IMG/VR virus record: IMGVR_UViG_3300032293_000766
Location: 1 to 64,000 of that record
DNA: 64,000 bases
Reading direction: 5' to 3' (one strand)
Origin: a virus
In this document: piece by piece, positions 1 to 64,000 of the stretch
Layout of the letters: every line of letters starts with the position of its first letter
Position numbering within the stretch: position 1 is the first letter of the stretch
Notes under the pieces: generated by a model
Database searches by the model: none
Told to the model about the DNA's origin: nothing
What the model saw: the letters and a program-made list of their open reading frames with translations, nothing else
Translations under genes and position numbers: made by a program

Positions 1-9
1 AAGTTTAGT

Positions 10-15
10 TGTCAA
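10..15 (-). promoter_or_regulatory. Possible -35 box of a leftward promoter
   Basis: Read on the minus strand the bases are TTGACA, identical to the -35 boxes of the leftward promoters further right. With the 16-bp spacer used there, the -10 box would lie just beyond the left edge, so the array of leftward units probably continues outside the window. Confidence 0.3.
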
Positions 16-59
16 GTGCCAAAAAAGATTTTTTTCGATTTTCTCTAAACCCTTATCAA

Positions 60-125
60 ATAAAGACTTGCGACAAATGCGGCCCGCCGCCCTCGCCCTA
101 AGTCTTTTAGGGTCAAGGACTTATG
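60..125 (+). repeat. 66-bp intergenic element, copy 1
   Basis: First of four 66-bp elements. It begins ATAAAGACTT, has CCTAAGTCTTTTAGG from internal position 38 and ends ACTTATG. The left AAAGACTT is complementary to the central AAGTCTTT, and the central TAAGTC is also complementary to GACTTA at the right end, so two alternative hairpins are possible. The CCCTAA/TTAGGG palindrome sits in the centre. It lies just downstream of the stop codon of the leftward gene at 127-831. The orientation assigned is arbitrary. Confidence 0.7.
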
Positions 126-126
126 T

Positions 127-831
127 TTAGTGTGCGGGAAACAATACGTTAGCCAAGCCCTTTACACACAAATCACACGTTACACTACCCTTAGTGGGGG
201 TGCATGTTACAACACCGCGACCGCGACGAATCTCTGGGCATGTTACAAATTTAGTACCATTTAGTACAACAAGCTTGGGCAGAGACTGTCTCCAAGCCTC
301 TGCCAGATTCTTACGCTTGGGACGCTTTTTAGCAATCTTCTGATCACTATCACACCACGCAAACAGTTTGAATCCCTTTGCGAGAGCTTCTCCCATGTCT
401 TCGTCATTGTGAATACTGGCATATACTTTCATATACTTATTAAGACTTACAAGCCTATCATCATAGATATGAGTATAAAACCACATGTCAGGCAGAGTTG
501 TACCATCGGCAATAATACTCTCACAAGCCCACGTTACATTTGCAACATAGTCTAGATCAAGTTCGCCATTGAGAAACCAATCACCACGCTCATGCCAGCG
601 GATAGACTTACTTTGACGAATGGCATCAAGAATCATAGCACGAATGCGATTCTTTTCAGTTATGATATTCTGCATACCGGCGGGGCGAACATTAGGATAC
701 ATTTTTTCGGTCTGCTCTGCATAACAGCCGTTACCCAAGAAATCACAATCGGGCGGGCATGTATCACCCACCGGACGCGACACTACCAAACAACCCTTAC
801 CCAACTTGTCATTACCGTTTGCAACTTTCAT
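127..831 (-). CDS. Cysteine-rich phage protein of unknown function
   Basis: This 234-residue protein has an N-terminal cysteine cluster (C25, C29, C36, in the context GDTCPPDCDFLGNGCYAE) and a C-terminal group including CDLC, suggesting a bound metal or Fe-S cluster. The CPxxC...GCYA pattern resembles cysteine-rich phage proteins of the Gp37/Gp68 type, which are sometimes linked to radical-SAM-like enzymes, but the exact CxxxCxxC radical SAM motif is not present and no function is assigned. The start is supported by a strong Shine-Dalgarno (AAAGGAGAG) and by a promoter at 855-882. It is transcribed leftward as a single-gene unit, with a 66-bp element on each side. It is probably an early or accessory gene. 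Confidence 0.8.
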   Translation of the reverse strand: MKVANGNDKLGKGCLVVSRPVGDTCPPDCDFLGNGCYAEQTEKMYPNVRPAGMQNIITEKNRIRAMILDAIRQSKSIRWHERGDWFLNGELDLDYVANVTWACESIIADGTTLPDMWFYTHIYDDRLVSLNKYMKVYASIHNDEDMGEALAKGFKLFAWCDSDQKIAKKRPKRKNLAEAWRQSLPKLVVLNGTKFVTCPEIRRGRGVVTCTPTKGSVTCDLCVKGLANVLFPAH

Positions 832-854
832 GATTCTCTCCTTTGGATACGCTT

Positions 855-882
855 ATTATACAGTATATATCGGCATCGTCAA
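855..882 (-). promoter_or_regulatory. Sigma-70-type promoter for the 127-831 gene
   Basis: On the minus strand: TTGACG, 16-bp spacer, TATAAT, followed by a short leader with AAAGGAGAG before the ATG at 831. Confidence 0.75.
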
Positions 883-927
883 GAGGAAAAATCAAGGAAA
901 AATAAAATTGTCATAAACCATTGTGGC

Positions 928-993
928 ATAAACACTTACGGCGAATTCGCCTCGCCCGCCTTGCCCTAAGTCTTTTAGGCACAAGGCTTTACG
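928..993 (+). repeat. 66-bp intergenic element, copy 2
   Basis: Starts ATAAACACTTAC, has CCTAAGTCTTTTAGG at internal position 38 and ends GGCTTTACG, all at the same offsets as the other copies. Its left loop carries the extra palindrome GGCGAATTCGCC. The element abuts the stop codon of the leftward 52-residue gene (994-1152) and lies upstream of the promoter at 855-882. CATTG precedes it, as in copies 3 and 4. Confidence 0.7.
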
Positions 994-1152
994 TCAAGCA
1001 AAGGTTGTTTCCATCTCTATATCCCCCAAAATGCCTACAACGTCAGCCCAATCGTAAAAGTCAGACTGAACATTTGGATCGTCAATAGGCTCAACCATAC
1101 GCTCATCACGCATTTCGGCAAGAATGGCATTGACATCATCAAAGTTGTACAT
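994..1152 (-). CDS. Small acidic protein, 52 residues
   Basis: Reading leftward from the ATG at 1152 gives an open frame starting MYNFDDVNAILAEMRDERM and ending ETTFA. It is rich in Asp and Glu and has no recognisable domain. The start is supported by an AAGGTG Shine-Dalgarno nine bases upstream. It begins 12 bases after the stop of the upstream gene (1165-1365), so the two probably form a two-gene operon from the promoter at 1395-1422. A 60-residue frame overlapping it in another phase lacks a ribosome site. Function unknown. Confidence 0.6.
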   Translation of the reverse strand: MYNFDDVNAILAEMRDERMVEPIDDPNVQSDFYDWADVVGILGDIEMETTFA

Positions 1153-1164
1153 CTGTTCACCTTA

Positions 1165-1365
1165 TTAGGATTTGAGTTCTTCATATGACACGCGACGATT
1201 GACACTTCCATCTTCATTCAATTCATATACTGAACAATCGTACTCATAAAGAAAACGATTCTGGATATCCTTCAGCCAAGACGCTTTTGCTTGCTCAAAA
1301 GTCTGCATAGCTTCACGCCTGAGAAATCCATCATAAGCGATAACAAATCTTTTGTCCATTGTCAT
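1165..1365 (-). CDS. Small hypothetical protein, 66 residues
   Basis: The chosen start reads MTMDKRFVIAYDGFLRREA and is preceded by AAGAAAGAAAGA, a usable ribosome site. A longer frame starting at 1404 is rejected because it would run through the promoter at 1395-1422. The protein is charged and soluble, with no membrane segment. The short first half looks like a small alpha/beta fold, but no family is recognised. First gene of a likely two-gene leftward operon with 994-1152. Confidence 0.7.
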   Translation of the reverse strand: MTMDKRFVIAYDGFLRREAMQTFEQAKASWLKDIQNRFLYEYDCSVYELNEDGSVNRRVSYEELKS

Positions 1366-1378
1366 TCTTTCTTTCTTA

Positions 1379-1558
1379 TTAAGCCCTACGGGATAGTGTA
1401 GCATGGGAAACTATCTTGTCAAGCGTATACCATTCACCATCACCATAACGACCAGAGAGCAGAATCTTGATATTCTTGCCAATGATCTGCTGAACAGTAC
1501 CATAACCGTCAACAACTTGAACAACATCGCCAACCATAATCTTTTGCATCTTTTTCAT
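1379..1558 (-). CDS. Small SH3/KOW-like barrel protein, 59 residues
   Basis: Leftward frame from the ATG at 1558, beginning MKKMQKIMVGDVVQVVDGYG and ending TLSRRA. The pattern of hydrophobic residues around GDVVQVVDGYGTV and the later GEWY segment is typical of small SH3- or KOW-type beta barrels found in phage accessory proteins; this is a fold impression only. Its own promoter is at 1580-1607. The last codons of the gene contain the promoter for the next leftward unit (TTGACA at 1417-1422), so gene ends and promoters are overlapped to save space. Function unknown. Confidence 0.6.
   Translation of the reverse strand: MKKMQKIMVGDVVQVVDGYGTVQQIIGKNIKILLSGRYGDGEWYTLDKIVSHATLSRRA
1395..1422 (-). 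promoter_or_regulatory. Sigma-70-type promoter for 1165-1365 and 994-1152
   Basis: Minus strand: TTGACA, 16-bp spacer, TACACT. It lies inside the 3' end of the upstream 59-residue gene. Confidence 0.65.
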
Positions 1559-1579
1559 CTTTCGCTTTCTTGTGCTTGT

Positions 1580-1607
1580 ATTATATCGATTAGCAGATTG
1601 CTGTCAA
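1580..1607 (-). promoter_or_regulatory. Sigma-70-type promoter for the 1379-1558 gene
   Basis: Minus strand: perfect TTGACA, 16-bp spacer, perfect TATAAT. The -35 box directly follows a CCCTC/GAGGG hairpin that holds the stop codon of the upstream gene. Confidence 0.8.
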
Positions 1608-1624
1608 CCCCCTCATGCGAGGGT
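1608..1624 (-). other. Stop-codon hairpin abutting a promoter
   Basis: Minus strand ACCCTC-GCAT-GAGGGGGT, immediately followed by TTGACA. The TGA stop of the 1613-1831 gene overlaps the loop and right arm. There is no T-tract, so it is not a classical intrinsic terminator. A second example is at 2716-2733. Confidence 0.45.
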
Positions 1625-1831
1625 GGGATTGGAGCGATAATACTTTGCCCACAATTCATCCATCACGAACTGGACAATGCGATCATGCGAACCACGACAA
1701 ACGTAGTAGCCCATATGAATGTCGAACAGGGCAAACGTCCCATCCTCTTTTGGGTGATAGGTGAATCCACACTTGTAGGCATAGGCGTTGATTTTACCCT
1801 TGACAGTTGCAATCTTAGGAGGCTTTCTCAT
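1613..1831 (-). CDS. Small hypothetical protein, 72 residues
   Basis: Starts MRKPPKIATVKGKINAYAYK. The ATG at 1831 is preferred over one two codons upstream (1837) because the GG of AAAAGGAAA is eight bases from it but only two from the upstream one. The protein is basic and aromatic-rich (CGFTYHPKEDG, MGYYVCRG) and ends in a helix-like segment, VQFVMDELWAKYY. No family is recognised. It has its own promoter at 1866-1893 and ends in a hairpin that abuts the promoter of the next unit. Confidence 0.65.
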   Translation of the reverse strand: MRKPPKIATVKGKINAYAYKCGFTYHPKEDGTFALFDIHMGYYVCRGSHDRIVQFVMDELWAKYYRSNPTLA

Positions 1832-1865
1832 TTTCATTTCCTTTTCTCTTACTTGTTATATCGAC

Positions 1866-1893
1866 ATTATACAGAGTATTCTTGAACTTGCAA
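1866..1893 (-). promoter_or_regulatory. Sigma-70-type promoter for the 1613-1831 gene
   Basis: Minus strand: TTGCAA, 16-bp spacer, TATAAT. The same TTGCAA variant with the same spacer recurs at 2979-3006. Confidence 0.65.
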
Positions 1894-1936
1894 GCGAAAA
1901 GTTTCCTTACAATTCCGTAAGGTTCGCATAGAGAGT

Positions 1937-1953
1937 TTGGCACGATATTTGCT
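1937..1953 (+). promoter_or_regulatory. Sigma-54-type (-24/-12) promoter sequence
   Basis: TTGGCACG-ATAT-TTGCT matches the sigma-54 consensus YTGGCACG-N4-TTGCW at every defined base, with the required GG/GC spacing. It lies 41 bases upstream of 66-bp element copy 3 and reads toward it. An alternative reading is a sigma-70 promoter, TTGGCA-N17-TAGAAT (TAGAAT at 1960-1965). That alternative is absent from the sister site at 3071-3087, which favours the sigma-54 reading. Confidence 0.5.
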
Positions 1954-1993
1954 AGTGTGTAGAATATGAGCATTGAACGTAAGTCATTGGTAC

Positions 1994-2059
1994 ATAAACA
2001 CTTACATCAAACGCGGCAGGCCACTTTCGTCATAAGTCTTTATGTGGCAAGACTTTACG
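1994..2059 (+). repeat. 66-bp intergenic element, copy 3
   Basis: Starts ATAAACACTTACATCAA, has CATAAGTCTTTATG at internal position 38 and ends GACTTTACG. The central palindrome changes from CCTAA/TTAGG in copies 1 and 2 to CATAA/TTATG here, keeping the pairing. The 16 bases before it (ACGTAAGTCATTGGTA) closely match those before copy 4. It lies between the leftward gene at 2156-2476 and the promoter at 1866-1893. Confidence 0.75.
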
Positions 2060-2155
2060 ACGATTGTGTGCATTGTATTCAATCTCTGACAATTGTACAG
2101 GTGTACAACATTCCACACCAGCAAACTGCAAATAGTAATGCGCCTATCATTGTTA

Positions 2156-2476
2156 TTACTCCTTAAATGAAAAGGGGCTAATTTCTATACGCTGTACAAC
2201 ACTATACTGCTTGGCTAATTCTTCAACACGTTCACGCGATCCCGGCTTACCTACTGGAACGATCATAGTATCGTCACCACCAGAGTATCGCGGGTCAATC
2301 TTTTCTTTTGTTACCTTACCAAGATTCTTCAAGGCTTTACGATTGAACTTGAGTACCTTTTCCACTTGAATCATCTCACCATCAATACTCTTTACCTCTG
2401 TTGGGATTGCCATTCCAAGGAAACACATACGTGCTTGACGCTTGGCATTTTCGATGATGGGGAATTTGGTAGCCAT
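2156..2476 (-). CDS. Hypothetical phage protein, 106 residues
   Basis: Starts MATKFPIIENAKRQARMCFL; a GAGGAT ribosome site lies about ten bases upstream. The sequence is a mixed charged protein with a beta-rich middle (IDGEMIQVEKVLKF), a flexible Gly/Asp segment (SGGDDT) and a helical C-terminus (ERVEELAKQY). No signal peptide or membrane segment is visible, and no family is recognised. It is transcribed from its own promoter at 2517-2545 and is followed by a 100-base gap that holds element copy 3. Confidence 0.75.
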   Translation of the reverse strand: MATKFPIIENAKRQARMCFLGMAIPTEVKSIDGEMIQVEKVLKFNRKALKNLGKVTKEKIDPRYSGGDDTMIVPVGKPGSRERVEELAKQYSVVQRIEISPFSFKE

Positions 2477-2516
2477 TGTTTTCTATCCTCTTGGGTTATC
2501 GTTCTCTTGTGCGTGT

Positions 2517-2545
2517 ATTCTATCAAACTTCTTTTGCTGTGTCAA
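2517..2545 (-). promoter_or_regulatory. Sigma-70-type promoter for the 2156-2476 gene
   Basis: Minus strand: TTGACA, 17-bp spacer, TAGAAT. The -35 box starts directly after the TGA stop of the small upstream gene (2546-2662). Confidence 0.7.
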
Positions 2546-2662
2546 TCACATTTCATCGAACATATCTTGAACAGCGTTACCCACTTCGTGAGCAGTGTAG
2601 GACATGAAACCAGCAAACGTAATAAGGGCAAACAGTTGGGCGTATTCGATAACCGTAATCAT
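2546..2662 (-). CDS. Very small hydrophobic protein, 38 residues
   Basis: Leftward frame from the ATG at 2662: begins MITVIEYAQLFALITFAGF and ends DMFDEM. Residues 5-24 form one hydrophobic segment long enough to span a membrane, followed by an acidic tail. It has a GAGAG ribosome site and its own promoter (2688-2715), and its stop codon directly precedes the next promoter. This regular packing supports it being a real gene despite its size. Function unknown; a small inner-membrane phage protein is possible. Confidence 0.5.
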   Translation of the reverse strand: MITVIEYAQLFALITFAGFMSYTAHEVGNAVQDMFDEM

Positions 2663-2687
2663 TAGAGTCTCTCTTTCTTGTGTGTTT

Positions 2688-2715
2688 ATTCTAGCAAATT
2701 TTTTCTTCGTGTCAA
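2688..2715 (-). promoter_or_regulatory. Sigma-70-type promoter for the 2546-2662 gene
   Basis: Minus strand: TTGACA, 16-bp spacer, TAGAAT. The -35 box follows the hairpin at 2716-2733. Confidence 0.65.
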
Positions 2716-2733
2716 CCCCCTCTATTAGAGGGT
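2716..2733 (-). other. Stop-codon hairpin abutting a promoter
   Basis: Minus strand ACCCTCTAATAGAGGGGG, then TTGACA. The TAA stop of the 2725-2943 gene lies at the loop. Same design as at 1608-1624; no T-tract. Confidence 0.45.
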
Positions 2734-2943
2734 CATCAATCCCTTGAAGTGTGAGAAGGTCAGCGTAAGCTTTTGACCAGCGTACTTATGATCGATATAC
2801 GCTTGTGCAGAGCTTTTCCGATTATCGGTAGCCCCGACATACTGTACAACCGTACCATGCTGATCGATTACCTTCCAGACTTTCTTCTGTGTAATCTTGG
2901 GGAGGCTGTTGATGAAACTGTTGACTGAGGTTGCTTTTTCCAT
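2725..2943 (-). CDS. Small hypothetical protein, 72 residues
   Basis: Begins MEKATSVNSFINSLPKITQK; a GAGAAGAGA stretch upstream serves as ribosome site. The remainder (KKVWKVIDQHGTVVQYVGAT, then a SAQAYIDHK helix and a beta-like C-terminus) looks like a small alpha/beta protein. No family is recognised. It is the first leftward gene after the divergence region, transcribed from the promoter at 2979-3006. Confidence 0.7.
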   Translation of the reverse strand: MEKATSVNSFINSLPKITQKKVWKVIDQHGTVVQYVGATDNRKSSAQAYIDHKYAGQKLTLTFSHFKGLMTL

Positions 2944-2978
2944 TTTCTCTTCTCTTCTTTCTTACTTCTTATATCGAC

Positions 2979-3006
2979 ATTATAGCAAACATTCTTTAGC
3001 TTGCAA
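2979..3006 (-). promoter_or_regulatory. Sigma-70-type promoter for the 2725-2943 gene
   Basis: Minus strand: TTGCAA, 16-bp spacer, TATAAT; rightmost of the leftward promoters. Confidence 0.7.
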
Positions 3007-3025
3007 GAGAAAAATCCAAATAATA

Positions 3026-3045
3026 TTGTCAAGAGATTTTGACAA
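3026..3045. other. Perfect 7-bp inverted repeat
   Basis: TTGTCAA-gagatt-TTGACAA is a possible operator between the leftward promoter and the sigma-54-type site. Each arm contains a -35-like TTGACA, but no -10 box lies at a workable distance on either strand. Confidence 0.35.
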
Positions 3046-3070
3046 AACTTTCTTTCTCTTTTCCCTATAC

Positions 3071-3087
3071 TTGGCACACCGTTTGCT
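3071..3087 (+). promoter_or_regulatory. Sigma-54-type (-24/-12) promoter sequence
   Basis: TTGGCACA-CCGT-TTGCT differs from the sigma-54 consensus only at the weakly conserved G. It lies 46 bases upstream of element copy 4, the same arrangement as at 1937-1953. No sigma-70 -10 box is present 17 bases from TTGGCA here. Confidence 0.5.
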
Positions 3088-3132
3088 ATAGCAAGACCTA
3101 TGCCAGACCCTTTTTACGTAAATCATTGATAT

Positions 3133-3198
3133 ATAAAGACTTACATCAAGTTCGGCACTGACCGTAGCACCTAACTCCTTATGTACTAACGACTTATG
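3133..3198 (+). repeat. 66-bp intergenic element, copy 4
   Basis: Starts ATAAAGACTTACATCAA, has CCTAACTCCTTATG at internal position 38 and ends GACTTATG. It is the most diverged copy in the centre, but its landmarks are at the same offsets. It is preceded by ACGTAAATCATTGATAT, which matches the flank of copy 3. It lies between the leftward promoter (2979-3006) and the rightward late genes. Confidence 0.7.
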
Positions 3199-3363
3199 AC
3201 TCGTATGTTAAGATAGGTAGGTGGGGGGTTTTATCTTCAATAGATAAATTGGGCTGACCATGCCTTTGGGCCGGGGTAGTTCATTCACGATTCAAAATTA
3301 TTAATTTTATGTATTACCCAATCCTCCCTCATCGCCCCCAAGCGCAACAAAAGACACTAAACA
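3199..3363. other. Non-coding divergence region
   Basis: No gene is seen. An inverted repeat AAGATA...TATCTT encloses a run of G (GGTGGGGGG), followed by GC-rich patches and then an AT-rich run before the first rightward gene. No origin iterons are recognised. Confidence 0.4.
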
Positions 3364-3373
3364 GTGTATAATA
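3364..3373 (+). promoter_or_regulatory. Putative late promoter motif GTGTATAATA
   Basis: First of seven GTGTATWNTA-like sites that lie 26-48 bases upstream of rightward genes. It contains a perfect TATAAT, but no convincing -35 box is present. Confidence 0.5.
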
Positions 3374-3390
3374 CGGTAAGGAGAAATAAT

Positions 3391-3564
3391 ATGAATGAAC
3401 CCAAATTAGTTGAATCGCAATTACACTGTCGCGCCAATGCAAGTCTAAACACTTCTATTATTGAAGATTTAGAGAAAGAGGATCGCCCACTAGAATCTTT
3501 ATTACTGGATGAAGGGAAAAAGGATGAATCGTCAACAACTTCCACTAAACAATTGCCTAGCTAA
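3391..3564 (+). CDS. Small acidic protein, 57 residues
   Basis: Starts MNEPKLVESQLHCRANASLN, directly after a strong AAGGAG ribosome site. The second half is very acidic and Ser/Thr-rich (EDLEKEDRPLESLLLDEG), probably disordered. It overlaps the next gene by 41 bases in another frame, suggesting translational coupling. No family is recognised. It is the first gene of the rightward block, downstream of the motif at 3364-3373. Confidence 0.65.
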   Translation: MNEPKLVESQLHCRANASLNTSIIEDLEKEDRPLESLLLDEGKKDESSTTSTKQLPS

Positions 3565-4147
3565 ATACGTAATTAACTCTAGCAACCTACTTGAATTAAC
3601 AAATGAGCAACTAGACCCCAATGTAGCAAAGACTCTTGAACTAATCGATTATGAGTCCTACTATATATATTCATTAGTTAAGCTAACGCCCCCCAACGCC
3701 ATCTCTATAGGTGAGCGCGGTATAGGTAAGTTTAAGAAAATACTAGACAAGACATACCTAGTACGTTTACGCCCCATCACACTATTCTACAACGGTGAAC
3801 TCAAGCAGGCTAACGTATATACCAAACCCACTAATATGGTATGCGTAGACAAGGAAGTTATCTCCCTATCCGTAGATCCGCCCCTCTCACTTGATGAGTT
3901 CTTCGCATTTCCATATAGTGTTGTTTATTCTAATGAGTCTGGCCTAGTTGACGCCGTTACTTTAGATGATAATTGTGTCTTAGGAAGAATTGGTTCAAGT
4001 GTAAAATCATTAAATATTAATGACTTATTCAAGGCTACTTCTTATGATTCCTGTAAAGATGCGCCAAAGACTAAGGGGCTTATTATATATGATAATGCCG
4101 ATGACTGTTTAAAATATTACAGCGGTAAAGGATGGCGTAAAATATGA
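3524..4147 (+). CDS. Hypothetical phage protein, 207 residues
   Basis: The chosen start MNRQQLPLNNCLAKYVINSS has AAGGG about eight bases upstream; an ATG at 3509 has no ribosome site. The protein is mostly beta-like with conserved-looking hydrophobic stretches (YLVRLRPITLFYNG, DEFFAFPYSVVY) and a Lys/Gly-rich end (YYSGKGWRKI). No domain is recognised. Its stop overlaps the start of the sigma factor gene (ATGA), so the two are probably translated as a pair. A role in late transcription is possible from position only. Confidence 0.75.
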   Translation: MNRQQLPLNNCLAKYVINSSNLLELTNEQLDPNVAKTLELIDYESYYIYSLVKLTPPNAISIGERGIGKFKKILDKTYLVRLRPITLFYNGELKQANVYTKPTNMVCVDKEVISLSVDPPLSLDEFFAFPYSVVYSNESGLVDAVTLDDNCVLGRIGSSVKSLNINDLFKATSYDSCKDAPKTKGLIIYDNADDCLKYYSGKGWRKI

Positions 4148-4632
4148 AAATACCGTCAAACATGACAGAAGAAGAACTGGTTGCACAAATCAATAAAGTA
4201 ATAGATAGAATATCCCCCAAGTATACATTTTACGGTTATGACATAAACGATATTAAGCAAGAGTCTTTTATTATTTGCTTAGATGCACTAGATCGCTACG
4301 ATGAAACGCGCCCCCTTGAAAACTTCTTATCTGTCCACCTGTCAAATAGATTAAAAAACTTTGTACGCGACAACTACTCTTTTAGTAATAATTATGAAAA
4401 AAGAAGAGTCTGTTCCCCTATGCAATTATCTTATGAAGAAAATGTAGAAAATAACGAAACTACTCACAGCGTTGATTTTAAAGATATGGATGAATTAATC
4501 TCTGATCGCTTGCCAGCGCGCTATCGCTCAGATTACCTTAAGTTTATTAACAACGTTGCTATGACCAAGGCTAAAAGGGAAAAAATAGTCGCTCTAATAA
4601 AGGAAATAATGGAGGATATAAATAATGCGTAA
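4144..4632 (+). CDS. Short RNA polymerase sigma factor (region 2 only), probable late sigma
   Basis: The 162-residue protein contains a sigma-70 region 2-like stretch at about residues 28-78: DINDIKQESFIICLDALDRY, then FLSVHLSNRLKNFVRDNYS. This matches the helical core that binds RNA polymerase and the -10 element. No region 4 is visible, so no canonical -35 recognition is expected. Size and layout resemble the T4 gp55 class of late sigma factors (family knowledge). It sits at the head of the rightward morphogenesis genes, overlapping the preceding gene by ATGA and the following gene by eight bases. Its likely role is to direct host polymerase to late promoters, possibly the GTGTATWNTA motif seen upstream of seven genes here (inference). 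Confidence 0.75.
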   Translation: MKIPSNMTEEELVAQINKVIDRISPKYTFYGYDINDIKQESFIICLDALDRYDETRPLENFLSVHLSNRLKNFVRDNYSFSNNYEKRRVCSPMQLSYEENVENNETTHSVDFKDMDELISDRLPARYRSDYLKFINNVAMTKAKREKIVALIKEIMEDINNA

Positions 4633-5410
4633 GGGGCGTATTTCTAAAGAAGAAGAGCGTATTATTTCGCGCCTAATTAATACTATGGTGCCAGAAGATA
4701 TAGCTAAAGAGCTAGATCGTGATGTGGAATCTATAGATCAGTTTATTAAGCGAAAATTTAGACACAATTTATCACCAGAAGAAGAGGCCACTTACTCACT
4801 AGAAGATCGCCCCTATTGGGGTGAATTAGCTTCACAATTTACTGAGGAAGAATTAGAGTTGTTTAAATACCACTGGGGTAGAATCATATCACAGTTTAAT
4901 GATGACGTTTTCCCAACAGAAGAGTTGCAAGTAATAGACGTTATAAAATTAGAGATATTAATGAATAGGTGCCTTAGAAGTAATAAGGATAATATAGTAC
5001 AGATAAACGTTTACGATAAAATGATTGCGACTGAACGCGAGCGCGAAAAAGATCAACAAGACATGGACTATATATTCAACCTAGAAAGACAGTCTGCTTC
5101 TCTACGAGCTTCTCAGGAAGCTCTAAATAAAGACTATCGTGAACTACAAACAAAGAAGGCCGCTATACTTCGTGAAATGAAGGGTACACGCGAACAGAGA
5201 ATAAAGCGATTGGAGGACTCTAAGCAAAGTTTTACTAGCTGGGTAGCTATGCTAATCGATAATCCAGACAAAATGAAACAATATGGAATTGAGATGGAGA
5301 AAATGCGCCTTGCTACAGAAAAGGAGAAGGAACGCCTTTCTTCTTATCATACCTACGCAGATAATACAGTAGATCAACCATTTCTTACACCGGATACAAT
5401 TAAGGACTAA
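4625..5410 (+). CDS. Helix-turn-helix and coiled-coil protein, candidate small terminase subunit
   Basis: This 261-residue protein has an N-terminal helix-turn-helix-like segment (residues 5-40: EEERIISRLINTMVPEDIAK then DRDVESIDQFIKRK), a middle helical region and a strongly charged coiled coil (about residues 135-200). A DNA-binding N-terminus with an oligomerising helical body, three kilobases before the large terminase, is typical of small terminase subunits. Several intervening genes and the adjacent sigma factor leave a transcription regulator as the alternative. No direct motif proves packaging function. Confidence 0.55.
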   Translation: MRKGRISKEEERIISRLINTMVPEDIAKELDRDVESIDQFIKRKFRHNLSPEEEATYSLEDRPYWGELASQFTEEELELFKYHWGRIISQFNDDVFPTEELQVIDVIKLEILMNRCLRSNKDNIVQINVYDKMIATEREREKDQQDMDYIFNLERQSASLRASQEALNKDYRELQTKKAAILREMKGTREQRIKRLEDSKQSFTSWVAMLIDNPDKMKQYGIEMEKMRLATEKEKERLSSYHTYADNTVDQPFLTPDTIKD

Positions 5411-5412
5411 TT

Positions 5413-6465
5413 ATGAAAAAGGCTATTATATTTGGAATCACTGGACAGGACGGCAGTCACCTAGCAGACCTATTATTAGAGAAAGATTATAGTGTCATTG
5501 GTGTAACTCGTCGCTGTAGTGTGGATAATACCCAAAGATTAAAACATCTGTCTGATTGTGATAGCTTCAATTTGATCGAAGGGGATATAACAGATGTAAG
5601 TAGTGTAATTAATATTTTTAAGAATAACGAAGATGTAGATGAGGTCTATAATCTAGCCGCACAATCGCATGTTGCAACCTCGTTTAGCCAACCAGCATTA
5701 ACATGGGACATAACCGGCAAAGGCTGCTTAAATGTACTCCAAGCTATTGTGGATACAGGTAATAATTGCAAATTTTACCAAGCCTCATCTAGTGAAATGT
5801 TTGGTAGTTCATTTGATCTAGATAAAGATGGAAGTAAATATCAAGACGAAAATACTAAATTTATGCCCAACTCACCATACGCTATATCAAAATGCGCGGC
5901 ACATTATTTAGTTAGATTGTATCGTGATGCTTACAATGTGCATGGTAGCTGTGGAATATTATTCAATCACGAAGGCCCGCGAAGAGGCGATAATTTCGTA
6001 ACCCAAAAAATAGTCAAATGGACTGTGAGTTTTAAGAAATGGCTAAATTCTATTAATCATTCATCAAATAATGTGTTTGTTAATAACCATAATATTATTG
6101 TCGGTGACAGCGTATTTCCAAAATTAAAGCTTGGAAATATAGATACATATAGAGATTGGGGATATGCTGGAGATTATGTTGAAGCTATGTGGCTTATGCT
6201 ACAGCAAGAAATACCAGACGATTATGTGATTTGCACTGGCAACTCACACACTGTTTGGGAATTTCTAGATCTTTGTTTTAAGTATACTAATTTAGATAGC
6301 ATTATAGATTGGAAAGATGCTATGTATATTGATCCGCAGTTAGTTAGACCCTCAGAAGTCCCATACTTACGCGGTGATTGTTCAAAAGCAAAAAGTGTTC
6401 TAGGTTGGAGTCCAAAGCATGATCTATACGGATTGGTGAAACTGATGATAGATGCAAAACTATAG
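5413..6465 (+). CDS. gmd: GDP-mannose 4,6-dehydratase
   Basis: Full-length (350 residues) extended short-chain dehydrogenase converting GDP-D-mannose to GDP-4-keto-6-deoxy-D-mannose, the precursor of GDP-fucose, GDP-rhamnose and related sugars. The N-terminal NAD(P) loop is GITGQDG (residues 8-14). The active-site segment is ASSSEMFG (S126, E128), with Y156 and K160 in SPYAISK. Family signatures GILFNHEGPRRGDNFVTQK, RDWGYAGDYVEAMWLML and RPSEVPYLRGD are all present, so the enzyme looks intact. It starts two bases after the preceding stop and overlaps the next gene, so it is co-expressed with the packaging genes. Possible uses are remodelling host surface polysaccharide or glycosylating phage components (inference). 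Confidence 0.93.
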   Translation: MKKAIIFGITGQDGSHLADLLLEKDYSVIGVTRRCSVDNTQRLKHLSDCDSFNLIEGDITDVSSVINIFKNNEDVDEVYNLAAQSHVATSFSQPALTWDITGKGCLNVLQAIVDTGNNCKFYQASSSEMFGSSFDLDKDGSKYQDENTKFMPNSPYAISKCAAHYLVRLYRDAYNVHGSCGILFNHEGPRRGDNFVTQKIVKWTVSFKKWLNSINHSSNNVFVNNHNIIVGDSVFPKLKLGNIDTYRDWGYAGDYVEAMWLMLQQEIPDDYVICTGNSHTVWEFLDLCFKYTNLDSIIDWKDAMYIDPQLVRPSEVPYLRGDCSKAKSVLGWSPKHDLYGLVKLMIDAKL

Positions 6466-6706
6466 ACTAACAATAGATCTTTCTGATGTATATCAAGAGC
6501 TAGTATCGTACTCTGTACATTTAATAGGATACACTATACCATTTTCTCTAGTTTTCATAGAAGCAGATAATTATGACGATGCGTGTTTTGTCGTAGTGGA
6601 TCGATTAATAAAGTACGTCTTAAAAAAAGATAAGTCCATAAAAAGTAGAATACTTTGTAGAAAAATCAAAAAATTTATTAGAATCACTAAAGTAGAAAAA
6701 CTATGA
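6452..6706 (+). CDS. Hypothetical protein, 84 residues
   Basis: Begins MQNYRLTIDLSDVYQELVSY, overlapping the end of the dehydratase gene by 14 bases, and ends overlapping the HNH gene by ATGA. It has a hydrophobic centre (LIGYTIPFSLVFIEA) and a very basic C-terminus (KYVLKKDKSIKSRILCRKIKK). The compact overlaps argue for a translated gene. No family is recognised. Confidence 0.7.
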   Translation: MQNYRLTIDLSDVYQELVSYSVHLIGYTIPFSLVFIEADNYDDACFVVVDRLIKYVLKKDKSIKSRILCRKIKKFIRITKVEKL

Positions 6707-6969
6707 GTAATAGAAAAATTTCAGAAGATGTCTATAAGCGTTTTACTCAGGATGTAAAAAAACGAGATAAAAGACAATGCCAAATGCCAGGATGTAAATC
6801 TAAAAGTAGGTTGCAAGTTCATCATATAAAAATGTGGTCTAGTGCAGCATCTCTAAGATATGATACTGATAATGGTATTACTTTATGTAAATCTTGCCAT
6901 GATAGCATCAAGAACAAAGAAAAACAATACGAAAAATTATTTAGAGAGATAGTAGATGGCAAACTATAA
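6703..6969 (+). CDS. HNH endonuclease
   Basis: An 88-residue protein with a compact HNH fold: zinc ligands C26 and C31 (CQMPGC), the HNH histidine pair H40-H41 (VHHI), N57 and the C-terminal CKSCH (C62, C65, H66). In many phages a free HNH protein next to the terminase genes cooperates with TerL in cutting concatemeric DNA (HK97 gp74 class). Position five frames upstream of TerL fits this, although a homing-type or general nuclease cannot be excluded. It overlaps both neighbours by a few bases. Confidence 0.85.
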   Translation: MSNRKISEDVYKRFTQDVKKRDKRQCQMPGCKSKSRLQVHHIKMWSSAASLRYDTDNGITLCKSCHDSIKNKEKQYEKLFREIVDGKL

Positions 6970-7459
6970 AGTCGCACCACCTTTTACTGTAATTAAGGAC
7001 ACTAGAGAACAGGAGGGTTATTACTTTAGTAAATTCAACACATGCGCTGGCATGATTGATCAAAAACTAGATACTGGTGACTATACAATACAAGGCTTAG
7101 AAGATAAAGTTTGTATAGAGCGCAAAGGATGTGTGGAAGAATTAGCTATAAATTTGGGACAAAAAAAACATCAGTTCCTACAAGAGATTGACCGTATGCA
7201 ATCATTCCCACATAGATTTATAGTTTTAGAGTTTTCTTTGGAAGAATTAATAAAGTTTCCCGAAGATACCAGAATACCTATTAAAAATCAATCATCATTA
7301 AAAATTACTGGCAAATACATGCTTAAGTGCATAGTTGAATTTCAAATATACAATAACATCAATGTCTTATTCTGCGGAAATAAAAAGTCAGCATTCCTTG
7401 CTGTTAGTAGCATTTTTAAGCGAATTAATGAAATGTACACTATTGGAAGAAAGAAATAA
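6956..7459 (+). CDS. ERCC4/XPF-type nuclease
   Basis: The 167-residue protein has the XPF/Mus81 nuclease core: KDTREQ (D15), LDTGDYTI (G41-D42) and the signature IERKG (E55, R56, K57), equivalent to the family GD...ERKxxxD. The family's last acidic position appears as Glu (VEEL). A helix-hairpin-helix domain is absent, as in other short phage and archaeal versions. Such enzymes cut branched DNA. Next to the HNH and terminase genes, a role in trimming replication intermediates before packaging is plausible. It overlaps the HNH gene by 14 bases. Confidence 0.85.
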   Translation: MANYKVAPPFTVIKDTREQEGYYFSKFNTCAGMIDQKLDTGDYTIQGLEDKVCIERKGCVEELAINLGQKKHQFLQEIDRMQSFPHRFIVLEFSLEELIKFPEDTRIPIKNQSSLKITGKYMLKCIVEFQIYNNINVLFCGNKKSAFLAVSSIFKRINEMYTIGRKK

Positions 7460-7460
7460 T

Positions 7461-8087
7461 ATGGCAATTACACATGACAAATTGTTTGATTTACATAATT
7501 ATGGCTGCAATATAAAGACTAGAGAAATATTTTTGCATAATACTTATGCATCAGACGAGAACAGTAATCCCGGCGTTGAATATAAAATGGCTAATACGTT
7601 CATAAAAAATGTACGTGTTTTGGAACAAGATAACAACAATGAAATTTTCATACATATGCATAGTATAGGTGGAGAATGGTCTGACGGAATGGCTATATTC
7701 GATACTATTACTATGTGCAAATCCCATGTAACCATAATAGTTTATGGACAGGCAGAGTCTATGAGTAGTATCATTTTACAAGCTGCTGATAAACGACTTA
7801 TGACGCCAAATTCTTACTTTATGTCCCATTTTGGCTCTAGCGATGCTAATGGTCATTATTTAAATGTTCAAAACTGGGTTAAATATGAGAAAAACCTTTG
7901 TGACATCATGATGGATATTTATGCTAGCAGATGCGTAAAAGGTAAATATTTCAAAGATCAGAATTGGGATTTAACAAAAGTCAAAAACTTTCTTTATAGA
8001 AAGATGAAGAATGGCGATTGGTATATAAACGCTAATGATGCAGTAAACTATGGATTTGCTGATAAGGTTATTACATCATGGGAGTAA
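7461..8087 (+). CDS. ClpP-like serine protease
   Basis: The start at 7461 (MAITHDKLFDLHNYG) follows a GGAAGAAAG ribosome site; a longer frame overlapping the nuclease gene lacks one. The protein is a ClpP/S14-type peptidase of 208 residues: oxyanion motif HMHSIGGEWSDGMA, nucleophile S100 in GQAESMSS, H123 in FMSHFG, and D186 aligned with the ClpP triad Asp, before the terminal AVNYGFADKV. All three catalytic residues are present. ClpP-fold proteases serve as prohead maturation proteases in many phages, although here it precedes the large terminase and a second protease-like domain lies in 12136-13599. It overlaps TerL by ten bases. Confidence 0.88.
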   Translation: MAITHDKLFDLHNYGCNIKTREIFLHNTYASDENSNPGVEYKMANTFIKNVRVLEQDNNNEIFIHMHSIGGEWSDGMAIFDTITMCKSHVTIIVYGQAESMSSIILQAADKRLMTPNSYFMSHFGSSDANGHYLNVQNWVKYEKNLCDIMMDIYASRCVKGKYFKDQNWDLTKVKNFLYRKMKNGDWYINANDAVNYGFADKVITSWE

Positions 8088-10054
8088 ATGATCTTAAAAT
8101 AGTAGAAGAAGCATGGCTTGGTTTAGATCAAGTTGGAAGCAACTTTTTTAATCCTATGCAATTCGTTGCTTCTGATGATGAAGAATTTAATATAAGATTA
8201 GCTTGGCTTATGACCCAGCCCGACTATCTTCCATTTATAGCCAAGCATATTTTAAACACTCAACTTCTTCCATCTCAATCTTTGATTTTAAGAGAACTAT
8301 GGGAGCGTAAATTTCCTATGCTTATCGCTACTCGCGGCGCGGGAAAGTCTTTTATGCTTTCACTATATTCCATACTACGCGCATTAATACTACCAAAAAG
8401 AAAAATTGTTATTGTTGGTGCTGCTTTTCGTCAGTCCAAAATATTGTTTGAATACATGGAAACGATATGGAACAATTCTCCAATGTTGAGAGATGTTTGC
8501 GATGGAGACAGTGGCCCAAGAAGAGATACTGATCGTTGTACTCTTAAGCTTAATGATAGCACTATAACCTGTTTACCTTTAGGTGATGGTCAAAAGATTA
8601 GAGGTCAACGCGCCAACGATATCATATGCGACGAATTCGCGTCTGTTCCAAGAGAAATTTTCGAAAACGTTGTTGCCGGTTTCGCTGCTGTTAGTGCTAA
8701 CCCAGTAGAAAATGTAAAGAGATTGGCAGCAGAGCAAAAAGCTATAGAATTAGGTATTGATCTTGATAAACCTGTAGAGATCAAAAAAGACAATCAAATT
8801 ATTTTATCTGGAACTGCTTACTATGATTTTAATCACTTTGCTACTTATTGGAAAAAGTGGAAATCTATAATTAAAAGCAAGGGTGATGTAAACATGTTAC
8901 GCGAAATTTTTGGAGAAGATCCTCCAGAAAATTTTGATTGGAAACAATATTCTATAATACGTATACCATACGAACTATTACCTAGAGGCTTCATGGATGC
9001 TGATCAAGTAGCAAGATCTAAAGCTACTGTACATACTGGTATTTATCAAATGGAATATGGAGCTTGTTTCACAAGAGATTCTCAAGGATTTTTTAAGAGA
9101 TCATTGGTAGAATCCTGTATCGCTTCAGTATCTAATAACATCATAGACAGTAACGGTAATACGATACATTTTAATGCGTCTTTAATTGGTAATAAAGAAA
9201 AGCGTTATGTATATGGCGTAGACCCCGCTTCAGAAGTTGATAATTTTAGTATTGTTGTTTTAGAACTAGATGGTAACTATAGAAAAATAGTACATTGCTG
9301 GACAACTACGCGAACAGAGCATAAAGAAAAAGTTAAAAAGGGATATGTATCTGAAACAGACTTCTACTCATATTGTGCTAGAAAAATTAGAGATTTAATG
9401 CAGCTATTTCCATGCCTACACGTTTCTATTGACGCGCAGGGCGGCGGTATAGCAGTCATGGAATCGTTGCACGATAAAGATAAATTAAAACCTGGAGAAT
9501 TTCTAGTATGGCCTACTATTGAAGATAGTAAACCAAAGGATACAGACGATGAGCGCGGATTACACATATTAGAGATGTGTCAATTTGCTAGACATGATTG
9601 GCTAGCAGAAGCGAATCATGGAATGAGAAAGGATTTTGAAGACAAGGTTCTACTGTTCCCAGATTTTGACGCTATTAGTTTGGCTATATCTGAATCAGAA
9701 GATATATCTAGAAGTCGAATGTTTGACACTTTAGAAGAATGCGTAATTGAGATTGAAGAACTAAAAGATGAATTATCTATGATACAAATGACTCAAACTT
9801 CTAATGGTAGAGATAGGTGGGACACCCCAGAAGTTTTAGTTCGTACTGGTAAAAAAAATAAGATCAGAAAAGATAGATACTCTGCATTATTAATGGCAAA
9901 CATGGCTGCGCGTACAATACAAAGAACACCGACTGCTCACGAATACAATTTTTATGGCGGATTTGCTAATGGAGATTATCAAAAGAAGAACAAGGATGAA
10001 GATTACTATTCTGGCCCAAGCTGGTTTACTGACACTATGAAAGATGTGTATTAA
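8078..10054 (+). CDS. terL: Terminase large subunit
   Basis: 658-residue packaging motor. The ATPase domain shows Walker A ATRGAGKS (K90) and Walker B IICDEFA (D185, catalytic E186). The C-terminal RNase H-like nuclease has its three acidic positions: D382 (GVDPAS), D452 (SIDAQGGG) and D599 (RKDRYSA). It powers DNA entry through the portal and cuts the concatemer. The start overlaps the ClpP-like gene. A long insertion-rich linker (about residues 200-300) separates ATPase and nuclease, as in other large phages. The last codons contain a GTGTATTAA motif that may promote transcription of the portal gene. Confidence 0.96.
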   Translation: MGVNDLKIVEEAWLGLDQVGSNFFNPMQFVASDDEEFNIRLAWLMTQPDYLPFIAKHILNTQLLPSQSLILRELWERKFPMLIATRGAGKSFMLSLYSILRALILPKRKIVIVGAAFRQSKILFEYMETIWNNSPMLRDVCDGDSGPRRDTDRCTLKLNDSTITCLPLGDGQKIRGQRANDIICDEFASVPREIFENVVAGFAAVSANPVENVKRLAAEQKAIELGIDLDKPVEIKKDNQIILSGTAYYDFNHFATYWKKWKSIIKSKGDVNMLREIFGEDPPENFDWKQYSIIRIPYELLPRGFMDADQVARSKATVHTGIYQMEYGACFTRDSQGFFKRSLVESCIASVSNNIIDSNGNTIHFNASLIGNKEKRYVYGVDPASEVDNFSIVVLELDGNYRKIVHCWTTTRTEHKEKVKKGYVSETDFYSYCARKIRDLMQLFPCLHVSIDAQGGGIAVMESLHDKDKLKPGEFLVWPTIEDSKPKDTDDERGLHILEMCQFARHDWLAEANHGMRKDFEDKVLLFPDFDAISLAISESEDISRSRMFDTLEECVIEIEELKDELSMIQMTQTSNGRDRWDTPEVLVRTGKKNKIRKDRYSALLMANMAARTIQRTPTAHEYNFYGGFANGDYQKKNKDEDYYSGPSWFTDTMKDVY

Positions 10055-10055
10055 T
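10046..10055 (+). promoter_or_regulatory. Putative late promoter motif GTGTATTAAT
   Basis: The motif overlaps the TerL stop codon, 48 bases before the portal start. It is followed by a TTGTTA/TAACAA inverted repeat in the leader. Confidence 0.4.
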
Positions 10056-10093
10056 TGTTATTGAACTAACAATCTAACTGATAAGGATTTAAT

Positions 10094-12100
10094 ATGACTG
10101 ACGACATGATTACATGGTCTGACGATGATCAAAACAGCAAGAGTGTTGCTATGAGCAAATTAAGTGAAAGCGTAAGCGAATATTCTTCTGTTAATAAATC
10201 TACTGGTAATCATTACAGAAATTTCATAGACATTGAGCCTAATAGATCAGTAAGACCCGGTTTTACTCATAAAGATTATTATGCATTTAGGCCAGAAGAA
10301 GCAGTTCCTACTGAACAACGCAGAATCATAAAAATGTGCATGGAAGCATATGACAAAGTTGGAATTATTCGTAATATTATTGATTTAATGGGAGACTTTG
10401 GTAGTCAAGGTATACAAATTGTACATCGTGATAAAAGTGTAGAAAAATTTTATCAGCAATGGTTTAAAAGTATAAATGGTAAAGAGCGATCAGAAAGATT
10501 TCTTAATAACTTATACAAATGCGGTAATGTAATTATATATCGAAGCTATGCTAAAGTAACGCCACAGTTAAATAATTACATGAAATCTATTGCTAGTGAT
10601 ATTAAAGTTGAAGTACCAAATGCTGAAAAAAATTTAATTCCCTGGAGATATAACTTTTTTAATCCGCTTACAGTTGCTATGAAAGATGGGAACTTGTCAC
10701 TTTTCATGGGACTAAAGAATTTTTCAATAAAAGCAGATAACTTTCTTGATAAATTTCAGTCTGGCAATATACCAAGTCACGTTCTTGAAAGTCTACCAAA
10801 AAATGTAAAACAAAGTTTACTTAATGGAGAGAGGGATATTCCACTAGACCCAGAGAGATTAAGCGTTTTTTACTACAAGAAAGACGATTGGAGACAGTGG
10901 GCGAACCCTATGATATATGCTATTTTAGATGATATTGTCATGTTAGAAAAAATGAGACTAGCAGATTTATCAGCCCTAGACGGAGCTATATCAAATATAA
11001 GACTATGGACGCTTGGTAACTTAGAATATAAAATCTTACCCAATAAAGCCGCTATCAATAAACTAAGAGATATATTAGCAAGCAACGTGGGTGGAGGAAC
11101 AATGGAATTAGTATGGGGTCCAGAGCTTTCATTTACTGAGTCAAGCAGTGAAGTATATAAATTCCTAGGTTCTGAAAAATACACATCGGTTTTAAACAGT
11201 ATATATGCTGGCCTTGGTGTTCCACCAACTTTAACTGGTATGGCAACAAACGGTGGAGGATTTACCAATAACTTTATATCACTAAAAACTCTTGTCGAAA
11301 GACTACAATACGGACGCGATCAATTGGCAGGTTTTTGGGAGAAGGAAATTGAGATAATTAGAAAAGCTATGGGTTTTAGACATAAGGCTCATATACAATT
11401 TGATCAAATGACATTATCTGATGAGGCTGCTGAAAAGAATTTATTAATACAATTAGCTGATAGGGATATTATCAGTCATGAAACTTTAATTGAACGATTT
11501 AAAGAAATTCCAGATATAGAAAGAATAAGACTAAAAAGAGAAATGGACAGAAGAGACAGTGTTGGTCCACCTAAAGCTAGTCCTTTTCATAACGCTAATC
11601 AAAAATTGGAGTTAGAAAAAATGGACAAGCAATCTAAGATCGATAAACAAAATGCCCCTAAACCTGTTCAGCCCTCTAATCCAAACGGTCGCCCACCACT
11701 AAAGCAAGACACTAATATTAGGAAAAAGAGGGTTGACAAACCTAGGTCTAAGCCGGGAGTTGCAGAGCTTTTAGTCTGGTCAGAAAATACTATGAGTGCT
11801 ATTTCTTCTCTTATAGTTGAGCCATATTTGAATGGTCTTAATAAATCTAATCTTAGACAGTTAACAAAAAGCGAGTGTAAACAGTTAGAAAATATTAAAC
11901 TAGATATTTTTACTAATATAAATCCATTATCTAGTGTATCAAATGAAGATATAGTATCATTATTAAAAGCTAATTCAAAAACTCCACAAGATTTCAAAAA
12001 AATCCTTAAAACAAGCGGTATATCTTTAGATAAGCTAAGTCTAGAAGAATACAAAAATAGCGTACTTGGTAAGTATATAGAGTACACTATGCAATTTTAA
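10094..12100 (+). CDS. Portal protein
   Basis: This 668-residue protein directly follows TerL and has the layout of dodecameric portal proteins: a charged N-terminus, an alpha/beta wing and stem region with a conserved-type segment near GVPPTLTGMATNGGGFTNN and KTLVERLQYGRDQLAGFWEK (about residues 375-420), then a basic low-complexity linker (residues 515-565) and a helical C-terminal crown. It forms the DNA channel at one capsid vertex and docks the terminase. The ribosome site is AAGGA. Identification rests on position, size and these segments; there is no single diagnostic motif. Confidence 0.85.
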   Translation: MTDDMITWSDDDQNSKSVAMSKLSESVSEYSSVNKSTGNHYRNFIDIEPNRSVRPGFTHKDYYAFRPEEAVPTEQRRIIKMCMEAYDKVGIIRNIIDLMGDFGSQGIQIVHRDKSVEKFYQQWFKSINGKERSERFLNNLYKCGNVIIYRSYAKVTPQLNNYMKSIASDIKVEVPNAEKNLIPWRYNFFNPLTVAMKDGNLSLFMGLKNFSIKADNFLDKFQSGNIPSHVLESLPKNVKQSLLNGERDIPLDPERLSVFYYKKDDWRQWANPMIYAILDDIVMLEKMRLADLSALDGAISNIRLWTLGNLEYKILPNKAAINKLRDILASNVGGGTMELVWGPELSFTESSSEVYKFLGSEKYTSVLNSIYAGLGVPPTLTGMATNGGGFTNNFISLKTLVERLQYGRDQLAGFWEKEIEIIRKAMGFRHKAHIQFDQMTLSDEAAEKNLLIQLADRDIISHETLIERFKEIPDIERIRLKREMDRRDSVGPPKASPFHNANQKLELEKMDKQSKIDKQNAPKPVQPSNPNGRPPLKQDTNIRKKRVDKPRSKPGVAELLVWSENTMSAISSLIVEPYLNGLNKSNLRQLTKSECKQLENIKLDIFTNINPLSSVSNEDIVSLLKANSKTPQDFKKILKTSGISLDKLSLEEYKNSVLGKYIEYTMQF

Positions 12101-12109
12101 CTATTTTTT

Positions 12110-12119
12110 GTGTATTATC
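12110..12119 (+). promoter_or_regulatory. Putative late promoter motif GTGTATTATC
   Basis: Located 26 bases before the protease-scaffold gene, after a T-rich stretch; no -35 box is evident. Confidence 0.5.
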
Positions 12120-12135
12120 TTCATAAGAGGTAAAT

Positions 12136-13599
12136 ATGAACGTATATAAGAAAGAATTACAAGATGGTGTGGGAGAACTTGTAGAAAAACAAGTGTCCAT
12201 AGCATATTGTTCACCAGTTATACTTTCAGAAGAAAATGACCTTAATCCATCCTATGTCAACAAGGTTATAGCAAACAGTGCTAATCCTAAACAAATAGAT
12301 TTATATTACATTAAGTCTATTTTGGTTTCTACTGGATGGAATAAAAATGATGATGTCTTCGATTCAGCTGTAACTTGGGCTGCTCGTAAGACACCAGAAG
12401 ACAAACAATTCAATTTTATGCACAATGAGAATGACATTATTGGGCATATAACTGGTAGTTATGTAGTAGATCGTGATGGTGCGACTGTAGCTGATGTAGA
12501 AACTTATACTTCTGATTTCGATATCGTAACAGAAGCCGTATTATACAACAGTTGGACGAATCAAGAAAATAGAGACAGGATGAAGCAACTTATTGCCGAA
12601 ATTGAAGAAGGCAAATGGTTTGTTTCAATGGAATGTCTTTTTTCTGGATTTGATTACGCTGTAATGGATGAAAGTGGATCTACAGCATTATTACCAAGGA
12701 GTGAAGCGTCGGCGTTTTTAACAAAGCATTTAAGAGCTTATGGTGGAACTGGACAGTATGAAGGACGTAAGATAGGTAGATATTTAAAAGACATTTCTTT
12801 TTCTGGTAAAGGCTTGGTATCAAAGCCTGCCAACCCAAGAAGTGTCATCTTAGATGCTAGTCGTGCTAGCTCAGATAATACAATAACTTTTAAGTTTAAT
12901 CACAGTGAAGGAGATACTATGACAGATAACACAGTACTAGAACAGAACGTGACTGATCTTCGCGCTGAGTTAGCATCTCTCAAAGAAGAAAATGCTACAC
13001 TTCGTGCTTCAGTTGAAGCTTTTAATTCAAAAGAGCATGAAGATGTTGTTTCGAAGCTACAAGCTGAACTAACAACAAAGGCAGATTCAATTGAAAGTCT
13101 TAGTAAGTCATTATCAGAAAGAGATGTAACAATTTCATCTCTAGAAGAAGCTTTAGCTAAGTCTAAGGAAGAAATGATGAGCAAGGAAGAAGAACTCAAG
13201 ATGATGAAGAAGGAAAAGAGTAAGATGTCACGTAAAGCTAGTCTTCTAGATTTAGGTTTCTCAGAAGAAGAAACAGAAGAGTCTCTAGCTTCTTATGAAG
13301 AATTAGACGATACAAGTTTTGATCTCATCGTAGCCGCCATGAAGAAGGTTACAATGAAGAAGGAAAAGGCTCTTAAGCAAGAGGATAGTAAGAAAGACGC
13401 AAAAATGTTAGAGGAAAAGAAGGATAAGAAGTATGCTGAAGAAGAATCAAAGGCTGATGAAGTTACTGAAGAACTTTTCACAAACGTAGATTCAACCGAA
13501 GCCACTTTAATTAACGCTTCTGATGAGGTAGATCAATTAGAGGCCACAAGAGCAAGTATTGCAGAGTGGCTTGAGACAAACGTACTACGTGTTAAATAA
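12136..13599 (+). CDS. Prohead protease-scaffold fusion
   Basis: 487 residues in two parts. Residues 1-245 resemble an HK97-type (U35-like) prohead protease: H96 in FNFMHNENDIIGH, S164 in WFVSMECLF, and the characteristic SKPANPRS segment near residue 237. Residues 262-487 form a highly charged coiled coil typical of scaffolds, very rich in Glu and Lys. Fusion of protease and scaffold, which self-digests after assembly, is known in other phages. An in-frame ATG with its own ribosome site at 12919 would give the scaffold alone. The order portal, protease-scaffold, decoration, capsid is classical. The protease assignment is moderately sure; the scaffold is surer. Confidence 0.75.
   Translation: MNVYKKELQDGVGELVEKQVSIAYCSPVILSEENDLNPSYVNKVIANSANPKQIDLYYIKSILVSTGWNKNDDVFDSAVTWAARKTPEDKQFNFMHNENDIIGHITGSYVVDRDGATVADVETYTSDFDIVTEAVLYNSWTNQENRDRMKQLIAEIEEGKWFVSMECLFSGFDYAVMDESGSTALLPRSEASAFLTKHLRAYGGTGQYEGRKIGRYLKDISFSGKGLVSKPANPRSVILDASRASSDNTITFKFNHSEGDTMTDNTVLEQNVTDLRAELASLKEENATLRASVEAFNSKEHEDVVSKLQAELTTKADSIESLSKSLSERDVTISSLEEALAKSKEEMMSKEEELKMMKKEKSKMSRKASLLDLGFSEEETEESLASYEELDDTSFDLIVAAMKKVTMKKEKALKQEDSKKDAKMLEEKKDKKYAEEESKADEVTEELFTNVDSTEATLINASDEVDQLEATRASIAEWLETNVLRVK
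12919..13599 (+). CDS. Internal in-frame start: separate scaffold protein (predicted)
   Basis: Codon 262 of the fusion gene is an ATG (MTDNTVLEQNVTDLRAELAS) preceded by GAAGGAG with a spacing of six bases, as good as any gene start nearby. It begins exactly at the linker between the protease-like and coiled-coil halves, and would yield a 226-residue scaffold. This copies the lambda C/Nu3 arrangement, where the nested product is made in excess. It is inferred from sequence only. Confidence 0.5.
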   Translation: MTDNTVLEQNVTDLRAELASLKEENATLRASVEAFNSKEHEDVVSKLQAELTTKADSIESLSKSLSERDVTISSLEEALAKSKEEMMSKEEELKMMKKEKSKMSRKASLLDLGFSEEETEESLASYEELDDTSFDLIVAAMKKVTMKKEKALKQEDSKKDAKMLEEKKDKKYAEEESKADEVTEELFTNVDSTEATLINASDEVDQLEATRASIAEWLETNVLRVK

Positions 13600-13616
13600 T
13601 ATAAGGAGAAATAACT

Positions 13617-14066
13617 ATGGCTCTAAAATCAGATAGATATGAACTTCAAACTGATATCAGCTTTTTCTATAACGATGGAACTGCCACTCGCGGTGGCGTA
13701 GTTTCTCACGATACAACAGCTGGTTCAGGTGCTTCAATGGATCAAGGTGTCAATCTTGTTAAGTATTCAACAACTGGCATTCCAGTTGGCGTTCTTCTTA
13801 ACGACGTTGTAAACAAGGATCTAACTAGAACTCACCTTAATCTATATAAGGATGAAGTACAAAAGGGTGGCAAGGTAACAGTCCTACGTAAAGGATATGT
13901 AGTCACCAATAACGTAACTGGCACTCCGTCTGCTGGTGCTACCGCTTATCGCTGCACAGTAACCGCTGGAAATTTCAGTGCAGTTGCTAGCGGAAATAAG
14001 GTCGGAGCATTTTTAACTAGCAAAGACGAAGACGGTTATGCCAAAGTCGAAGTAAACCTTCCCTGA
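13617..14066 (+). CDS. Probable capsid decoration/stabilising protein
   Basis: A 149-residue, beta-rich, Gly/Thr-rich protein (MALKSDRYELQTDISFFYND; later GGKVTVLRKGYVVTNNVTG). Size, composition and its place between scaffold and major capsid protein match head decoration proteins that cement the expanded shell. A strong AAGGAG ribosome site and codon choice like that of the capsid gene suggest high expression. No diagnostic motif is present, so the assignment rests on context. Confidence 0.65.
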   Translation: MALKSDRYELQTDISFFYNDGTATRGGVVSHDTTAGSGASMDQGVNLVKYSTTGIPVGVLLNDVVNKDLTRTHLNLYKDEVQKGGKVTVLRKGYVVTNNVTGTPSAGATAYRCTVTAGNFSAVASGNKVGAFLTSKDEDGYAKVEVNLP

Positions 14067-14093
14067 CTAATTTAAACTAAAGGAGAAATTTTT

Positions 14094-15101
14094 ATGCCAA
14101 TTAATAATAGACCTAGTGATGAGTTCATCAGTCTCCTACGTAAGTCAGGGGATGCGGATATCAATGTTGCTCAAGCTGCTCAAAGAGAGTTTGCTAAAGC
14201 ACTGGAACTACCCTTACGTAAGGGTATTCTTGTCGGTAACATTCTTGGTAACATCTTTGAAACCATTAATGTAGAACCCGGTGCCAACACTGAGTTCCCA
14301 TTAGACCTTGTGGCTCCCGGCTTAGAAGGCGACCATGTTGCTTATACTAATCCCGGCCACGGTAGAATTCCAGAGCGTTCAGTTGAGAGTGACTATGTGA
14401 TGATTCCAACATATAGCATCACTTCTTCAATTGATTATCTTCTTCGTTATGCCCGCGATGCTCGTTGGGATGTGGTGTCACGCGCCATGCAAGTTATGGA
14501 AGCTGGCTTTACAAAGAAGATGAATGACGATGGCTGGCACACTCTTCTAGCTGCTGGCGTTGATCGTAACATTCTTGTTTTTGATGCCGATGCAACTGCT
14601 GGTCTTTTCAGCAAGAGACTTGTTTCTCTTCTCCAGACAGTAATGCGTCGTAATTCTGGTGGTAATAGTGCATCAGTTGGTCGTGGTCGCCTAACTGATC
14701 TCTATGTTTCTCCAGAAGCTTTAGAGGATGTTCGTAATTGGGGTCTTGATCAGATTGACGAAGTAACTCGTCGTGAGATTTACAACGCTTCTGGCGATGG
14801 CGCTCCCATCACCAGAATCTACGGTGTGAACCTCCATGATCTTGACGAACTAGGCGAAGGTCAGGAATATCAGACATTCTTTACCTCACAGCTTGGTGGT
14901 AATGTTCAGACAAACGATCTAGAATTAGTCGTTGGTCTTGATCAGTCAACTAAGGATAGTTTTGTAATGCCCGTTAAGGAACAGCTACAGGTATTCGAAG
15001 ATCCTACTCTTCACAGACAGCAAAGAGCCGGTTACTATGGCTTTGCGGAACTTGGCTTTGGCGTGTTAGATAACCGTAGAATTATTCTAGGCTCATTCTA
15101 A
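14094..15101 (+). CDS. Major capsid protein (HK97-fold type)
   Basis: A 335-residue protein after the scaffold and decoration genes, with a strong AAAGGAG site and frequent C/G-ending codons that suggest very high expression. The N-terminal helix (FISLLRKSGDADINVAQAAQ), central spine-helix-like region (residues 115-150) and C-terminal YYGFAELGFGVLDNRRIIL are consistent with HK97-fold shell proteins. The gene is followed at once by an intrinsic terminator, another hallmark of highly expressed capsid genes. The N-terminus may be trimmed by one of the phage proteases. Confidence 0.85.
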   Translation: MPINNRPSDEFISLLRKSGDADINVAQAAQREFAKALELPLRKGILVGNILGNIFETINVEPGANTEFPLDLVAPGLEGDHVAYTNPGHGRIPERSVESDYVMIPTYSITSSIDYLLRYARDARWDVVSRAMQVMEAGFTKKMNDDGWHTLLAAGVDRNILVFDADATAGLFSKRLVSLLQTVMRRNSGGNSASVGRGRLTDLYVSPEALEDVRNWGLDQIDEVTRREIYNASGDGAPITRIYGVNLHDLDELGEGQEYQTFFTSQLGGNVQTNDLELVVGLDQSTKDSFVMPVKEQLQVFEDPTLHRQQRAGYYGFAELGFGVLDNRRIILGSF

Positions 15102-15123
15102 TACTGTTTTAGTCACACACAGT

Positions 15124-15157
15124 AAGGCCACTCTCATATTCATGGGGGTGGCTTTTT
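15124..15157 (+). terminator. Intrinsic terminator after the capsid gene
   Basis: A hairpin with arms AAGGCCAC and GTGGCTTT, extended inward by TCTC/GGGG pairs, runs into five T residues. Confidence 0.85.
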
Positions 15158-15167
15158 GTGTATTATA
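15158..15167 (+). promoter_or_regulatory. Putative late promoter motif GTGTATTATA
   Basis: Directly follows the T-tract of the capsid terminator, 46 bases before the next gene. A terminator followed by this motif supports a new transcript start for the fibre block. Confidence 0.55.
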
Positions 15168-15203
15168 GATAGATATGGAAAATAAATTATAAGGAGAATC
15201 TAT

Positions 15204-15884
15204 ATGTCTGCTTTGTCTGATTACCTTGAATCTGGATTGTTACATCACGTATTTGCTAATCAGCCATTTACTATGCCAAGCTCTGTAGCTTTAGCTCTAT
15301 TGTCTAATCCCGCTACAGATATTAGTAATGGTAGTTCAATTTCTGAAATTCCAAGTGGAGTTGGTTCAGCGATTACTGGTTATAGCCGCGTTAATATCAC
15401 AAGCCTACAAGACGCTTGGAGATTTGCGTCATCTGCTGACAATGTTTCTTTTGCTGTTTCTGGAACCAGAAGTAATGCTGGCGTTGGTAGTGGAGTAACA
15501 GGTAATTTTTACCCAGTATACTTATCACAAGTACGCGCTGGAGGTTCTACATCAGAAACAGTAACGTTTTCAGAATTTCCAAATACAATATTTTATTTTG
15601 CTAGTGGTAACAACAATGTGTATGGATCTGGCTCAAGTATTGGGTCTAATACAAACTATAACACTTACCCTGCACCCAGTAGATATTTAGTAAATAAGTA
15701 TCAAATAATTTTCCCAACTGCTATCAATGATTGGGGTTTTGTTTCTGGTGTTGCTATTCTTGACAATGCAAACTATAAGTCTGGTAATGTTCTCATGTAT
15801 TCTACATTGACAAATCCAAGATTAGTTTATGCTGGAGATAATATAAGATTTGATGCAGAATCTTTACAAATTGTCTTCAATTAA
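15204..15884 (+). CDS. Virion/fibre protein with inserted FYPVYL-type module
   Basis: 226 residues. The N-terminus (MSALSDYLESGLLHHVFANQ) and C-terminus (INDWGFVSGVAILDNANYKS, then a terminal beta segment) belong to a phage structural family in which ALSDYLE...LALL... and FPTA..WG.V...AI.D form one compact domain. Between them, at about residues 78-162, lies an extra module (FAVSGTRSN..., GNFYPVYLS, FPNTIFYFASGN). Related modules are found in 15900-21542 and 36967-46056, so this looks like an insertion. It is first in the fibre block after the capsid terminator. Probably a small tail-tip or head-fibre component. Confidence 0.7.
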   Translation: MSALSDYLESGLLHHVFANQPFTMPSSVALALLSNPATDISNGSSISEIPSGVGSAITGYSRVNITSLQDAWRFASSADNVSFAVSGTRSNAGVGSGVTGNFYPVYLSQVRAGGSTSETVTFSEFPNTIFYFASGNNNVYGSGSSIGSNTNYNTYPAPSRYLVNKYQIIFPTAINDWGFVSGVAILDNANYKSGNVLMYSTLTNPRLVYAGDNIRFDAESLQIVFN

Positions 15885-15899
15885 ATAGAAATATGTTAA

Positions 15900-18800
15900 A
15901 TGATTCTATCAAAAAATCAGCTTGTAGACAGCATTAATAGAGTTCTACCAGATAATAATTCTGGTAGAATTTCACCTAAAGATTTAAGAGAAAGCCTAGT
16001 AAACATACTAGACTCTCTTCCTAATATCTTAGTTACTACAAATTTGAATTCAGCAAATTTTGCTACAGTTAATGATAGAACTACTAAGGCTGGTGAAAAT
16101 ACACTATCTAGATCAGTCAGCACTGTTGGATATCTCAGTCAAGATAATTCTGCCTTTGGTTATTCAGCACTAGCTTCAAACTACCAATCAAGCTTTAATA
16201 CAGCCATTGGTTCTTTTGCTATGAGTTGTAATTTATACGGTAGTAAAAATATTGCAATAGGTTACAATTCTCTACCTAGTATCATTGACGGTATTGGTAA
16301 TGTTTCTATTGGAAATTATTCGTTATATCTAAATAAACACAGAAATTACAATATAGCTTTAGGTCATGCCGCTGGATATCATTTAAATAAACTTCCAGAC
16401 CTAGAGCAAGACTATAATTTATTCGTTGCTTCGTATGACATTGATTATGATGATATGTGTGGGTCTTCTGGTAATACCAGAAATGATTTAAGACCATTAA
16501 TATTTGGAAAACTATCTTCATCCAATTTAAAATTAGCAATAGCCCCAACAGTAAATAGCACGGGCATTTCGCTTCACAACGAAGCCGTCCTACAGGTTGG
16601 TGGTAATATCGGCCCCACTATGTCTGGTAGGCTGGATGTTAATAACGATACCTCTATAGCTTTATTTGACTTAGGTAGTCGTAATTACTGGTGGAGAAGT
16701 TTATATCTAGATAAATCAATAGAATTTTTAGATAACTTATCGTTTAATAAGCCACCTCAGTCTCAAGGCGATACCAACAATACTTTATTATTTCTCTCCA
16801 AAGATGGTTATATTGGATTAAACACTACTAATTTACATAGATCAGAAGGGTTAGTTACATCTAAGGGCAGTATAATACCCGAGGCAGATAATTTTTATGA
16901 TCTAGGTTCTCCAAATCACGCTTGGAGAAATGCTATTGTAAATAATCTTGTTATACAAAACAGTATTTTACTACCACAGCTTAAAAGATTTTACTTAGCA
17001 TCAAATATTGATCTCAATGGTAATGCCGTTGGTTTATTTTCAGACGATTTAATTAACAATGCTGGACTGTATTTAAAGTCTAAAGATTATTGGTACGATA
17101 GAGAATATAGTATATCTTATCTAGCCCCTACTCCGTCTACAGATACGCCGGATGTTAAAAAGCCTTCCTTACTAATAAATTTTAATCAGGGCATATCAGA
17201 TTTTTCAGATAATAATTTTACCGTTAATAACATCAACAGTACGCTATCTACTGTAAGTTATAAGTCTGGCACTCAAAGCTTATATCTCAATGGTTCCGGT
17301 AGACAGGGTATACAAACTTCTATATTAAACGCATTTGCTTTTGATCTTAATGATTTTACGATAGACTTTTGGATTAGGCCAGACAGTTTGCCTTCTTCAG
17401 CAGACGTATATAGATTCTTATTAGATATGCGTCCAACAAATGCAAATGGACAGTACGTACTATTGTCTCTACTTTCAGATGGAAGATTGCAGTATTCAAC
17501 TAATATAGATAGTAGTAACCTCGTTACACTCACAACAAATTCTAATCAAACAGTAGCCCCACTTTCTTGGAATCACATAGCTGTTACTAGAATTAATGGC
17601 GTTTTGAGAATATTCATTAATGGTACATTGTCTGGTTCTGTGAATGATAATACTAGATATTTATCTCAAGCCTTTAGGTTTGGTCACACCGCTTGGACAT
17701 CAACTCATTACAATGTTAACAACTATGTTGGATACGTTGATGACATTAGAATTGTTAATGGTATAGGAATATTCAGTAATAACTTTGATAAAAATAATGT
17801 AACACTTACAAATGTTTCTTTAACTAAGAATTTCAATAGAGATGCTTCTTGGTTATCTAATATTAGCCTACGCATTAATAGTCAAGGGTTCTTAAAAACA
17901 AGAAGAATATTAGGCTACGAGGATGGATTAGATTTAGTCTCTAGTGGTAATGTGCTATCACTTGAAAACAGCCTAGTGTATAAGCCACTTAGCTCTCTTT
18001 CTACTCCATCTAGCGGGACACATGTCAGCTTTATATCTAAGTCTGAAAATGAATATAATCAACTAATTGAATATAAAAATCCATCATTTGATGGTAAAAT
18101 TACTCAACAGTTTATAACAAATTATAATGATAACAAGCAAGGTGCTGAGTTAAAATTTGCAAGAAATAATAGAACCTTAGATATTAATTTCGTAGACGGC
18201 AACGCAACTAATACTGTAGCTTCTTTTTCTAAAGATAAAGTAACTTTCATCAAGGGCGATAATCAATTTGATATTTTTGATTTAGTAGTTGAGGGATATG
18301 CAAAAACTAATATAGACGCTCCAGTATCAGCAGACTTCCCTACTAGTGGCATATTGATTTTAAAAAATTCTCAATGGATCAACAGAAAAGAAATTACTGT
18401 TGTCAATAGGGATGCTTCTTTAGACATTAATAGGGGTCACTATATTGTTGCTGCTTCTATAAACGGTGAATATAGACCAGTTTGGGTAAGTTGTGATGAA
18501 ACAGATATTGGTCAAGTAATACCTTCTGGTATTGATGAAAGTTTTGTAATGAAAATATCTAATATGTATTTACAGTACATAAGAGAAGATAAGATAGTAT
18601 CAGATACTGTTACTCCAGATCAAGAAGGAGTTGTTTTAAGATTAGGTAACGCAAACCTTAATTACTTAAGACAAGATGTTAGCCCAAATCCAAACTTAAA
18701 AGACAATTTTGCTGTATTTGGAAGAGTGAGTTCTGGAACTTACGTTGGTACTGAAGGATATTTTTACCCATTGGCAAAAGATGTATCACAAGTTGTTGGA

Positions 18801-21542
18801 CAAACTCCAATACAGTTTATGTTTGATGAATTTCCTAATCAACTTTTTTATATGCCTACTGGAAATCAAAACATTGGAGTTGGAACAGATGGAAATTATA
18901 CGCTATATACTCAAGGTAGAATACCAACATTTTTTGAACTAGGAATAGTCGTACAAGAAAATAATGGATTCAATGATCAATTTATATCAACCCAACAACC
19001 TTTTGCTTTAGGCTCATCAGATTTTACCATAGAGTTTATGTTAAGGCCGCAGCCTTCTACTTTTGATAGATTGAGATATTTATATGATTCAAGGCCAACA
19101 AATGTTTTAAACAGTACAGATATCGTCAACGGTACTTATCACTCACTAGTTCTTACTAAGGAAAGAGAATTACTATATAACATAGTAGATTCTAATGGTT
19201 TGCGTGATACAAAAATACAAACTCCTACTGGAATATTAGTCGCCAACACATGGCATCATGTAGCAATATCTAGAAAAGATAAAGTAACTAGATTATTCGT
19301 TAATGGCACCCAAAGAGGTTTATCATTTATTGATGAATATAACTATAGTTCTTCTTCTCCTACATTTTTTAACTCCCAAACAAAGACGCCATTTGATTAT
19401 GAATCCAACAACTTGCAAGGATTATTGCTGCCATCTGTAATGACTAGAGTAGATGGTTTTTATGGTCACGTAGACGATATTTTACTTGTCAATAGTGGAC
19501 TTTATGGTGGTAATTTTACATATTCTTCTTTACAATCACGCTCATCTCAATTATCAAGCAATGCAAGTGGTTTAAGAATAACTTTTGCAAATGCACTAGT
19601 TCAAGATAGCTTAAACAATAGGGGCTTAAATTTTCCAGGCGTTTCTGTTTCTAATGATATTGTTAACCCAACTAATGGTAATACTGGGCCTAGCTTGTTC
19701 GTAGGCAACAGTGGAAATATTAACACTGTTAGATCAAGCTATGTATATAATCTCAATAACTCTAAGCGTATTTATATATCCGACGCTAGAACTGCTCAGA
19801 GAAATAATGAAACTCTGCCACACTATACGTTTGTTGACACTTTAGATCCCACTAAGAATCAAATTATAACAGATATTTTTACAATAGGCAAGCCAGAAGA
19901 TATTAATATTATTGGTGCATCTTTTGCTACTCCTGTTATTAGTGGAATACCAACAACTATTTTAGTGCAAGTTGGAGCAAGCGTTCCCAATGCGCCAGCC
20001 GGTTTACTTGTAACTAAGGGTAATCAAAGAGTTTCACTATCATGGACTCCCTCTTCTACAGCAGGGTTAGAAATTTTAGATTATGATATACAGTATTCAA
20101 GTAACAATGGAGCAACTTGGACTACATTTATTAAGCCAATCAGCACTAATACTAGCGCTATTATTACTTCGCTTGTAAATGGTACATCTTATATTTTTAG
20201 AGTAGCTACCATTAATAGGATAGGAAAAGGCGCATATTCAATCCCAAGTATTGCTGTTACTCCTTCTCTATCTTCTCCAGAGGAACCAACCGGCTTGAGC
20301 GCACAGGGTACTAATGCGTCACTAGTCTTATCTTGGTTTGCTCCATTAAGTAATGGTGGAGCTAATATTTCTAATTATAGCGTTCAATACAGTACAGATA
20401 GCGGGCTGACATATACTTCAGTCACTACTAATTCTACAAATAATACATTCATATTACTTAATCTTGTTAACGGTACAGAATATACTGTAAGAGTAGCGGC
20501 TATAAATAGCGTCGGCGTTGGTACTTATAGTCAAACTATTACCGCAAGACCTGTTAATCAGTTACCTTCAGAGCCACGAAATTTAAACATTACTCGCACC
20601 AACTTCAGAGAACTTACTGTTAATTGGTTACAGCCTCTTTTTAATGGTGGTTCTAATATTAATAAATACAATATTTCTTATGCGGTTAATAATGATAGTG
20701 TTTACAATACTATTTTTGCAAGCGGCAATGCTAATTCTCTATCTATACCAAATTTATTGCTTGGTAGTGGATACGTTTTTAAGATAAGTGCTGAGAATAC
20801 ATTCGGCGCTGGTCTTTCTACTCCGCTTTCAGACCCTATCCTAGTATCTTCTGGAACAATTCCTAGCGCCCCTCTTAATTTATTAGGCACCGCATCTAAC
20901 AGGAGCGCATCTTTATCTTGGAACCCACCAGCAAACGATGGTGGCGGAAGCATAAGTGATTATACTATACAATACAGACAGATTAGTAAACCTAATGAGT
21001 CTTATCCATCTTTTGATTCATCTACAATAACTTTTAATGAAGGCGTCAGTACTTCCACTTCTAGTACGGTAACTTCTTTACAAAATGGCTCGTCTTACAA
21101 GTTTAAAGTATCTGCTAAAAACTATGTGGGCAATAGTCCATTCACATCTGAGACTATAGATATTACACCTTCGCGTATTCCATATGCGCCACAATTAGTA
21201 TCTGGTGTTTATGTTTTCAATAATGGAAGTATTTCTAATACTAAAACAGACAGAGTAAGGTTGAATTGGAATATACCTATTAGTGGATTCATGCCAACGC
21301 TTTCTTCTCCATTTGGAGATCCCGGCAATGGTGGTGCTATTATTACTGACTTCTTAATATCCTACAGTGGCTTGAAAAATAATGCTTATTCAAGTGTATA
21401 TAATTTTAATACTCAATCTATCGAAAATTTTGCAGTCATTACTAATTTAGATACTACTTTTGATTGGTATTTTAATATCAGAGCAATTAATCAAAATGGC
21501 CTAGGTGATATTAGCACTAGAGTATCTGGACAAATTTTATAA
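15900..21542 (+). CDS. Large multidomain fibre/adhesin
   Basis: 1880 residues. In order: an N-terminal module (residues 1-45, MILSKNQLVDSINRVLPDNN) shared with 35961-36947 and probably a virion anchor; repeats resembling trimeric YadA-head strands (84-163: FGYSALA, AIGSFAM, AIGYNSL, SIGNYSL); fibre segments with YDLGSPNHAWR (about 250-370); a LamG/concanavalin-like domain (about 422-630: DFTIDFWIRPDS, VGYVDDIRIVNG); an FYP-type module (935-1017); a second LamG-like domain (1018-1210); and five fibronectin III domains (1362-1880). LamG-like folds commonly bind sugars, so host surface glycans are likely targets. No chaperone or peptidase S74 domain is seen at the end. Confidence 0.85.
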   Translation: MILSKNQLVDSINRVLPDNNSGRISPKDLRESLVNILDSLPNILVTTNLNSANFATVNDRTTKAGENTLSRSVSTVGYLSQDNSAFGYSALASNYQSSFNTAIGSFAMSCNLYGSKNIAIGYNSLPSIIDGIGNVSIGNYSLYLNKHRNYNIALGHAAGYHLNKLPDLEQDYNLFVASYDIDYDDMCGSSGNTRNDLRPLIFGKLSSSNLKLAIAPTVNSTGISLHNEAVLQVGGNIGPTMSGRLDVNNDTSIALFDLGSRNYWWRSLYLDKSIEFLDNLSFNKPPQSQGDTNNTLLFLSKDGYIGLNTTNLHRSEGLVTSKGSIIPEADNFYDLGSPNHAWRNAIVNNLVIQNSILLPQLKRFYLASNIDLNGNAVGLFSDDLINNAGLYLKSKDYWYDREYSISYLAPTPSTDTPDVKKPSLLINFNQGISDFSDNNFTVNNINSTLSTVSYKSGTQSLYLNGSGRQGIQTSILNAFAFDLNDFTIDFWIRPDSLPSSADVYRFLLDMRPTNANGQYVLLSLLSDGRLQYSTNIDSSNLVTLTTNSNQTVAPLSWNHIAVTRINGVLRIFINGTLSGSVNDNTRYLSQAFRFGHTAWTSTHYNVNNYVGYVDDIRIVNGIGIFSNNFDKNNVTLTNVSLTKNFNRDASWLSNISLRINSQGFLKTRRILGYEDGLDLVSSGNVLSLENSLVYKPLSSLSTPSSGTHVSFISKSENEYNQLIEYKNPSFDGKITQQFITNYNDNKQGAELKFARNNRTLDINFVDGNATNTVASFSKDKVTFIKGDNQFDIFDLVVEGYAKTNIDAPVSADFPTSGILILKNSQWINRKEITVVNRDASLDINRGHYIVAASINGEYRPVWVSCDETDIGQVIPSGIDESFVMKISNMYLQYIREDKIVSDTVTPDQEGVVLRLGNANLNYLRQDVSPNPNLKDNFAVFGRVSSGTYVGTEGYFYPLAKDVSQVVGQTPIQFMFDEFPNQLFYMPTGNQNIGVGTDGNYTLYTQGRIPTFFELGIVVQENNGFNDQFISTQQPFALGSSDFTIEFMLRPQPSTFDRLRYLYDSRPTNVLNSTDIVNGTYHSLVLTKERELLYNIVDSNGLRDTKIQTPTGILVANTWHHVAISRKDKVTRLFVNGTQRGLSFIDEYNYSSSSPTFFNSQTKTPFDYESNNLQGLLLPSVMTRVDGFYGHVDDILLVNSGLYGGNFTYSSLQSRSSQLSSNASGLRITFANALVQDSLNNRGLNFPGVSVSNDIVNPTNGNTGPSLFVGNSGNINTVRSSYVYNLNNSKRIYISDARTAQRNNETLPHYTFVDTLDPTKNQIITDIFTIGKPEDINIIGASFATPVISGIPTTILVQVGASVPNAPAGLLVTKGNQRVSLSWTPSSTAGLEILDYDIQYSSNNGATWTTFIKPISTNTSAIITSLVNGTSYIFRVATINRIGKGAYSIPSIAVTPSLSSPEEPTGLSAQGTNASLVLSWFAPLSNGGANISNYSVQYSTDSGLTYTSVTTNSTNNTFILLNLVNGTEYTVRVAAINSVGVGTYSQTITARPVNQLPSEPRNLNITRTNFRELTVNWLQPLFNGGSNINKYNISYAVNNDSVYNTIFASGNANSLSIPNLLLGSGYVFKISAENTFGAGLSTPLSDPILVSSGTIPSAPLNLLGTASNRSASLSWNPPANDGGGSISDYTIQYRQISKPNESYPSFDSSTITFNEGVSTSTSSTVTSLQNGSSYKFKVSAKNYVGNSPFTSETIDITPSRIPYAPQLVSGVYVFNNGSISNTKTDRVRLNWNIPISGFMPTLSSPFGDPGNGGAIITDFLISYSGLKNNAYSSVYNFNTQSIENFAVITNLDTTFDWYFNIRAINQNGLGDISTRVSGQIL

Positions 21543-21554
21543 CGGAGACAATAT

Positions 21555-22961
21555 ATGGCACTTACAAACTTTGAAGGATTTGAAAGATACCAAAGCTATA
21601 CAGCTGTAAAGGATTTTATCAATATACCATTTGGACCAAGTAATGTTGCTGGTGTTGTTACACCGACTATAGTTTCTGGTCCGACTGCTAGAAATCAACT
21701 CAGTTGTCTATCTATGATTAGCAGTAGACAAGACTCAACTTATAATCCTGGCGGTTCTGGAGTTCAAACAAGATACCATAAGAATTTTTATCCTAAAGTA
21801 GCTATACCATTTAGAGATAATATTAATGAAGGCGTTCTTGGGTTTGCGTATCACTATTCTAAGCCATCTGATGGTCGATGGGGAGATGGAGTTTCTGTAT
21901 TTACTCCTTTTGCTTGCGTAACAGATGCAAACTATAGGCCACACTTTTATCTTTGTGCTACAAACAATGGCACTATACAAGTACGCGCTTGGAATACTAG
22001 CGCTTTATTAGACGATACGTTGACGGCTGTAGGATTTACTGCAATTAATGACTTTGTAAGTCGTAGTGTATGCGTTAGATATGGATACAATAATGTTTGT
22101 GAACAATTTATAGACGATCCCAAAAATTTAGTTACAGTAGGATCTGGATCAGATGCTAATCTTTCTATTGATCCATCAAAATTTATTTTACTTGGCACTA
22201 GCAGTGTTAATAACACGCTTATAGCAGATAATTGGAATTATATAGAATTGAAGTACAAGATAGACAATACTGCATTAGCAGAAAATGGTGGCTTTTTAGA
22301 ACTTAAAATTAATCGCTCTGCAAATTCTGTTGCTAATGATTTATATCTTGAAAAAATTAGAACAACATATCAAGCTGTTAATACTGCTTCTCATGCAGTT
22401 TTTGGTGTTGTTTGGGGTCATAGATCAGATAGTTCTTCCAATGCTGGAAATGCAGCTAATCTTGGATGGCGAACTTTAATAGACGATTTCTATTCTATAA
22501 GATCTGTATCTGGTCAAGTAGATCTAAATAATTTTCTTGGTGTTGTAAGCTGCGAGAAAGCCCCTTATTCATCATTTGTTCAAAATACATTCTCAAGTGG
22601 TGACTTACAAAGCATATCAGATCCTTTTGCTGGAGCAGACAGTTTTCTTATACCTTCTGGTAATGGCTCTTTAATATCAGATGACCAAGAGCAAGTTGCT
22701 AACTTCAATGTTAATATCAATACTAATAAAAACATATTAGCTATACAGCCAACCGTACACGCTTTTGCTCCTAGCTCACTGACTAAGTTAAACTTTTCAC
22801 TACTATTTGGTAGCTTAAAAACTGCTACTAGTGGCCTTTCTGTTAGCTCTAACAGTCAAGGCGGTATAACTTACGGCCCAGTATATTCTAGAGATATTAA
22901 TGGAAATATTTTTACTGATTTGACATTAAATAATCACGCAGTTAAACATGAGGTTTCATAA
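21555..22961 (+). CDS. Concanavalin-like virion protein, paralogue 1
   Basis: 468 residues, starting MALTNFEGFERYQSY. It is a beta-sandwich, lectin-like structural protein: GVLGFAYHYSKPSDG, NWNYIELKYKIDN, then TLIDDFYSIRSVSG and NNFLGVVSCEKAPYSS. These segments match the second copy at 32906-34180 (MAIITYEGFENYSSF, NAWNYIEVKYSLSN, FDDIYW, NDFLGRVSCKKF), so the two are paralogues. The family is common in phage virions, probably as capsid or tail fibre lectins. Both copies are followed by a gene that may encode a modifying enzyme. A GGAG ribosome site precedes the ATG. Confidence 0.75.
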   Translation: MALTNFEGFERYQSYTAVKDFINIPFGPSNVAGVVTPTIVSGPTARNQLSCLSMISSRQDSTYNPGGSGVQTRYHKNFYPKVAIPFRDNINEGVLGFAYHYSKPSDGRWGDGVSVFTPFACVTDANYRPHFYLCATNNGTIQVRAWNTSALLDDTLTAVGFTAINDFVSRSVCVRYGYNNVCEQFIDDPKNLVTVGSGSDANLSIDPSKFILLGTSSVNNTLIADNWNYIELKYKIDNTALAENGGFLELKINRSANSVANDLYLEKIRTTYQAVNTASHAVFGVVWGHRSDSSSNAGNAANLGWRTLIDDFYSIRSVSGQVDLNNFLGVVSCEKAPYSSFVQNTFSSGDLQSISDPFAGADSFLIPSGNGSLISDDQEQVANFNVNINTNKNILAIQPTVHAFAPSSLTKLNFSLLFGSLKTATSGLSVSSNSQGGITYGPVYSRDINGNIFTDLTLNNHAVKHEVS

Positions 22962-23569
22962 TGATATATTCTATCATATCTAATAATTTACCATTTGATA
23001 AGTATTTATCTCATTTACTACTTACTGGTGATAATGATCTAACTACTGTATATAGTGTGGATGAAGACTTTTTAAAGCTTCCTACATCTATCGATGATAG
23101 CATACTTACATTAAGAACCGTAGACCTAAGAGCCTTCTCGTCTTTCTATCAGCACAAACTTAACTTAGAGTGTACGGCTTTAAGAGAAAACATAGACACT
23201 GTGAATGATTTAGTATATTTCACAAAACACTTGAGCAAAAATATTATTCACTGTGGACTAACTGATTTTCTAGTAAGTCAATACTACTTACCTATTTCTG
23301 AATGCGTGATGCTATATGTCAAGTATGATTTTGACGCTATTAATACAGAATACTTTTTTGGCTCTTTAACTGAAAAAGATCATGAAAACTTCATGAAGAC
23401 TTCTGACATAATAGACAATATACGCTCAGAATATAGAATAGCTGGCAAGAATGTTGTCACTATAAAATACGACCAGTTGATTAACCAAAGTTTTAACTTA
23501 CACAACATCAATTTAAATCTTAATACAAATATTGATAGAAAGCTATTGCTCTATAAGTATTTAACATAA
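22961..23569 (+). CDS. Unknown protein, possibly a diverged sulfotransferase-like enzyme
   Basis: A 202-residue protein whose ATG overlaps the stop of the lectin-like gene (TAATG). It is soluble with no clear motif. Its position mirrors that of the sulfotransferase-like gene after the paralogue at 32906, and its end (NVVTIKYDQLINQSFNLHNI) resembles the late strand-helix of sulfotransferases, but the PAPS-binding RxPxxR motif is not visible. Treat the function as unknown. Confidence 0.6.
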   Translation: MIYSIISNNLPFDKYLSHLLLTGDNDLTTVYSVDEDFLKLPTSIDDSILTLRTVDLRAFSSFYQHKLNLECTALRENIDTVNDLVYFTKHLSKNIIHCGLTDFLVSQYYLPISECVMLYVKYDFDAINTEYFFGSLTEKDHENFMKTSDIIDNIRSEYRIAGKNVVTIKYDQLINQSFNLHNINLNLNTNIDRKLLLYKYLT

Positions 23570-23584
23570 TAGAGGTTTCATAAC

Positions 23585-26500
23585 ATGGGTAGGCCAGAAG
23601 ACTGTCATTGCCCGTGTGGCTATGAGCCGGTACTAAGAAGAAATCCTATAACTATAGTTATTACAGAGCAACCCAAAAATGCTACTGTCTATGATGATAT
23701 AGCCATTTTTAATATTAGCTCTACTATTGATCAACTGCCATCATATTATTATCAGTGGCAGAAAAGAAGTTTTTTTGAAGATTATTTTACTGATATACCA
23801 TTCGCAAATGGTTCAACTTTATTAGTTTCAAATCCTAGCATTGACGACAATGGCGCTAAGTATAGAGTATACATAGGTCACTATGGTAACGATCCGCCGG
23901 TTTATAGTGACGAAGCTACTCTTTCCATTACTAAAGACTTACCAAGCCCAACAATAAGTATTAAAAGTCACCCTAAGAGTATTGACTTAGGATTTTTAGA
24001 CAACACTATTTTATCCGTAGACGCCACAGTTAGTCCCAGCGTAAGACTATTTTATCAGTGGCAAATTAGTAAAAACGGTTTTGGTAATTTTCAAGATATA
24101 CCAAATGAAAATCAAAAAACGCTTTCATTAAAATCACTATTGTATGATAGGGATAATCTAAACGAATATAGAGTAAAGATCAAAACTTCATACTCGCCAG
24201 TTTATGTATATAGTAATATTGCTAGGATTACATTAACAAGATTTCCTAAGATTAGTATTATCTCTCATCCATCAGATACTCAGTCTAATCAAGGTGTTGC
24301 CAACTTTAACATTGAAGCATTAACTGATGATAGAACCCCGCTATCTTATGTTTGGCAAAGAAAAAGGCTATCAGACAATTCATTTATAACCATACCGCAA
24401 TCTACATCTAGCTCTCTCGTTGTAAGAAACTTAAATAACAGAGATGATGATGAATCTTTATATAGAGCTATTTTGTATGTTGGTAGTCTTAATAAGTCTA
24501 AGTTAAGTCAATATGCTAAGTTAAGTGTTCCTAAGTCAACAATTACTGCCATCAATCCCAATACATTTGCTCCCATTGCTGTTTCTGGTGAGATCAATTT
24601 ATCAGTTCTAGCAACTATTACTAGTGGAGATGAAATTATATATCAGTGGCAGAACAAGTCTAACGAATTTGATAATCTCTATACTAATATCTCTGGTGCA
24701 AACACCCCAAATCTTAAACTAACTAAATTAGAATATGATGTGGACGATAATGATATATACAGAATATTTTTGCAAGCTAGGTATTCTAAAGATGTAAGTA
24801 CTAGTCAATTTTTTACTATCAATGTGCCATATGCGCCCAAAATTAATGTCATAGATGATACGCAGCTTATCTTTGGAATTAGTGGCAACATAGGGAATGA
24901 CAGATCGTTTACTTTATTTTCCACGGCAGAGCTTGAATTTAATACAGTTACGCAAGTTTCTGGACAGCTTTTTGGGCTTTGGCAGTCTTATAATGCTAAT
25001 ACTAATAATTGGATAAATATAGCTAATCAGTCTGGCGACTATCTATCTATTAATAATGCAAGCTATCTACAGTATAACAATACTGAATTTAGAAGATTTT
25101 ATACAAGCGATCAGGGATCTACTCCTAAATTCAGTTCTTCGTTTGCAGTTTTCCTAAATAAACCCACCATCAACGTAACTCCATTACCAATATCTTTCTC
25201 TGGTATTGATGGAATAGCTGAAATATCAGTTAGCGCATCTGTTAATTTCAATCAAACGCTATCTTATCAATGGCAAAAATTTAACTCTATAACTTCTACA
25301 TATACTGATATACCGAACACAAACAACTCTACGCTAAGATTAGAAAATTTACGATATCTTGATAATAACTTGGATAGATACAGAGTCATAGTTAGTGCTA
25401 CCGATGGTGCTGATAGTGTTGCTAGTAATTTTAGCACTCTATTAATATCTAAACCGTTAATTACGTTTACAAAACCTTTAGCCGATCAAACGGCTTTAGC
25501 TCACTCAGCATTGTTTAGTATAGACGCAGTAATAACCAACACAAGCGCCCCTCTTTCATATCAATGGCAGAAGCTAGACAAAGATATTAATATCTATACT
25601 AATATGATAGGTGAAGATAAGTCATTTCTCTCTTTATCTAGACTAATAAGATCAAGAGATAATAATTCAATGTATAGAGTTGGTATACGAGGAATTGATG
25701 GTGCAGACTCTGTTATTTCAGAACCTAAGAAATTAAGTGTTGAGATACCAGCAGTGTCTATTATTAATCAGCCAGCATCAAGTATAAAAACAAGATCTAG
25801 CACTTTGACTTTGAATACTGACGCGACTGCTACTTATGAAGGAACTGTATCATATCAGTGGCAAGAATTTAATCCTAACTTAAACCATTCATCATTTGTT
25901 GATATATCTGGCGCTAATAGTAAAACCCTAACGGTATCTAATATTGGCTATTTTACTCATAATCTTACTAATTATAGAGCTAAGATAGGAACATTTGAGC
26001 CTGAGACGGTAAATGTATTTACTAATTTTTCACTATTAGAAATAACTCCAGTTGTTTTCTTAAGTAATCTTTATCAGAGCTATATCATAGATCAAGAAAA
26101 ACTTGTTGTATATGATACTAGATTAAGCAATGTATATCAATCATACTTATTAGACCAAGCACCTCTGATATTGCTAGATACGAGATTTAGCAATATGTAT
26201 CAATCCTACATACTAGATCAAACGCCTGCGATATTTTTAGATACAAGGTTGAGCAATATATATCAGTCATATCTATTAGACCAAGAGGTTATCAAAGTAG
26301 TAGATACGAGATTTAGTAATATGTATCAGTCTTATGCATTAGATCAAGATATACTTAGATTTAACTTTAGCGGTATACCTATTTTATCATCTGGATTTAT
26401 TAGTCAAAAATTCATTAACTTATACATCAATTCGTCGCAAGCCACAAGCTCTGGTTCTCAGTGGGAAGGCTATAGAGTACAGTTACAGAATACTGTAACT

Positions 26501-27622
26501 AATGAAACTAAAGATTTATTAGTAGAACAAACGGGCAATTATATTGTATTTAACGATGATATTTTATTACAAGATAATAACGACTACAATATTAAAATTG
26601 GATTTGTTTACTCTCAAGAGCAAAGCCCCTCACCTTTTACAAATTACTTAAATATTCCACAGTTTAAGCCGCCTTCGCAGGTCTTAAATGCGAATATAGT
26701 ATCTCCAGATGATTGGGAGTTAGCAAGAACTAGACTTGATTTAACTTGGAATACTCCACTAGATAGTGGCTCTTCTTCAATATTAGGCTATCAAATTAAG
26801 CAAAGTGGCTTCATTGAGAATGTTAGGAGTAGCGGTTTAGCTAATACTGATACGTTTATAAATATTAGTGGATTAATTCCTGGTAGATCTTACATATATG
26901 ATATTAGGTCTTTCAACCTTCATGGATTGAGTGATCCAGTTTTTGTCAGTGGTAATACTTCATCTATAATTAAACTTTCTGGCATTATAGATATCAATAC
27001 CGAACTTACGATTGGTCCGCAAAAATTAGACTCATCTATATTTATTGCTTCTGGACAATTAGATATAATTTCAAACGCTCCAAGTAACTTGATAGGTTCT
27101 CCTAGCAACAGTCAAGTTTCACTATCTTGGACTGCTTCTAATAATATTCAAGGAACACTTAATAATTATCTAGTAGCTTACAGATTATCTGGACAACCAT
27201 TCCAGACAGTACTAACAAATAGTACTAACAACTCATATGTCCTTGGACAATTAATAAATAATTCAACATATGACATCAAAGTTGCCCCTATATACTATGA
27301 CTACGCTAATATAATTTCTACTGGAGATTTCAGTCAAACAATCTCAAGCACTCCAGTTAAGCCAGTAGAACCAATATATCTAGCTAATGGCTTTATTAGT
27401 ACAGTAAATATTGATACTGTCAACGATCCAGAATTCCCAAATGCAGCTATATCCAATGGTTTTATTAGTGTATTAACAAATGATACTATAAGTCAAGATG
27501 AATTCTCCAATGCCGCGCTTTCAAACGGTTATCTCAGTATAATACATAGAGATCCAACGCCTACTAGCGGCGCTACAAACTCTTATACTTTTGAGAGAGA
27601 AAAAGCTTATTCATGGTTCTAG
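23585..27622 (+). CDS. Giant Ig-like repeat adhesin
   Basis: 1345 residues. After a Cys-rich start (CHCPCGYEP) come about eight Ig-like domains of roughly 100 residues (20-830), each marked by YQWQ, a DIPxxN-type turn, a leucine ladder and a YRV-type strand. Next is a five-fold 21-residue tandem repeat (826-930, SNxYQSYxLDQ), then fibronectin III-like domains (about 1030-1260), and finally three copies of a 23-residue SNG motif also found in 31015-32253. Such Ig arrays are typical of phage surface decorations that bind carbohydrate weakly and many times over. No enzyme domain is seen. Confidence 0.82.
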   Translation: MGRPEDCHCPCGYEPVLRRNPITIVITEQPKNATVYDDIAIFNISSTIDQLPSYYYQWQKRSFFEDYFTDIPFANGSTLLVSNPSIDDNGAKYRVYIGHYGNDPPVYSDEATLSITKDLPSPTISIKSHPKSIDLGFLDNTILSVDATVSPSVRLFYQWQISKNGFGNFQDIPNENQKTLSLKSLLYDRDNLNEYRVKIKTSYSPVYVYSNIARITLTRFPKISIISHPSDTQSNQGVANFNIEALTDDRTPLSYVWQRKRLSDNSFITIPQSTSSSLVVRNLNNRDDDESLYRAILYVGSLNKSKLSQYAKLSVPKSTITAINPNTFAPIAVSGEINLSVLATITSGDEIIYQWQNKSNEFDNLYTNISGANTPNLKLTKLEYDVDDNDIYRIFLQARYSKDVSTSQFFTINVPYAPKINVIDDTQLIFGISGNIGNDRSFTLFSTAELEFNTVTQVSGQLFGLWQSYNANTNNWINIANQSGDYLSINNASYLQYNNTEFRRFYTSDQGSTPKFSSSFAVFLNKPTINVTPLPISFSGIDGIAEISVSASVNFNQTLSYQWQKFNSITSTYTDIPNTNNSTLRLENLRYLDNNLDRYRVIVSATDGADSVASNFSTLLISKPLITFTKPLADQTALAHSALFSIDAVITNTSAPLSYQWQKLDKDINIYTNMIGEDKSFLSLSRLIRSRDNNSMYRVGIRGIDGADSVISEPKKLSVEIPAVSIINQPASSIKTRSSTLTLNTDATATYEGTVSYQWQEFNPNLNHSSFVDISGANSKTLTVSNIGYFTHNLTNYRAKIGTFEPETVNVFTNFSLLEITPVVFLSNLYQSYIIDQEKLVVYDTRLSNVYQSYLLDQAPLILLDTRFSNMYQSYILDQTPAIFLDTRLSNIYQSYLLDQEVIKVVDTRFSNMYQSYALDQDILRFNFSGIPILSSGFISQKFINLYINSSQATSSGSQWEGYRVQLQNTVTNETKDLLVEQTGNYIVFNDDILLQDNNDYNIKIGFVYSQEQSPSPFTNYLNIPQFKPPSQVLNANIVSPDDWELARTRLDLTWNTPLDSGSSSILGYQIKQSGFIENVRSSGLANTDTFINISGLIPGRSYIYDIRSFNLHGLSDPVFVSGNTSSIIKLSGIIDINTELTIGPQKLDSSIFIASGQLDIISNAPSNLIGSPSNSQVSLSWTASNNIQGTLNNYLVAYRLSGQPFQTVLTNSTNNSYVLGQLINNSTYDIKVAPIYYDYANIISTGDFSQTISSTPVKPVEPIYLANGFISTVNIDTVNDPEFPNAAISNGFISVLTNDTISQDEFSNAALSNGYLSIIHRDPTPTSGATNSYTFEREKAYSWF
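26060..26374 (+). repeat. Five-copy 63-bp tandem coding repeat
   Basis: Copies begin at 26060, 26123, 26186, 26249 and 26312, encoding LSNxYQSYxLDQ-xxxxxx-DTR (21 residues). The last copy is degenerate after LDQ. The alternation LSN/FSN and the exact register suggest recent expansion. Confidence 0.85.
27380..27556 (+). repeat. 69-bp coding repeat (SNG motif), set A
   Basis: Two full copies and one partial copy of a 23-residue unit: LANGFIS...EFPNAA, ISNGFIS...EFSNAA, LSNGYLS. The related set B is at 31150-31326 in a different protein. Confidence 0.8.
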
Positions 27623-27623
27623 T

Positions 27624-27633
27624 GTGTATATTA
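27624..27633 (+). promoter_or_regulatory. Putative late promoter motif GTGTATATTA
   Basis: Starts two bases after the stop codon of the Ig-like adhesin gene, 39 bases before the next start. Confidence 0.4.
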
Positions 27634-27662
27634 CGTTAGGTCTATAAAAAAAGGAAACTCTA

Positions 27663-28037
27663 ATGCCTCTCCCAAATCTTAATAGTCCAACAAAAGTAGA
27701 AGGGCGCAATGTTTTAGTAACTAGCATACCAACAAACGCTTCTGGATGTTTGGTTAATCCTTCTGGTAGCAATGAAACGTTGCGTATCAGTAATATTTAC
27801 GTAAGTAATATTGACGGTGTTAACGCTTGTGATGTGAACTGTTATATATTAGATAACAGTACCTCTCCAGCCGCTACAGGATATTTAGCATTTACAGTAA
27901 GTATTCCCGCTGATGCTAGTCTAGTATTACTAACAAAAAATGAAAATACATACTTGATGGAAAATCAAACCTTGTTTTTGGGTGCCAGCGCGGCTAACGA
28001 TTTAAGCGCTGTTATTAATTACGAGGAAATAATTTAA
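27663..28037 (+). CDS. Small virion protein, 124 residues
   Basis: Begins MPLPNLNSPTKVEGRNVLVT, with AAAAGGAAA upstream. It is a beta-rich protein with a central LRISNIYVSNIDGV stretch and an acidic end. The composition and length fit small structural proteins that cap capsids or line fibres in aquatic phages, where similar proteins often accompany the family at 28894-29205. No firm family assignment. Confidence 0.65.
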   Translation: MPLPNLNSPTKVEGRNVLVTSIPTNASGCLVNPSGSNETLRISNIYVSNIDGVNACDVNCYILDNSTSPAATGYLAFTVSIPADASLVLLTKNENTYLMENQTLFLGASAANDLSAVINYEEII

Positions 28038-28039
28038 TT

Positions 28040-28894
28040 ATGTTGTCACTACCGCGCGATAGGTATATAGGTTTTGATAGAGGCGAAAAGTCTCTTTTTG
28101 TACAAGTACTTGCCGTTGGCGGCGGTGGCGGTGGAGGCTTCTATGGTGGTGGTGGAGGGGCTGGAGGATTCCAAGAACAGGCAATTGCTATCTCTTTGGG
28201 CGTTGCTTATTCTGTTTCCATAGGCGCAGGCGGTTCAGCAAGTACTGGCGCAGACTCGCGCGCTGGTATGGGTTCTCCTTCAAATTTTGCAAACATTATT
28301 AGCGTAGGCGGTGGTTCTGCTGGCACACGAACAGTAACTAGCTCAACTGCTGGCTACCATGCTATAGCTTTCGCTGGAGGTTCTGGCGGTGGTTCGTATG
28401 CCAATGCTATTGTAGGTATTGCGCCATCTGTCGGTCAAGGAAACGCAGGAACTAATGGTACAGCCGCTGGATTTTCTGGTGGTGGAGGTGGTGCTGGCAG
28501 TGCAGCAGGAGCTACAGTTGCTGGAACACGCGGAGGCGCTGGTGGCTCTGGTAAGGTATCTACGATTACTGGATTAACTTATGCTGGCGGCGGCGGTGGT
28601 GGCTCTGCAAACGCAGGAAACTTCGCTGCTGGTGGCTCTGGTGGTGGCGGTAGAGGCGGTTCAGCAACTGGTCAAACTGCTGGAGTTGCCGGAACTGCAA
28701 ATACTGGCGGTGGCGGTGGCGGTGGCAGCACAAACGCAAACGGTGGTAACGGTGGCTCTGGCGTAATTGTGATATTAGCGAGTTCGCAACTTCGCTTAAC
28801 AATTGGCGCTGGATTGACTTATACAAGCTCACCGTCTGGCGCTAATACTATCTATACTTTTACAGGGGGAACCGACACGGTAACATTCAACTAA
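28040..28894 (+). CDS. Glycine-rich adhesin
   Basis: 284 residues. After a short head (MLSLPRDRYIGFDRGEKSLF) the protein enters long glycine-rich segments (GGGGGGGFYGGGGGAGGF and several more) up to about residue 245, ending with a beta-rich tail (TIYTFTGGTDTVTF). Comparable Gly-rich domains in phage receptor-binding proteins, such as the polyglycine-helix sandwich of T4-like gp38 adhesins, form the tip that contacts the receptor through variable loops between the glycine stretches (family knowledge). The higher G+C of this gene is explained by GGN codons. It overlaps the next gene by one base. Confidence 0.78.
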   Translation: MLSLPRDRYIGFDRGEKSLFVQVLAVGGGGGGGFYGGGGGAGGFQEQAIAISLGVAYSVSIGAGGSASTGADSRAGMGSPSNFANIISVGGGSAGTRTVTSSTAGYHAIAFAGGSGGGSYANAIVGIAPSVGQGNAGTNGTAAGFSGGGGGAGSAAGATVAGTRGGAGGSGKVSTITGLTYAGGGGGGSANAGNFAAGGSGGGGRGGSATGQTAGVAGTANTGGGGGGGSTNANGGNGGSGVIVILASSQLRLTIGAGLTYTSSPSGANTIYTFTGGTDTVTFN

Positions 28895-29205
28895 TGGCAC
28901 ACTACGCATTTCTAAATAATCAAAATATTGTTACAGAGGTTATCATCGGCAAAGACGAGAATGATGGCGGTATAGATTGGGAAGTATATTATGGCGAATT
29001 ACGTAGTCAAGTATGTAAGCGCACAAGTTATAACACGCATAATAACGTTCATCTATTTGGTGGCATTCCGTATCGCAAGAATTATGCTGGCATTGGGTAT
29101 ACATATTTAGCAGATCTAGACGCTTTCATCCCTCCATGTCCCGGCGATGGCTGGACCTTGGACGAAGCTACTGGTTCATGGGTTTTCAATGACCTTCAAC
29201 AATAA
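28894..29205 (+). CDS. Conserved small virion protein of aquatic phages
   Basis: 103 residues: MAHYAFLNNQNIVTEVIIGK, then CKRTSYNTH, FGGIPYRKNYAGIGY and LDAFIPPCPGDGW. These segments recur in a small protein widespread among marine and freshwater myo- and podoviruses, including cyanophages. Its exact role is not established; it is usually found among tail-fibre or structural genes. The ATG overlaps the stop of the Gly-rich gene (TAATG). Confidence 0.8.
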   Translation: MAHYAFLNNQNIVTEVIIGKDENDGGIDWEVYYGELRSQVCKRTSYNTHNNVHLFGGIPYRKNYAGIGYTYLADLDAFIPPCPGDGWTLDEATGSWVFNDLQQ

Positions 29206-29242
29206 ACTAACCCCACAGTACATATATTTTTAAAGGTATAAT

Positions 29243-31012
29243 ATGATAAATATAAAACGACTAAAAGATTTCCCAGAAGGTAGTGGAAGCTTAACTGCTG
29301 ATGATGTTTTTATTTTTACAGATAATCCTTCCGGTGTTGGTATTACAAAAAAAATAACCTTAAGTCAATTGAGTAATGCTATAGGCGGTGGAATCTCTGA
29401 TATTGTAGAAGATATTAGTCCAGAACTTGGTGGTAGTCTTGATGCGCGCAATTTTAGTATTAGTGGCGTTTCTACTTTAACAGGTGCTAGTGGAAACTTT
29501 ACAAGTTTAAGACAAAATGGCGTTGTCGTTAGTGTTAGTGGACATTCTCACCTTAGTTCTAATATTACTGACTTTAATAGTTCTGTTAGTGGTTTATTAC
29601 CCGTTAAAAATATTCTTGCTGGTTATGACATTGACATCACTAATAATAGTGGTGTTTATACCGTTGCTTCTACAAATTTAGTCCATGTTGATAGTCAACA
29701 GCCTCAAGGATTTATTAATAGAACTGATAGTAGAATTAGTGTTAGTGGAAATATATTCAGAATAGAACCTACAGGAAGCTCATATAGTTATTATAATAGA
29801 GGTATCAAAGTTGTTAAAACTAGTGGTGATAGTTTAACTATACCTAATATTACTCAAATTAATTATATTCATTTTGATACTGTTAATAATCAAATATCAA
29901 ATAAAACTACAAGCTTTGATTTTTCTACTGATATTCCTATCGCATATGTAGCTTGGAATAGTGGAGTTGGTCCTAGTGGACAAATGACTTTCTTTGCTGA
30001 AGAACGTCACGGAATTGTGATGGATACCAGCACTCACAAGTGGATTCATAATACTTTTGGTATGCAATATGTTGATGGCTTGAGTATTGGTAATTATGTT
30101 TTAGGTGGAAATGGGTCTAGCAATACTCATGCAACTATATCAATCGGTAATGGTACTCTTTATCAAGAAGATATTCAGATAAATGTTACTGACAGTTCTA
30201 GTGCTGATCCTTTCTGTCAAGAGTTAAGTCCGATTGCTAAAATTCCCGTTTATTATCACGACGGAACTACTGGTCAGTGGGTTAAGAATACCGCCACAGA
30301 CTATCCTGTTAAATATGGAGCTAATGGGCCACAATATAACTTATTAACTGGTAGCAATTGGACAACCCCCGATGTTAGCCCCGGTGGACAAACAAGATAC
30401 TTTGCAGCATGGATTCTTGCAACTAATCAAATTGATGATCCTATAATTAGTATTATGGGTCAAAGATATGATAGTACTGAGGGAGCCGCTGAAAATAGTA
30501 ACTCTTGGGGCGATGTTAATCTTACTAATCTTCCATTAAGCGAAGTTAAACCTCTTTATCGATTAATATTTGCTGCTGATAGCAATAGCTATACAAATGC
30601 TCCTAAGTGTACTTTACGTAGTATTCTTGATATACGAGTAGCCGTAATTAGTACTGTCGCTGGAGTTGCCCAGAATGATCACGGAAGTTTATTCGGATTG
30701 GGTGACGATGATCACTCTCAATACTTGCATGTGGATAATAATCGAACGGTTAATGCAATTCATAATTTTGTTAATGGATTAACTGTTAATGGTACTAGTG
30801 TAAGTGTAAGTGGTCATTCTCATACTTCATCTAATATCACAGATTTTAATATTAGTGTTAGTGGACTTTTGCCAAGTGGATTAGTACGAAGTAATACATC
30901 TGGTATAACTGGAGCTAGCGGCATTAATAACATTGTTCAAATGAATCAAGCAAGTTATGATGCTATTGGTAGTGGCAATTACGATCCTAATACAATTTAC
31001 TTTATAGTGTAG
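29243..31012 (+). CDS. Tail fibre protein
   Basis: 589 residues. An N-terminal anchor (INIKRLKDFPEGSGSLTADD, then VFIFTD and ITLSQL) resembles virion-binding ends of phage fibres. A 29-residue segment with VSVSGHSH...SNITDF and SVSGLLP occurs twice (about residues 95 and 515) and brackets the main body. The C-terminal part has GDDDHSQYLHVDNNRTV, a common fibre motif, and ends SYDAIGSGNYDPNTIYFIV, the typical last strand of many fibre proteins. No chaperone is seen. The body probably forms the receptor-facing trimer. Confidence 0.82.
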   Translation: MINIKRLKDFPEGSGSLTADDVFIFTDNPSGVGITKKITLSQLSNAIGGGISDIVEDISPELGGSLDARNFSISGVSTLTGASGNFTSLRQNGVVVSVSGHSHLSSNITDFNSSVSGLLPVKNILAGYDIDITNNSGVYTVASTNLVHVDSQQPQGFINRTDSRISVSGNIFRIEPTGSSYSYYNRGIKVVKTSGDSLTIPNITQINYIHFDTVNNQISNKTTSFDFSTDIPIAYVAWNSGVGPSGQMTFFAEERHGIVMDTSTHKWIHNTFGMQYVDGLSIGNYVLGGNGSSNTHATISIGNGTLYQEDIQINVTDSSSADPFCQELSPIAKIPVYYHDGTTGQWVKNTATDYPVKYGANGPQYNLLTGSNWTTPDVSPGGQTRYFAAWILATNQIDDPIISIMGQRYDSTEGAAENSNSWGDVNLTNLPLSEVKPLYRLIFAADSNSYTNAPKCTLRSILDIRVAVISTVAGVAQNDHGSLFGLGDDDHSQYLHVDNNRTVNAIHNFVNGLTVNGTSVSVSGHSHTSSNITDFNISVSGLLPSGLVRSNTSGITGASGINNIVQMNQASYDAIGSGNYDPNTIYFIV

Positions 31013-31014
31013 TT

Positions 31015-32253
31015 ATGACTAAAGCTAATATAGGAAATTCTCAGGTTGTAATAAAGATTGGGCAAAATGCAGTCCTAAAGGCTTATAGGGGATCAAACGT
31101 CATTTATAGCCCCGTATCCGCTGCTCCTATAAGCGTAAGTCCTCTCCATTTGGCTAACGGGTTTCTTAGTACATTAGGTAATGATACTGTAAACGAAAGT
31201 GAATTCCCAAATGCCGCTTTATCAAATGGCTATTTAAACGTATTAAGATTAGAGAATACAACTGAAAGCGAATTCCCCAATGCAGTTTTGTCAAACGGGT
31301 ATTTAGGCGTTTTGCATATTGATCCTATTGTTATCCCCCTGCCTAATGCCCCAACCAGTTTGTCTGCAACCGCTGGGAACGCCCAGATTGTTTTATCTTG
31401 GACTGCACCGACTAATACTGCCATTAGCGATTACACCATTGAATACACGCCAGCGGGAGCGGGTACGGGATATTCGCTCTCTGGTTATGCTACAACAGCC
31501 GCCAACGGCAACTACACAACCAGCGGAGAAATTAGCAATAATCCTACATGGCAGCACTCGTCCGCTGATTACGTTCTATCATATATTGGAGAAAGCGTTG
31601 GCTGGGCCTTGTTCCCCGGCACTATAGCGGGAGGATACACTGGTGGCCCTATTGCTAGTCAGGTTTGCGGATATCCTGGCGGTGGCGAAGGTACATGTTC
31701 AGAGGGTTCTGTCACGGGCGATTGGAACGAGGGCATAAGCTCTGGAGCAGGTAGCTTCACTGTCGCTGCTGCGACCGCTACTCCGCAAAATGTATCCACT
31801 GGCAGCAGTAATTCTAGTTATACGCTGACGGGCTTGACCAACGGCACGGCTTACACGGTGCGTGTAGCGGCGGTTAATTCGGCTGGCACTGGCGCCTACA
31901 CGGCGGCCTCTAGCGGCGTGACACCTAATGCGGCGAGCGTTCCGGGTGCGCCGACTTTAGTGCGGAACGGCAACGCTTACTGGGCCTGCCAAGAGGGCGA
32001 CAACGCGGTCATGTGGAACGTACCATCTTCAAATGGCGGCTCCGCAATTACGGGCTACGTTTGGCGAATCGGAAGCGGTTCTTTAACTTCCGTAAGCCCA
32101 TCGACCGGCACAAGCCAAGCCTTCAGCAACCCTAATTGGACAGGTGGGCGAGTTGTAGGTTTACCAACGGGTGGCTCTTTCCAAGTCGCTGCCGTAAACG
32201 CAATCGGTACTGGGCCGTTCGCTTCAATAACACTGCAACAGGATTGCAACTAA
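31015..32253 (+). CDS. Fibronectin III/SNG-repeat fibre protein
   Basis: 412 residues. The start (ANIGNSQVVIKIGQNAVLKA, then YRGSNVIYSP) is followed by the 23-residue SNG repeat (residues 46-104), a fibronectin III domain (PNAPTSLSATAGNAQIVLSW...) interrupted by a Gly/Ser- and Cys-bearing stretch (residues 150-255), and a last domain with two Cys. From about 31430 onward the gene is clearly richer in G+C than its surroundings, suggesting that the C-terminal two-thirds were acquired recently. Shares its repeat with the Ig-like adhesin. Confidence 0.75.
   Translation: MTKANIGNSQVVIKIGQNAVLKAYRGSNVIYSPVSAAPISVSPLHLANGFLSTLGNDTVNESEFPNAALSNGYLNVLRLENTTESEFPNAVLSNGYLGVLHIDPIVIPLPNAPTSLSATAGNAQIVLSWTAPTNTAISDYTIEYTPAGAGTGYSLSGYATTAANGNYTTSGEISNNPTWQHSSADYVLSYIGESVGWALFPGTIAGGYTGGPIASQVCGYPGGGEGTCSEGSVTGDWNEGISSGAGSFTVAAATATPQNVSTGSSNSSYTLTGLTNGTAYTVRVAAVNSAGTGAYTAASSGVTPNAASVPGAPTLVRNGNAYWACQEGDNAVMWNVPSSNGGSAITGYVWRIGSGSLTSVSPSTGTSQAFSNPNWTGGRVVGLPTGGSFQVAAVNAIGTGPFASITLQQDCN
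31150..31326 (+). repeat. 69-bp coding repeat (SNG motif), set B
   Basis: Units LANGFLS...EFPNAA, LSNGYLN...EFPNAV and a partial LSNGYLG; same unit and register as set A at 27380-27556. Confidence 0.8.
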
Positions 32254-32795
32254 TGAACGTTATTCGTATAAGAAACTTTTTGAGCGATAGCGAACGAACT
32301 ACGCTACTAGCGTGGTGCGAATCAAACGTCGCGTGTTTTGGAGACGCAAGAACTGCTGACGGTGAAATATATCCGCTTCGTAAAATCTCTAATAGTAACG
32401 TAGTATTGGCTACTGGCGGTTTCCCCGAAGTGGCCTATCAAATACAAAATCGTATCAGAGAGCAATTTCCGACATTAGGACCATCTCTACCGCGATTCCT
32501 AGACGGTATGACTGTAGGTATTCTTCTGCCTAGCGGCGAGTTTGCTCAACACGTTGACCATCACTTCCGACAGGATGATCTGGTTTGTGTTGGTGTAAAC
32601 GCACTCATTGTCGCTCCAGATTCAGGTGGTATAGTGAGCGTTGACGGAGAGGAACAAGAGCAGCAAGAAGGAGACGCACTAATCTACCTTTTGTCGGAGC
32701 AGATTCATGGAGTTTCTCAGGTTAATGGTAACGTAAAGCGAGTTGTTTGGTCGTGGCGATTCATTGTTGATCCTACTACTTGGAATGTTGTATAA
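32253..32795 (+). CDS. 2-oxoglutarate/Fe(II) oxygenase-like protein
   Basis: 180 residues, starting MNVIRIRNFLSDSERTTLLA; its ATG overlaps the stop of the fibre gene (TAATG). It has the double-stranded beta-helix iron triad H100-x-D102 (QHVDHH) and H152 (IHGVS), plus R163 (KRVVW), the expected 2-oxoglutarate ligand. Such enzymes hydroxylate Pro, Lys, Asn or nucleic-acid bases. It shares layout with 34711-35295. Like the end of the preceding gene, it is richer in G+C than its surroundings. Close coupling to a fibre gene suggests a virion-protein substrate (inference). Confidence 0.75.
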   Translation: MNVIRIRNFLSDSERTTLLAWCESNVACFGDARTADGEIYPLRKISNSNVVLATGGFPEVAYQIQNRIREQFPTLGPSLPRFLDGMTVGILLPSGEFAQHVDHHFRQDDLVCVGVNALIVAPDSGGIVSVDGEEQEQQEGDALIYLLSEQIHGVSQVNGNVKRVVWSWRFIVDPTTWNVV

Positions 32796-32859
32796 AATAC
32801 TTCTTATAACTCCTTGCTTGCATCACCATCGATGAATACTTGATCTTACGCTACAAATA

Positions 32860-32869
32860 GTGTATTAAT
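32860..32869 (+). promoter_or_regulatory. Putative late promoter motif GTGTATTAAT
   Basis: Lies in a 110-base gap, 46 bases before the lectin-like gene; AT-rich leader follows. Confidence 0.45.
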
Positions 32870-32905
32870 TATTAAATCAACCAATTACTATAAAGGGATA
32901 ATTAA

Positions 32906-34180
32906 ATGGCAATCATAACATATGAAGGTTTTGAAAATTATAGCTCTTTTGATGCTGTTCAGAATTATTTGAATTATCTTAATTATGGAACCATGAGTTT
33001 TATTAGCGGCATTGACGCCAACAATGTTACTCCACGTAATAATGGAAGCTGTTTAAAATTTGTTTCTCTCAGTAATGCCACATATCCAAAATTTAAATTG
33101 AAATCCCCAAATAATATAGCTAATACTAGTGGGGTTTTTGGCTTCTCTTGGTACAACCTTTTACCCGCTGGTGGAAGTTGGGGAACTTTTACTCCTATAT
33201 GCGGAGTAATTGATAATGTTGGTAAACCTATTTTTTATATTGGGGTTAATAGTAATGGAAATATAGAAGCTAGGAGATGGGTTCGCAGAATTCAAACTGG
33301 CGATTACTCTTATGAAACTTTTGATACTTCTAATACCGTATGGAATTCTTTTTTGAACTTTCAATATCGCTGTGGGAAAAATGGTTGTGATCAGAATTAT
33401 TATTCACTTTTTGATATTACTAATTATAGTTTACTTGGAGCCACAACAAGTCTTGTAACTGCAAATGCTTGGAATTATATTGAAGTTAAGTATAGCCTTT
33501 CTAACACAAGTAGCGGCTATATACATATCAAAATTAACAGAAATAGTAATGACACAACTTTAGATCTAAATCTAAATAATATTGCAACCTCCCCTAGTAC
33601 AAGTCCTGCACTTAGTTTAGTGTTTGGTGTACATAGAGGTCATGCCACAAATCCAATTAACCTTGGAACTAATACAACAATTTATACTAGCTATTTTGAT
33701 GATATTTACTGGGCAGACCTTACAGGATCTAATAATGATTTCCTAGGCAGAGTAAGCTGCAAAAAGTTTAGTTATAATGACGTAATAAGCTATAATATGA
33801 CTACGCCAGCTAGTAGTGGTACTGCGCTTTCTAATTTTAATGAGACTTTTACAGGCTCTGGCGTAATAAATACTAGAAATATAGGCAACGTTGTGGGCCA
33901 AACTCTTGACGTTAGGAGTACAGGAGTTAGTAGTGAGACACTGAGTCCTATATTTGTTCGTCAATATATTCATGGCTATAAGACAGAAGCTAATAGTGAT
34001 ATTGCCCTTGGAACAACCGATGGAGTAAATAGTTTGGCTGTTAGTGGAATTAATCTTAATAATGATTCTATAAGTGGCGTTCTTAAGTATCGTGATTATG
34101 ATAATGCGCCAGACGGAAATGAGTGGACTAACCAAAAAATTGCTAACACAACATTTAGACATACTGTAATTAGTAGTTAA
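32906..34180 (+). CDS. Concanavalin-like virion protein, paralogue 2
   Basis: 424 residues, paralogous to 21555-22961 over the N-terminal lectin-like part: MAIITYEGFENYSSF, GVFGFSWYNLLPAGGSWGTF, NAWNYIEVKYSLSN, SYFDDIYWADLTG and NDFLGRVSCKKF. The C-terminal hundred residues are less alike. Probably a virion surface protein with a beta-sandwich sugar-binding fold. It starts a small operon with the sulfotransferase-like and second oxygenase-like genes, all downstream of the motif at 32860. Confidence 0.75.
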   Translation: MAIITYEGFENYSSFDAVQNYLNYLNYGTMSFISGIDANNVTPRNNGSCLKFVSLSNATYPKFKLKSPNNIANTSGVFGFSWYNLLPAGGSWGTFTPICGVIDNVGKPIFYIGVNSNGNIEARRWVRRIQTGDYSYETFDTSNTVWNSFLNFQYRCGKNGCDQNYYSLFDITNYSLLGATTSLVTANAWNYIEVKYSLSNTSSGYIHIKINRNSNDTTLDLNLNNIATSPSTSPALSLVFGVHRGHATNPINLGTNTTIYTSYFDDIYWADLTGSNNDFLGRVSCKKFSYNDVISYNMTTPASSGTALSNFNETFTGSGVINTRNIGNVVGQTLDVRSTGVSSETLSPIFVRQYIHGYKTEANSDIALGTTDGVNSLAVSGINLNNDSISGVLKYRDYDNAPDGNEWTNQKIANTTFRHTVISS

Positions 34181-34187
34181 GAAATTT

Positions 34188-34724
34188 ATGAAAGGTGTTT
34201 GCGCGCTATATAACAATAAAGCATTAGCTTTAGTCGCTCGTAGCAGCAGTCACGCTCTTATGAGTCTTATGCTACCAGAAGTTTATGAAAAGAGAGTAAT
34301 CTTCTTAAAAGAAGATCGTTGGCATCCAATCATGAATTTAGAGGGGTGGGATTTAAGACACGGTTTTCCAGAAGTAGAACAGATATGTGTTATGGTTAGA
34401 AATCCGATTGAAAGATTCGCAAGCAGTATGGCAAGAAGAAAACTAACCTTTGAACAAGCTTTAGAAGTCAAGGATGAAGACGTTCATTTTTGGAGTATAG
34501 AAAGTATGGGACTTATAAATGAAAAATGTAGCCACTTTTTATTCCCAGAACAGATAGATCTATGCGCTCAAATGCTTGGATTAAAAGTACCAGTTTCAAA
34601 ACTCAATGAAGAAGACAATAAACCCAATCTATCTACTAGAGAGATAGAAGTGCTAAAAAAAATTTATAAAGCAGACATAGAACTATATAATAAATTAAAG
34701 GAGAATTATCATGGGCGAATTTGA
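34188..34724 (+). CDS. Sulfotransferase-like protein
   Basis: 178 residues. The segment CVMVRNPIERFASSMARRK (R71, R76, S79-S80) matches the 3'-phosphate-binding signature of PAPS-dependent sulfotransferases (RxPxxRxxS). The N-terminal ALVARSSSHALMSLM occupies the place of the 5'-phosphosulfate loop, although the usual Lys is replaced by Arg. The protein is shorter than typical family members (250-300 residues), as is common in phages. It would transfer sulfate to a sugar or Tyr; the substrate is unknown. The next gene, an oxygenase-like protein, overlaps it by 14 bases, and a lectin-like virion gene precedes it by seven bases. Confidence 0.65.
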   Translation: MKGVCALYNNKALALVARSSSHALMSLMLPEVYEKRVIFLKEDRWHPIMNLEGWDLRHGFPEVEQICVMVRNPIERFASSMARRKLTFEQALEVKDEDVHFWSIESMGLINEKCSHFLFPEQIDLCAQMLGLKVPVSKLNEEDNKPNLSTREIEVLKKIYKADIELYNKLKENYHGRI

Positions 34725-35295
34725 TGGCAAGGTATTACTAGTAAGAAATTTTATTACTCCAGAAGAATGCTCCGCTCTTAAAAATTGGGCCATAGAGAAT
34801 GCTTCAGAACAATTTGTTGATGGCGTAGGTGGTAATTGGGATACTAAAGAGTTTGTAAGAGTAAAAAATAGATTAACCAACAGAATGGTTGGCAATAATA
34901 TACATTATCCTGATCTTGTTTACTCTATTCAAAATAGACTAAAAGAAACCTTTCCAATTATTAAAGATGCTGAAGTTATTAAATATCATGGAAAAGATGG
35001 CGTGGTTGTCAGCATAACATATAATACTGGTGATGTTTACAAGCATAAAGACCCATCAGTAGATCATCAAGTTCAAGATACTGTAGCGTTAAGATTTAAT
35101 ATTCTTGCTAGTAAAGCTGAAAACGGTGGCGTTATTCACGTTGAAGACAAAACGTATGATCTTAATGAAGGGGATTTGATGGCCTACTTAGTTAGTGAAT
35201 ACTATCACAGTGTTGAAACTTGTTCTGGCAATAATCCAAGAATTTTATTTATGTTTGGCTTTTGTGTCAATAAAGAAACTTGGGAAAATCAGTGA
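34711..35295 (+). CDS. 2-oxoglutarate/Fe(II) oxygenase-like protein
   Basis: 194 residues with the prolyl-hydroxylase-like layout: NFITPEECSALKNWA at the start, YNTGDVYKHKDPS giving H112-x-D114, ENGGVIHVEDKTYDLNEGD, distal H166 (YYHSVE) and R177 (NPRILFMFGF). These are the iron and 2-oxoglutarate ligands of the family. The ribosome site AAGGAG is strong. It is the second such gene within 2.5 kb; together with the sulfotransferase-like gene it may modify virion or host components (inference). Confidence 0.8.
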   Translation: MGEFDGKVLLVRNFITPEECSALKNWAIENASEQFVDGVGGNWDTKEFVRVKNRLTNRMVGNNIHYPDLVYSIQNRLKETFPIIKDAEVIKYHGKDGVVVSITYNTGDVYKHKDPSVDHQVQDTVALRFNILASKAENGGVIHVEDKTYDLNEGDLMAYLVSEYYHSVETCSGNNPRILFMFGFCVNKETWENQ

Positions 35296-35356
35296 GCTAT
35301 ATTTACGTTTATAACTAGCTTTATCCTATATCATTACTAATCAATTACGCAATTAA

Positions 35357-35366
35357 GTGTATAGTA
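35357..35366 (+). promoter_or_regulatory. Putative late promoter motif GTGTATAGTA
   Basis: Lies 37 bases before the head-tail connector gene and is followed at once by a perfect hairpin at 35363-35381. Confidence 0.4.
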
Positions 35367-35381
35367 AGTCATTAACTTACT
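35363..35381 (+). other. Leader hairpin AGTAAGT-catta-ACTTACT
   Basis: A perfect 7-bp stem just upstream of the CAGGAG ribosome site. GTAAGTCATT...ACTTAC resembles the flank and left end of 66-bp element copy 3. Confidence 0.45.
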
Positions 35382-35393
35382 CAGGAGAATACT

Positions 35394-35942
35394 ATGTCCA
35401 CATCTGGTATACTACCAACTTCTGGCACACTACATAATAATTCAACAGGTAATTTTGAAATACCAAGCATTGTGCGAACTTGGATAAACGATTTAGATTC
35501 TTCTAGTTATAAATACTCAGATGGTCGCATCAATCAAGTCATTTGTGTTGCAGCAAGATTTGTCCAACAAGACGCTGAATTTAAAACAAGATACAGTATT
35601 GGTATAGATTATATTTCTCCCAATCCAGCAGAACTTGAAGATTTTGATTTTATTAATCTAGTTGGATTAAAAACTGCGTGTATTATACTTGGTGGCGAAT
35701 TAAAGATGGAGGCCGGTAATGCTATATCAATTAAGGATGGACCATCCTCTATTGATTTACGCGGTGTTGCTAGCACTATAGCGGCTTACCGTAACGATAT
35801 ATGCTCACGCTATGATGAATATCTATTAGATTATAAGGTGTTTGGAATACAAGCTGGTCAAGCAGTTCTTGGCCCATACAGTCCTGCTAGCGAATTTGTA
35901 TCACGACGTTACAACGACACAAGAGACGGAAATTATTTTTAG
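35394..35942 (+). CDS. Head-tail connector (adaptor) protein, probable
   Basis: 182 residues, largely helical: IPSIVRTWINDLDSSSYKYS, INQVICVAARFVQ, INLVGLKTACIILGGELKME and DGPSSIDLRGVASTIAAYRN. This pattern matches HK97 gp6 / SPP1 gp15-type adaptors that bind beneath the portal (family knowledge, from layout and motifs such as SIDLRG). The gene normally lies beside the capsid gene, but here it is displaced by 20 kb of fibre genes. It begins a new unit with the motif at 35357. Confidence 0.65.
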   Translation: MSTSGILPTSGTLHNNSTGNFEIPSIVRTWINDLDSSSYKYSDGRINQVICVAARFVQQDAEFKTRYSIGIDYISPNPAELEDFDFINLVGLKTACIILGGELKMEAGNAISIKDGPSSIDLRGVASTIAAYRNDICSRYDEYLLDYKVFGIQAGQAVLGPYSPASEFVSRRYNDTRDGNYF

Positions 35943-35960
35943 AACATTGGAGGATAGAAG

Positions 35961-36947
35961 ATGGCCATTCTTAGTAAACAGGTATTATTAAACAATATAA
36001 CTGTAGATTTAGCTGACAATAATGCTGGATTAATTTCAGCAGCAGATATTAGAAATAATCTTTTTAATACTGTTGATTCGATGAATTCAATTATTGCTAG
36101 TGGAGATTTCAATCTTCAGACTCCATTTGGTAAAAACGTTAGAGTTAAAAGAACCCTTGGTGATACTGGAACTGGGTTTTTTGTTGCTGAAAACGGCATT
36201 AGTTTTCCTAACGCCTCTTCAAGTCTAAAAGACCAGACAGTACCATATCCCGGCCCCACCGGTATTAATCATAATGATTTATCTAATAGAGACAATAACT
36301 CTGCTCACTCCGTCTTTTTAACATTAGACGGTAGTAGAGTAATGGCTGGAAATCTTGGATTAGCTAACAATTGGATCGGCGCTTCTGGGTACTCAAATGT
36401 TGGTCTTCGTTTTCAATATCAAGGTGGTACTAATCAAAGCGTTGGTAAAGAAAATATTTTAGTAGGTAATTCTGGAGAGTTTGTATTTAGTACAGACAAT
36501 TCTAGATTTTCTAGCGGCAAGTCAGTTGCTAAAGCTTGGATCACATTTGATGGTGCGAATAGTGGTGTTCCCACTGCTATTCCTGTAGTCAAAAATTCTT
36601 ACAATATTAGACGTATTACTAGAACATCCCCAGGTAAGTATGTTATTTATCTTAAAAATGGTGTGCTATCTACTGGATCTAATAACTTTGTTGTAGTAGC
36701 TAATAGTAACGCTAGAACCGACAGCGATGACATGAGCGATTTTGAAAGAAATACCGTTGGAACTAAACGTGGATATAATGCTATTGATGGACATTTCTTC
36801 ACATTCGTGGTTCTTAATGAGGCCGGTGAATACGTTGACGCTGAAATAAACGATGCCATTGTTTTCGGAGAAGACCTTGGTTCTACAGTCAATGAGGCTA
36901 GCGGTGTATCAAGTACTTATGCTTCCAATTTTAACCCATTCATTTGA
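35961..36947 (+). CDS. Fibre/virion protein with shared N-terminal anchor
   Basis: 328 residues. The first 45 residues (MAILSKQVLLNNITVDLADN, then GLISAADIRNNLFNTVDS) are related to the start of the large fibre 15900-21542 (LSKNQLVDSINRVLPDNNSG), pointing to a common docking site. The body has fibre-like segments (SAHSVFLTLDGSRVMAGNLG, YNIRRITRTSPGKYVIYL) and an acidic C-terminal domain. It lies two genes before the neck genes and directly before the giant fibre. Confidence 0.72.
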   Translation: MAILSKQVLLNNITVDLADNNAGLISAADIRNNLFNTVDSMNSIIASGDFNLQTPFGKNVRVKRTLGDTGTGFFVAENGISFPNASSSLKDQTVPYPGPTGINHNDLSNRDNNSAHSVFLTLDGSRVMAGNLGLANNWIGASGYSNVGLRFQYQGGTNQSVGKENILVGNSGEFVFSTDNSRFSSGKSVAKAWITFDGANSGVPTAIPVVKNSYNIRRITRTSPGKYVIYLKNGVLSTGSNNFVVVANSNARTDSDDMSDFERNTVGTKRGYNAIDGHFFTFVVLNEAGEYVDAEINDAIVFGEDLGSTVNEASGVSSTYASNFNPFI

Positions 36948-36966
36948 TCGCTAATAAGGATTAATT

Positions 36967-39900
36967 ATGTCAGATAAAATAGTATTGTATGATAGAATAA
37001 AAGAATTAAGTTATACAACGGGTTCTGGCAATATTATACTAGAAGGCTCTCCAGCCGGATTTAGCTCATTCGCTTCTGTCTATCCGCACAGCGGCGTATT
37101 GTTTTATGCTATTACTGATGGTAATAATTATGAAATTGGTTCTGGTATCTTTTTGAGATCAGATTTTTCCGCCAGTGACAATATACTTAGTAATCAAATT
37201 CAAAGATTTCCCATTAGGACTAGTACCAATTCAATTATCAATTGGTCAACTGGCCTTAAGGAAGTATATGTAACATATCCAGCTAGCCATTCTGTTTATA
37301 CTGGTTCTGGAATAGGGTCTTACAACAACCCGCAAGTTAGCGGATTAGCTATCTGGGGCGGCTCACATACTCTAGATTATGACCCCAACTTAGTTTGGAA
37401 TTCTACATTAAATAGATTAGGTATCAATAAGTCTAATCCTTCGTTTGCTATTGACATTGGCGGTCAGAGTTATGAGTCAATTATTAATGCTTCTGGATAT
37501 ATTGTTGGAAATTCTGGCATTAAATTTGCTTCAGGTACTCAGAGTGAACATTTCCTAAAAAATAAACTAGACATAGATGCATACAACGAATCATTATTGA
37601 GCCAAACAACTGGACTGAGTGACGTTGTTCAGCTTAGTGGTGCTGTAAATCAATACTTATTACTTAAGAAGCAAAACGCTGGATTATTTTTCGCTGGCCC
37701 GCCAAGTGGATGTGGCGCTCCACCATGTAATCCAAATTATCCGTCATTTCGTACAATTACAATGTCTGATTTGCCACCGCTATCGAATACATACGCTTCA
37801 TATTCTAGTGGAGTAAATCACGCTGGCAGAATTACATTTTGGGTTAATAACAATACCATTGGATCAGATCAGTATTTCCAGTGGGACTCAATAAACCATA
37901 AATTATCTATAGGTAAGCCGGGGATTGCTCCAGTAGCAGATGTAGAAATAAGTGGAGTAGTTGATATATTAGGTAGATTGAATATTAGTAGTGGGATTAG
38001 ATTGATTCCATCTAATAATATAGGAAGTGGTAATAGTATTTTATACCAGAATGCAAATAATCAACTTGTTTTTAATAATGAGCCTTATGTTTCATCTGGC
38101 AAAGTTGAACTGATGGTTTCTAATGCTGTAAGTAGCTTTCTACTCAACGATCTTAATCTTAATATAGCTTTATCTGGCAAGTCGTTTATTCCAACTGGTA
38201 CAATTCAGTATAGCGAAGTTTCTGGAGTAAATGGTCAACTTTTATTAGATAATCAATACCTTTATGCCTATACTCCTAGCGGACAATGGAGAAGAATATA
38301 TCTAGGTAATGCTTTTGATATTAGATCATTCGGTGACAACTCTTTCGTTCCACCAGATGCTCCTATTAATTTAAGCGGTGTGCCAAAAAATCAATCTGTG
38401 CATTTAATCTGGACTGCCCCTAATAGTTCCCTAGGCATTATTGATTATATAGTTCAATATAGCGGAGTTGCAAACTCTGGATGGTTAACTTATGGTGGAG
38501 AAAACTCTGAACCAAGACAAAATGTTAATGGTCTTGTTAATGGTCAGACTTACTCTTTTAGAGTTGCTGCTGTTTCTGCTGTTGGCTCTGGTGCGTATTC
38601 CAATACTTTCCAATCTGTTCCCAATCCAACAGTTCCATTTGCTCCTTTAATTACATCTATTGCAAATAACAATATTGATTCTATAACTGTTAACTGGACA
38701 ACTCCAGATAATGGTGGAGCAAATATTAGTTCTTATGAACTAGAGTATACCCCACTAAGCGGTTTAGCTCAATACCTAAACGTTGGATCGGTTAATACAT
38801 ATACGCTAAATAGTACTAATGGTATTCAGGGCGAAGTTGCAGAAAGCCCAAATGGTGGCGCATTTTATACAGTTAGGGTTCGCGCCACTAATAGTGTAGG
38901 TTCTAGTAACTATAGCACACCAGCAAGTTTATTGGTAAGAAGCATTGGCCCACCAAGCCCACCGCGATCAGTTCAGCTAGAAAGCGTAACGTTTGATTCA
39001 GCTACTCTATCATTTATTTTACCAGAATTTGCCGGTCATCCCGGTGAACCAGTTAGCTCTTTAGATTATAGAGCTTTAGTAAGATTTGATAATTTTGACA
39101 ACACAGCTTTCGCTGTTTCTGGTTCGTTTAGTGCAAATAATGGTTATTTTTATCCAGTATATCTTAATAGTGGAATTGCTGCACTTTCTGGTGTTCCAAT
39201 GGCAATTACCATGCAGACATTTAAGAATATTACCTTTTACGGAGTTTCAAGCATCACTCAAAGTGGCGTAGCTTCATATCCAACAAATCAGTACGATCTA
39301 TATAATAGATACGATCAAGTTGTTCCAGATTCTCCATCAGCAGATTTAAGGCGCTCTGTTACTATCTCTAACCTTAATAGAGATAAGTTATATAACATTA
39401 CTCTTCAGTCTTTTAACAATAACTATAATAGTGCCTCAAGTAATATAGTTAACGCAAATACTACAAATCCACCACTAAAGCCAACAAACTTTATTGGTTT
39501 TGCTGAAAGCAATAGTGGCATTATATTAAGCTGGACTAACCCAACTCAGCCACTACCAGTTATAGATCATTCTATTAAGATCGGTACACCTTCTGTGTAT
39601 TGCTTAGATTTTGAAAACCTAAGAGATTTTGATCGTGGAACTACAGAAGATTTAAGAGTATATAATTCAGCCAACTTAGGATCACTCACTGTAAACAAAT
39701 TAGGTTCTGTTAACTATAGCTCAGACTCTGCTGTTGGAACAAAAAGTATTTTACTACAAGGATTAAGCAGTGCTAGAGGTCTTTATGCTGAATCATCTAA
39801 AGATTTGGAATTTGGTCTAAATGACTTTACTGTTGAGTGCTTTGTAAAGTTAGACGATGTAAATAAAGAGTCTATATTATTTGACTTTAGAAAAAACGGA

Positions 39901-42900
39901 TTAAATCCAGACGCAGAAGACCTAGAGGGTGAATACTTCTTGTTAAGAGTCAAGCCAAATGGAAGACTTGAATATAGAGATTCAGAGGCTCAAAGATCTG
40001 GCTTCGTAACTAATACTGTTCTTACGAGCGGTACTTGGCACCATGTCGCATTTTCGCGCTTCAACAACATTAGTAAAATTTTCGTTGATAACATTGCAGT
40101 TTCTAGTGGATATGTAGATAACTTAAAATATTTATCTTCTCCATTCGCTTTTGGTTACGATACATCTTTATCAAATCCATCTAAAAACTTCATCGGCAAA
40201 GTAGACGGAATCAGAGTTACAAACGGTGTTGGATTATATGTTGGTAACTTTACAAAGCCTAATTATAACTTTGTTGATACACAATTCAAGCTAAACCTTA
40301 CAAATTATCAAGCAATTAATCTTAATTTTGAGCAATCTTCTGGGAATAATAATTCTATTGTGCAGATCCCTAATGTCAGAAACCGTTTGATTTTACAAAT
40401 GGATGGGGATAATAACACATTTATTGATAATAGCACAAACCCCAATAGTATTATATCGGTAGGAAACGTTACACAATCAACCAATCAAATTTCTCCAGTT
40501 GGTGGCAAATCTGCGTATTTTGATGGCAACTCTTATCTTGATTGTAATAGCTCAATAGGTACTTTGGTAGGAAGCGAAAACTTTACAATAGAGGCTTGGT
40601 TTTATTTAACTTCTCCAGCATCTGGAATACAAGCAATAGTTGGTAGCAAATCAAGTTTCCCATTTTTGGGTGAATTATCTCATATAGTAGGCATATACAA
40701 TAACAAACCGTATGCTTTCGTAAGCGTTGGTCTTGGCACATTTCCAGTTTTTAATCCTAATGTGCAGGATATCTCACTAAATCAATGGCACAGAATAAAT
40801 TTTAATCGATCAGGAAATACTTATTACCTTAACTTTGACAATGTTGTAATTGCCGAACAGACTATTGGTGGCCTCAATACCACTGGGTCAGGTTCTTTGC
40901 ATATAGGAGCATACGACGGTTTAAATAAATTTAGTGGATATATTGATGGCGTAAGAATACTCGCAGACGATGCATATATAAATATTCCTCAAGACAATTC
41001 AACTCCCACATCCCAGATAGCTATACCTCTCGTTGGTAATGCGCAGCTAGTTCCTTTCCCTAAAAATGGAAATAATTCATTGTTTATACCTGGAAATGGA
41101 AACAATGGATTTTTACAACAATTTAGCAATAATGAATTAGCTTTTGGTGTAAAAGATTTTACTATTGAATCTTGGGTATACCCATTAGCGTTAGATAACG
41201 AATATTTTCTTTTTGACTTTAGACCCACAAATAAAAATTCTGATCCCGGTGGGACTTATTTTCTCCTTACTTTAAATCAAAATAGGGGTCTTAACTACTA
41301 CACAGATGGCAAGGCTAGAATATCTACTAGCGGAAACCTTTCTTTAGGCAATTGGAATAAGGTTGAAGTATCAAGAAATCAAGGCGTAACTAGAGTATTT
41401 GTAAATGGAACAATTGCCGGTTCTTTAGAAAATGACCGTTTCAATTTTCTTAATCAAAATTGCAGAATAGGTTATACATCTTGGAATAATAGGCCAGATT
41501 ATGTAAATCAAAACTTCATTGGTTATATAGATGACTTTAGAGTTTTGAAAGGCGTTGGCTTATATACAACCAATCACTCAGTTAGTCAATCATACAAGAA
41601 TATTCTATACGCTCCAAGTGATTATTCATCTGTTATATTAAACTTTGAAGAAGTAACAGACGATTCATTAAGTATTGAAAATTCTGGAAATTTAGTTAGT
41701 CAATCCACTGCTGTGAAAAAGTTTGGTAATCATAGCCTATTTTTCCCGTCTAGTGGTAATAACGTTGTTTCTAGTGATATATCTTCCAACTTACATTTCG
41801 GTAAAAAAGACTTTACGATTGAATCTTGGATCTATCCAACTGCTATTAGTGGAACAACACCACTCTTTGACTTTAGACCAAGTAATGTCAATAGTTTATC
41901 TATTAATGATGCTGGAGTAGTCGATGGAACATATCTATACTTGACATTAAATAGTGATAGATCTATATCTTACATTACTGATGGATCTACAAGAATACAA
42001 AGTTCTGGTTCTGCAATACCATCTGGTTCTTGGTCGCATGTTGCTCTTTCTAGGAAAAATGGTATTAGTAGATTATTTATAAATGGAGTTCAGCACTCTG
42101 GTGTCTATGTAGATGACAATAATTTCCAGCCTCAGTCATTCCGCTTTGGTAATACAGCTTGGACTTCTGGTAGTTTTAATACATACAAAGGCTATGCTGA
42201 TCTTATCAATGTTTCTAAGGTTGGTCAATACACACAAAACTTTACGCCACCCAATAATACCTTTGTAGAAATCACTAATAATAATTCTTACCCAGCAATA
42301 TTACTAGATTATAACAGCTTAATTGTAGATAAAACTAAACAGTCGCCAATCACCGTAAGGGCTGGAACATCTACTGGTAATATAATTAAATTTGGTTCAT
42401 CTAGCTTGTACATGGGCGTTAGTCCATCCTCTCCACTTGGTATTGAAACAGATGAAAGCTACCTGTTTGCTTTTTCTAAAAACGACTTTACTGTTGAGAC
42501 TTGGATTTATCCTACAGATTTGTCTAATGATCAATCTATCTTTGATTTTAGGCCATCTGTTGGTGGTGGAGAAATCAACTCTACAGATAACGGTACGTAT
42601 TTTCATTTAGATATATCTAGCAATAGATCTTTGAGATATAAGGCTGGAGATTCAACATTATCAAACGTGCCTACTGGCGTAATATCAGAAAACACTTGGC
42701 AACACATTGCTGTTTCTAGATCCAACAATATAACAAGATTGTTTGTTAATGGAACTCAAGTTGGTTCAGACATCGTAGATAACAATAACTTCCTATTTTC
42801 ACGTTTTAGAATCGGCCCGTCTGTAAATGCTAGTAAAAACTTTAAAGGATATTTAGACGAAACTAGAGTTTTAAATGGTACTGGAGCTTATGTAAATACC

Positions 42901-45900
42901 TTTACCACCCAAAGCATACCATTTACGCTTGGTGTAAAAAATGATATAGCATCTCTTACAACAAAATCAGACTCTATTGGACCAAATAATTATTTTACTA
43001 TTGGATCATTAGACGCAAATCAAGAATATCTATTTAAGTTAGCCCCAGAAAGCGTAGCTGGCGTTGGGGAATATTCTGACTTGATTAAAGTTAAAACTAG
43101 CCCCGCTTTTATATCAGTATGGAATACATCTAATGTGACTCTAGACACTTCACTTAACGACGAGGTAAGACTACCTCTAGTTGCTAATGGTAATTATAAC
43201 TTCTACGTTTCTTGGGGCGATGGTAAATTCGATCTCATTACTAACGCTAATTATCTTACTAAGTCTCTTCATGAATATTCTACTCCCGGTCAGTATACTA
43301 TTACAATGCAGGGCGTAATAGATGGTTGGCAATTCAAGGAAGATGGAGATTCTATAAAGATACAAGAAGTTAAATCTTGGGGTCCACTTAACTTTATAGA
43401 TAATGTAGATCGTCAATTCCAAGGTTGCAGCAATCTAGTTATAACAGCTAAAGATTATCCAAAGATTGGCAATACTCTTAGTGCATGTTTCTCAGATTGC
43501 ATTAGCCTAAATGACTCTCTAGAAAATTGGGATGTCTCAAGATGTTTGGATATGAACTTCATGTTTTTAAATTGCGTTGCTTACAATGGAGATATTTCTA
43601 AGTGGGATGTTTCTAATGTTAAGAGCATGAGAGCTATGTTCTTAAATGCCGTGTCTTTCAATAGAGACATTGGAAGATGGAATACTGGTAAAGTGTTTAA
43701 CATGAATTCTATGCTTACAAATGCTTCTAGCTTTAATCAAGATATTAGTCTAATGAGAATTGATAGCTTAGTTGATGCAAACAGAATGTTAATAGGCACT
43801 GATATGAGTAAGCAAAACTATGATAACCTTTTAGAATTTTGGGGTGATATAGATACTCCAAAGCGTTCAGACGTAGCTTTTGGAATTAGCCAAGAATATT
43901 CAAAAAATAGTATATCTGATGCAGCTAGACAAACATTGCGTCAACAATATAATTGGATTATTAATGATTATGGTAGCGACAACTCTTTTGTGTTTAAGAT
44001 TAAGAGTGCTACCGATGATTTTACTTTTGATCTTGGCAATTTCTTTAAGACTAACACTAATGATAGTAGTAGATCTTATGGAGCCATGTATGTCAACTTT
44101 GGTGATGACTCATTCTTAGATATTCCTACCGGTTCTAACTCAATAATAAAAAATTATTACGACAAACTATCACAAGAGCTAACAGTGCGCATCGATGGTA
44201 GTATGAGTAATTTTAACACTAAGTATAATGATTCGCGCATATACATAACAGATATAGCTAGGTGGGGTGGTGTTTCTACATTTATCAATAATATACCAGA
44301 TAGATTTTCTGGATGCACAAATCTATTAAGTGTAACCGCTGAAGATTCTCCACAATTAGCTAATTCCATCATGGGATTCTTTAGTGACTGTGAATCGCTT
44401 GGATCAATTGATGATACTGAAAGTACTAGTAATTTTATACTATCTTTTGGTCTGAATATAAATGGTCAATTAGGATATGATACTTCTACTGCATCTAACC
44501 CATTTCCTAGAAAATCAACTAATAAGAGATGGAGAAAAGTTGCTAATGGTAAGAATCATACTCTTGCTATTGACAATCAAGGATACCTATGGTCTTGGGG
44601 AAATAATAGCTCTGGCCAATTAGGACATGGAGATAGAACTTCGCGCATTACACCAGCTAGAATCAGTAATAAAACTTGGAATCATATAGCTGCTGGGCGT
44701 GATCACAGTTTGGCTATAGATAATAATGGTAGGCTTTATGCTTTTGGCAGTAATGCTTATGGACAAATTGGAGATGGCACTAATAATAATAGATTGTCTC
44801 CCGTACTAATAGATCAAATAGATACACAATGGATTTATGTATCTGCCGGTCATGATTTTAGCATGGCTATCTCTGACGATGGAGAATTATATTGCTGGGG
44901 TAATAATGAATACTCACAACTTGGTACTGGTGATATCGTATTAAGAAATGTACCAACTAAGATCGGTATTAAGACTTGGAAGATGATAGACGCTGGCAGA
45001 GATCATGCTTTAGCTATAGATACATCTGACAACTTATACGCTTGGGGAAATAATGCCTACGGTCAATTGGGCCTAGGTAACAATAATACTGCTAATGTTC
45101 CAACATTATTAAGCGGTTCTACTTGGAAGAAGATTAGTGCTGGTGAATTCTACTCTCTAGCAATTAACTCTTTAGACAAGGCGTATGGATGGGGTAATAA
45201 TGCCTATGGTCAACTAGGCAATCAGCAAGGTAAAAACAGCGGCAATAAGATAAACGCCCCAAGTGTCATTAGAAATGATCTTACATTTACAAATATATAT
45301 GCTGGGTATAGACATAGCGCAGCAATTCAAAGTAATAAAGATATGTGGCTATGGGGTGATAATACATACGGTCAGCTAGGATATCAAACATCTCAACTAT
45401 CAAATAGTGAACTACCAGTTAAACTAAATAGTACAAATAATTTTGGTAATATAGCTTTAGGTGAATATCATACATCATCAATTTTAGATGAACCACCCGT
45501 TTCTTCTACTAGTCTAGAAGATTGGAATTTGGTAAATGTTACTGATATCAGCAATATGTTCAGAAATTGCTCATCATTTAATGTAGATATTGATAGCTGG
45601 AATACTTCTAGCGTAGTAAGCATGAGCTACTGTTTCGCTGGAGCCACAGCTTTCAATAGAAGTCTAAATAGCTGGAATACCAGTAGCGTTATAGATATGA
45701 GTAGTATGTTTGCTGGCGCTATATCTTTTGATGAAGATATTGCAGGCTGGGATACTTATAACGTAAGAAATATGAGTAATATGTTTAACGGTGCTTCTAG
45801 TTTTGATAAGAATGTTGGGTTCTGGGACATAAGTAAAGTTAAAGATATGAGCTTTATGTTTACAAATGCAGTTTCACTAAGCACAAGAACATATAGCAAT

Positions 45901-46056
45901 ATTCTAGTTAGATGGTCTACAGCGCAAGTTCAGCGCGGAGTAGTTCTTCACGCTTCGTCTTATTATGATGGGTCTTCTGTATCAGTCATGTCTGCTCGTA
46001 ACTATCTACTATCTAACGATTGGACAATAAATGATCTGGGGGCCATTAATGTATAA
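36967..46056 (+). CDS. Giant nested-domain fibre/adhesin, 3029 residues
   Basis: Order: fibre-like N-terminal region (1-460); fibronectin III domains 1 and 2 (462-658); a third (661-835) carrying an FYP-type module (714-785); a fourth whose first half (836-875, ILSWTNPTQPLPVIDHSIKI) is separated from its second half (1992-2048, FTIGSLDANQEYLFKLAPES) by five LamG-like domains (876-1112, 1139-1340, 1349-1545, 1555-1768, 1775-1988); a PKD-like segment (VSWGDGKFD) with BspA-type leucine-rich repeats (2049-2340); a second PKD-like/BspA start (2340-2490); RCC1 repeats (2491-2839, WGNNxxGQLG units); and BspA repeats to the end (2842-3029). It is probably the main host-binding structure. The end overlaps the next gene. 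Confidence 0.85.
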   Translation: MSDKIVLYDRIKELSYTTGSGNIILEGSPAGFSSFASVYPHSGVLFYAITDGNNYEIGSGIFLRSDFSASDNILSNQIQRFPIRTSTNSIINWSTGLKEVYVTYPASHSVYTGSGIGSYNNPQVSGLAIWGGSHTLDYDPNLVWNSTLNRLGINKSNPSFAIDIGGQSYESIINASGYIVGNSGIKFASGTQSEHFLKNKLDIDAYNESLLSQTTGLSDVVQLSGAVNQYLLLKKQNAGLFFAGPPSGCGAPPCNPNYPSFRTITMSDLPPLSNTYASYSSGVNHAGRITFWVNNNTIGSDQYFQWDSINHKLSIGKPGIAPVADVEISGVVDILGRLNISSGIRLIPSNNIGSGNSILYQNANNQLVFNNEPYVSSGKVELMVSNAVSSFLLNDLNLNIALSGKSFIPTGTIQYSEVSGVNGQLLLDNQYLYAYTPSGQWRRIYLGNAFDIRSFGDNSFVPPDAPINLSGVPKNQSVHLIWTAPNSSLGIIDYIVQYSGVANSGWLTYGGENSEPRQNVNGLVNGQTYSFRVAAVSAVGSGAYSNTFQSVPNPTVPFAPLITSIANNNIDSITVNWTTPDNGGANISSYELEYTPLSGLAQYLNVGSVNTYTLNSTNGIQGEVAESPNGGAFYTVRVRATNSVGSSNYSTPASLLVRSIGPPSPPRSVQLESVTFDSATLSFILPEFAGHPGEPVSSLDYRALVRFDNFDNTAFAVSGSFSANNGYFYPVYLNSGIAALSGVPMAITMQTFKNITFYGVSSITQSGVASYPTNQYDLYNRYDQVVPDSPSADLRRSVTISNLNRDKLYNITLQSFNNNYNSASSNIVNANTTNPPLKPTNFIGFAESNSGIILSWTNPTQPLPVIDHSIKIGTPSVYCLDFENLRDFDRGTTEDLRVYNSANLGSLTVNKLGSVNYSSDSAVGTKSILLQGLSSARGLYAESSKDLEFGLNDFTVECFVKLDDVNKESILFDFRKNGLNPDAEDLEGEYFLLRVKPNGRLEYRDSEAQRSGFVTNTVLTSGTWHHVAFSRFNNISKIFVDNIAVSSGYVDNLKYLSSPFAFGYDTSLSNPSKNFIGKVDGIRVTNGVGLYVGNFTKPNYNFVDTQFKLNLTNYQAINLNFEQSSGNNNSIVQIPNVRNRLILQMDGDNNTFIDNSTNPNSIISVGNVTQSTNQISPVGGKSAYFDGNSYLDCNSSIGTLVGSENFTIEAWFYLTSPASGIQAIVGSKSSFPFLGELSHIVGIYNNKPYAFVSVGLGTFPVFNPNVQDISLNQWHRINFNRSGNTYYLNFDNVVIAEQTIGGLNTTGSGSLHIGAYDGLNKFSGYIDGVRILADDAYINIPQDNSTPTSQIAIPLVGNAQLVPFPKNGNNSLFIPGNGNNGFLQQFSNNELAFGVKDFTIESWVYPLALDNEYFLFDFRPTNKNSDPGGTYFLLTLNQNRGLNYYTDGKARISTSGNLSLGNWNKVEVSRNQGVTRVFVNGTIAGSLENDRFNFLNQNCRIGYTSWNNRPDYVNQNFIGYIDDFRVLKGVGLYTTNHSVSQSYKNILYAPSDYSSVILNFEEVTDDSLSIENSGNLVSQSTAVKKFGNHSLFFPSSGNNVVSSDISSNLHFGKKDFTIESWIYPTAISGTTPLFDFRPSNVNSLSINDAGVVDGTYLYLTLNSDRSISYITDGSTRIQSSGSAIPSGSWSHVALSRKNGISRLFINGVQHSGVYVDDNNFQPQSFRFGNTAWTSGSFNTYKGYADLINVSKVGQYTQNFTPPNNTFVEITNNNSYPAILLDYNSLIVDKTKQSPITVRAGTSTGNIIKFGSSSLYMGVSPSSPLGIETDESYLFAFSKNDFTVETWIYPTDLSNDQSIFDFRPSVGGGEINSTDNGTYFHLDISSNRSLRYKAGDSTLSNVPTGVISENTWQHIAVSRSNNITRLFVNGTQVGSDIVDNNNFLFSRFRIGPSVNASKNFKGYLDETRVLNGTGAYVNTFTTQSIPFTLGVKNDIASLTTKSDSIGPNNYFTIGSLDANQEYLFKLAPESVAGVGEYSDLIKVKTSPAFISVWNTSNVTLDTSLNDEVRLPLVANGNYNFYVSWGDGKFDLITNANYLTKSLHEYSTPGQYTITMQGVIDGWQFKEDGDSIKIQEVKSWGPLNFIDNVDRQFQGCSNLVITAKDYPKIGNTLSACFSDCISLNDSLENWDVSRCLDMNFMFLNCVAYNGDISKWDVSNVKSMRAMFLNAVSFNRDIGRWNTGKVFNMNSMLTNASSFNQDISLMRIDSLVDANRMLIGTDMSKQNYDNLLEFWGDIDTPKRSDVAFGISQEYSKNSISDAARQTLRQQYNWIINDYGSDNSFVFKIKSATDDFTFDLGNFFKTNTNDSSRSYGAMYVNFGDDSFLDIPTGSNSIIKNYYDKLSQELTVRIDGSMSNFNTKYNDSRIYITDIARWGGVSTFINNIPDRFSGCTNLLSVTAEDSPQLANSIMGFFSDCESLGSIDDTESTSNFILSFGLNINGQLGYDTSTASNPFPRKSTNKRWRKVANGKNHTLAIDNQGYLWSWGNNSSGQLGHGDRTSRITPARISNKTWNHIAAGRDHSLAIDNNGRLYAFGSNAYGQIGDGTNNNRLSPVLIDQIDTQWIYVSAGHDFSMAISDDGELYCWGNNEYSQLGTGDIVLRNVPTKIGIKTWKMIDAGRDHALAIDTSDNLYAWGNNAYGQLGLGNNNTANVPTLLSGSTWKKISAGEFYSLAINSLDKAYGWGNNAYGQLGNQQGKNSGNKINAPSVIRNDLTFTNIYAGYRHSAAIQSNKDMWLWGDNTYGQLGYQTSQLSNSELPVKLNSTNNFGNIALGEYHTSSILDEPPVSSTSLEDWNLVNVTDISNMFRNCSSFNVDIDSWNTSSVVSMSYCFAGATAFNRSLNSWNTSSVIDMSSMFAGAISFDEDIAGWDTYNVRNMSNMFNGASSFDKNVGFWDISKVKDMSFMFTNAVSLSTRTYSNILVRWSTAQVQRGVVLHASSYYDGSSVSVMSARNYLLSNDWTINDLGAINV

Positions 46057-46585
46057 CTATATCGCTGAAAATATATGGTACGCAGTCATACACAACGTAT
46101 CATTAGACATATTATCTTTTGGTAGCTTATATTTTGGCAGAGAGATATCTACTAATCATACTATAAAAATTTTTGATACAGAAAAAAATCTAGAAGAGTA
46201 TGTAGATAGTCGCAAGGGCGACTCTTGGTATAAATCACATAAAAACAACGTAGATACTAATACCCCCATAACCAAACAAATAAAAGAAATAATGATAGAG
46301 CGCGAAAAAGAAATCCTAAATAGTGGATGGCAAACAAGCTTCAACTATAGATTATCTATGAATGATAGCACTTATAATACTCTTATGAATACATTAATAT
46401 CTAGCAAAGACGCATCACTAGAAGATACCGCAAAGATAATGATATTAGACAGTGAAAACATACCAAGACAAATTAAATTCGAAGATTTCAAAAAACTCAT
46501 GTTTGAATATAACCAAGCGCGTATTTTATTTCAAATGTGTTATAACAAGCGTATTAAAGAGATAGAATCTAGGAAAGTACTATAA
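46049..46585 (+). CDS. Hypothetical neck or tail-completion protein, 178 residues
   Basis: The start at 46049 (MYNYIAENIWYAVIHNVSLD) follows GGGGG and overlaps the end of the giant fibre; an ATG at 46031 has no ribosome site. The protein is helical and charged, with QIKEIMIEREKEILNSGW in the middle. It is the first of four tightly overlapping genes leading to the tail tube, where stopper and tail-terminator genes are usually found. No motif is recognised. Confidence 0.65.
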   Translation: MYNYIAENIWYAVIHNVSLDILSFGSLYFGREISTNHTIKIFDTEKNLEEYVDSRKGDSWYKSHKNNVDTNTPITKQIKEIMIEREKEILNSGWQTSFNYRLSMNDSTYNTLMNTLISSKDASLEDTAKIMILDSENIPRQIKFEDFKKLMFEYNQARILFQMCYNKRIKEIESRKVL

Positions 46586-47067
46586 TGCCCGTCAATATAC
46601 CACAAAGCGTATTTGATAAATATTTTGACGTTATAGATTCCACCTTTGATATATTCGGAGTGACATGTCAATTAGTATCAATAGACAAAAAAGAAATTAT
46701 TAATAAAGATCCAAATAATAACTACCCAAATCGTGATACTGTAAATCCACACAGAAGGGGTAATGGTATAGTGAATACTGGGAATACTACTATTATAGAA
46801 ACAGAAATATTAACAGATATCAAACTCAAAGTATATTGGGATAGTAAGCAGTGGGTTAAAGTAACAGACAGTATAGTAGCCCCTAACACTTCTATCCAAA
46901 CTATCTGCTTTATGTCTGATTTACAAAAAATACTTAACGCAAAAGCTTTAATAGTACACAAAGATATCAAAGATAAAAAAGAGATGAGATTTGAAAGAAT
47001 CGGTGAACATATACCTCTAGGTTTAAAACAAAATAGATATTTTGCCTGTTTTTGGAAAAGAGTATGA
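46585..47067 (+). CDS. Hypothetical neck protein, 160 residues (head-closure candidate)
   Basis: Starts MPVNIPQSVFDKYFDVIDST. It is beta-rich with IETEILTDIKLKVYWDSKQW and a C-terminal MRFERIGEHIPLGLKQNRYF. Size and position fit a head-closure (stopper) protein, but no diagnostic motif is visible. It overlaps both neighbours by one to four bases. Confidence 0.6.
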   Translation: MPVNIPQSVFDKYFDVIDSTFDIFGVTCQLVSIDKKEIINKDPNNNYPNRDTVNPHRRGNGIVNTGNTTIIETEILTDIKLKVYWDSKQWVKVTDSIVAPNTSIQTICFMSDLQKILNAKALIVHKDIKDKKEMRFERIGEHIPLGLKQNRYFACFWKRV

Positions 47068-47699
47068 TAACCATAAAGCTGATAGATCCAGTTTCAAAAA
47101 TAACTACCGATATTAATCTCTCTATCGCCCAATATCTGAATGACAGAATAATAAAAAATAGACTTTCCACTATCAATAAAATTAAGAGTTATATACCAGC
47201 TTGGATTAATTCTCAGCCAGAAATAATATCTTTACAGTCTCAAACTACAAATACTCTATTTGCTCTATTTGGATTAAGATCTGGATCTACAAATAGTATC
47301 GTAGACGATATCATAAACAGTGTTGTTAATTCTCTTTCTTTTAGTTTTAATCCTATAGATAATCAATTAAATGGTGGCATAACAATAGAGTTACAGCCAT
47401 CAGATTTTCAAAACTTATTATCTTTACAAAGTGGACACGTAGTATATAGTCAAGGAGATTTACACTGGCTTAACTGGCTATTAACTATGGGAAATTCAGT
47501 TATAATAGCTAATTACAATTACTCGCCACAATCTGGAGCGGGTAGATCTAGACAGGGCATAATGAAATTTGGAGGTTCTTTCAGAATACCCCCACAATAT
47601 TCTGGTACAGATACAGACAATTTTATAACAAGAGCATTAACCGGTTCTGCGCAAGAAGATCAAATAACTCAAATCATAAATACAGAATTATTCAAATGA
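47064..47699 (+). CDS. Hypothetical tail-completion protein, 211 residues
   Basis: The start at 47064 (MITIKLIDPVSKITTDINLS) overlaps the previous stop (ATGA) and is preferred to an in-frame ATG twelve bases upstream. A helical first half is followed by a conserved-looking part: GDLHWLNWLLTMGNSVIIAN, QSGAGRSRQGIMKFGG and the Asp/Ala-rich end. Related segments occur in neck or tail-completion proteins of large aquatic phages. The exact role is not determined. Confidence 0.65.
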   Translation: MITIKLIDPVSKITTDINLSIAQYLNDRIIKNRLSTINKIKSYIPAWINSQPEIISLQSQTTNTLFALFGLRSGSTNSIVDDIINSVVNSLSFSFNPIDNQLNGGITIELQPSDFQNLLSLQSGHVVYSQGDLHWLNWLLTMGNSVIIANYNYSPQSGAGRSRQGIMKFGGSFRIPPQYSGTDTDNFITRALTGSAQEDQITQIINTELFK

Positions 47700-48646
47700 G
47701 CGACTATACATCCTTAAAAGGATTTAACAGTGTTTTTGAAACAACTCTTGGTAATGAGTTGCAAGATAATATTGTTGAATTTTTTGATTGGGGCTTATTA
47801 CAAAAGGGCAACTATTTTAATGTAACCCTTGGTGAACGCAACGAGAGTAACGAAGATTATAGTAAATTATCTTATGTAGATTTACAAAATGTTAACGGCA
47901 CCGTTTTTCAGGCATTTAGAGGTAATTGGGTTTGGCAAAGTGGAATTAGCTATCCAAACCCACCTGTTTATCCATCGTCTATATACGTAGATGGTCGCCT
48001 CAATGTACAGCCAAGCGGTAGAGATTATAAAATAGACTATTACAATGGTAGAATAATTTTTACTCAGCCAAGTGGATCAAGTAATCCTAATGGTATAAAT
48101 AAAAATAGCATAATACAAGTTCCATACTCATACAAATATATTAATGTTATTTACGCAAACACTTTACCTTGGCTGAAAGAAATTGAGTATAAGTCACTTT
48201 ACAATGTAGATCAAGACCCGAATAAAACTACACCAAGTGAAATGAAAATTCAATTACCGGCCATAGCGGTTGAAATAGTCCCAAACAGAAGAATGTCTGG
48301 ATATCAACTTGGTGGCGGGCAATATATAACTAATCAGATTTTGTTCCATTGTATAGCTGAAAATGACTTTGATCTAAATAGGTTAGTTGATATTGTTTCT
48401 ATGCAAAATGATAAAACGATATATACCTTTAATTCTAATACTATAGCTTCTAGTGGCGCTTTTCCAATTAAGTATGACGGCACCCTATCCTCTAATCCAC
48501 TAAGATATCCAGAACTTATTAAAAATTTCCCAGGATATAGTGTTCGACTAAACAAATGCACGGCTAATGAATCTAAAACCATTAATAGTAACTTATTTTT
48601 GTGTATAGTAAGTATAATGGCAGAAATCATCGATGAAAATATTTAA
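47696..48646 (+). CDS. Neck/tail-completion protein, 316 residues
   Basis: Starts MSDYTSLKGFNSVFETTLGN, overlapping the preceding gene by ATGA. It shows YKIDYYNGRIIFTQPSGSSN, then PYSYKYINVIY, and PNRRMSGYQLGGGQYITNQI followed by FHCIAENDFDLNRLVDIV. The PNRR...QLGGG segment and the following alpha/beta part resemble tail terminator or completion proteins placed just before the tube gene in large phages. A sheath protein is excluded by size and lack of sheath motifs. Confidence 0.65.
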   Translation: MSDYTSLKGFNSVFETTLGNELQDNIVEFFDWGLLQKGNYFNVTLGERNESNEDYSKLSYVDLQNVNGTVFQAFRGNWVWQSGISYPNPPVYPSSIYVDGRLNVQPSGRDYKIDYYNGRIIFTQPSGSSNPNGINKNSIIQVPYSYKYINVIYANTLPWLKEIEYKSLYNVDQDPNKTTPSEMKIQLPAIAVEIVPNRRMSGYQLGGGQYITNQILFHCIAENDFDLNRLVDIVSMQNDKTIYTFNSNTIASSGAFPIKYDGTLSSNPLRYPELIKNFPGYSVRLNKCTANESKTINSNLFLCIVSIMAEIIDENI

Positions 48647-48677
48647 ACTAACAACATATTCTATAGGAGAGTAACTC

Positions 48678-49844
48678 ATGCCTAATAATAAGAGAATTTT
48701 TTATGCCTGCCAAGCTGTTGGCATTTCGGAAATGAATAAAGCTACGCCAGCTATGCACATTTTGCACGGCGTTCAGAGCGTTGGCATTAACACTGCTTTT
48801 AATCTTGAGCAAGTCTTTGAACTTGGTCAATTACAAATTTATGAAAACATTGAAGGTATTCCAGAAGTTGAAGTTACTTTAGAAAAAGTACTAGACGGGT
48901 TTCCCCTTATTTATACAGCCGCCACTTCCTCAAGAGACGCTTTGGGGTTTAATAGTGCTGTTGGTAATGGTTTAGCACAGCGCGCTAATAATCAGTGCTG
49001 TTTGCATTTAGGTATTTTTGATGAGACTAATAATACAGTATCATCTTTTGCGCCCACTACTCAGGTTTATATGTCTGGGATGTATGTCAGTAATGTTAGT
49101 TACACTATGCCAACTGATGGAAACATGACAGAATCTATTACATTAGCTGGAAATCATAAAACATGGGCGCCAGCAACTGCTAATCAGATGACTTCTGCAC
49201 TTACTGTTAAATTGAGCGGTGTCGGTACTACTGGTTCAGCAGCTGATAGAGTTGGTGCCGATCAACCGCGCGATGGCGTAGGCGCAGTTGGTGTTGCAAG
49301 AAGAGAAAATTTCGTAATGGCTTCATCAATTATGCCAAAAAGTATTATTAAGGCTACATCACCAAGTAGGTCCAGTGCTGATATTACAGCAACTAGCGGA
49401 AATGGCTATGACTCTACTACTAATTCTCCCACTGTTCATATCCAATCAGTAACTGTTAGTACAGACTTTGGTCGTGAAGATATTTTCGAACTAGGTCGTA
49501 AGTTTGCTTACTATCGCCCTGCTACATTCCCAGTAGAGGTTACTTGTGAAATGGAAGTTATTTCTAATTCTGGAGACTATGTAAGTGCTTTAGAAGAAGG
49601 CGATCCCGACTTCCATTCAGTCGCAAGAACTAGTGGTAATAACACTAGTGATGAAACTATTAAATTAATCATTAACAATGGTTATACTTTTGATCTTGGT
49701 ACTAAAAATAGATTATCATCAGTTAACTTTGCTGGTGGCGATGCCGGTGGCGGTAATGCTACTATGACATTTAGCTATACTAACTTCAATGATTTAACAA
49801 TAATAGACCAAAACAGTGGCGTACTTACTAGTAATGTACAATAA
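48678..49844 (+). CDS. Tail tube (major tail) protein, probable
   Basis: 388 residues, with GGAG before the ATG. The start (MPNNKRIFYACQAVGISEMN) and beta-rich body with GMYVSNVSYTMPTDGNMTES, VSTDFGREDIFELGRKFAYY and a late IKLIINNGYTFDLGTKNRL are consistent with the tail-tube fold, with an extra internal domain (about residues 175-245). It is the last gene before the assembly and tape-measure genes. A terminator-like hairpin 33 bases after it would reduce downstream expression, as expected for the most abundant tail protein. Confidence 0.75.
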   Translation: MPNNKRIFYACQAVGISEMNKATPAMHILHGVQSVGINTAFNLEQVFELGQLQIYENIEGIPEVEVTLEKVLDGFPLIYTAATSSRDALGFNSAVGNGLAQRANNQCCLHLGIFDETNNTVSSFAPTTQVYMSGMYVSNVSYTMPTDGNMTESITLAGNHKTWAPATANQMTSALTVKLSGVGTTGSAADRVGADQPRDGVGAVGVARRENFVMASSIMPKSIIKATSPSRSSADITATSGNGYDSTTNSPTVHIQSVTVSTDFGREDIFELGRKFAYYRPATFPVEVTCEMEVISNSGDYVSALEEGDPDFHSVARTSGNNTSDETIKLIINNGYTFDLGTKNRLSSVNFAGGDAGGGNATMTFSYTNFNDLTIIDQNSGVLTSNVQ

Positions 49845-49876
49845 AGAATAGCGATTTAGGAAAATAAAGGAAACAT

Positions 49877-49906
49877 ATGAAAGCTCTCGCTGGTGAGGTT
49901 CTATAA
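49877..49906 (+). CDS. Predicted 9-residue leader peptide MKALAGEVL
   Basis: An ATG with a strong AAAGGAAACAT context opens a nine-codon frame whose TAA overlaps the ATG of the next gene (TAATG). The peptide is encoded in the left arm and loop of the hairpin at 49880-49930. Its translation would hold that hairpin open and couple translation to 49906-50946. Predicted from sequence alone. Confidence 0.4.
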   Translation: MKALAGEVL

Positions 49907-49932
49907 TGGACTTTCAAAAGCGAGAGCTTTTT
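49880..49932 (+). terminator. Terminator-like hairpin enclosing a gene start
   Basis: AAAGCTCTCGC and GCGAGAGCTTT form a perfect 11-bp stem that runs into TTTTT. The 29-base loop contains the GGTGAGG ribosome site and the ATG (49906) of the next gene. It may act as an attenuator between the tail tube and the assembly/tape-measure genes, or as a structure presenting the start codon. Confidence 0.65.
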
Positions 49933-50946
49933 GTATTAAAAATTAGATTAGGTAAAATTAAAATACCAAAATTAAAATGTGAATTATATCCACCCACCAT
50001 TGAGGATAGGTTAGAGTCATGCGAAGTATATGATCAAGCGTACTTCAATGCTCTCAATGAAGAGATGATGACTGAACATCAAATGGCCGAGTGGATGATA
50101 GAACATAACTTATGGAGTCATCACGAAGAAAAAGACTTAGAAGGTATAAGAAAAAACATAGAAGATATTAAAGTAGAAGTATACAAGCTCAATAAAGAAA
50201 AAAATAAAGCCAATCAACTAAAGAGATATCTTAGGTCTATTGAAAAAAAGCTTAATGACCAAATAAACAAAAAAAACTTGTATTACTATAATACATGTGA
50301 AAGTATAGCCAATCTAGAGAAACTAAGATATTTAATTAAGCGTAATTGCTTACAAAATAATAGGATATGTGACTTAGAAGATGACGAATTAGACTATGTT
50401 CTAGATTGTTTCCGTGAGAGTATTTTATCGGAAGAAATAATAAGAGAAGTTTCGCGCAACGAGCCGTGGCGTTCTTTGTGGTTCATTAAAAATCACAATA
50501 AACAAGACGTATTTTTGAATCTAGATAGAGATATTACTATAAATCAACAAAATTTATTATTGTGGTCACAAACATATGATAATATCCATGAATCAATGGA
50601 CTGCCCAAGCGACGATGTTATAGATGATGATGATATGTTGGATGGATGGTTAATATTTCAGTCACGTAAAAGAAAACAGGAAAAGGTAGAGCAGGATATG
50701 GACAAAAAGATGAGTAGTAAAGTTAAAAATTCTTCTGAAGTATATTTAATGGCATCTAATATTGATGAAGCTAAAGATATAGAAAATATTAATTCATATC
50801 ACTCTAAGATGATTAAGAAGCAAAGGCAAGCAGTCATAAAGCACAGCGGTGACGCTGGCGTTACTCAGGATAAATTTCAAGACGAAATATTAGACCAGCA
50901 AGCTAAACAAAATCAACAATTTTTACAGAACGCTAGGAGGAAATAA
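49906..50946 (+). CDS. Probable tail assembly protein, 346 residues
   Basis: Starts MDFQKRELFVLKIRLGKIKI inside the hairpin loop. A short N-terminal globular part (YPPTIEDRLESCEVYDQAYF) is followed by a long charged coiled coil (about residues 75-120), then a helical region with DDELDYVLDCFRESIL and MLDGWLIFQSRKRKQ. Lysine/glutamine-rich ends are disordered. Position between tube and tape measure fits a tail assembly chaperone, but no programmed frameshift is seen and no motif proves it. Confidence 0.7.
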   Translation: MDFQKRELFVLKIRLGKIKIPKLKCELYPPTIEDRLESCEVYDQAYFNALNEEMMTEHQMAEWMIEHNLWSHHEEKDLEGIRKNIEDIKVEVYKLNKEKNKANQLKRYLRSIEKKLNDQINKKNLYYYNTCESIANLEKLRYLIKRNCLQNNRICDLEDDELDYVLDCFRESILSEEIIREVSRNEPWRSLWFIKNHNKQDVFLNLDRDITINQQNLLLWSQTYDNIHESMDCPSDDVIDDDDMLDGWLIFQSRKRKQEKVEQDMDKKMSSKVKNSSEVYLMASNIDEAKDIENINSYHSKMIKKQRQAVIKHSGDAGVTQDKFQDEILDQQAKQNQQFLQNARRK

Positions 50947-51272
50947 TGTCTCAGGATTATAAAAATATTAGAGATAAAAAATATCAAATTGATTCTAAAG
51001 ATAGGCTATCTAAGATATTGAAAAAGAAAGTTCAAACTACAATGATCGGCGCGTTGAGTACTATGGAAAAATATTTTGGGTTTTTATGGAATAGTGATAC
51101 AGGTAAGTTAACGGAAGATCAGAAGAAAATGCTTGAATTATATCAAGCAATGCGCTCGGAGATATTAGACAAGGGGAATCATCAAGCCAGAAATATTGAT
51201 GCTGAATTGTCTCAGTATAATGTGGAATGGCTAAGATATAATATAACAATGCCAGTTATAAACAAGGAGTAA
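50946..51272 (+). CDS. Small helical tail-assembly protein, 108 residues
   Basis: Starts MSQDYKNIRDKKYQIDSKDR, overlapping the previous stop (TAATG), with AGGAGG upstream. Mostly helical: LSKILKKKVQTTMIGALSTM, DQKKMLELYQAMRSEIL. Highly basic N-terminus, acidic C-terminus. It is part of the three-gene group before the tape measure; function is inferred from position only. Confidence 0.7.
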   Translation: MSQDYKNIRDKKYQIDSKDRLSKILKKKVQTTMIGALSTMEKYFGFLWNSDTGKLTEDQKKMLELYQAMRSEILDKGNHQARNIDAELSQYNVEWLRYNITMPVINKE

Positions 51273-51275
51273 AAA

Positions 51276-52139
51276 ATGAAAGAAAAGCAGAGACAAGTTG
51301 AAGTTAAATTGGAAGATGGAACAGTTAAGAAGGTTTTAGTCAAGAAACCTAGTAATAAGTTACTATCAGACGCCCAATTGCTTGGTGCCAAAGTGTGGAC
51401 AAATTGTACACGCGATGGAATTATGACAAAGAAAGAATTAGAAGTTTTTATGCGCAATAGAAACATTTGGGATTCTGAGAAAGATCAACAGCAACAGGCT
51501 TTAGTTGATTCTATATCTAACTTAGAAAGAGAACTTGCGCTAGGTACAGATGGTAAGTTAACTAAAAAGCGCGGTAAAGAAATTGCAATTTCTATGCGTA
51601 GACTTAGATTAATGTTACGTAATCTTATATCTGAAAGATTAAGTCTTGAGCAGAATACTGCCGAAGCTTTATCTGAAAATGCTAAGTTTGATTTTCTAGT
51701 TGCTAACTGCGTTTATCTTGAAGATGGCAATACAAAAGTGTATAATTCTCTAGAAGATTATAGCGCTAAAGCAGACGATGAAGTAGCCTATGCTTCTGCT
51801 AACGCTTTGGCTCAGATGATGTACTCTATAGACAAAGAGTTCGAAGAAAAACTTCCAGAGAACAAATTTCTTAAAAAGTTTAACTTTGTTAATAGTGATT
51901 TAAGCTTAGTAGATGCAGAGAATAACCTCGTAGATATAGACGGTAAAAGAATAGACAGCGAAGGTTATTATCTCAATGAAGATGGCAATAGAGTAGATTT
52001 AGAAGGTCATGTATTAGATTCTGATGGAGCTTTAGCTTTACAAGCAGAATATGTAGATGATGAATCTGAAGAAGTTTCTACTGAAGTAAAAGAGAAAGTA
52101 AAGAAAAAGGCGTCAAAGAAAAAAGAAGCGGACAGTTAA
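51276..52139 (+). CDS. Probable tail assembly chaperone, 287 residues
   Basis: Starts MKEKQRQVEVKLEDGTVKKV, with AAGGAG. Residues 1-130 contain a helical segment (LLSDAQLLGAKVWTNCTRDG, then LEVFMRNRNIW) and a coiled coil; residues 155-200 are helical (KAKFDFLVANC-like, then SANALAQMMYSIDKEFEEKL). The end carries an acidic repeat rich in DGxRxDxEG-type units and a Lys-rich tail. Immediate position upstream of the tape measure suggests that it coats it during tail assembly. Confidence 0.7.
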   Translation: MKEKQRQVEVKLEDGTVKKVLVKKPSNKLLSDAQLLGAKVWTNCTRDGIMTKKELEVFMRNRNIWDSEKDQQQQALVDSISNLERELALGTDGKLTKKRGKEIAISMRRLRLMLRNLISERLSLEQNTAEALSENAKFDFLVANCVYLEDGNTKVYNSLEDYSAKADDEVAYASANALAQMMYSIDKEFEEKLPENKFLKKFNFVNSDLSLVDAENNLVDIDGKRIDSEGYYLNEDGNRVDLEGHVLDSDGALALQAEYVDDESEEVSTEVKEKVKKKASKKKEADS

Positions 52140-52170
52140 TAGATAGTGCAGTCATTTCACGGAGAATAAA

Positions 52171-55100
52171 ATGTCCAGATTTGTTTTGACTGCTCAGTTA
52201 CAACTACAAGCACCAAGTAATGTTCGTCAAGTAGTAAATCAGATTCAAAGCCAATTAGCTGGCGTTAATGTTCCTATTAACATTCAGAACTCTGCTGTTG
52301 CTACTAGACAAATTAATCAAATAAAAGCTGCTACTAACGATGCCACTACTGCGGCAGAACGTATGGGTGCAGCTTTTGGTGTTTCGTTAAAAAGATTCGC
52401 TTCATTTTCTATAGCCACAAGGGCGGTAGGATTATTTACTAGCGGTCTAGCTGGAGCTATTAAAGACGCTATAGCTTTTGAAAGAGAATTAATTAAAGTT
52501 GCCCAAGTAAGTAATCAAAGTATAGCTTCATTAAAAGGTTTAACTTCTACTATAACTGAACTTGCTACGAGTTTAGGTGTAGAGTCTAAATCTTTGCTTG
52601 AAGTATCTACAATCTTAAAGCAGGCCGGTTTATCAGCTAATGATACCTCTATTGCTTTAAGAACACTAGCCAAAGCAGCATTAGCACCTAACTTTGATAG
52701 TATTACAGAAACTACTGAAGGTGCTATTGCTATTTTGGCACAGTTCGGATTGGGCGTAACGGCACTAGAAGGCCAACTATCTTCTATCGATGCCGTTGCT
52801 GGCGCATTTGCTGTTGAAGCTTCTGACTTAATTGACGTTATTAGAAGAACTGGTGGCGTGTTTAAATCATCTGGTGGAGATTTAAATGAGCTTATTGCCT
52901 TATTCACCAGCGTTAGAGCAACGACGCGCGAAAGTGCCGAAAGTATTGGTACTGGATTAAGAACAATTTTTACACGTATACAAAGACCAAAAACTATTGA
53001 GTTCTTAAAACAATTTGGTGTTGAGTTAGTTGATCTAGAGGGTAAGTTCGTTGGCCCATTTGAAGCAGTCAAGAGATTAAGTGCTGCATTAAATGGATTA
53101 GGAGAAGGAGATTTAACTTTTATACGTGTTGCTGAAGAATTGGGTGGCTTTAGACAGATCGGCAAAGTTCTCCCACTTTTACAGCAGTTTGCTATTGCCC
53201 AAAACGCTTTGAATGTAGCACAAAATGCTGGTAATGGATTGACACAAAATGCAGTAACCGCCCAACAGGCTTTAGCTATTCGCATTACTAAAGTAAAAGA
53301 AGAATTTCTTGCTTTCGTAAGAGGTGTTACAGAAAGTAAAGGTTTTCAATTATTTGTTAATACTGCACTAAATTTAGCCTCTGCTTTCATTAAGATAGGT
53401 GAAGCTTTAACACCAGTTATTCCACTTCTTACGGCGATGATGGCTATTAATATTAGTCGTGGCATAGGTAGTTTTTTAACTTCTATACCGCGCGGAGTCG
53501 CTTCTAATAGACTTAGTGGTGGTGGTAGAGTCTTAGGTTTTGAAAAGGGTGGAATGGTTCCCGGTGTTGGCAATAAAGATAGCGTACCGGCCATGTTGAC
53601 TCCCGGTGAAATTGTCATGAATCGTGCAGCTGTACAGAAATATGGTGCTGGTAATTTAGTAAAAATGAATCGCTCTGCTAGTGGTGGATATACTGTTGAA
53701 CAACTGAAAGATTCACAGAAAAAAATAATATCTAGAAGTCTTTATCCCACCTCTCCTACATCTCATTTAGAATTAAACGATAAAGTTAAAGCTAATATCG
53801 TACAAATGCCAGCTAACGAGCCACTGTCACCCGAAGAAATTGACAGTATAAGAAAAGCTTATCCAAGTTTAACTCCTGATCAAATGAAAAGAATTAAGGA
53901 TGGGAATCAGCGCAAATCTTTGATAGATATTCGCAAAAATCCACAAAGCGCTTCAAAAGAAGATATTACTTTATCTAAAGAATTTGCTAGAGCAGAACGA
54001 GTCTGGGGGCAGGCTTATGAGCAAGTATTAATAAATAGAAGCAAGGGCAAGGATAGTCAAGGTGAATTAAGCTTGGCAAACTCCGGTGATTTAAATTACC
54101 CAGTAGATGTAAAAAGAGGTAATGCTGGTTCTGAAACTTGGGGAGAAGTCAAGTTTAAAACTAGCAAAGAGCCTAAAAAAGACTTAACTGCTAAACTTCT
54201 TGCAAAAAAAATATTAGATAATCAGATAAATACATTATTTACTGAGAATAAACCAGATCCAAAAATTGACGATGTTGATTTAGGAATATTAGAATATTAT
54301 TCTGGCATATCTAAAGGAGATAGTCATAAATTACAGTTTTATAAAGGTCTAAGTTTAGGTGGTAGGGTTCAAAGATTTGAAGAAGGTGGCGTTGCTCAAC
54401 GCAGAGTTGGTATTATAGATAGTGACGTTCTTAGAGACAAGAAAAATGCAGCAAGAGTAGCTGAAGGCATGAAGCTATTAGATGCTAAATCTGAAGCTGA
54501 CTATGCTATTAAGCTGTCTAAACTAGCTGGCGAAGCAAGGCAGGCTGGCTCATTAAATAAATTTAGAGTTATGACTGGCGCTGCTGCAAATCGTAAAAGC
54601 AGTGTTGCTACTGGTCGCGGAGCTAAAGATGATGCCACATTAAGGAAAACAACTAGAAAACAAATTTTACATCCAGATGATTTAAAAGATGTTGATCAAG
54701 TCATGTCATTAACAACTACCCTAAAAGATTCTAAGTTAGACTATATGGGTATGGCTGATAGAATCTACGTCAAAGATTCTTCTACTGAAGATGAACAAAA
54801 ACTAGTTAAGTTATTTGAAAGACAACGCAATCTTCAAAAAGATCCTACTTTATACGGTAGGGAAACAGGAACTACTGAAGGTTTAAACCCAGACTATGGC
54901 TTACAAACAGCGTCACTAATATCACAATTTGGAACGACAGAAGATCGTACAAATAAAGGTAAGGTGATGACTCTTGGAGAAAAAACTGATCAATCTGGCG
55001 CTCCACGTTTTCAAGTAAGAAGAAAGCGTTTAGAAGAATTGCCAGAATTAGTTAGTGCTAAAGGTCAATTCCCCGGCGCAGCTTCCCCACTTACTAGAGG

Positions 55101-58100
55101 TCACGCTGAAACTGCTGTAGGCACACTACTTGCTAAAGTTAGGGAAAAATATCCAGACGCTACTCATAAAGATTTATTATTTGCTTTAGCTCCAGATTTA
55201 TCTTTGAGTGGTGGATCGCAAGGTAGGGAACATGGTTCAAGATATGGAGAATATCCAGCGTCATTTAGAAGAGATTTAATTAAGCTGGCTTTACCAGAGA
55301 TGATGATTTCCTCTGCCAATAGCGCATCTCAAACTGGTATTAATTCAAGAATTTCTGAAATTGAGAAGGGCGCTACTGGTCGAAGAAGATTTGCGGTAAT
55401 GGAAAAAGACGCCCCAGTTGTTATATCTAAAGCAGAAAATGAAAATCCAGAAGGCGTAATGGAAAGATATAGATCTGCTGGATTAACTCCATATAATATA
55501 GCTAGATCAGCTGATACTGAGGGGGATAGTATTAGCGGTACAGCCACAAGGCAAGCTGTAATTGATAAAGATTATGCCAAGTTAGATTTAGCCGTATTGC
55601 CACAAGTTGGTTCTGCTATTAAAGCTAATCAACCACAATTGCGCAATCGCAGGATGATGGTTCCACTAGTACAACAAGCTTTAGATATTTTTACACAGGC
55701 AAATGCTAGTAAGGTAAACGAACAGGTAGACAGTATATTGCAAAACGCTTCTGGTGGCCCGTTTACAAGGATGACTCCTAAATTTAAGGAGTCTCATCCC
55801 AATCTAGTTAAACAGATTAAACAGCTTAGAAGTAGTAGGGATATATTTGAAAGAGAAGCTTTCCTAGATCCGGCTCATGACTTAATTAGAATAATTAGTG
55901 ATAGATATCCAGATATGTATGGCTTAGATGTATCAAGAAAAGAGCCAGTAGATGTGCCTGTTACTGAAGATATGATTAAACAACATATTGTTGATGCTAG
56001 CAAGTCATCTTCTTATTTTAGACCCGGTTTATCTTTCAATGGTGATGGAATACAATTATCGCCAACATTACAAAAAGTTAAGGACGCTGTTGATAAAGAA
56101 GTAAAATCTGAAGTTGTTGCTGAACCGACAGTAGAGAAAGAAATAGTAGCCCCAAATAGTAGAAGTGACATATTTAAGATTTTATCTAGAGAAGAGGCCG
56201 CAGCTGCTTCTGGCGTGAGTGGAATTAAAGCCTATGATATTATGGGTATACGTAGACCGCTAACCCCAGACGAACAAAAGGTTAAGGATGCTATTAAGGC
56301 TGCATATGTTAAAAAGGTCAAGCGTCAAGGGGCATCAGCTAAAGCCCAGACAACTAAATTAAGAGAAAAGGGATTAGAATTTGGCGCTGCTGGATTATTT
56401 GGAAAAGCTTTTGCAGCTAAAAATATTAAAATTGAATCTGATAAATTGTCTAGCTCAAGAATGGTTAGAGTTAATAGTGGCGTAATGGATCAGGCTACAG
56501 CCACAAGACTTAGTACAACAATGAGCCAAGGCGTTAGTGACATTATTAGTAAAGGTACTAATATAGTTAGGGCTGGACAGTCAAAATCGCCTCCAACGCA
56601 AAATCCACTTCAAGGATTAAATACTAATACTAATGCCACTATTCAGGGTGGATTAATAGAGCAAATAATTCAACAGCTAGGTGGCCCCGGTGCCGTTAAG
56701 GGTAAAGGATTTGACTTTCCAGAAGGATTGCAGGGTGCTGCTAAGTATTTTAATATAGATCCAAGCATTCCAACAGACGTTAAGAGAACTCTATCTGGCC
56801 CCTCTACCATTAAAGATAATATAGTTACTTATCTTAAAAATGTAATGGGTTATAATAGTGGTGGATTAGTACAGAAATTTCCTATAGGTGGCAGAGTATC
56901 TAGAAAAGTACCTTATGACGAGGTTGAGGGCGATCCATTTGCTAAAGCAGCTAATAGTAACACGCTTGGATCTTCAGCTTATGATTTAGAAAAAAGTAGC
57001 GGTTTAAGTCCTACCGAGTTTGAACAAGCTTACCAATACGCTAAGACCGCTCAGTTTAACATTGAAGAATTCAAAAAAGATTTAGCTAGAAGATTAGAAG
57101 CTAAAAAACAAAGATCTCAAATCAAAACTGATTCGTCTAGTATGTTGCAACAATTAATGCAACAAACTAAGACATCTACAGATAAACAAATAGCATTAGG
57201 AAAAACATTACAGGATACTTCTAATGATATAGGGTATAGGCCATCCGAATTAGAAAGAATAGCTCAAGCAAGAGCAGATATTAGTAATGCCATTCAACCT
57301 ACAAGAAGGAGAATGGGTGGTCGCCTTGGTTTTGAAACTGGCGGTACTGTTCCAGCTTTAGTTAGTAATGGTGAAGCTTATGTTCCACCAGCTATGGCTA
57401 AAAAGATAGGTTACGGAAAACTCAATAGGATGAATCAGGCAGACCGTAATGGTATGGGGCGATTTAGCGAAGGTGGCATTAGCGTATTCAAGGGGCCGGG
57501 AAGTGGTACTAGTGATAGTATTCCCACTAATTTACCAGTTGGTAGTTTTATAATACGAGAGAAGGCTACTAAAGCATTAGGATTGAATAGAGGGGGAAGT
57601 GTTGGTGGCGTTAGAAGATTTTTTAAAGGTGGTCAAAATACAAAAGATGCTAGCAGAACAAAGGGTTATACTTCTTATGCAAATATAGAAGATGCTGCAA
57701 ATGATTTTGCGGATATAATTGGTCAATTAGGTCCAAGAATCGCTCAAGATATTCAAAAAAGATTTCAAGGCATTGAAAATGTACAGGCTGGACAAACACC
57801 GAAGCTATCTAAAAAACCTATGAAAGAAGGAATGCGCGGTGCAGCTGTCATTAATTCTCAAGGGCAGACATCAATGGCTTTACAAATACAAGGAGCGAAT
57901 GCTGCTGCTAACAGTAACACACTTGCTCATGAAACTGGTCACTTAGCAGACTTCTCACTCGGTGGAGGTAAAGAACTAGCAAGTAAAACAGAAGGTACTT
58001 TTCAATTTGACTTGGTTGAAAAAGTTAAGCCTATTATGATAAAAGCTTTTGAAGCAGCGGGTGAATCAGCACAAAGAATTGCAGAATATTGCGCTTCAAA

Positions 58101-61100
58101 TGAAGAGTTATTTGCAGAATTTTTTGCTAAAGCTAGTCCAGAAGTTAGGGCTATTATAACATCAACAACGGATTCCAAAAAAGGAATGGAGCAATTAGCT
58201 AATATCTTAGGGAAAACTGGATACACATACGCAGGATTAGAAGCTTCTGATATATCAAAGCCGCGACCTCAAACAAAAGCGGCATCTATGGGTATGTCTA
58301 CTGCTGACGTAATAAATCAAGCAAAAGTTCTGTCTATTCCTTCTTCTTTCAATATAGGTGGGTTAACTGGGCCAACCAGTGTACCAACTGGGTCAACCAG
58401 TGTGCCATCAGCTGGACCGTTACCAGAAGAAGATTGTGTTAAGTTATGTGATCCAGTACTAGATAAATTAAATAGTACTCTTAGTGAGTTACTAAAGGCT
58501 ATACAAGCTTTATCTTCATCTAGCACTCCATTTACGCCTAGCGCATCAGTATCGCCACAACAATCGCAGCCACCAGACCCACAAATGAGTAAAGCAGAAG
58601 CTACAACATTAGCGAGTACACCTAAAAGTGATATGTTTAAAAAGTCTACAGAAGAGTTAAGTACAGCACAAAAGGTCTTACAAGCAGACTTTGCCGCACA
58701 AAGAGACGCTCTTAGAGCAACTGCTACTAGTGCGTCAGAATACAAAAAGAAATTAGAAGAAATTGATAAAGAAGAAAAAAATAGATTAAAAAATATCAAT
58801 AAAGAATTAAAGACTAGAGAAGAAGCCCCAGCTAAAACTGCTGAACGTAAAGCCGAACGTAAAGCTGAACGTGAAGCTGATAACAATTTAAGTAAGGTTA
58901 CAGGAGCAATTAGTAGCGGTCAAGGCTATCAATTAAAAAATGAAGAACTTGTTTCAGCAAATAAAACAGTACAAGATCGTGCTAGTAAAGCTAGAGATGA
59001 AGCTAGACAAACTTCAACTAGTCAAAAAGATTATGATCAACGTGTCAAGACTATTAATGAAAATGAAGACAGTCAACTTAAAGGAATAAATAGAGAAGCA
59101 AAAAATCGTGGCATTAATTTAAGTGGTGGCGAAAAATCTGACAAGGGCATGTTTACTTTCAGTCAAGCTCTTACTGGCGCTAGTGCTGCTTTAAATGGTT
59201 TAATACAAACTGCTGGCGGTACTGATGATGCCTTTGGTCGTATTGCAAGTTCTGTACTATCTTCAGTTACTGCTATTAGTAGTTCGCTTTCTGTATTAGA
59301 ACAATTATCTGGTATTGAAATAAAAGGTTTTGGAGACATAGCTAAAATACCACAAGAATTAGGTAAATCTTTTGCTAATATTGGAGCTACTTTAGATGCT
59401 AAAATATCAGAATTTTCTGGTGGAAGAATATCTAGTTCTTCTGTTGGACTTGAAAAACTCTTTTCTTCCTTGGGTGCTGTTGCCGGTGTCGTTGGCATAA
59501 CTGCCGCTGCGTTTTCCGCAGCTGCTGGCGTGTTGTATTCTACTAGCACAACAGTTGCTGAATATGACAAGGCAATGGCAGATGGGAATATAGCATTAGT
59601 TGGTACTTTATCAGCTAAAAAAACAGCTGAAGAAGATATTATTAATAGTGGAGGAATATTTGCTGCTGGAATAGTTGCAGTTGCTGCGATAGTACCTATA
59701 TTTTTAGCAGCTGTAACATCAATGATACCTCCATTGGCTGGACTTTCAACTAGTTTATACGCTCTTGCTGCTCCAATAGCTGCTACTGTTGCCGTTGTTG
59801 TTGCTGCTGGTGCAATATTTTTATATGCTACTGGTAATTTGGAAAATTTTGCAAATGGAGTTAGAAATATTGCGTCAAGTTTAACCGGTGGTTGGATACA
59901 GAGTACTTCAACAATTCAACAGTTTGCTCAAGCCACTGCTGCTACTTCTCATACAATGAAATTGATGCAAGATCAAGCTAAACAAACTACACAATCTCTT
60001 AAAGACTTATCAGAAGGTAGAAAGAGCGCAAAAGAAGTATTGAATCAATTTTCTGGACAGGCAAAATCTGCTGCCAATGCTCAATTCTTAGCAGAAGCTT
60101 TACCGGAAGATACAGCTAAAGAGAAAAAAGCCAAAGATAAGGCAATTGATGAAGCTAATAAGAATAAAGATAAAGTTTTGTCAGACGCCGCACCAGCTAT
60201 TAATTCTCAAGCTAGAAATATAGCTATCGCTGGCGGAAATTTCGCTGACTTTTTTGCTAGCTTACCAAAAGAATTACAAGCAATTTATAATCAAAATCCA
60301 GAAGAATTAAAATTACTTAAAGAAGCTTTTGGTAATACTGCTAAAGAAGTTGAAGTTGCTAGAAAACAATTTGAAGCAATGAATCTTGGTTTTAGAAATG
60401 TAACTTCTGTAACTGGCGCTGCTGTAAATTCTGTTACAAATTTTACTGCTGGGTTACAAGCTGGGAATTTGGCTGTTGCTCAATCTGCTAATACATTGGC
60501 AGCTTCTCTTACGTCTGCTGGAGCAAATATTAGTACAAATGATTTTAATAATGCTTTGAGTGATGTTACAGGAACTATGGCCTCTCTTGGCGCTAGTGAT
60601 CAACAAATTTCAAAATTTAAAGAAAATCTTACAGCTTTGGCGCAAGTTCAGAGAAATGCTAGTGGAATTTTTGATCAAGTAAAAGATCAAATTAAAGCTG
60701 GTGGATTCCAAGGTATGAGTCCAGAAGCCGCTGGAGAAAGCTTCCGTAAATTAGTTGATGATCAATTAAAAGCTTCTGGAATTGGTGAAGAAGCTCGTAA
60801 AAGAATTGGTGACGCTTTAGGCGATATTGAACTTGGCGATAAAGAGAGGCAACAAATTGCTGCCGGTGATTACAGTTTCTTAACTAAGAAACTAGAAGAG
60901 GCTGGTGTTGGTATGACCGCAGAGGTAAATCAGATGGTATCTGATTTGCAAAAGGTAAATTCTGAATTAAATACTTTATACAAACAAAGAATTGACTCTG
61001 AACGAGCTTTAGTCGAAGCTCAACGTCAAGCTATTTCATTAACCTTAGAAGGTCTTGATATACAAGCCAAATACGGTGGCAATGCCGTCACTCCAGAAAT

Positions 61101-62478
61101 AAGAAAACAAGCAGCATTAGAAAGCGCAAACGTTGGAAGGAGGGCTGCTGGATTAAATGATATAAGAGGTTCAGACCCTGCATCTTTACGTGCTGGATTA
61201 AATCAAATTCGTGGAAATTTTTCTGGATTAGAGCAAAAAGCTTTGCAGGGCAAAGTTTCTGGCCAAGAGGGCGTAAAAGATGAAGGAATGAGAGAAAATC
61301 TCAAGAAAGCCCAACAGGATCAAATAAAGTTAATTAAAGATTTAATATCCGCAGAAGAAGAACAACTAAGACTTACTAAGGAAAAAAATAAGTTAGAAAA
61401 AAGTTCTTTAGAATCATTATTGTCTGGAGATATTGATAAGTTCTTTGAGCAACAGGCTGCTGTTGGCGCAACCGCAGCTATAGCAAGCGGTAATCGCGCA
61501 GCTATTGGTCAGTTTGGAGGTCAAGCATTATCTGGAGCTTATCAGAATTTACAATCTCAAAAAGAAGCTGGAGTAACTGAAGTATTTGGTCAGAGAATAT
61601 CTGGGGCCGGTGGATTACTAGAAAGTTCTGCTATGGCTTCACTTGGAGCTAGGGGCATACAAAATCCAAGAATGGCGCAAATATTAGCTGGTACTACTCC
61701 AGAGGAAGAGGCTAGTAGTAGAAGACTAAGGGAATATGGTGGATTACTAGGTGAAGCTGGTGCCGCTGGTGCTGAAATGGCACAAATGGAATTAGCGCGT
61801 GCAGACATGAATATTGCTAAAGCTACTATAAAAATAGAAAATGGAGGTTTTGATACAGATATTTTAAGTAATGAACCACAAGGTAGAAGTCGCGGTGGAA
61901 TCGTGTATGCTAGTAAAGGACAGCTTATTAATTTTGTTCCAAAGGGAACAGATACCGTTCCAGCCATGTTAACTCCCGGTGAATTTGTAATAAATAGAGG
62001 CGCTGTAAATCGTGGTGATAACTTATCTTTCTTAAGAGCTATTAATAATGGTAATTATACAGCAAGCGCACAAAGATTAAACAGCAACAATACTTCTATT
62101 CCTAATATTATGAAACAATTAGCTGGTAGTCCACAGGTAATACAAACTCAGGATACTCAAAGGAAAATGGTTCAAAATGAACAAAGTATATCAAATGTTA
62201 ATTTTGACGTACAAAAACTTTCTAAGCAACTCGGCAAATTCATGTCAGGATTTGATGGATTTATGGAAAGTTTCTCAAATCAAGTTGGAAAGCTAGGCAA
62301 TACTGAGGTTTCTCATAAGATGGGAGATGTAAATCTTAATATTAATGGAGGCCAGTTCTTACAAAGCATGGCCGATGGATTAAAGCAACAGTTAATGCAA
62401 GATTTAGGACAACAATTGCAGAGTATAAAAATAAATAACGTTGGTAATATTAAACTAGGAAGAACATCTGTATTATAA
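52171..62478 (+). CDS. Tape measure protein, 3435 residues
   Basis: N-terminal 420 residues are a typical tape-measure region (AFERELIKVAQVSNQSIASL; ELIALFTSVRATTRESAESI). Glycine-rich linkers (GGMVPGVGNKDSVPAMLTPG at 460-480; GGRVQRFEEGG about 729; SGGLVQKFPIGGRV about 1561; a double one at 1721-1800; KGTDTVPAMLTPGEFV near 3260) separate embedded segments: nuclease-like (D646, E659, K661); nucleotidyltransferase-like (TRGH, H978; ISGTATR 1121-1127); a second nuclease-like FDFP...DVK (D1515, D1536, K1538); and a zinc peptidase-like HETGH (1920-1924) with E1979 in NEELFAEFF. Two hydrophobic regions lie at about 2430-2560, followed by coiled coils. At about 0.15 nm per residue the tail would be roughly half a micrometre long if all residues contribute. 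Enzyme assignments rest on short motifs. Confidence 0.9.
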   Translation: MSRFVLTAQLQLQAPSNVRQVVNQIQSQLAGVNVPINIQNSAVATRQINQIKAATNDATTAAERMGAAFGVSLKRFASFSIATRAVGLFTSGLAGAIKDAIAFERELIKVAQVSNQSIASLKGLTSTITELATSLGVESKSLLEVSTILKQAGLSANDTSIALRTLAKAALAPNFDSITETTEGAIAILAQFGLGVTALEGQLSSIDAVAGAFAVEASDLIDVIRRTGGVFKSSGGDLNELIALFTSVRATTRESAESIGTGLRTIFTRIQRPKTIEFLKQFGVELVDLEGKFVGPFEAVKRLSAALNGLGEGDLTFIRVAEELGGFRQIGKVLPLLQQFAIAQNALNVAQNAGNGLTQNAVTAQQALAIRITKVKEEFLAFVRGVTESKGFQLFVNTALNLASAFIKIGEALTPVIPLLTAMMAINISRGIGSFLTSIPRGVASNRLSGGGRVLGFEKGGMVPGVGNKDSVPAMLTPGEIVMNRAAVQKYGAGNLVKMNRSASGGYTVEQLKDSQKKIISRSLYPTSPTSHLELNDKVKANIVQMPANEPLSPEEIDSIRKAYPSLTPDQMKRIKDGNQRKSLIDIRKNPQSASKEDITLSKEFARAERVWGQAYEQVLINRSKGKDSQGELSLANSGDLNYPVDVKRGNAGSETWGEVKFKTSKEPKKDLTAKLLAKKILDNQINTLFTENKPDPKIDDVDLGILEYYSGISKGDSHKLQFYKGLSLGGRVQRFEEGGVAQRRVGIIDSDVLRDKKNAARVAEGMKLLDAKSEADYAIKLSKLAGEARQAGSLNKFRVMTGAAANRKSSVATGRGAKDDATLRKTTRKQILHPDDLKDVDQVMSLTTTLKDSKLDYMGMADRIYVKDSSTEDEQKLVKLFERQRNLQKDPTLYGRETGTTEGLNPDYGLQTASLISQFGTTEDRTNKGKVMTLGEKTDQSGAPRFQVRRKRLEELPELVSAKGQFPGAASPLTRGHAETAVGTLLAKVREKYPDATHKDLLFALAPDLSLSGGSQGREHGSRYGEYPASFRRDLIKLALPEMMISSANSASQTGINSRISEIEKGATGRRRFAVMEKDAPVVISKAENENPEGVMERYRSAGLTPYNIARSADTEGDSISGTATRQAVIDKDYAKLDLAVLPQVGSAIKANQPQLRNRRMMVPLVQQALDIFTQANASKVNEQVDSILQNASGGPFTRMTPKFKESHPNLVKQIKQLRSSRDIFEREAFLDPAHDLIRIISDRYPDMYGLDVSRKEPVDVPVTEDMIKQHIVDASKSSSYFRPGLSFNGDGIQLSPTLQKVKDAVDKEVKSEVVAEPTVEKEIVAPNSRSDIFKILSREEAAAASGVSGIKAYDIMGIRRPLTPDEQKVKDAIKAAYVKKVKRQGASAKAQTTKLREKGLEFGAAGLFGKAFAAKNIKIESDKLSSSRMVRVNSGVMDQATATRLSTTMSQGVSDIISKGTNIVRAGQSKSPPTQNPLQGLNTNTNATIQGGLIEQIIQQLGGPGAVKGKGFDFPEGLQGAAKYFNIDPSIPTDVKRTLSGPSTIKDNIVTYLKNVMGYNSGGLVQKFPIGGRVSRKVPYDEVEGDPFAKAANSNTLGSSAYDLEKSSGLSPTEFEQAYQYAKTAQFNIEEFKKDLARRLEAKKQRSQIKTDSSSMLQQLMQQTKTSTDKQIALGKTLQDTSNDIGYRPSELERIAQARADISNAIQPTRRRMGGRLGFETGGTVPALVSNGEAYVPPAMAKKIGYGKLNRMNQADRNGMGRFSEGGISVFKGPGSGTSDSIPTNLPVGSFIIREKATKALGLNRGGSVGGVRRFFKGGQNTKDASRTKGYTSYANIEDAANDFADIIGQLGPRIAQDIQKRFQGIENVQAGQTPKLSKKPMKEGMRGAAVINSQGQTSMALQIQGANAAANSNTLAHETGHLADFSLGGGKELASKTEGTFQFDLVEKVKPIMIKAFEAAGESAQRIAEYCASNEELFAEFFAKASPEVRAIITSTTDSKKGMEQLANILGKTGYTYAGLEASDISKPRPQTKAASMGMSTADVINQAKVLSIPSSFNIGGLTGPTSVPTGSTSVPSAGPLPEEDCVKLCDPVLDKLNSTLSELLKAIQALSSSSTPFTPSASVSPQQSQPPDPQMSKAEATTLASTPKSDMFKKSTEELSTAQKVLQADFAAQRDALRATATSASEYKKKLEEIDKEEKNRLKNINKELKTREEAPAKTAERKAERKAEREADNNLSKVTGAISSGQGYQLKNEELVSANKTVQDRASKARDEARQTSTSQKDYDQRVKTINENEDSQLKGINREAKNRGINLSGGEKSDKGMFTFSQALTGASAALNGLIQTAGGTDDAFGRIASSVLSSVTAISSSLSVLEQLSGIEIKGFGDIAKIPQELGKSFANIGATLDAKISEFSGGRISSSSVGLEKLFSSLGAVAGVVGITAAAFSAAAGVLYSTSTTVAEYDKAMADGNIALVGTLSAKKTAEEDIINSGGIFAAGIVAVAAIVPIFLAAVTSMIPPLAGLSTSLYALAAPIAATVAVVVAAGAIFLYATGNLENFANGVRNIASSLTGGWIQSTSTIQQFAQATAATSHTMKLMQDQAKQTTQSLKDLSEGRKSAKEVLNQFSGQAKSAANAQFLAEALPEDTAKEKKAKDKAIDEANKNKDKVLSDAAPAINSQARNIAIAGGNFADFFASLPKELQAIYNQNPEELKLLKEAFGNTAKEVEVARKQFEAMNLGFRNVTSVTGAAVNSVTNFTAGLQAGNLAVAQSANTLAASLTSAGANISTNDFNNALSDVTGTMASLGASDQQISKFKENLTALAQVQRNASGIFDQVKDQIKAGGFQGMSPEAAGESFRKLVDDQLKASGIGEEARKRIGDALGDIELGDKERQQIAAGDYSFLTKKLEEAGVGMTAEVNQMVSDLQKVNSELNTLYKQRIDSERALVEAQRQAISLTLEGLDIQAKYGGNAVTPEIRKQAALESANVGRRAAGLNDIRGSDPASLRAGLNQIRGNFSGLEQKALQGKVSGQEGVKDEGMRENLKKAQQDQIKLIKDLISAEEEQLRLTKEKNKLEKSSLESLLSGDIDKFFEQQAAVGATAAIASGNRAAIGQFGGQALSGAYQNLQSQKEAGVTEVFGQRISGAGGLLESSAMASLGARGIQNPRMAQILAGTTPEEEASSRRLREYGGLLGEAGAAGAEMAQMELARADMNIAKATIKIENGGFDTDILSNEPQGRSRGGIVYASKGQLINFVPKGTDTVPAMLTPGEFVINRGAVNRGDNLSFLRAINNGNYTASAQRLNSNNTSIPNIMKQLAGSPQVIQTQDTQRKMVQNEQSISNVNFDVQKLSKQLGKFMSGFDGFMESFSNQVGKLGNTEVSHKMGDVNLNINGGQFLQSMADGLKQQLMQDLGQQLQSIKINNVGNIKLGRTSVL

Positions 62479-62487
62479 GGATAATGA

Positions 62488-64000
62488 ATGCCCACATTTT
62501 GTTTTTGCTCATCTAGATTAGACGGCGAAGGCCCAATACCTATAGTTGCATCTAGCTTCTTAGAAGCAGATTTGACTGTACAAATGTCCTACAGCCCTAA
62601 GTTCGAAACATTTTCTAATTTTGGTCTATATATTAAGTCTTTAGGATTAACTAGGTTAATTGCAGAGGCTAGTATACCACAACAGAATTATAACATTACG
62701 CATAGTGTTGTTTCTGCACTTTTAACCAATGCGTCTATAAGCGATAATATTAATGTTGAACTTTATTCTAAATCAAATTTTTCTACAGATTCAGAATTTA
62801 TAGCTTTAGCAGATAAGATTAGTGGTAATATATTTGAAGATAATATAGAGCAACTAGATAATGACAACTTCTTCGCTGCTCCCGTTAATGGTACTCAAAA
62901 GTTATATCCAGTACAAGATTTAATTACGTCGTATAATGGGCAAGTTTTAGTTAATGAAAAATTACAAACCAGCGATCTATTTAACAGTATCAACGGTGGC
63001 ATTTTCGTTGGCGATTTTAGGAGCGATGGTAGAACTATAAGTGACACACTATCTTATATTTTACCATCCTCAGTTAACATTGGTGGACATTATAGATATA
63101 AAGCTGTAGTTGAAAATCCCAGATTAACACCAAAAGAGAGTAGACTGTTTATTAGAGCAGCGGCCCCGCTTTTTGGTTCTAATGATACAGATGAAAGTAT
63201 TCCTAGATACACAATATCGAATATTAAATTTGAAGATCCAAGTGGCAACTTAATTATTCAGTATAGAGATATTGAAGTTCGCGGTGATGCAAATTTTGAT
63301 AACGCTCCAGAGAATATTAGCTACACAACATACATCACTAGACCTATTAAGAATAATGCCATATTAGCAACCCAAGATATTAATTATCCAATATTAAATT
63401 CTAATGGTGACTATACTCTCACGTTTGACATTATTATAGACAGTAATGACGCCCCATTTAATTTAGGTTTTAATGAGGGATTTGATGACGATATTCCAAA
63501 TGATAATGTTATTATTGATGAAGATGATTATTTAAGTATTGGATCGCCTTTTTCTACAATATCACAAGAAGCTATCAATCCTATAAATAGCATAAGAATA
63601 TCAGAGATTGAAATATTTAATTTTGGTGCAGCTAACATAGTTAACGACACATACTTAAATTGTTATACTGAGGTTGATTTAATAGGAGAAAGATTAGAGA
63701 GATTCTTAAGCCCACAAATTCTACTACCATATGACCATAATAATAGAATACATCCAAGCGTTAATACTATTTGGGCATCTTCTCCAGATAGTAGCGGAGT
63801 AAGATTATTTAATACTAATCAAGAATTATCAAATCAAATTGTAGGAAAAATTATTAATGATAGTGATGATGATTATATAGAATTAGTTTCTAGCTCTATA
63901 CTAGATTCTGGCAAGCTACATTTAGTTTTTACTCATAAGACATTAGAATCATTGCTAGTTTATCGCGGTGGAGCATTTAGAGAGTTGAGTAATTCTTTTA
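62488..64000 (+). CDS. Distal tail protein, partial at the right edge
   Basis: An open frame begins at 62488 (MPTFCFCSSRLDGEGPIPIV) and stays open for 504 codons to the end of the window. An ATG four bases earlier gives only ten codons. The ribosome site is AAGGATAATG-like. The sequence is beta-rich and acidic (FDDDIPNDNVIIDEDDYLSI), with QMSYSPKFETFSNFGLYIKS near the start. It directly follows the tape measure, where distal tail or tail-tip proteins lie in siphoviruses. No motif is recognised and the C-terminus is missing. Confidence 0.75.
   Translation, partial: MPTFCFCSSRLDGEGPIPIVASSFLEADLTVQMSYSPKFETFSNFGLYIKSLGLTRLIAEASIPQQNYNITHSVVSALLTNASISDNINVELYSKSNFSTDSEFIALADKISGNIFEDNIEQLDNDNFFAAPVNGTQKLYPVQDLITSYNGQVLVNEKLQTSDLFNSINGGIFVGDFRSDGRTISDTLSYILPSSVNIGGHYRYKAVVENPRLTPKESRLFIRAAAPLFGSNDTDESIPRYTISNIKFEDPSGNLIIQYRDIEVRGDANFDNAPENISYTTYITRPIKNNAILATQDINYPILNSNGDYTLTFDIIIDSNDAPFNLGFNEGFDDDIPNDNVIIDEDDYLSIGSPFSTISQEAINPINSIRISEIEIFNFGAANIVNDTYLNCYTEVDLIGERLERFLSPQILLPYDHNNRIHPSVNTIWASSPDSSGVRLFNTNQELSNQIVGKIINDSDDDYIELVSSSILDSGKLHLVFTHKTLESLLVYRGGAFRELSNSF

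What the first reader, a model, noticed from the sequence alone, without database searches (positions are those of the whole stretch)
60..3198. Four copies of an unrecognised 66-bp intergenic element with fixed spacing
Copies at 60-125, 928-993, 1994-2059 and 3133-3198 run exactly 66 bp from ATAAA to the terminal TTACG/TTATG. In all four the central palindrome starts at internal position 38. The centre changes from CCTAA/TTAGG to CATAA/TTATG with pairing kept, which suggests a structured RNA or a palindromic protein site. The central AAGTC can pair either with the left AAGACTT-like arm or with the right GACTT arm, giving two exclusive hairpins as in an attenuator or switch. Copies lie between leftward transcription units.
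Basis: seen in the sequence. Interest (0 to 1): 0.75.

Follow-up and report, generated by a model that had tools for sequence, protein, structure and literature searches.

The report
Swappable twin-palindrome phage promoter element
Uncultured large phages carry up to about 20 copies of an exactly 82-bp double palindrome in front of the strong promoters of a fast-changing gene region; the evidence fits a DNA docking site for an unknown protein, not an RNA switch, and its two halves appear to be swapped independently between genes and phages.

Summary
The four copies are real, but the 66-bp unit is truncated. The true element is an exactly 82-bp near-palindrome: two 29-bp palindromes (CGTAAGTCCTT-N7-AAGGACTTACG) around a GC-rich core. 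In this record it occurs only in the first 3.2 kb. In 68 of 80 related phage loci it recurs about every 1.2 kb; four fetched relatives hold 7-19 copies, each in one 16-20 kb cluster. Length is 82 bp in 534 of 553 pairs although many copies are under 70% identical.

RNA reading: not supported. Across 347 non-redundant copies, candidate helices pair no more than column-shuffled sequence, apart from a 2-point excess in one short stem.

DNA-site reading: 71% of copies precede a strong sigma-70 promoter with an UP element. Spacing peaks at 18, 28 and 38 bp (period about 10.5; 58 independent modules), as expected for a protein on one DNA face. The other 12 loci carry in the same place a different fixed 44-bp element (two CTGCCAAAATGGCAG palindromes around a GC core), also phased. 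Hybrids exist, and homology breaks fall inside the element.

Best reading: a promoter-upstream protein-binding cassette that doubles as a module-exchange border, resembling T4-type PeSLs. Binding protein and host are unknown.

The parts
44..125 (-). 82-bp element, copy 1 (strand = direction of adjacent genes; the element itself is near-palindromic)
   Evidence: Half-unit scan and alignment; starts 1 bp after the stop of gene 127-831; TTGACA 31 bp downstream, then the contig ends
912..993 (-). 82-bp element, copy 2
   Evidence: 0 bp after the stop of gene 994-1152; -35 box 29 bp downstream
1978..2059 (-). 82-bp element, copy 3
   Evidence: nearest sigma-70 promoter 84 bp downstream
3117..3198 (-). 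82-bp element, copy 4 (most diverged)
   Evidence: nearest matching promoter 110 bp downstream
855..882 (-). Sigma-70 promoter TTGACG-N16-TATAAT with CCGATA spacer motif, 29 bp from copy 2, in front of gene 127-831
   Evidence: same class as the group promoter found by iterated matrix
127..831 (-). Gene of the GP88 / DUF7227 family, between copies 1 and 2; used to find relatives
   Evidence: Pfam PF23872 and PF17338 above cut-off; 113 relatives in viral contigs
994..1152 (-). Small gene whose stop codon abuts copy 2 (52 aa, no family)

Best explanation
The element is a double-stranded DNA binding site, part of a composite early-region cassette: end of upstream gene or tRNA, left palindromic arm, GC-rich core, right palindromic arm, UP element, sigma-70 promoter, next gene. 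A sequence-specific regulator (host or phage protein, not identified, probably dimeric) would bind the arms and contact or position RNA polymerase from upstream, on one face of the helix, either activating or silencing. The same cassette marks the borders of interchangeable gene modules: exchange occurs inside it, so left arms travel with upstream genes and right arms with downstream genes. Shown here: anatomy, fixed length, promoter linkage, helical phasing, independent arm types, absence of RNA covariation. Inferred: that a protein binds, its dimeric nature, the sign of regulation, and recombination as the cause of arm swapping.
For: Fixed 82-bp length in 534 of 553 pairs despite divergence. 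No RNA covariation; couplings are adjacent dinucleotides plus the inner dyad. 71% of 252 non-redundant copies precede a strong sigma-70 promoter, 0% of upstream regions do. Distance to -35 peaks at 18, 28, 38 bp with an empty valley at 20-24; one vote per gene module (58) gives phase concentration 0.70 at 10.5 bp, not reached in 5000 null draws. The A/T tracts align to -35 like an UP element. A second element type with the same plan, fixed 29-bp palindrome spacing and its own phasing occupies the same place in 12 relatives; no contig of 63 further loci has both; hybrids occur. Flank homology breaks inside the element.
Against: No binding protein found: candidate array proteins occur in both types or have no family. 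The GC core is conserved in composition, not in sequence, which simple operators do not need. Three of four window copies do not have a complete promoter at a phased distance. One gene-module cluster has an off-phase minority at 33 bp. Left arms in hybrids are varied palindromes, so some arms might act as hairpins instead. Upstream-only homology rests on few strict pairs (12). Related sequences can inflate the phasing statistic even after clustering.
Confidence: 0.6

Rival explanations
1. Terminator or insulator: the palindromes form hairpins that end the upstream transcript, and the cassette is a composite terminator-promoter without any bound protein.
For: Position directly after stop codons and tRNA genes. 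Single copies fold stably on the gene strand, z -2.0 to -5.8. Some hybrid left arms are C/G-run palindromes.
Against: The bases right after the element are A-rich rather than T-rich: T-tract in 31%, A-tract in 50%, and the tracts align to -35. Pairing is not maintained by covariation. Exact 82-bp and 44-bp lengths and promoter phasing are not needed for a terminator.
Confidence: 0.17
2. Mobile palindrome pair (REPIN-like) or site-specific recombination site (integron attC-like): the elements are there because they spread or recombine, and promoter linkage is secondary.
For: Two inverted palindromes around a short core, dispersed between genes; arms assort independently. Stand-alone 29-bp palindromes occur in a Phycisphaerae assembly, some beside tRNA genes.
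Against: No tyrosine recombinase in 17 records and no RAYT-type transposase in 14. Copies are confined to one cluster per phage. Helical phasing to the promoter is unexplained. A host-encoded enzyme is not excluded.
Confidence: 0.15
3. Structured RNA, attenuator or switch with two exclusive hairpins.
For: Window copies fold better than shuffles. About 13% of copies can form the left hairpin.
Against: No covariation beyond a 2-point excess in one short stem. The element lies upstream of the next promoter, so not in that gene's leader. No Rfam match.
Confidence: 0.03

Closest known systems
PeSL composite promoter-terminator motifs of T4-type phages (Arbiol et al. 2010; Comeau et al. 2014)
   Same: Repeated intergenic cassettes with an early sigma-70 promoter, in variable regions, acting as points of exchange between unrelated genes. 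The two papers are not held; they are known here from their titles in PMC4177764 and PMC5931544 and otherwise from memory.
   Different: PeSLs are described as a stem-loop terminator plus promoter. Here there is a fixed-length double palindrome with GC core, no U-tract, helical phasing to the promoter, and two alternative arm types with hybrids. The phages are not T4-type isolates.
Operators and stoperators of L5-like mycobacteriophages (PMC9283540)
   Same: More than twenty repressor sites per genome in promoters and short intergenic spaces; specificity differs between phages.
   Different: Those are 13-bp asymmetric, orientation-dependent sites for a monomeric repressor, spread through the genome. 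Here the site is 82 bp, symmetric, in one cluster, with no repressor known.
REP / REPIN repeats (PMC3116915, PMC3733652)
   Same: Pairs of inverted palindromes separated by a short core, between genes.
   Different: REPINs are bacterial and tied to RAYT transposases; none is encoded here. Exact length, GC core, promoter phasing and confinement to a phage early region are not REPIN features.
Integron attC sites (general knowledge)
   Same: Two inverted simple sites after the stop codon of each module of a same-direction array.
   Different: No integrase of the tyrosine family. Length is fixed, whereas attC sites vary in length. Units have their own promoters.
UP element with class I activator site (general knowledge)
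   Same: Upstream site at helically phased distances from a sigma-70 promoter, beside an A/T-rich UP element.
   Different: No activator known; site is double with a GC core and repeated about 20 times.

Membership tests
T4-type PeSL | Early sigma-70 promoter in the cassette | tested here: met
   71% of 252 copies
T4-type PeSL | Stem-loop transcription terminator in the cassette | tested here: not met
   No U-tract tied to the element, no covariation; transcript ends could not be tested
T4-type PeSL | Point of exchange between unrelated flanking genes | tested here: met
   Left half follows upstream flank, right half follows downstream flank; strict upstream-only set is small
L5-type stoperator | Short asymmetric oriented site | tested here: not met
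   82-bp near-palindrome, 44-bp in the other type
L5-type stoperator | Phage-encoded repressor that binds the site | not testable with these tools
   No candidate found
REPIN | RAYT transposase in the genome | tested here: not met
   PF01797 absent from 14 records, control genomes ring
Integron attC | Tyrosine integrase in the genome | tested here: not met
   PF00589 absent from 17 records, all 14 control genomes ring; a host enzyme is not excluded
Integron attC | Variable length with conserved fold | tested here: not met
   82 bp in 534 of 553 pairs, no covariation
Structured RNA / riboswitch | Compensatory base changes in helices | tested here: not met
Upstream activator or operator site | Helical phasing to the promoter | tested here: met
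   58 modules, phase concentration 0.70 at 10.5 bp; type II likewise
Upstream activator or operator site | Specific protein binding | not testable with these tools
   Needs binding experiments

The most novel reading that the evidence does not exclude
A previously undescribed combinatorial promoter-border system: a GC-rich core at which recombination joins independently chosen left and right palindromic arms (at least two sequence-specific types plus hybrids), each arm at its own spacing to the core and the right arm phased to a sigma-70/UP promoter. Any acquired gene would thereby come under one common early regulator whose DNA specificity differs between otherwise related phages.
Probability: 0.35. 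Interest if true: 0.78.

Novelty: new variant of a known kind. Interest (0 to 1): 0.62.

Why it matters
If right, it shows how large phages can pick up and shuffle small early genes while keeping each under shared control: the regulatory site is itself the crossover point. The swap of element type between related phages gives a natural test of regulator specificity, including whether the types exclude each other as immunity types do. The elements are also strong sequence tags for an abundant, wholly uncultured phage group and for finding its host.

Tried and rejected
RNA family search: none. RNA covariation: none beyond column shuffling apart from one weak stem. tRNA reading: no tRNA in the window. 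Tyrosine recombinase: absent. RAYT: absent. Intrinsic terminator: no U-tract tied to the element.

Specificity factor: comparing type I and II genomes gave a 71-aa array protein that on a wider search occurs in both types, and an 85-aa protein after the array without a family, not pursued. Pfam and PHROGs scans of 56 conserved proteins showed no obvious regulator among the 25 families listed in each; the rest of the lists were not shown.

Host: the three GTDB hits lie in assemblies of different phyla. Stand-alone palindromes show a modest excess in Planctomycetota (14 of 199 genomes, control 0) over Bacteroidota (3 of 99), mostly single hits, and a stricter pattern found 2 of 101 in the class of the Phycisphaerae assembly: too weak to name a host.

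The first DNA-pattern scan of viral contigs gave mostly unrelated hits. The PeSL papers are not held. Literature searches found no description of either element.

Full report
Observation. The four 66-bp copies exist at the stated coordinates and align without gaps. They score 74.6-93.7 bits in their own matrix against -7.8 for the next unrelated + strand site in 64 kb. The same matrix also hit the opposite strand over the same places, shifted by 16 bp, which revealed the true unit: an 82-bp near-palindrome at 44-125, 912-993, 1978-2059 and 3117-3198. Across relatives each 29-bp half is itself a dyad: CGTAAGTCCTT, 7 variable bases, AAGGACTTACG. Copy 4 breaks the centre pairing.

Where it occurs. 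The window is bases 1-64000 of a 135,211-bp virus record. The other 71 kb were read and hold no further copy; the record begins inside the array. The leftward gene between copies 1 and 2 belongs to the GP88/DUF7227 families and has 113 relatives in viral contigs. Of 80 fetched loci, 68 hold paired half-sites, in many loci 8-13 per 16 kb. The distance between outer ends is 82 bp in 534 of 553 pairs, though 97 copies are mutually under 70% identical. In large records all listed copies lie in one stretch of roughly 16-20 kb; four fetched type I relatives hold 17, 15, 19 and 7 copies. Median spacing is 1.2 kb. There is no close cultured relative: terminase and GP88 match known phages only at about 25% identity.

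Not an RNA. Positions 8-12/31-35 exceed the shuffle slightly, 0.518 vs 0.495 +/- 0.007. G-T and A-C mismatches show no strand asymmetry beyond composition (all). Mean folding energy on the gene strand is -23.2, against -22.2 to -23.1 for shuffles; the other strand is not better than shuffled. The strongest couplings are between adjacent bases at symmetric places, plus inner dyad positions 22-24/59-61, which I read as a DNA-recognition pattern. The window copies fold well singly, as palindromes do.

Promoter linkage and phasing. Of 252 non-redundant copies, 71% are followed by a strong sigma-70 promoter with a group-specific CCGATA spacer motif; none of the equally long upstream regions has one. 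The -35 box lies mostly 17-19, 25-30 or 37-40 bp from the element end, with one case at 20-24. With one vote per independent gene module (58), the phase concentration is 0.70 at 10.5 bp, not reached in 5000 smoothed-null draws. Several orthologous modules differ by about one turn; one cluster has an off-phase minority at 33 bp. An A-tract, a T-tract and a second A-run align to the -35 like an UP element, which removes the U-tract argument for a terminator. Promoters of this class also exist outside the array, where there are no elements. Window copy 2 follows the rule (29 bp); copy 1 has TTGACA at 31 bp just before the contig end; copies 3 and 4 lie 84 and 110 bp from the nearest matching promoters.

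A second element in the same place. The 12 GP88 loci without the 82-bp element all carry, upstream of the same promoter, two CTGCCAAAATGGCAG-like palindromes around a GC-rich core. Palindrome spacing is 29 bp in 154 of 163 pairs, giving a 44-bp element, and the distance to -35 again has separated peaks near 12 and 23 bp. Among 63 further loci no contig holds both types. Some loci have hybrids: a type I right arm, a GC core, and on the left a type II-like palindrome, a C/G-run palindrome or others. A contig binned as Cytophagales shows one too. In the II-I hybrids the inter-arm distance read by eye is 18 bp, near the 19 expected if each arm keeps its own distance to the core (12 and 7). The core (columns 38-44) is 96-99% G+C but variable in sequence.

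Module borders. For pairs of copies with homologous upstream but non-homologous downstream flanks, identity is raised in the left half; for the reverse case, in the right half. The effect is modest. A strict set has 125 downstream-only but only 12 upstream-only pairs. tRNA genes also end at elements. I infer exchange inside the element.

What was not found. No tyrosine recombinase, no RAYT transposase, no type-specific DNA-binding protein. The host is unknown. Stand-alone 29-bp palindromes occur in one Phycisphaerae assembly, several beside tRNA genes, with a weak excess in Planctomycetota.

Verdict. The best-supported mechanism is a promoter-upstream protein-binding DNA site that doubles as an exchange border for early gene modules. 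It works like PeSL cassettes in module exchange and like a phage operator array in copy number and specificity variants, but a defining feature of each was tested and not met (terminator stem-loop with U-tract; short asymmetric site). I therefore call it a new variant of a known kind.

Noticed in passing
window 1938-1951 (+) and 3072-3085 (+); G010 142190-145052; G007 4479-8566; G012 136617-139734: Sites matching the sigma-54 -24/-12 consensus (TTTGGCAC-N5-TTTGCT) cluster in the arrays of both types, often 27-45 bp from an element and pointing at it, in G010 as overlapping divergent pairs. Some hybrid elements seem to use this motif as left arm.
   Followed up: partly
L080, L067, G007, G012 and 8 further loci: Type II element: CTGCCAAAATGGCAG, 14-bp GC core, CTGCCAAAATGGCAG; a scan found the exact form in 68 viral stretches.
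   Followed up: yes
G021 (Phycisphaerae assembly), loci L401-L410; L319 4541 and 7674: Stand-alone 29-bp type I palindromes in bacterial DNA, several directly at tRNA 3' ends; in L319 two copies, one ahead of a ribbon-helix-helix-like gene and what looks like an ardC gene (reading by eye).
   Followed up: partly
G001 133900-134115 and 153254-153511: Two small conserved proteins without Pfam family (71 and 85 aa) at the two ends of the array; the 71-aa one also occurs in type II phages.
   Followed up: partly
L070 2753, L272 4273-4400, L012 833, L282 5192 (downstream of elements): Another repeat family, GCAAAATGCTACAC-like, in tandem in some arrays.
   Followed up: no
L207, L044, L053, L063 (array regions): Seven to ten tRNA genes lie within or next to the array; a G013 region also holds a tmRNA with tag GETRFALAA.
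   Followed up: no
window 4144-4632 (+): Gene with weak similarity to sigma-70 region 2 (Pfam below cut-off; PHROG 1740 sigma factor, E 9.5e-6).
   Followed up: no
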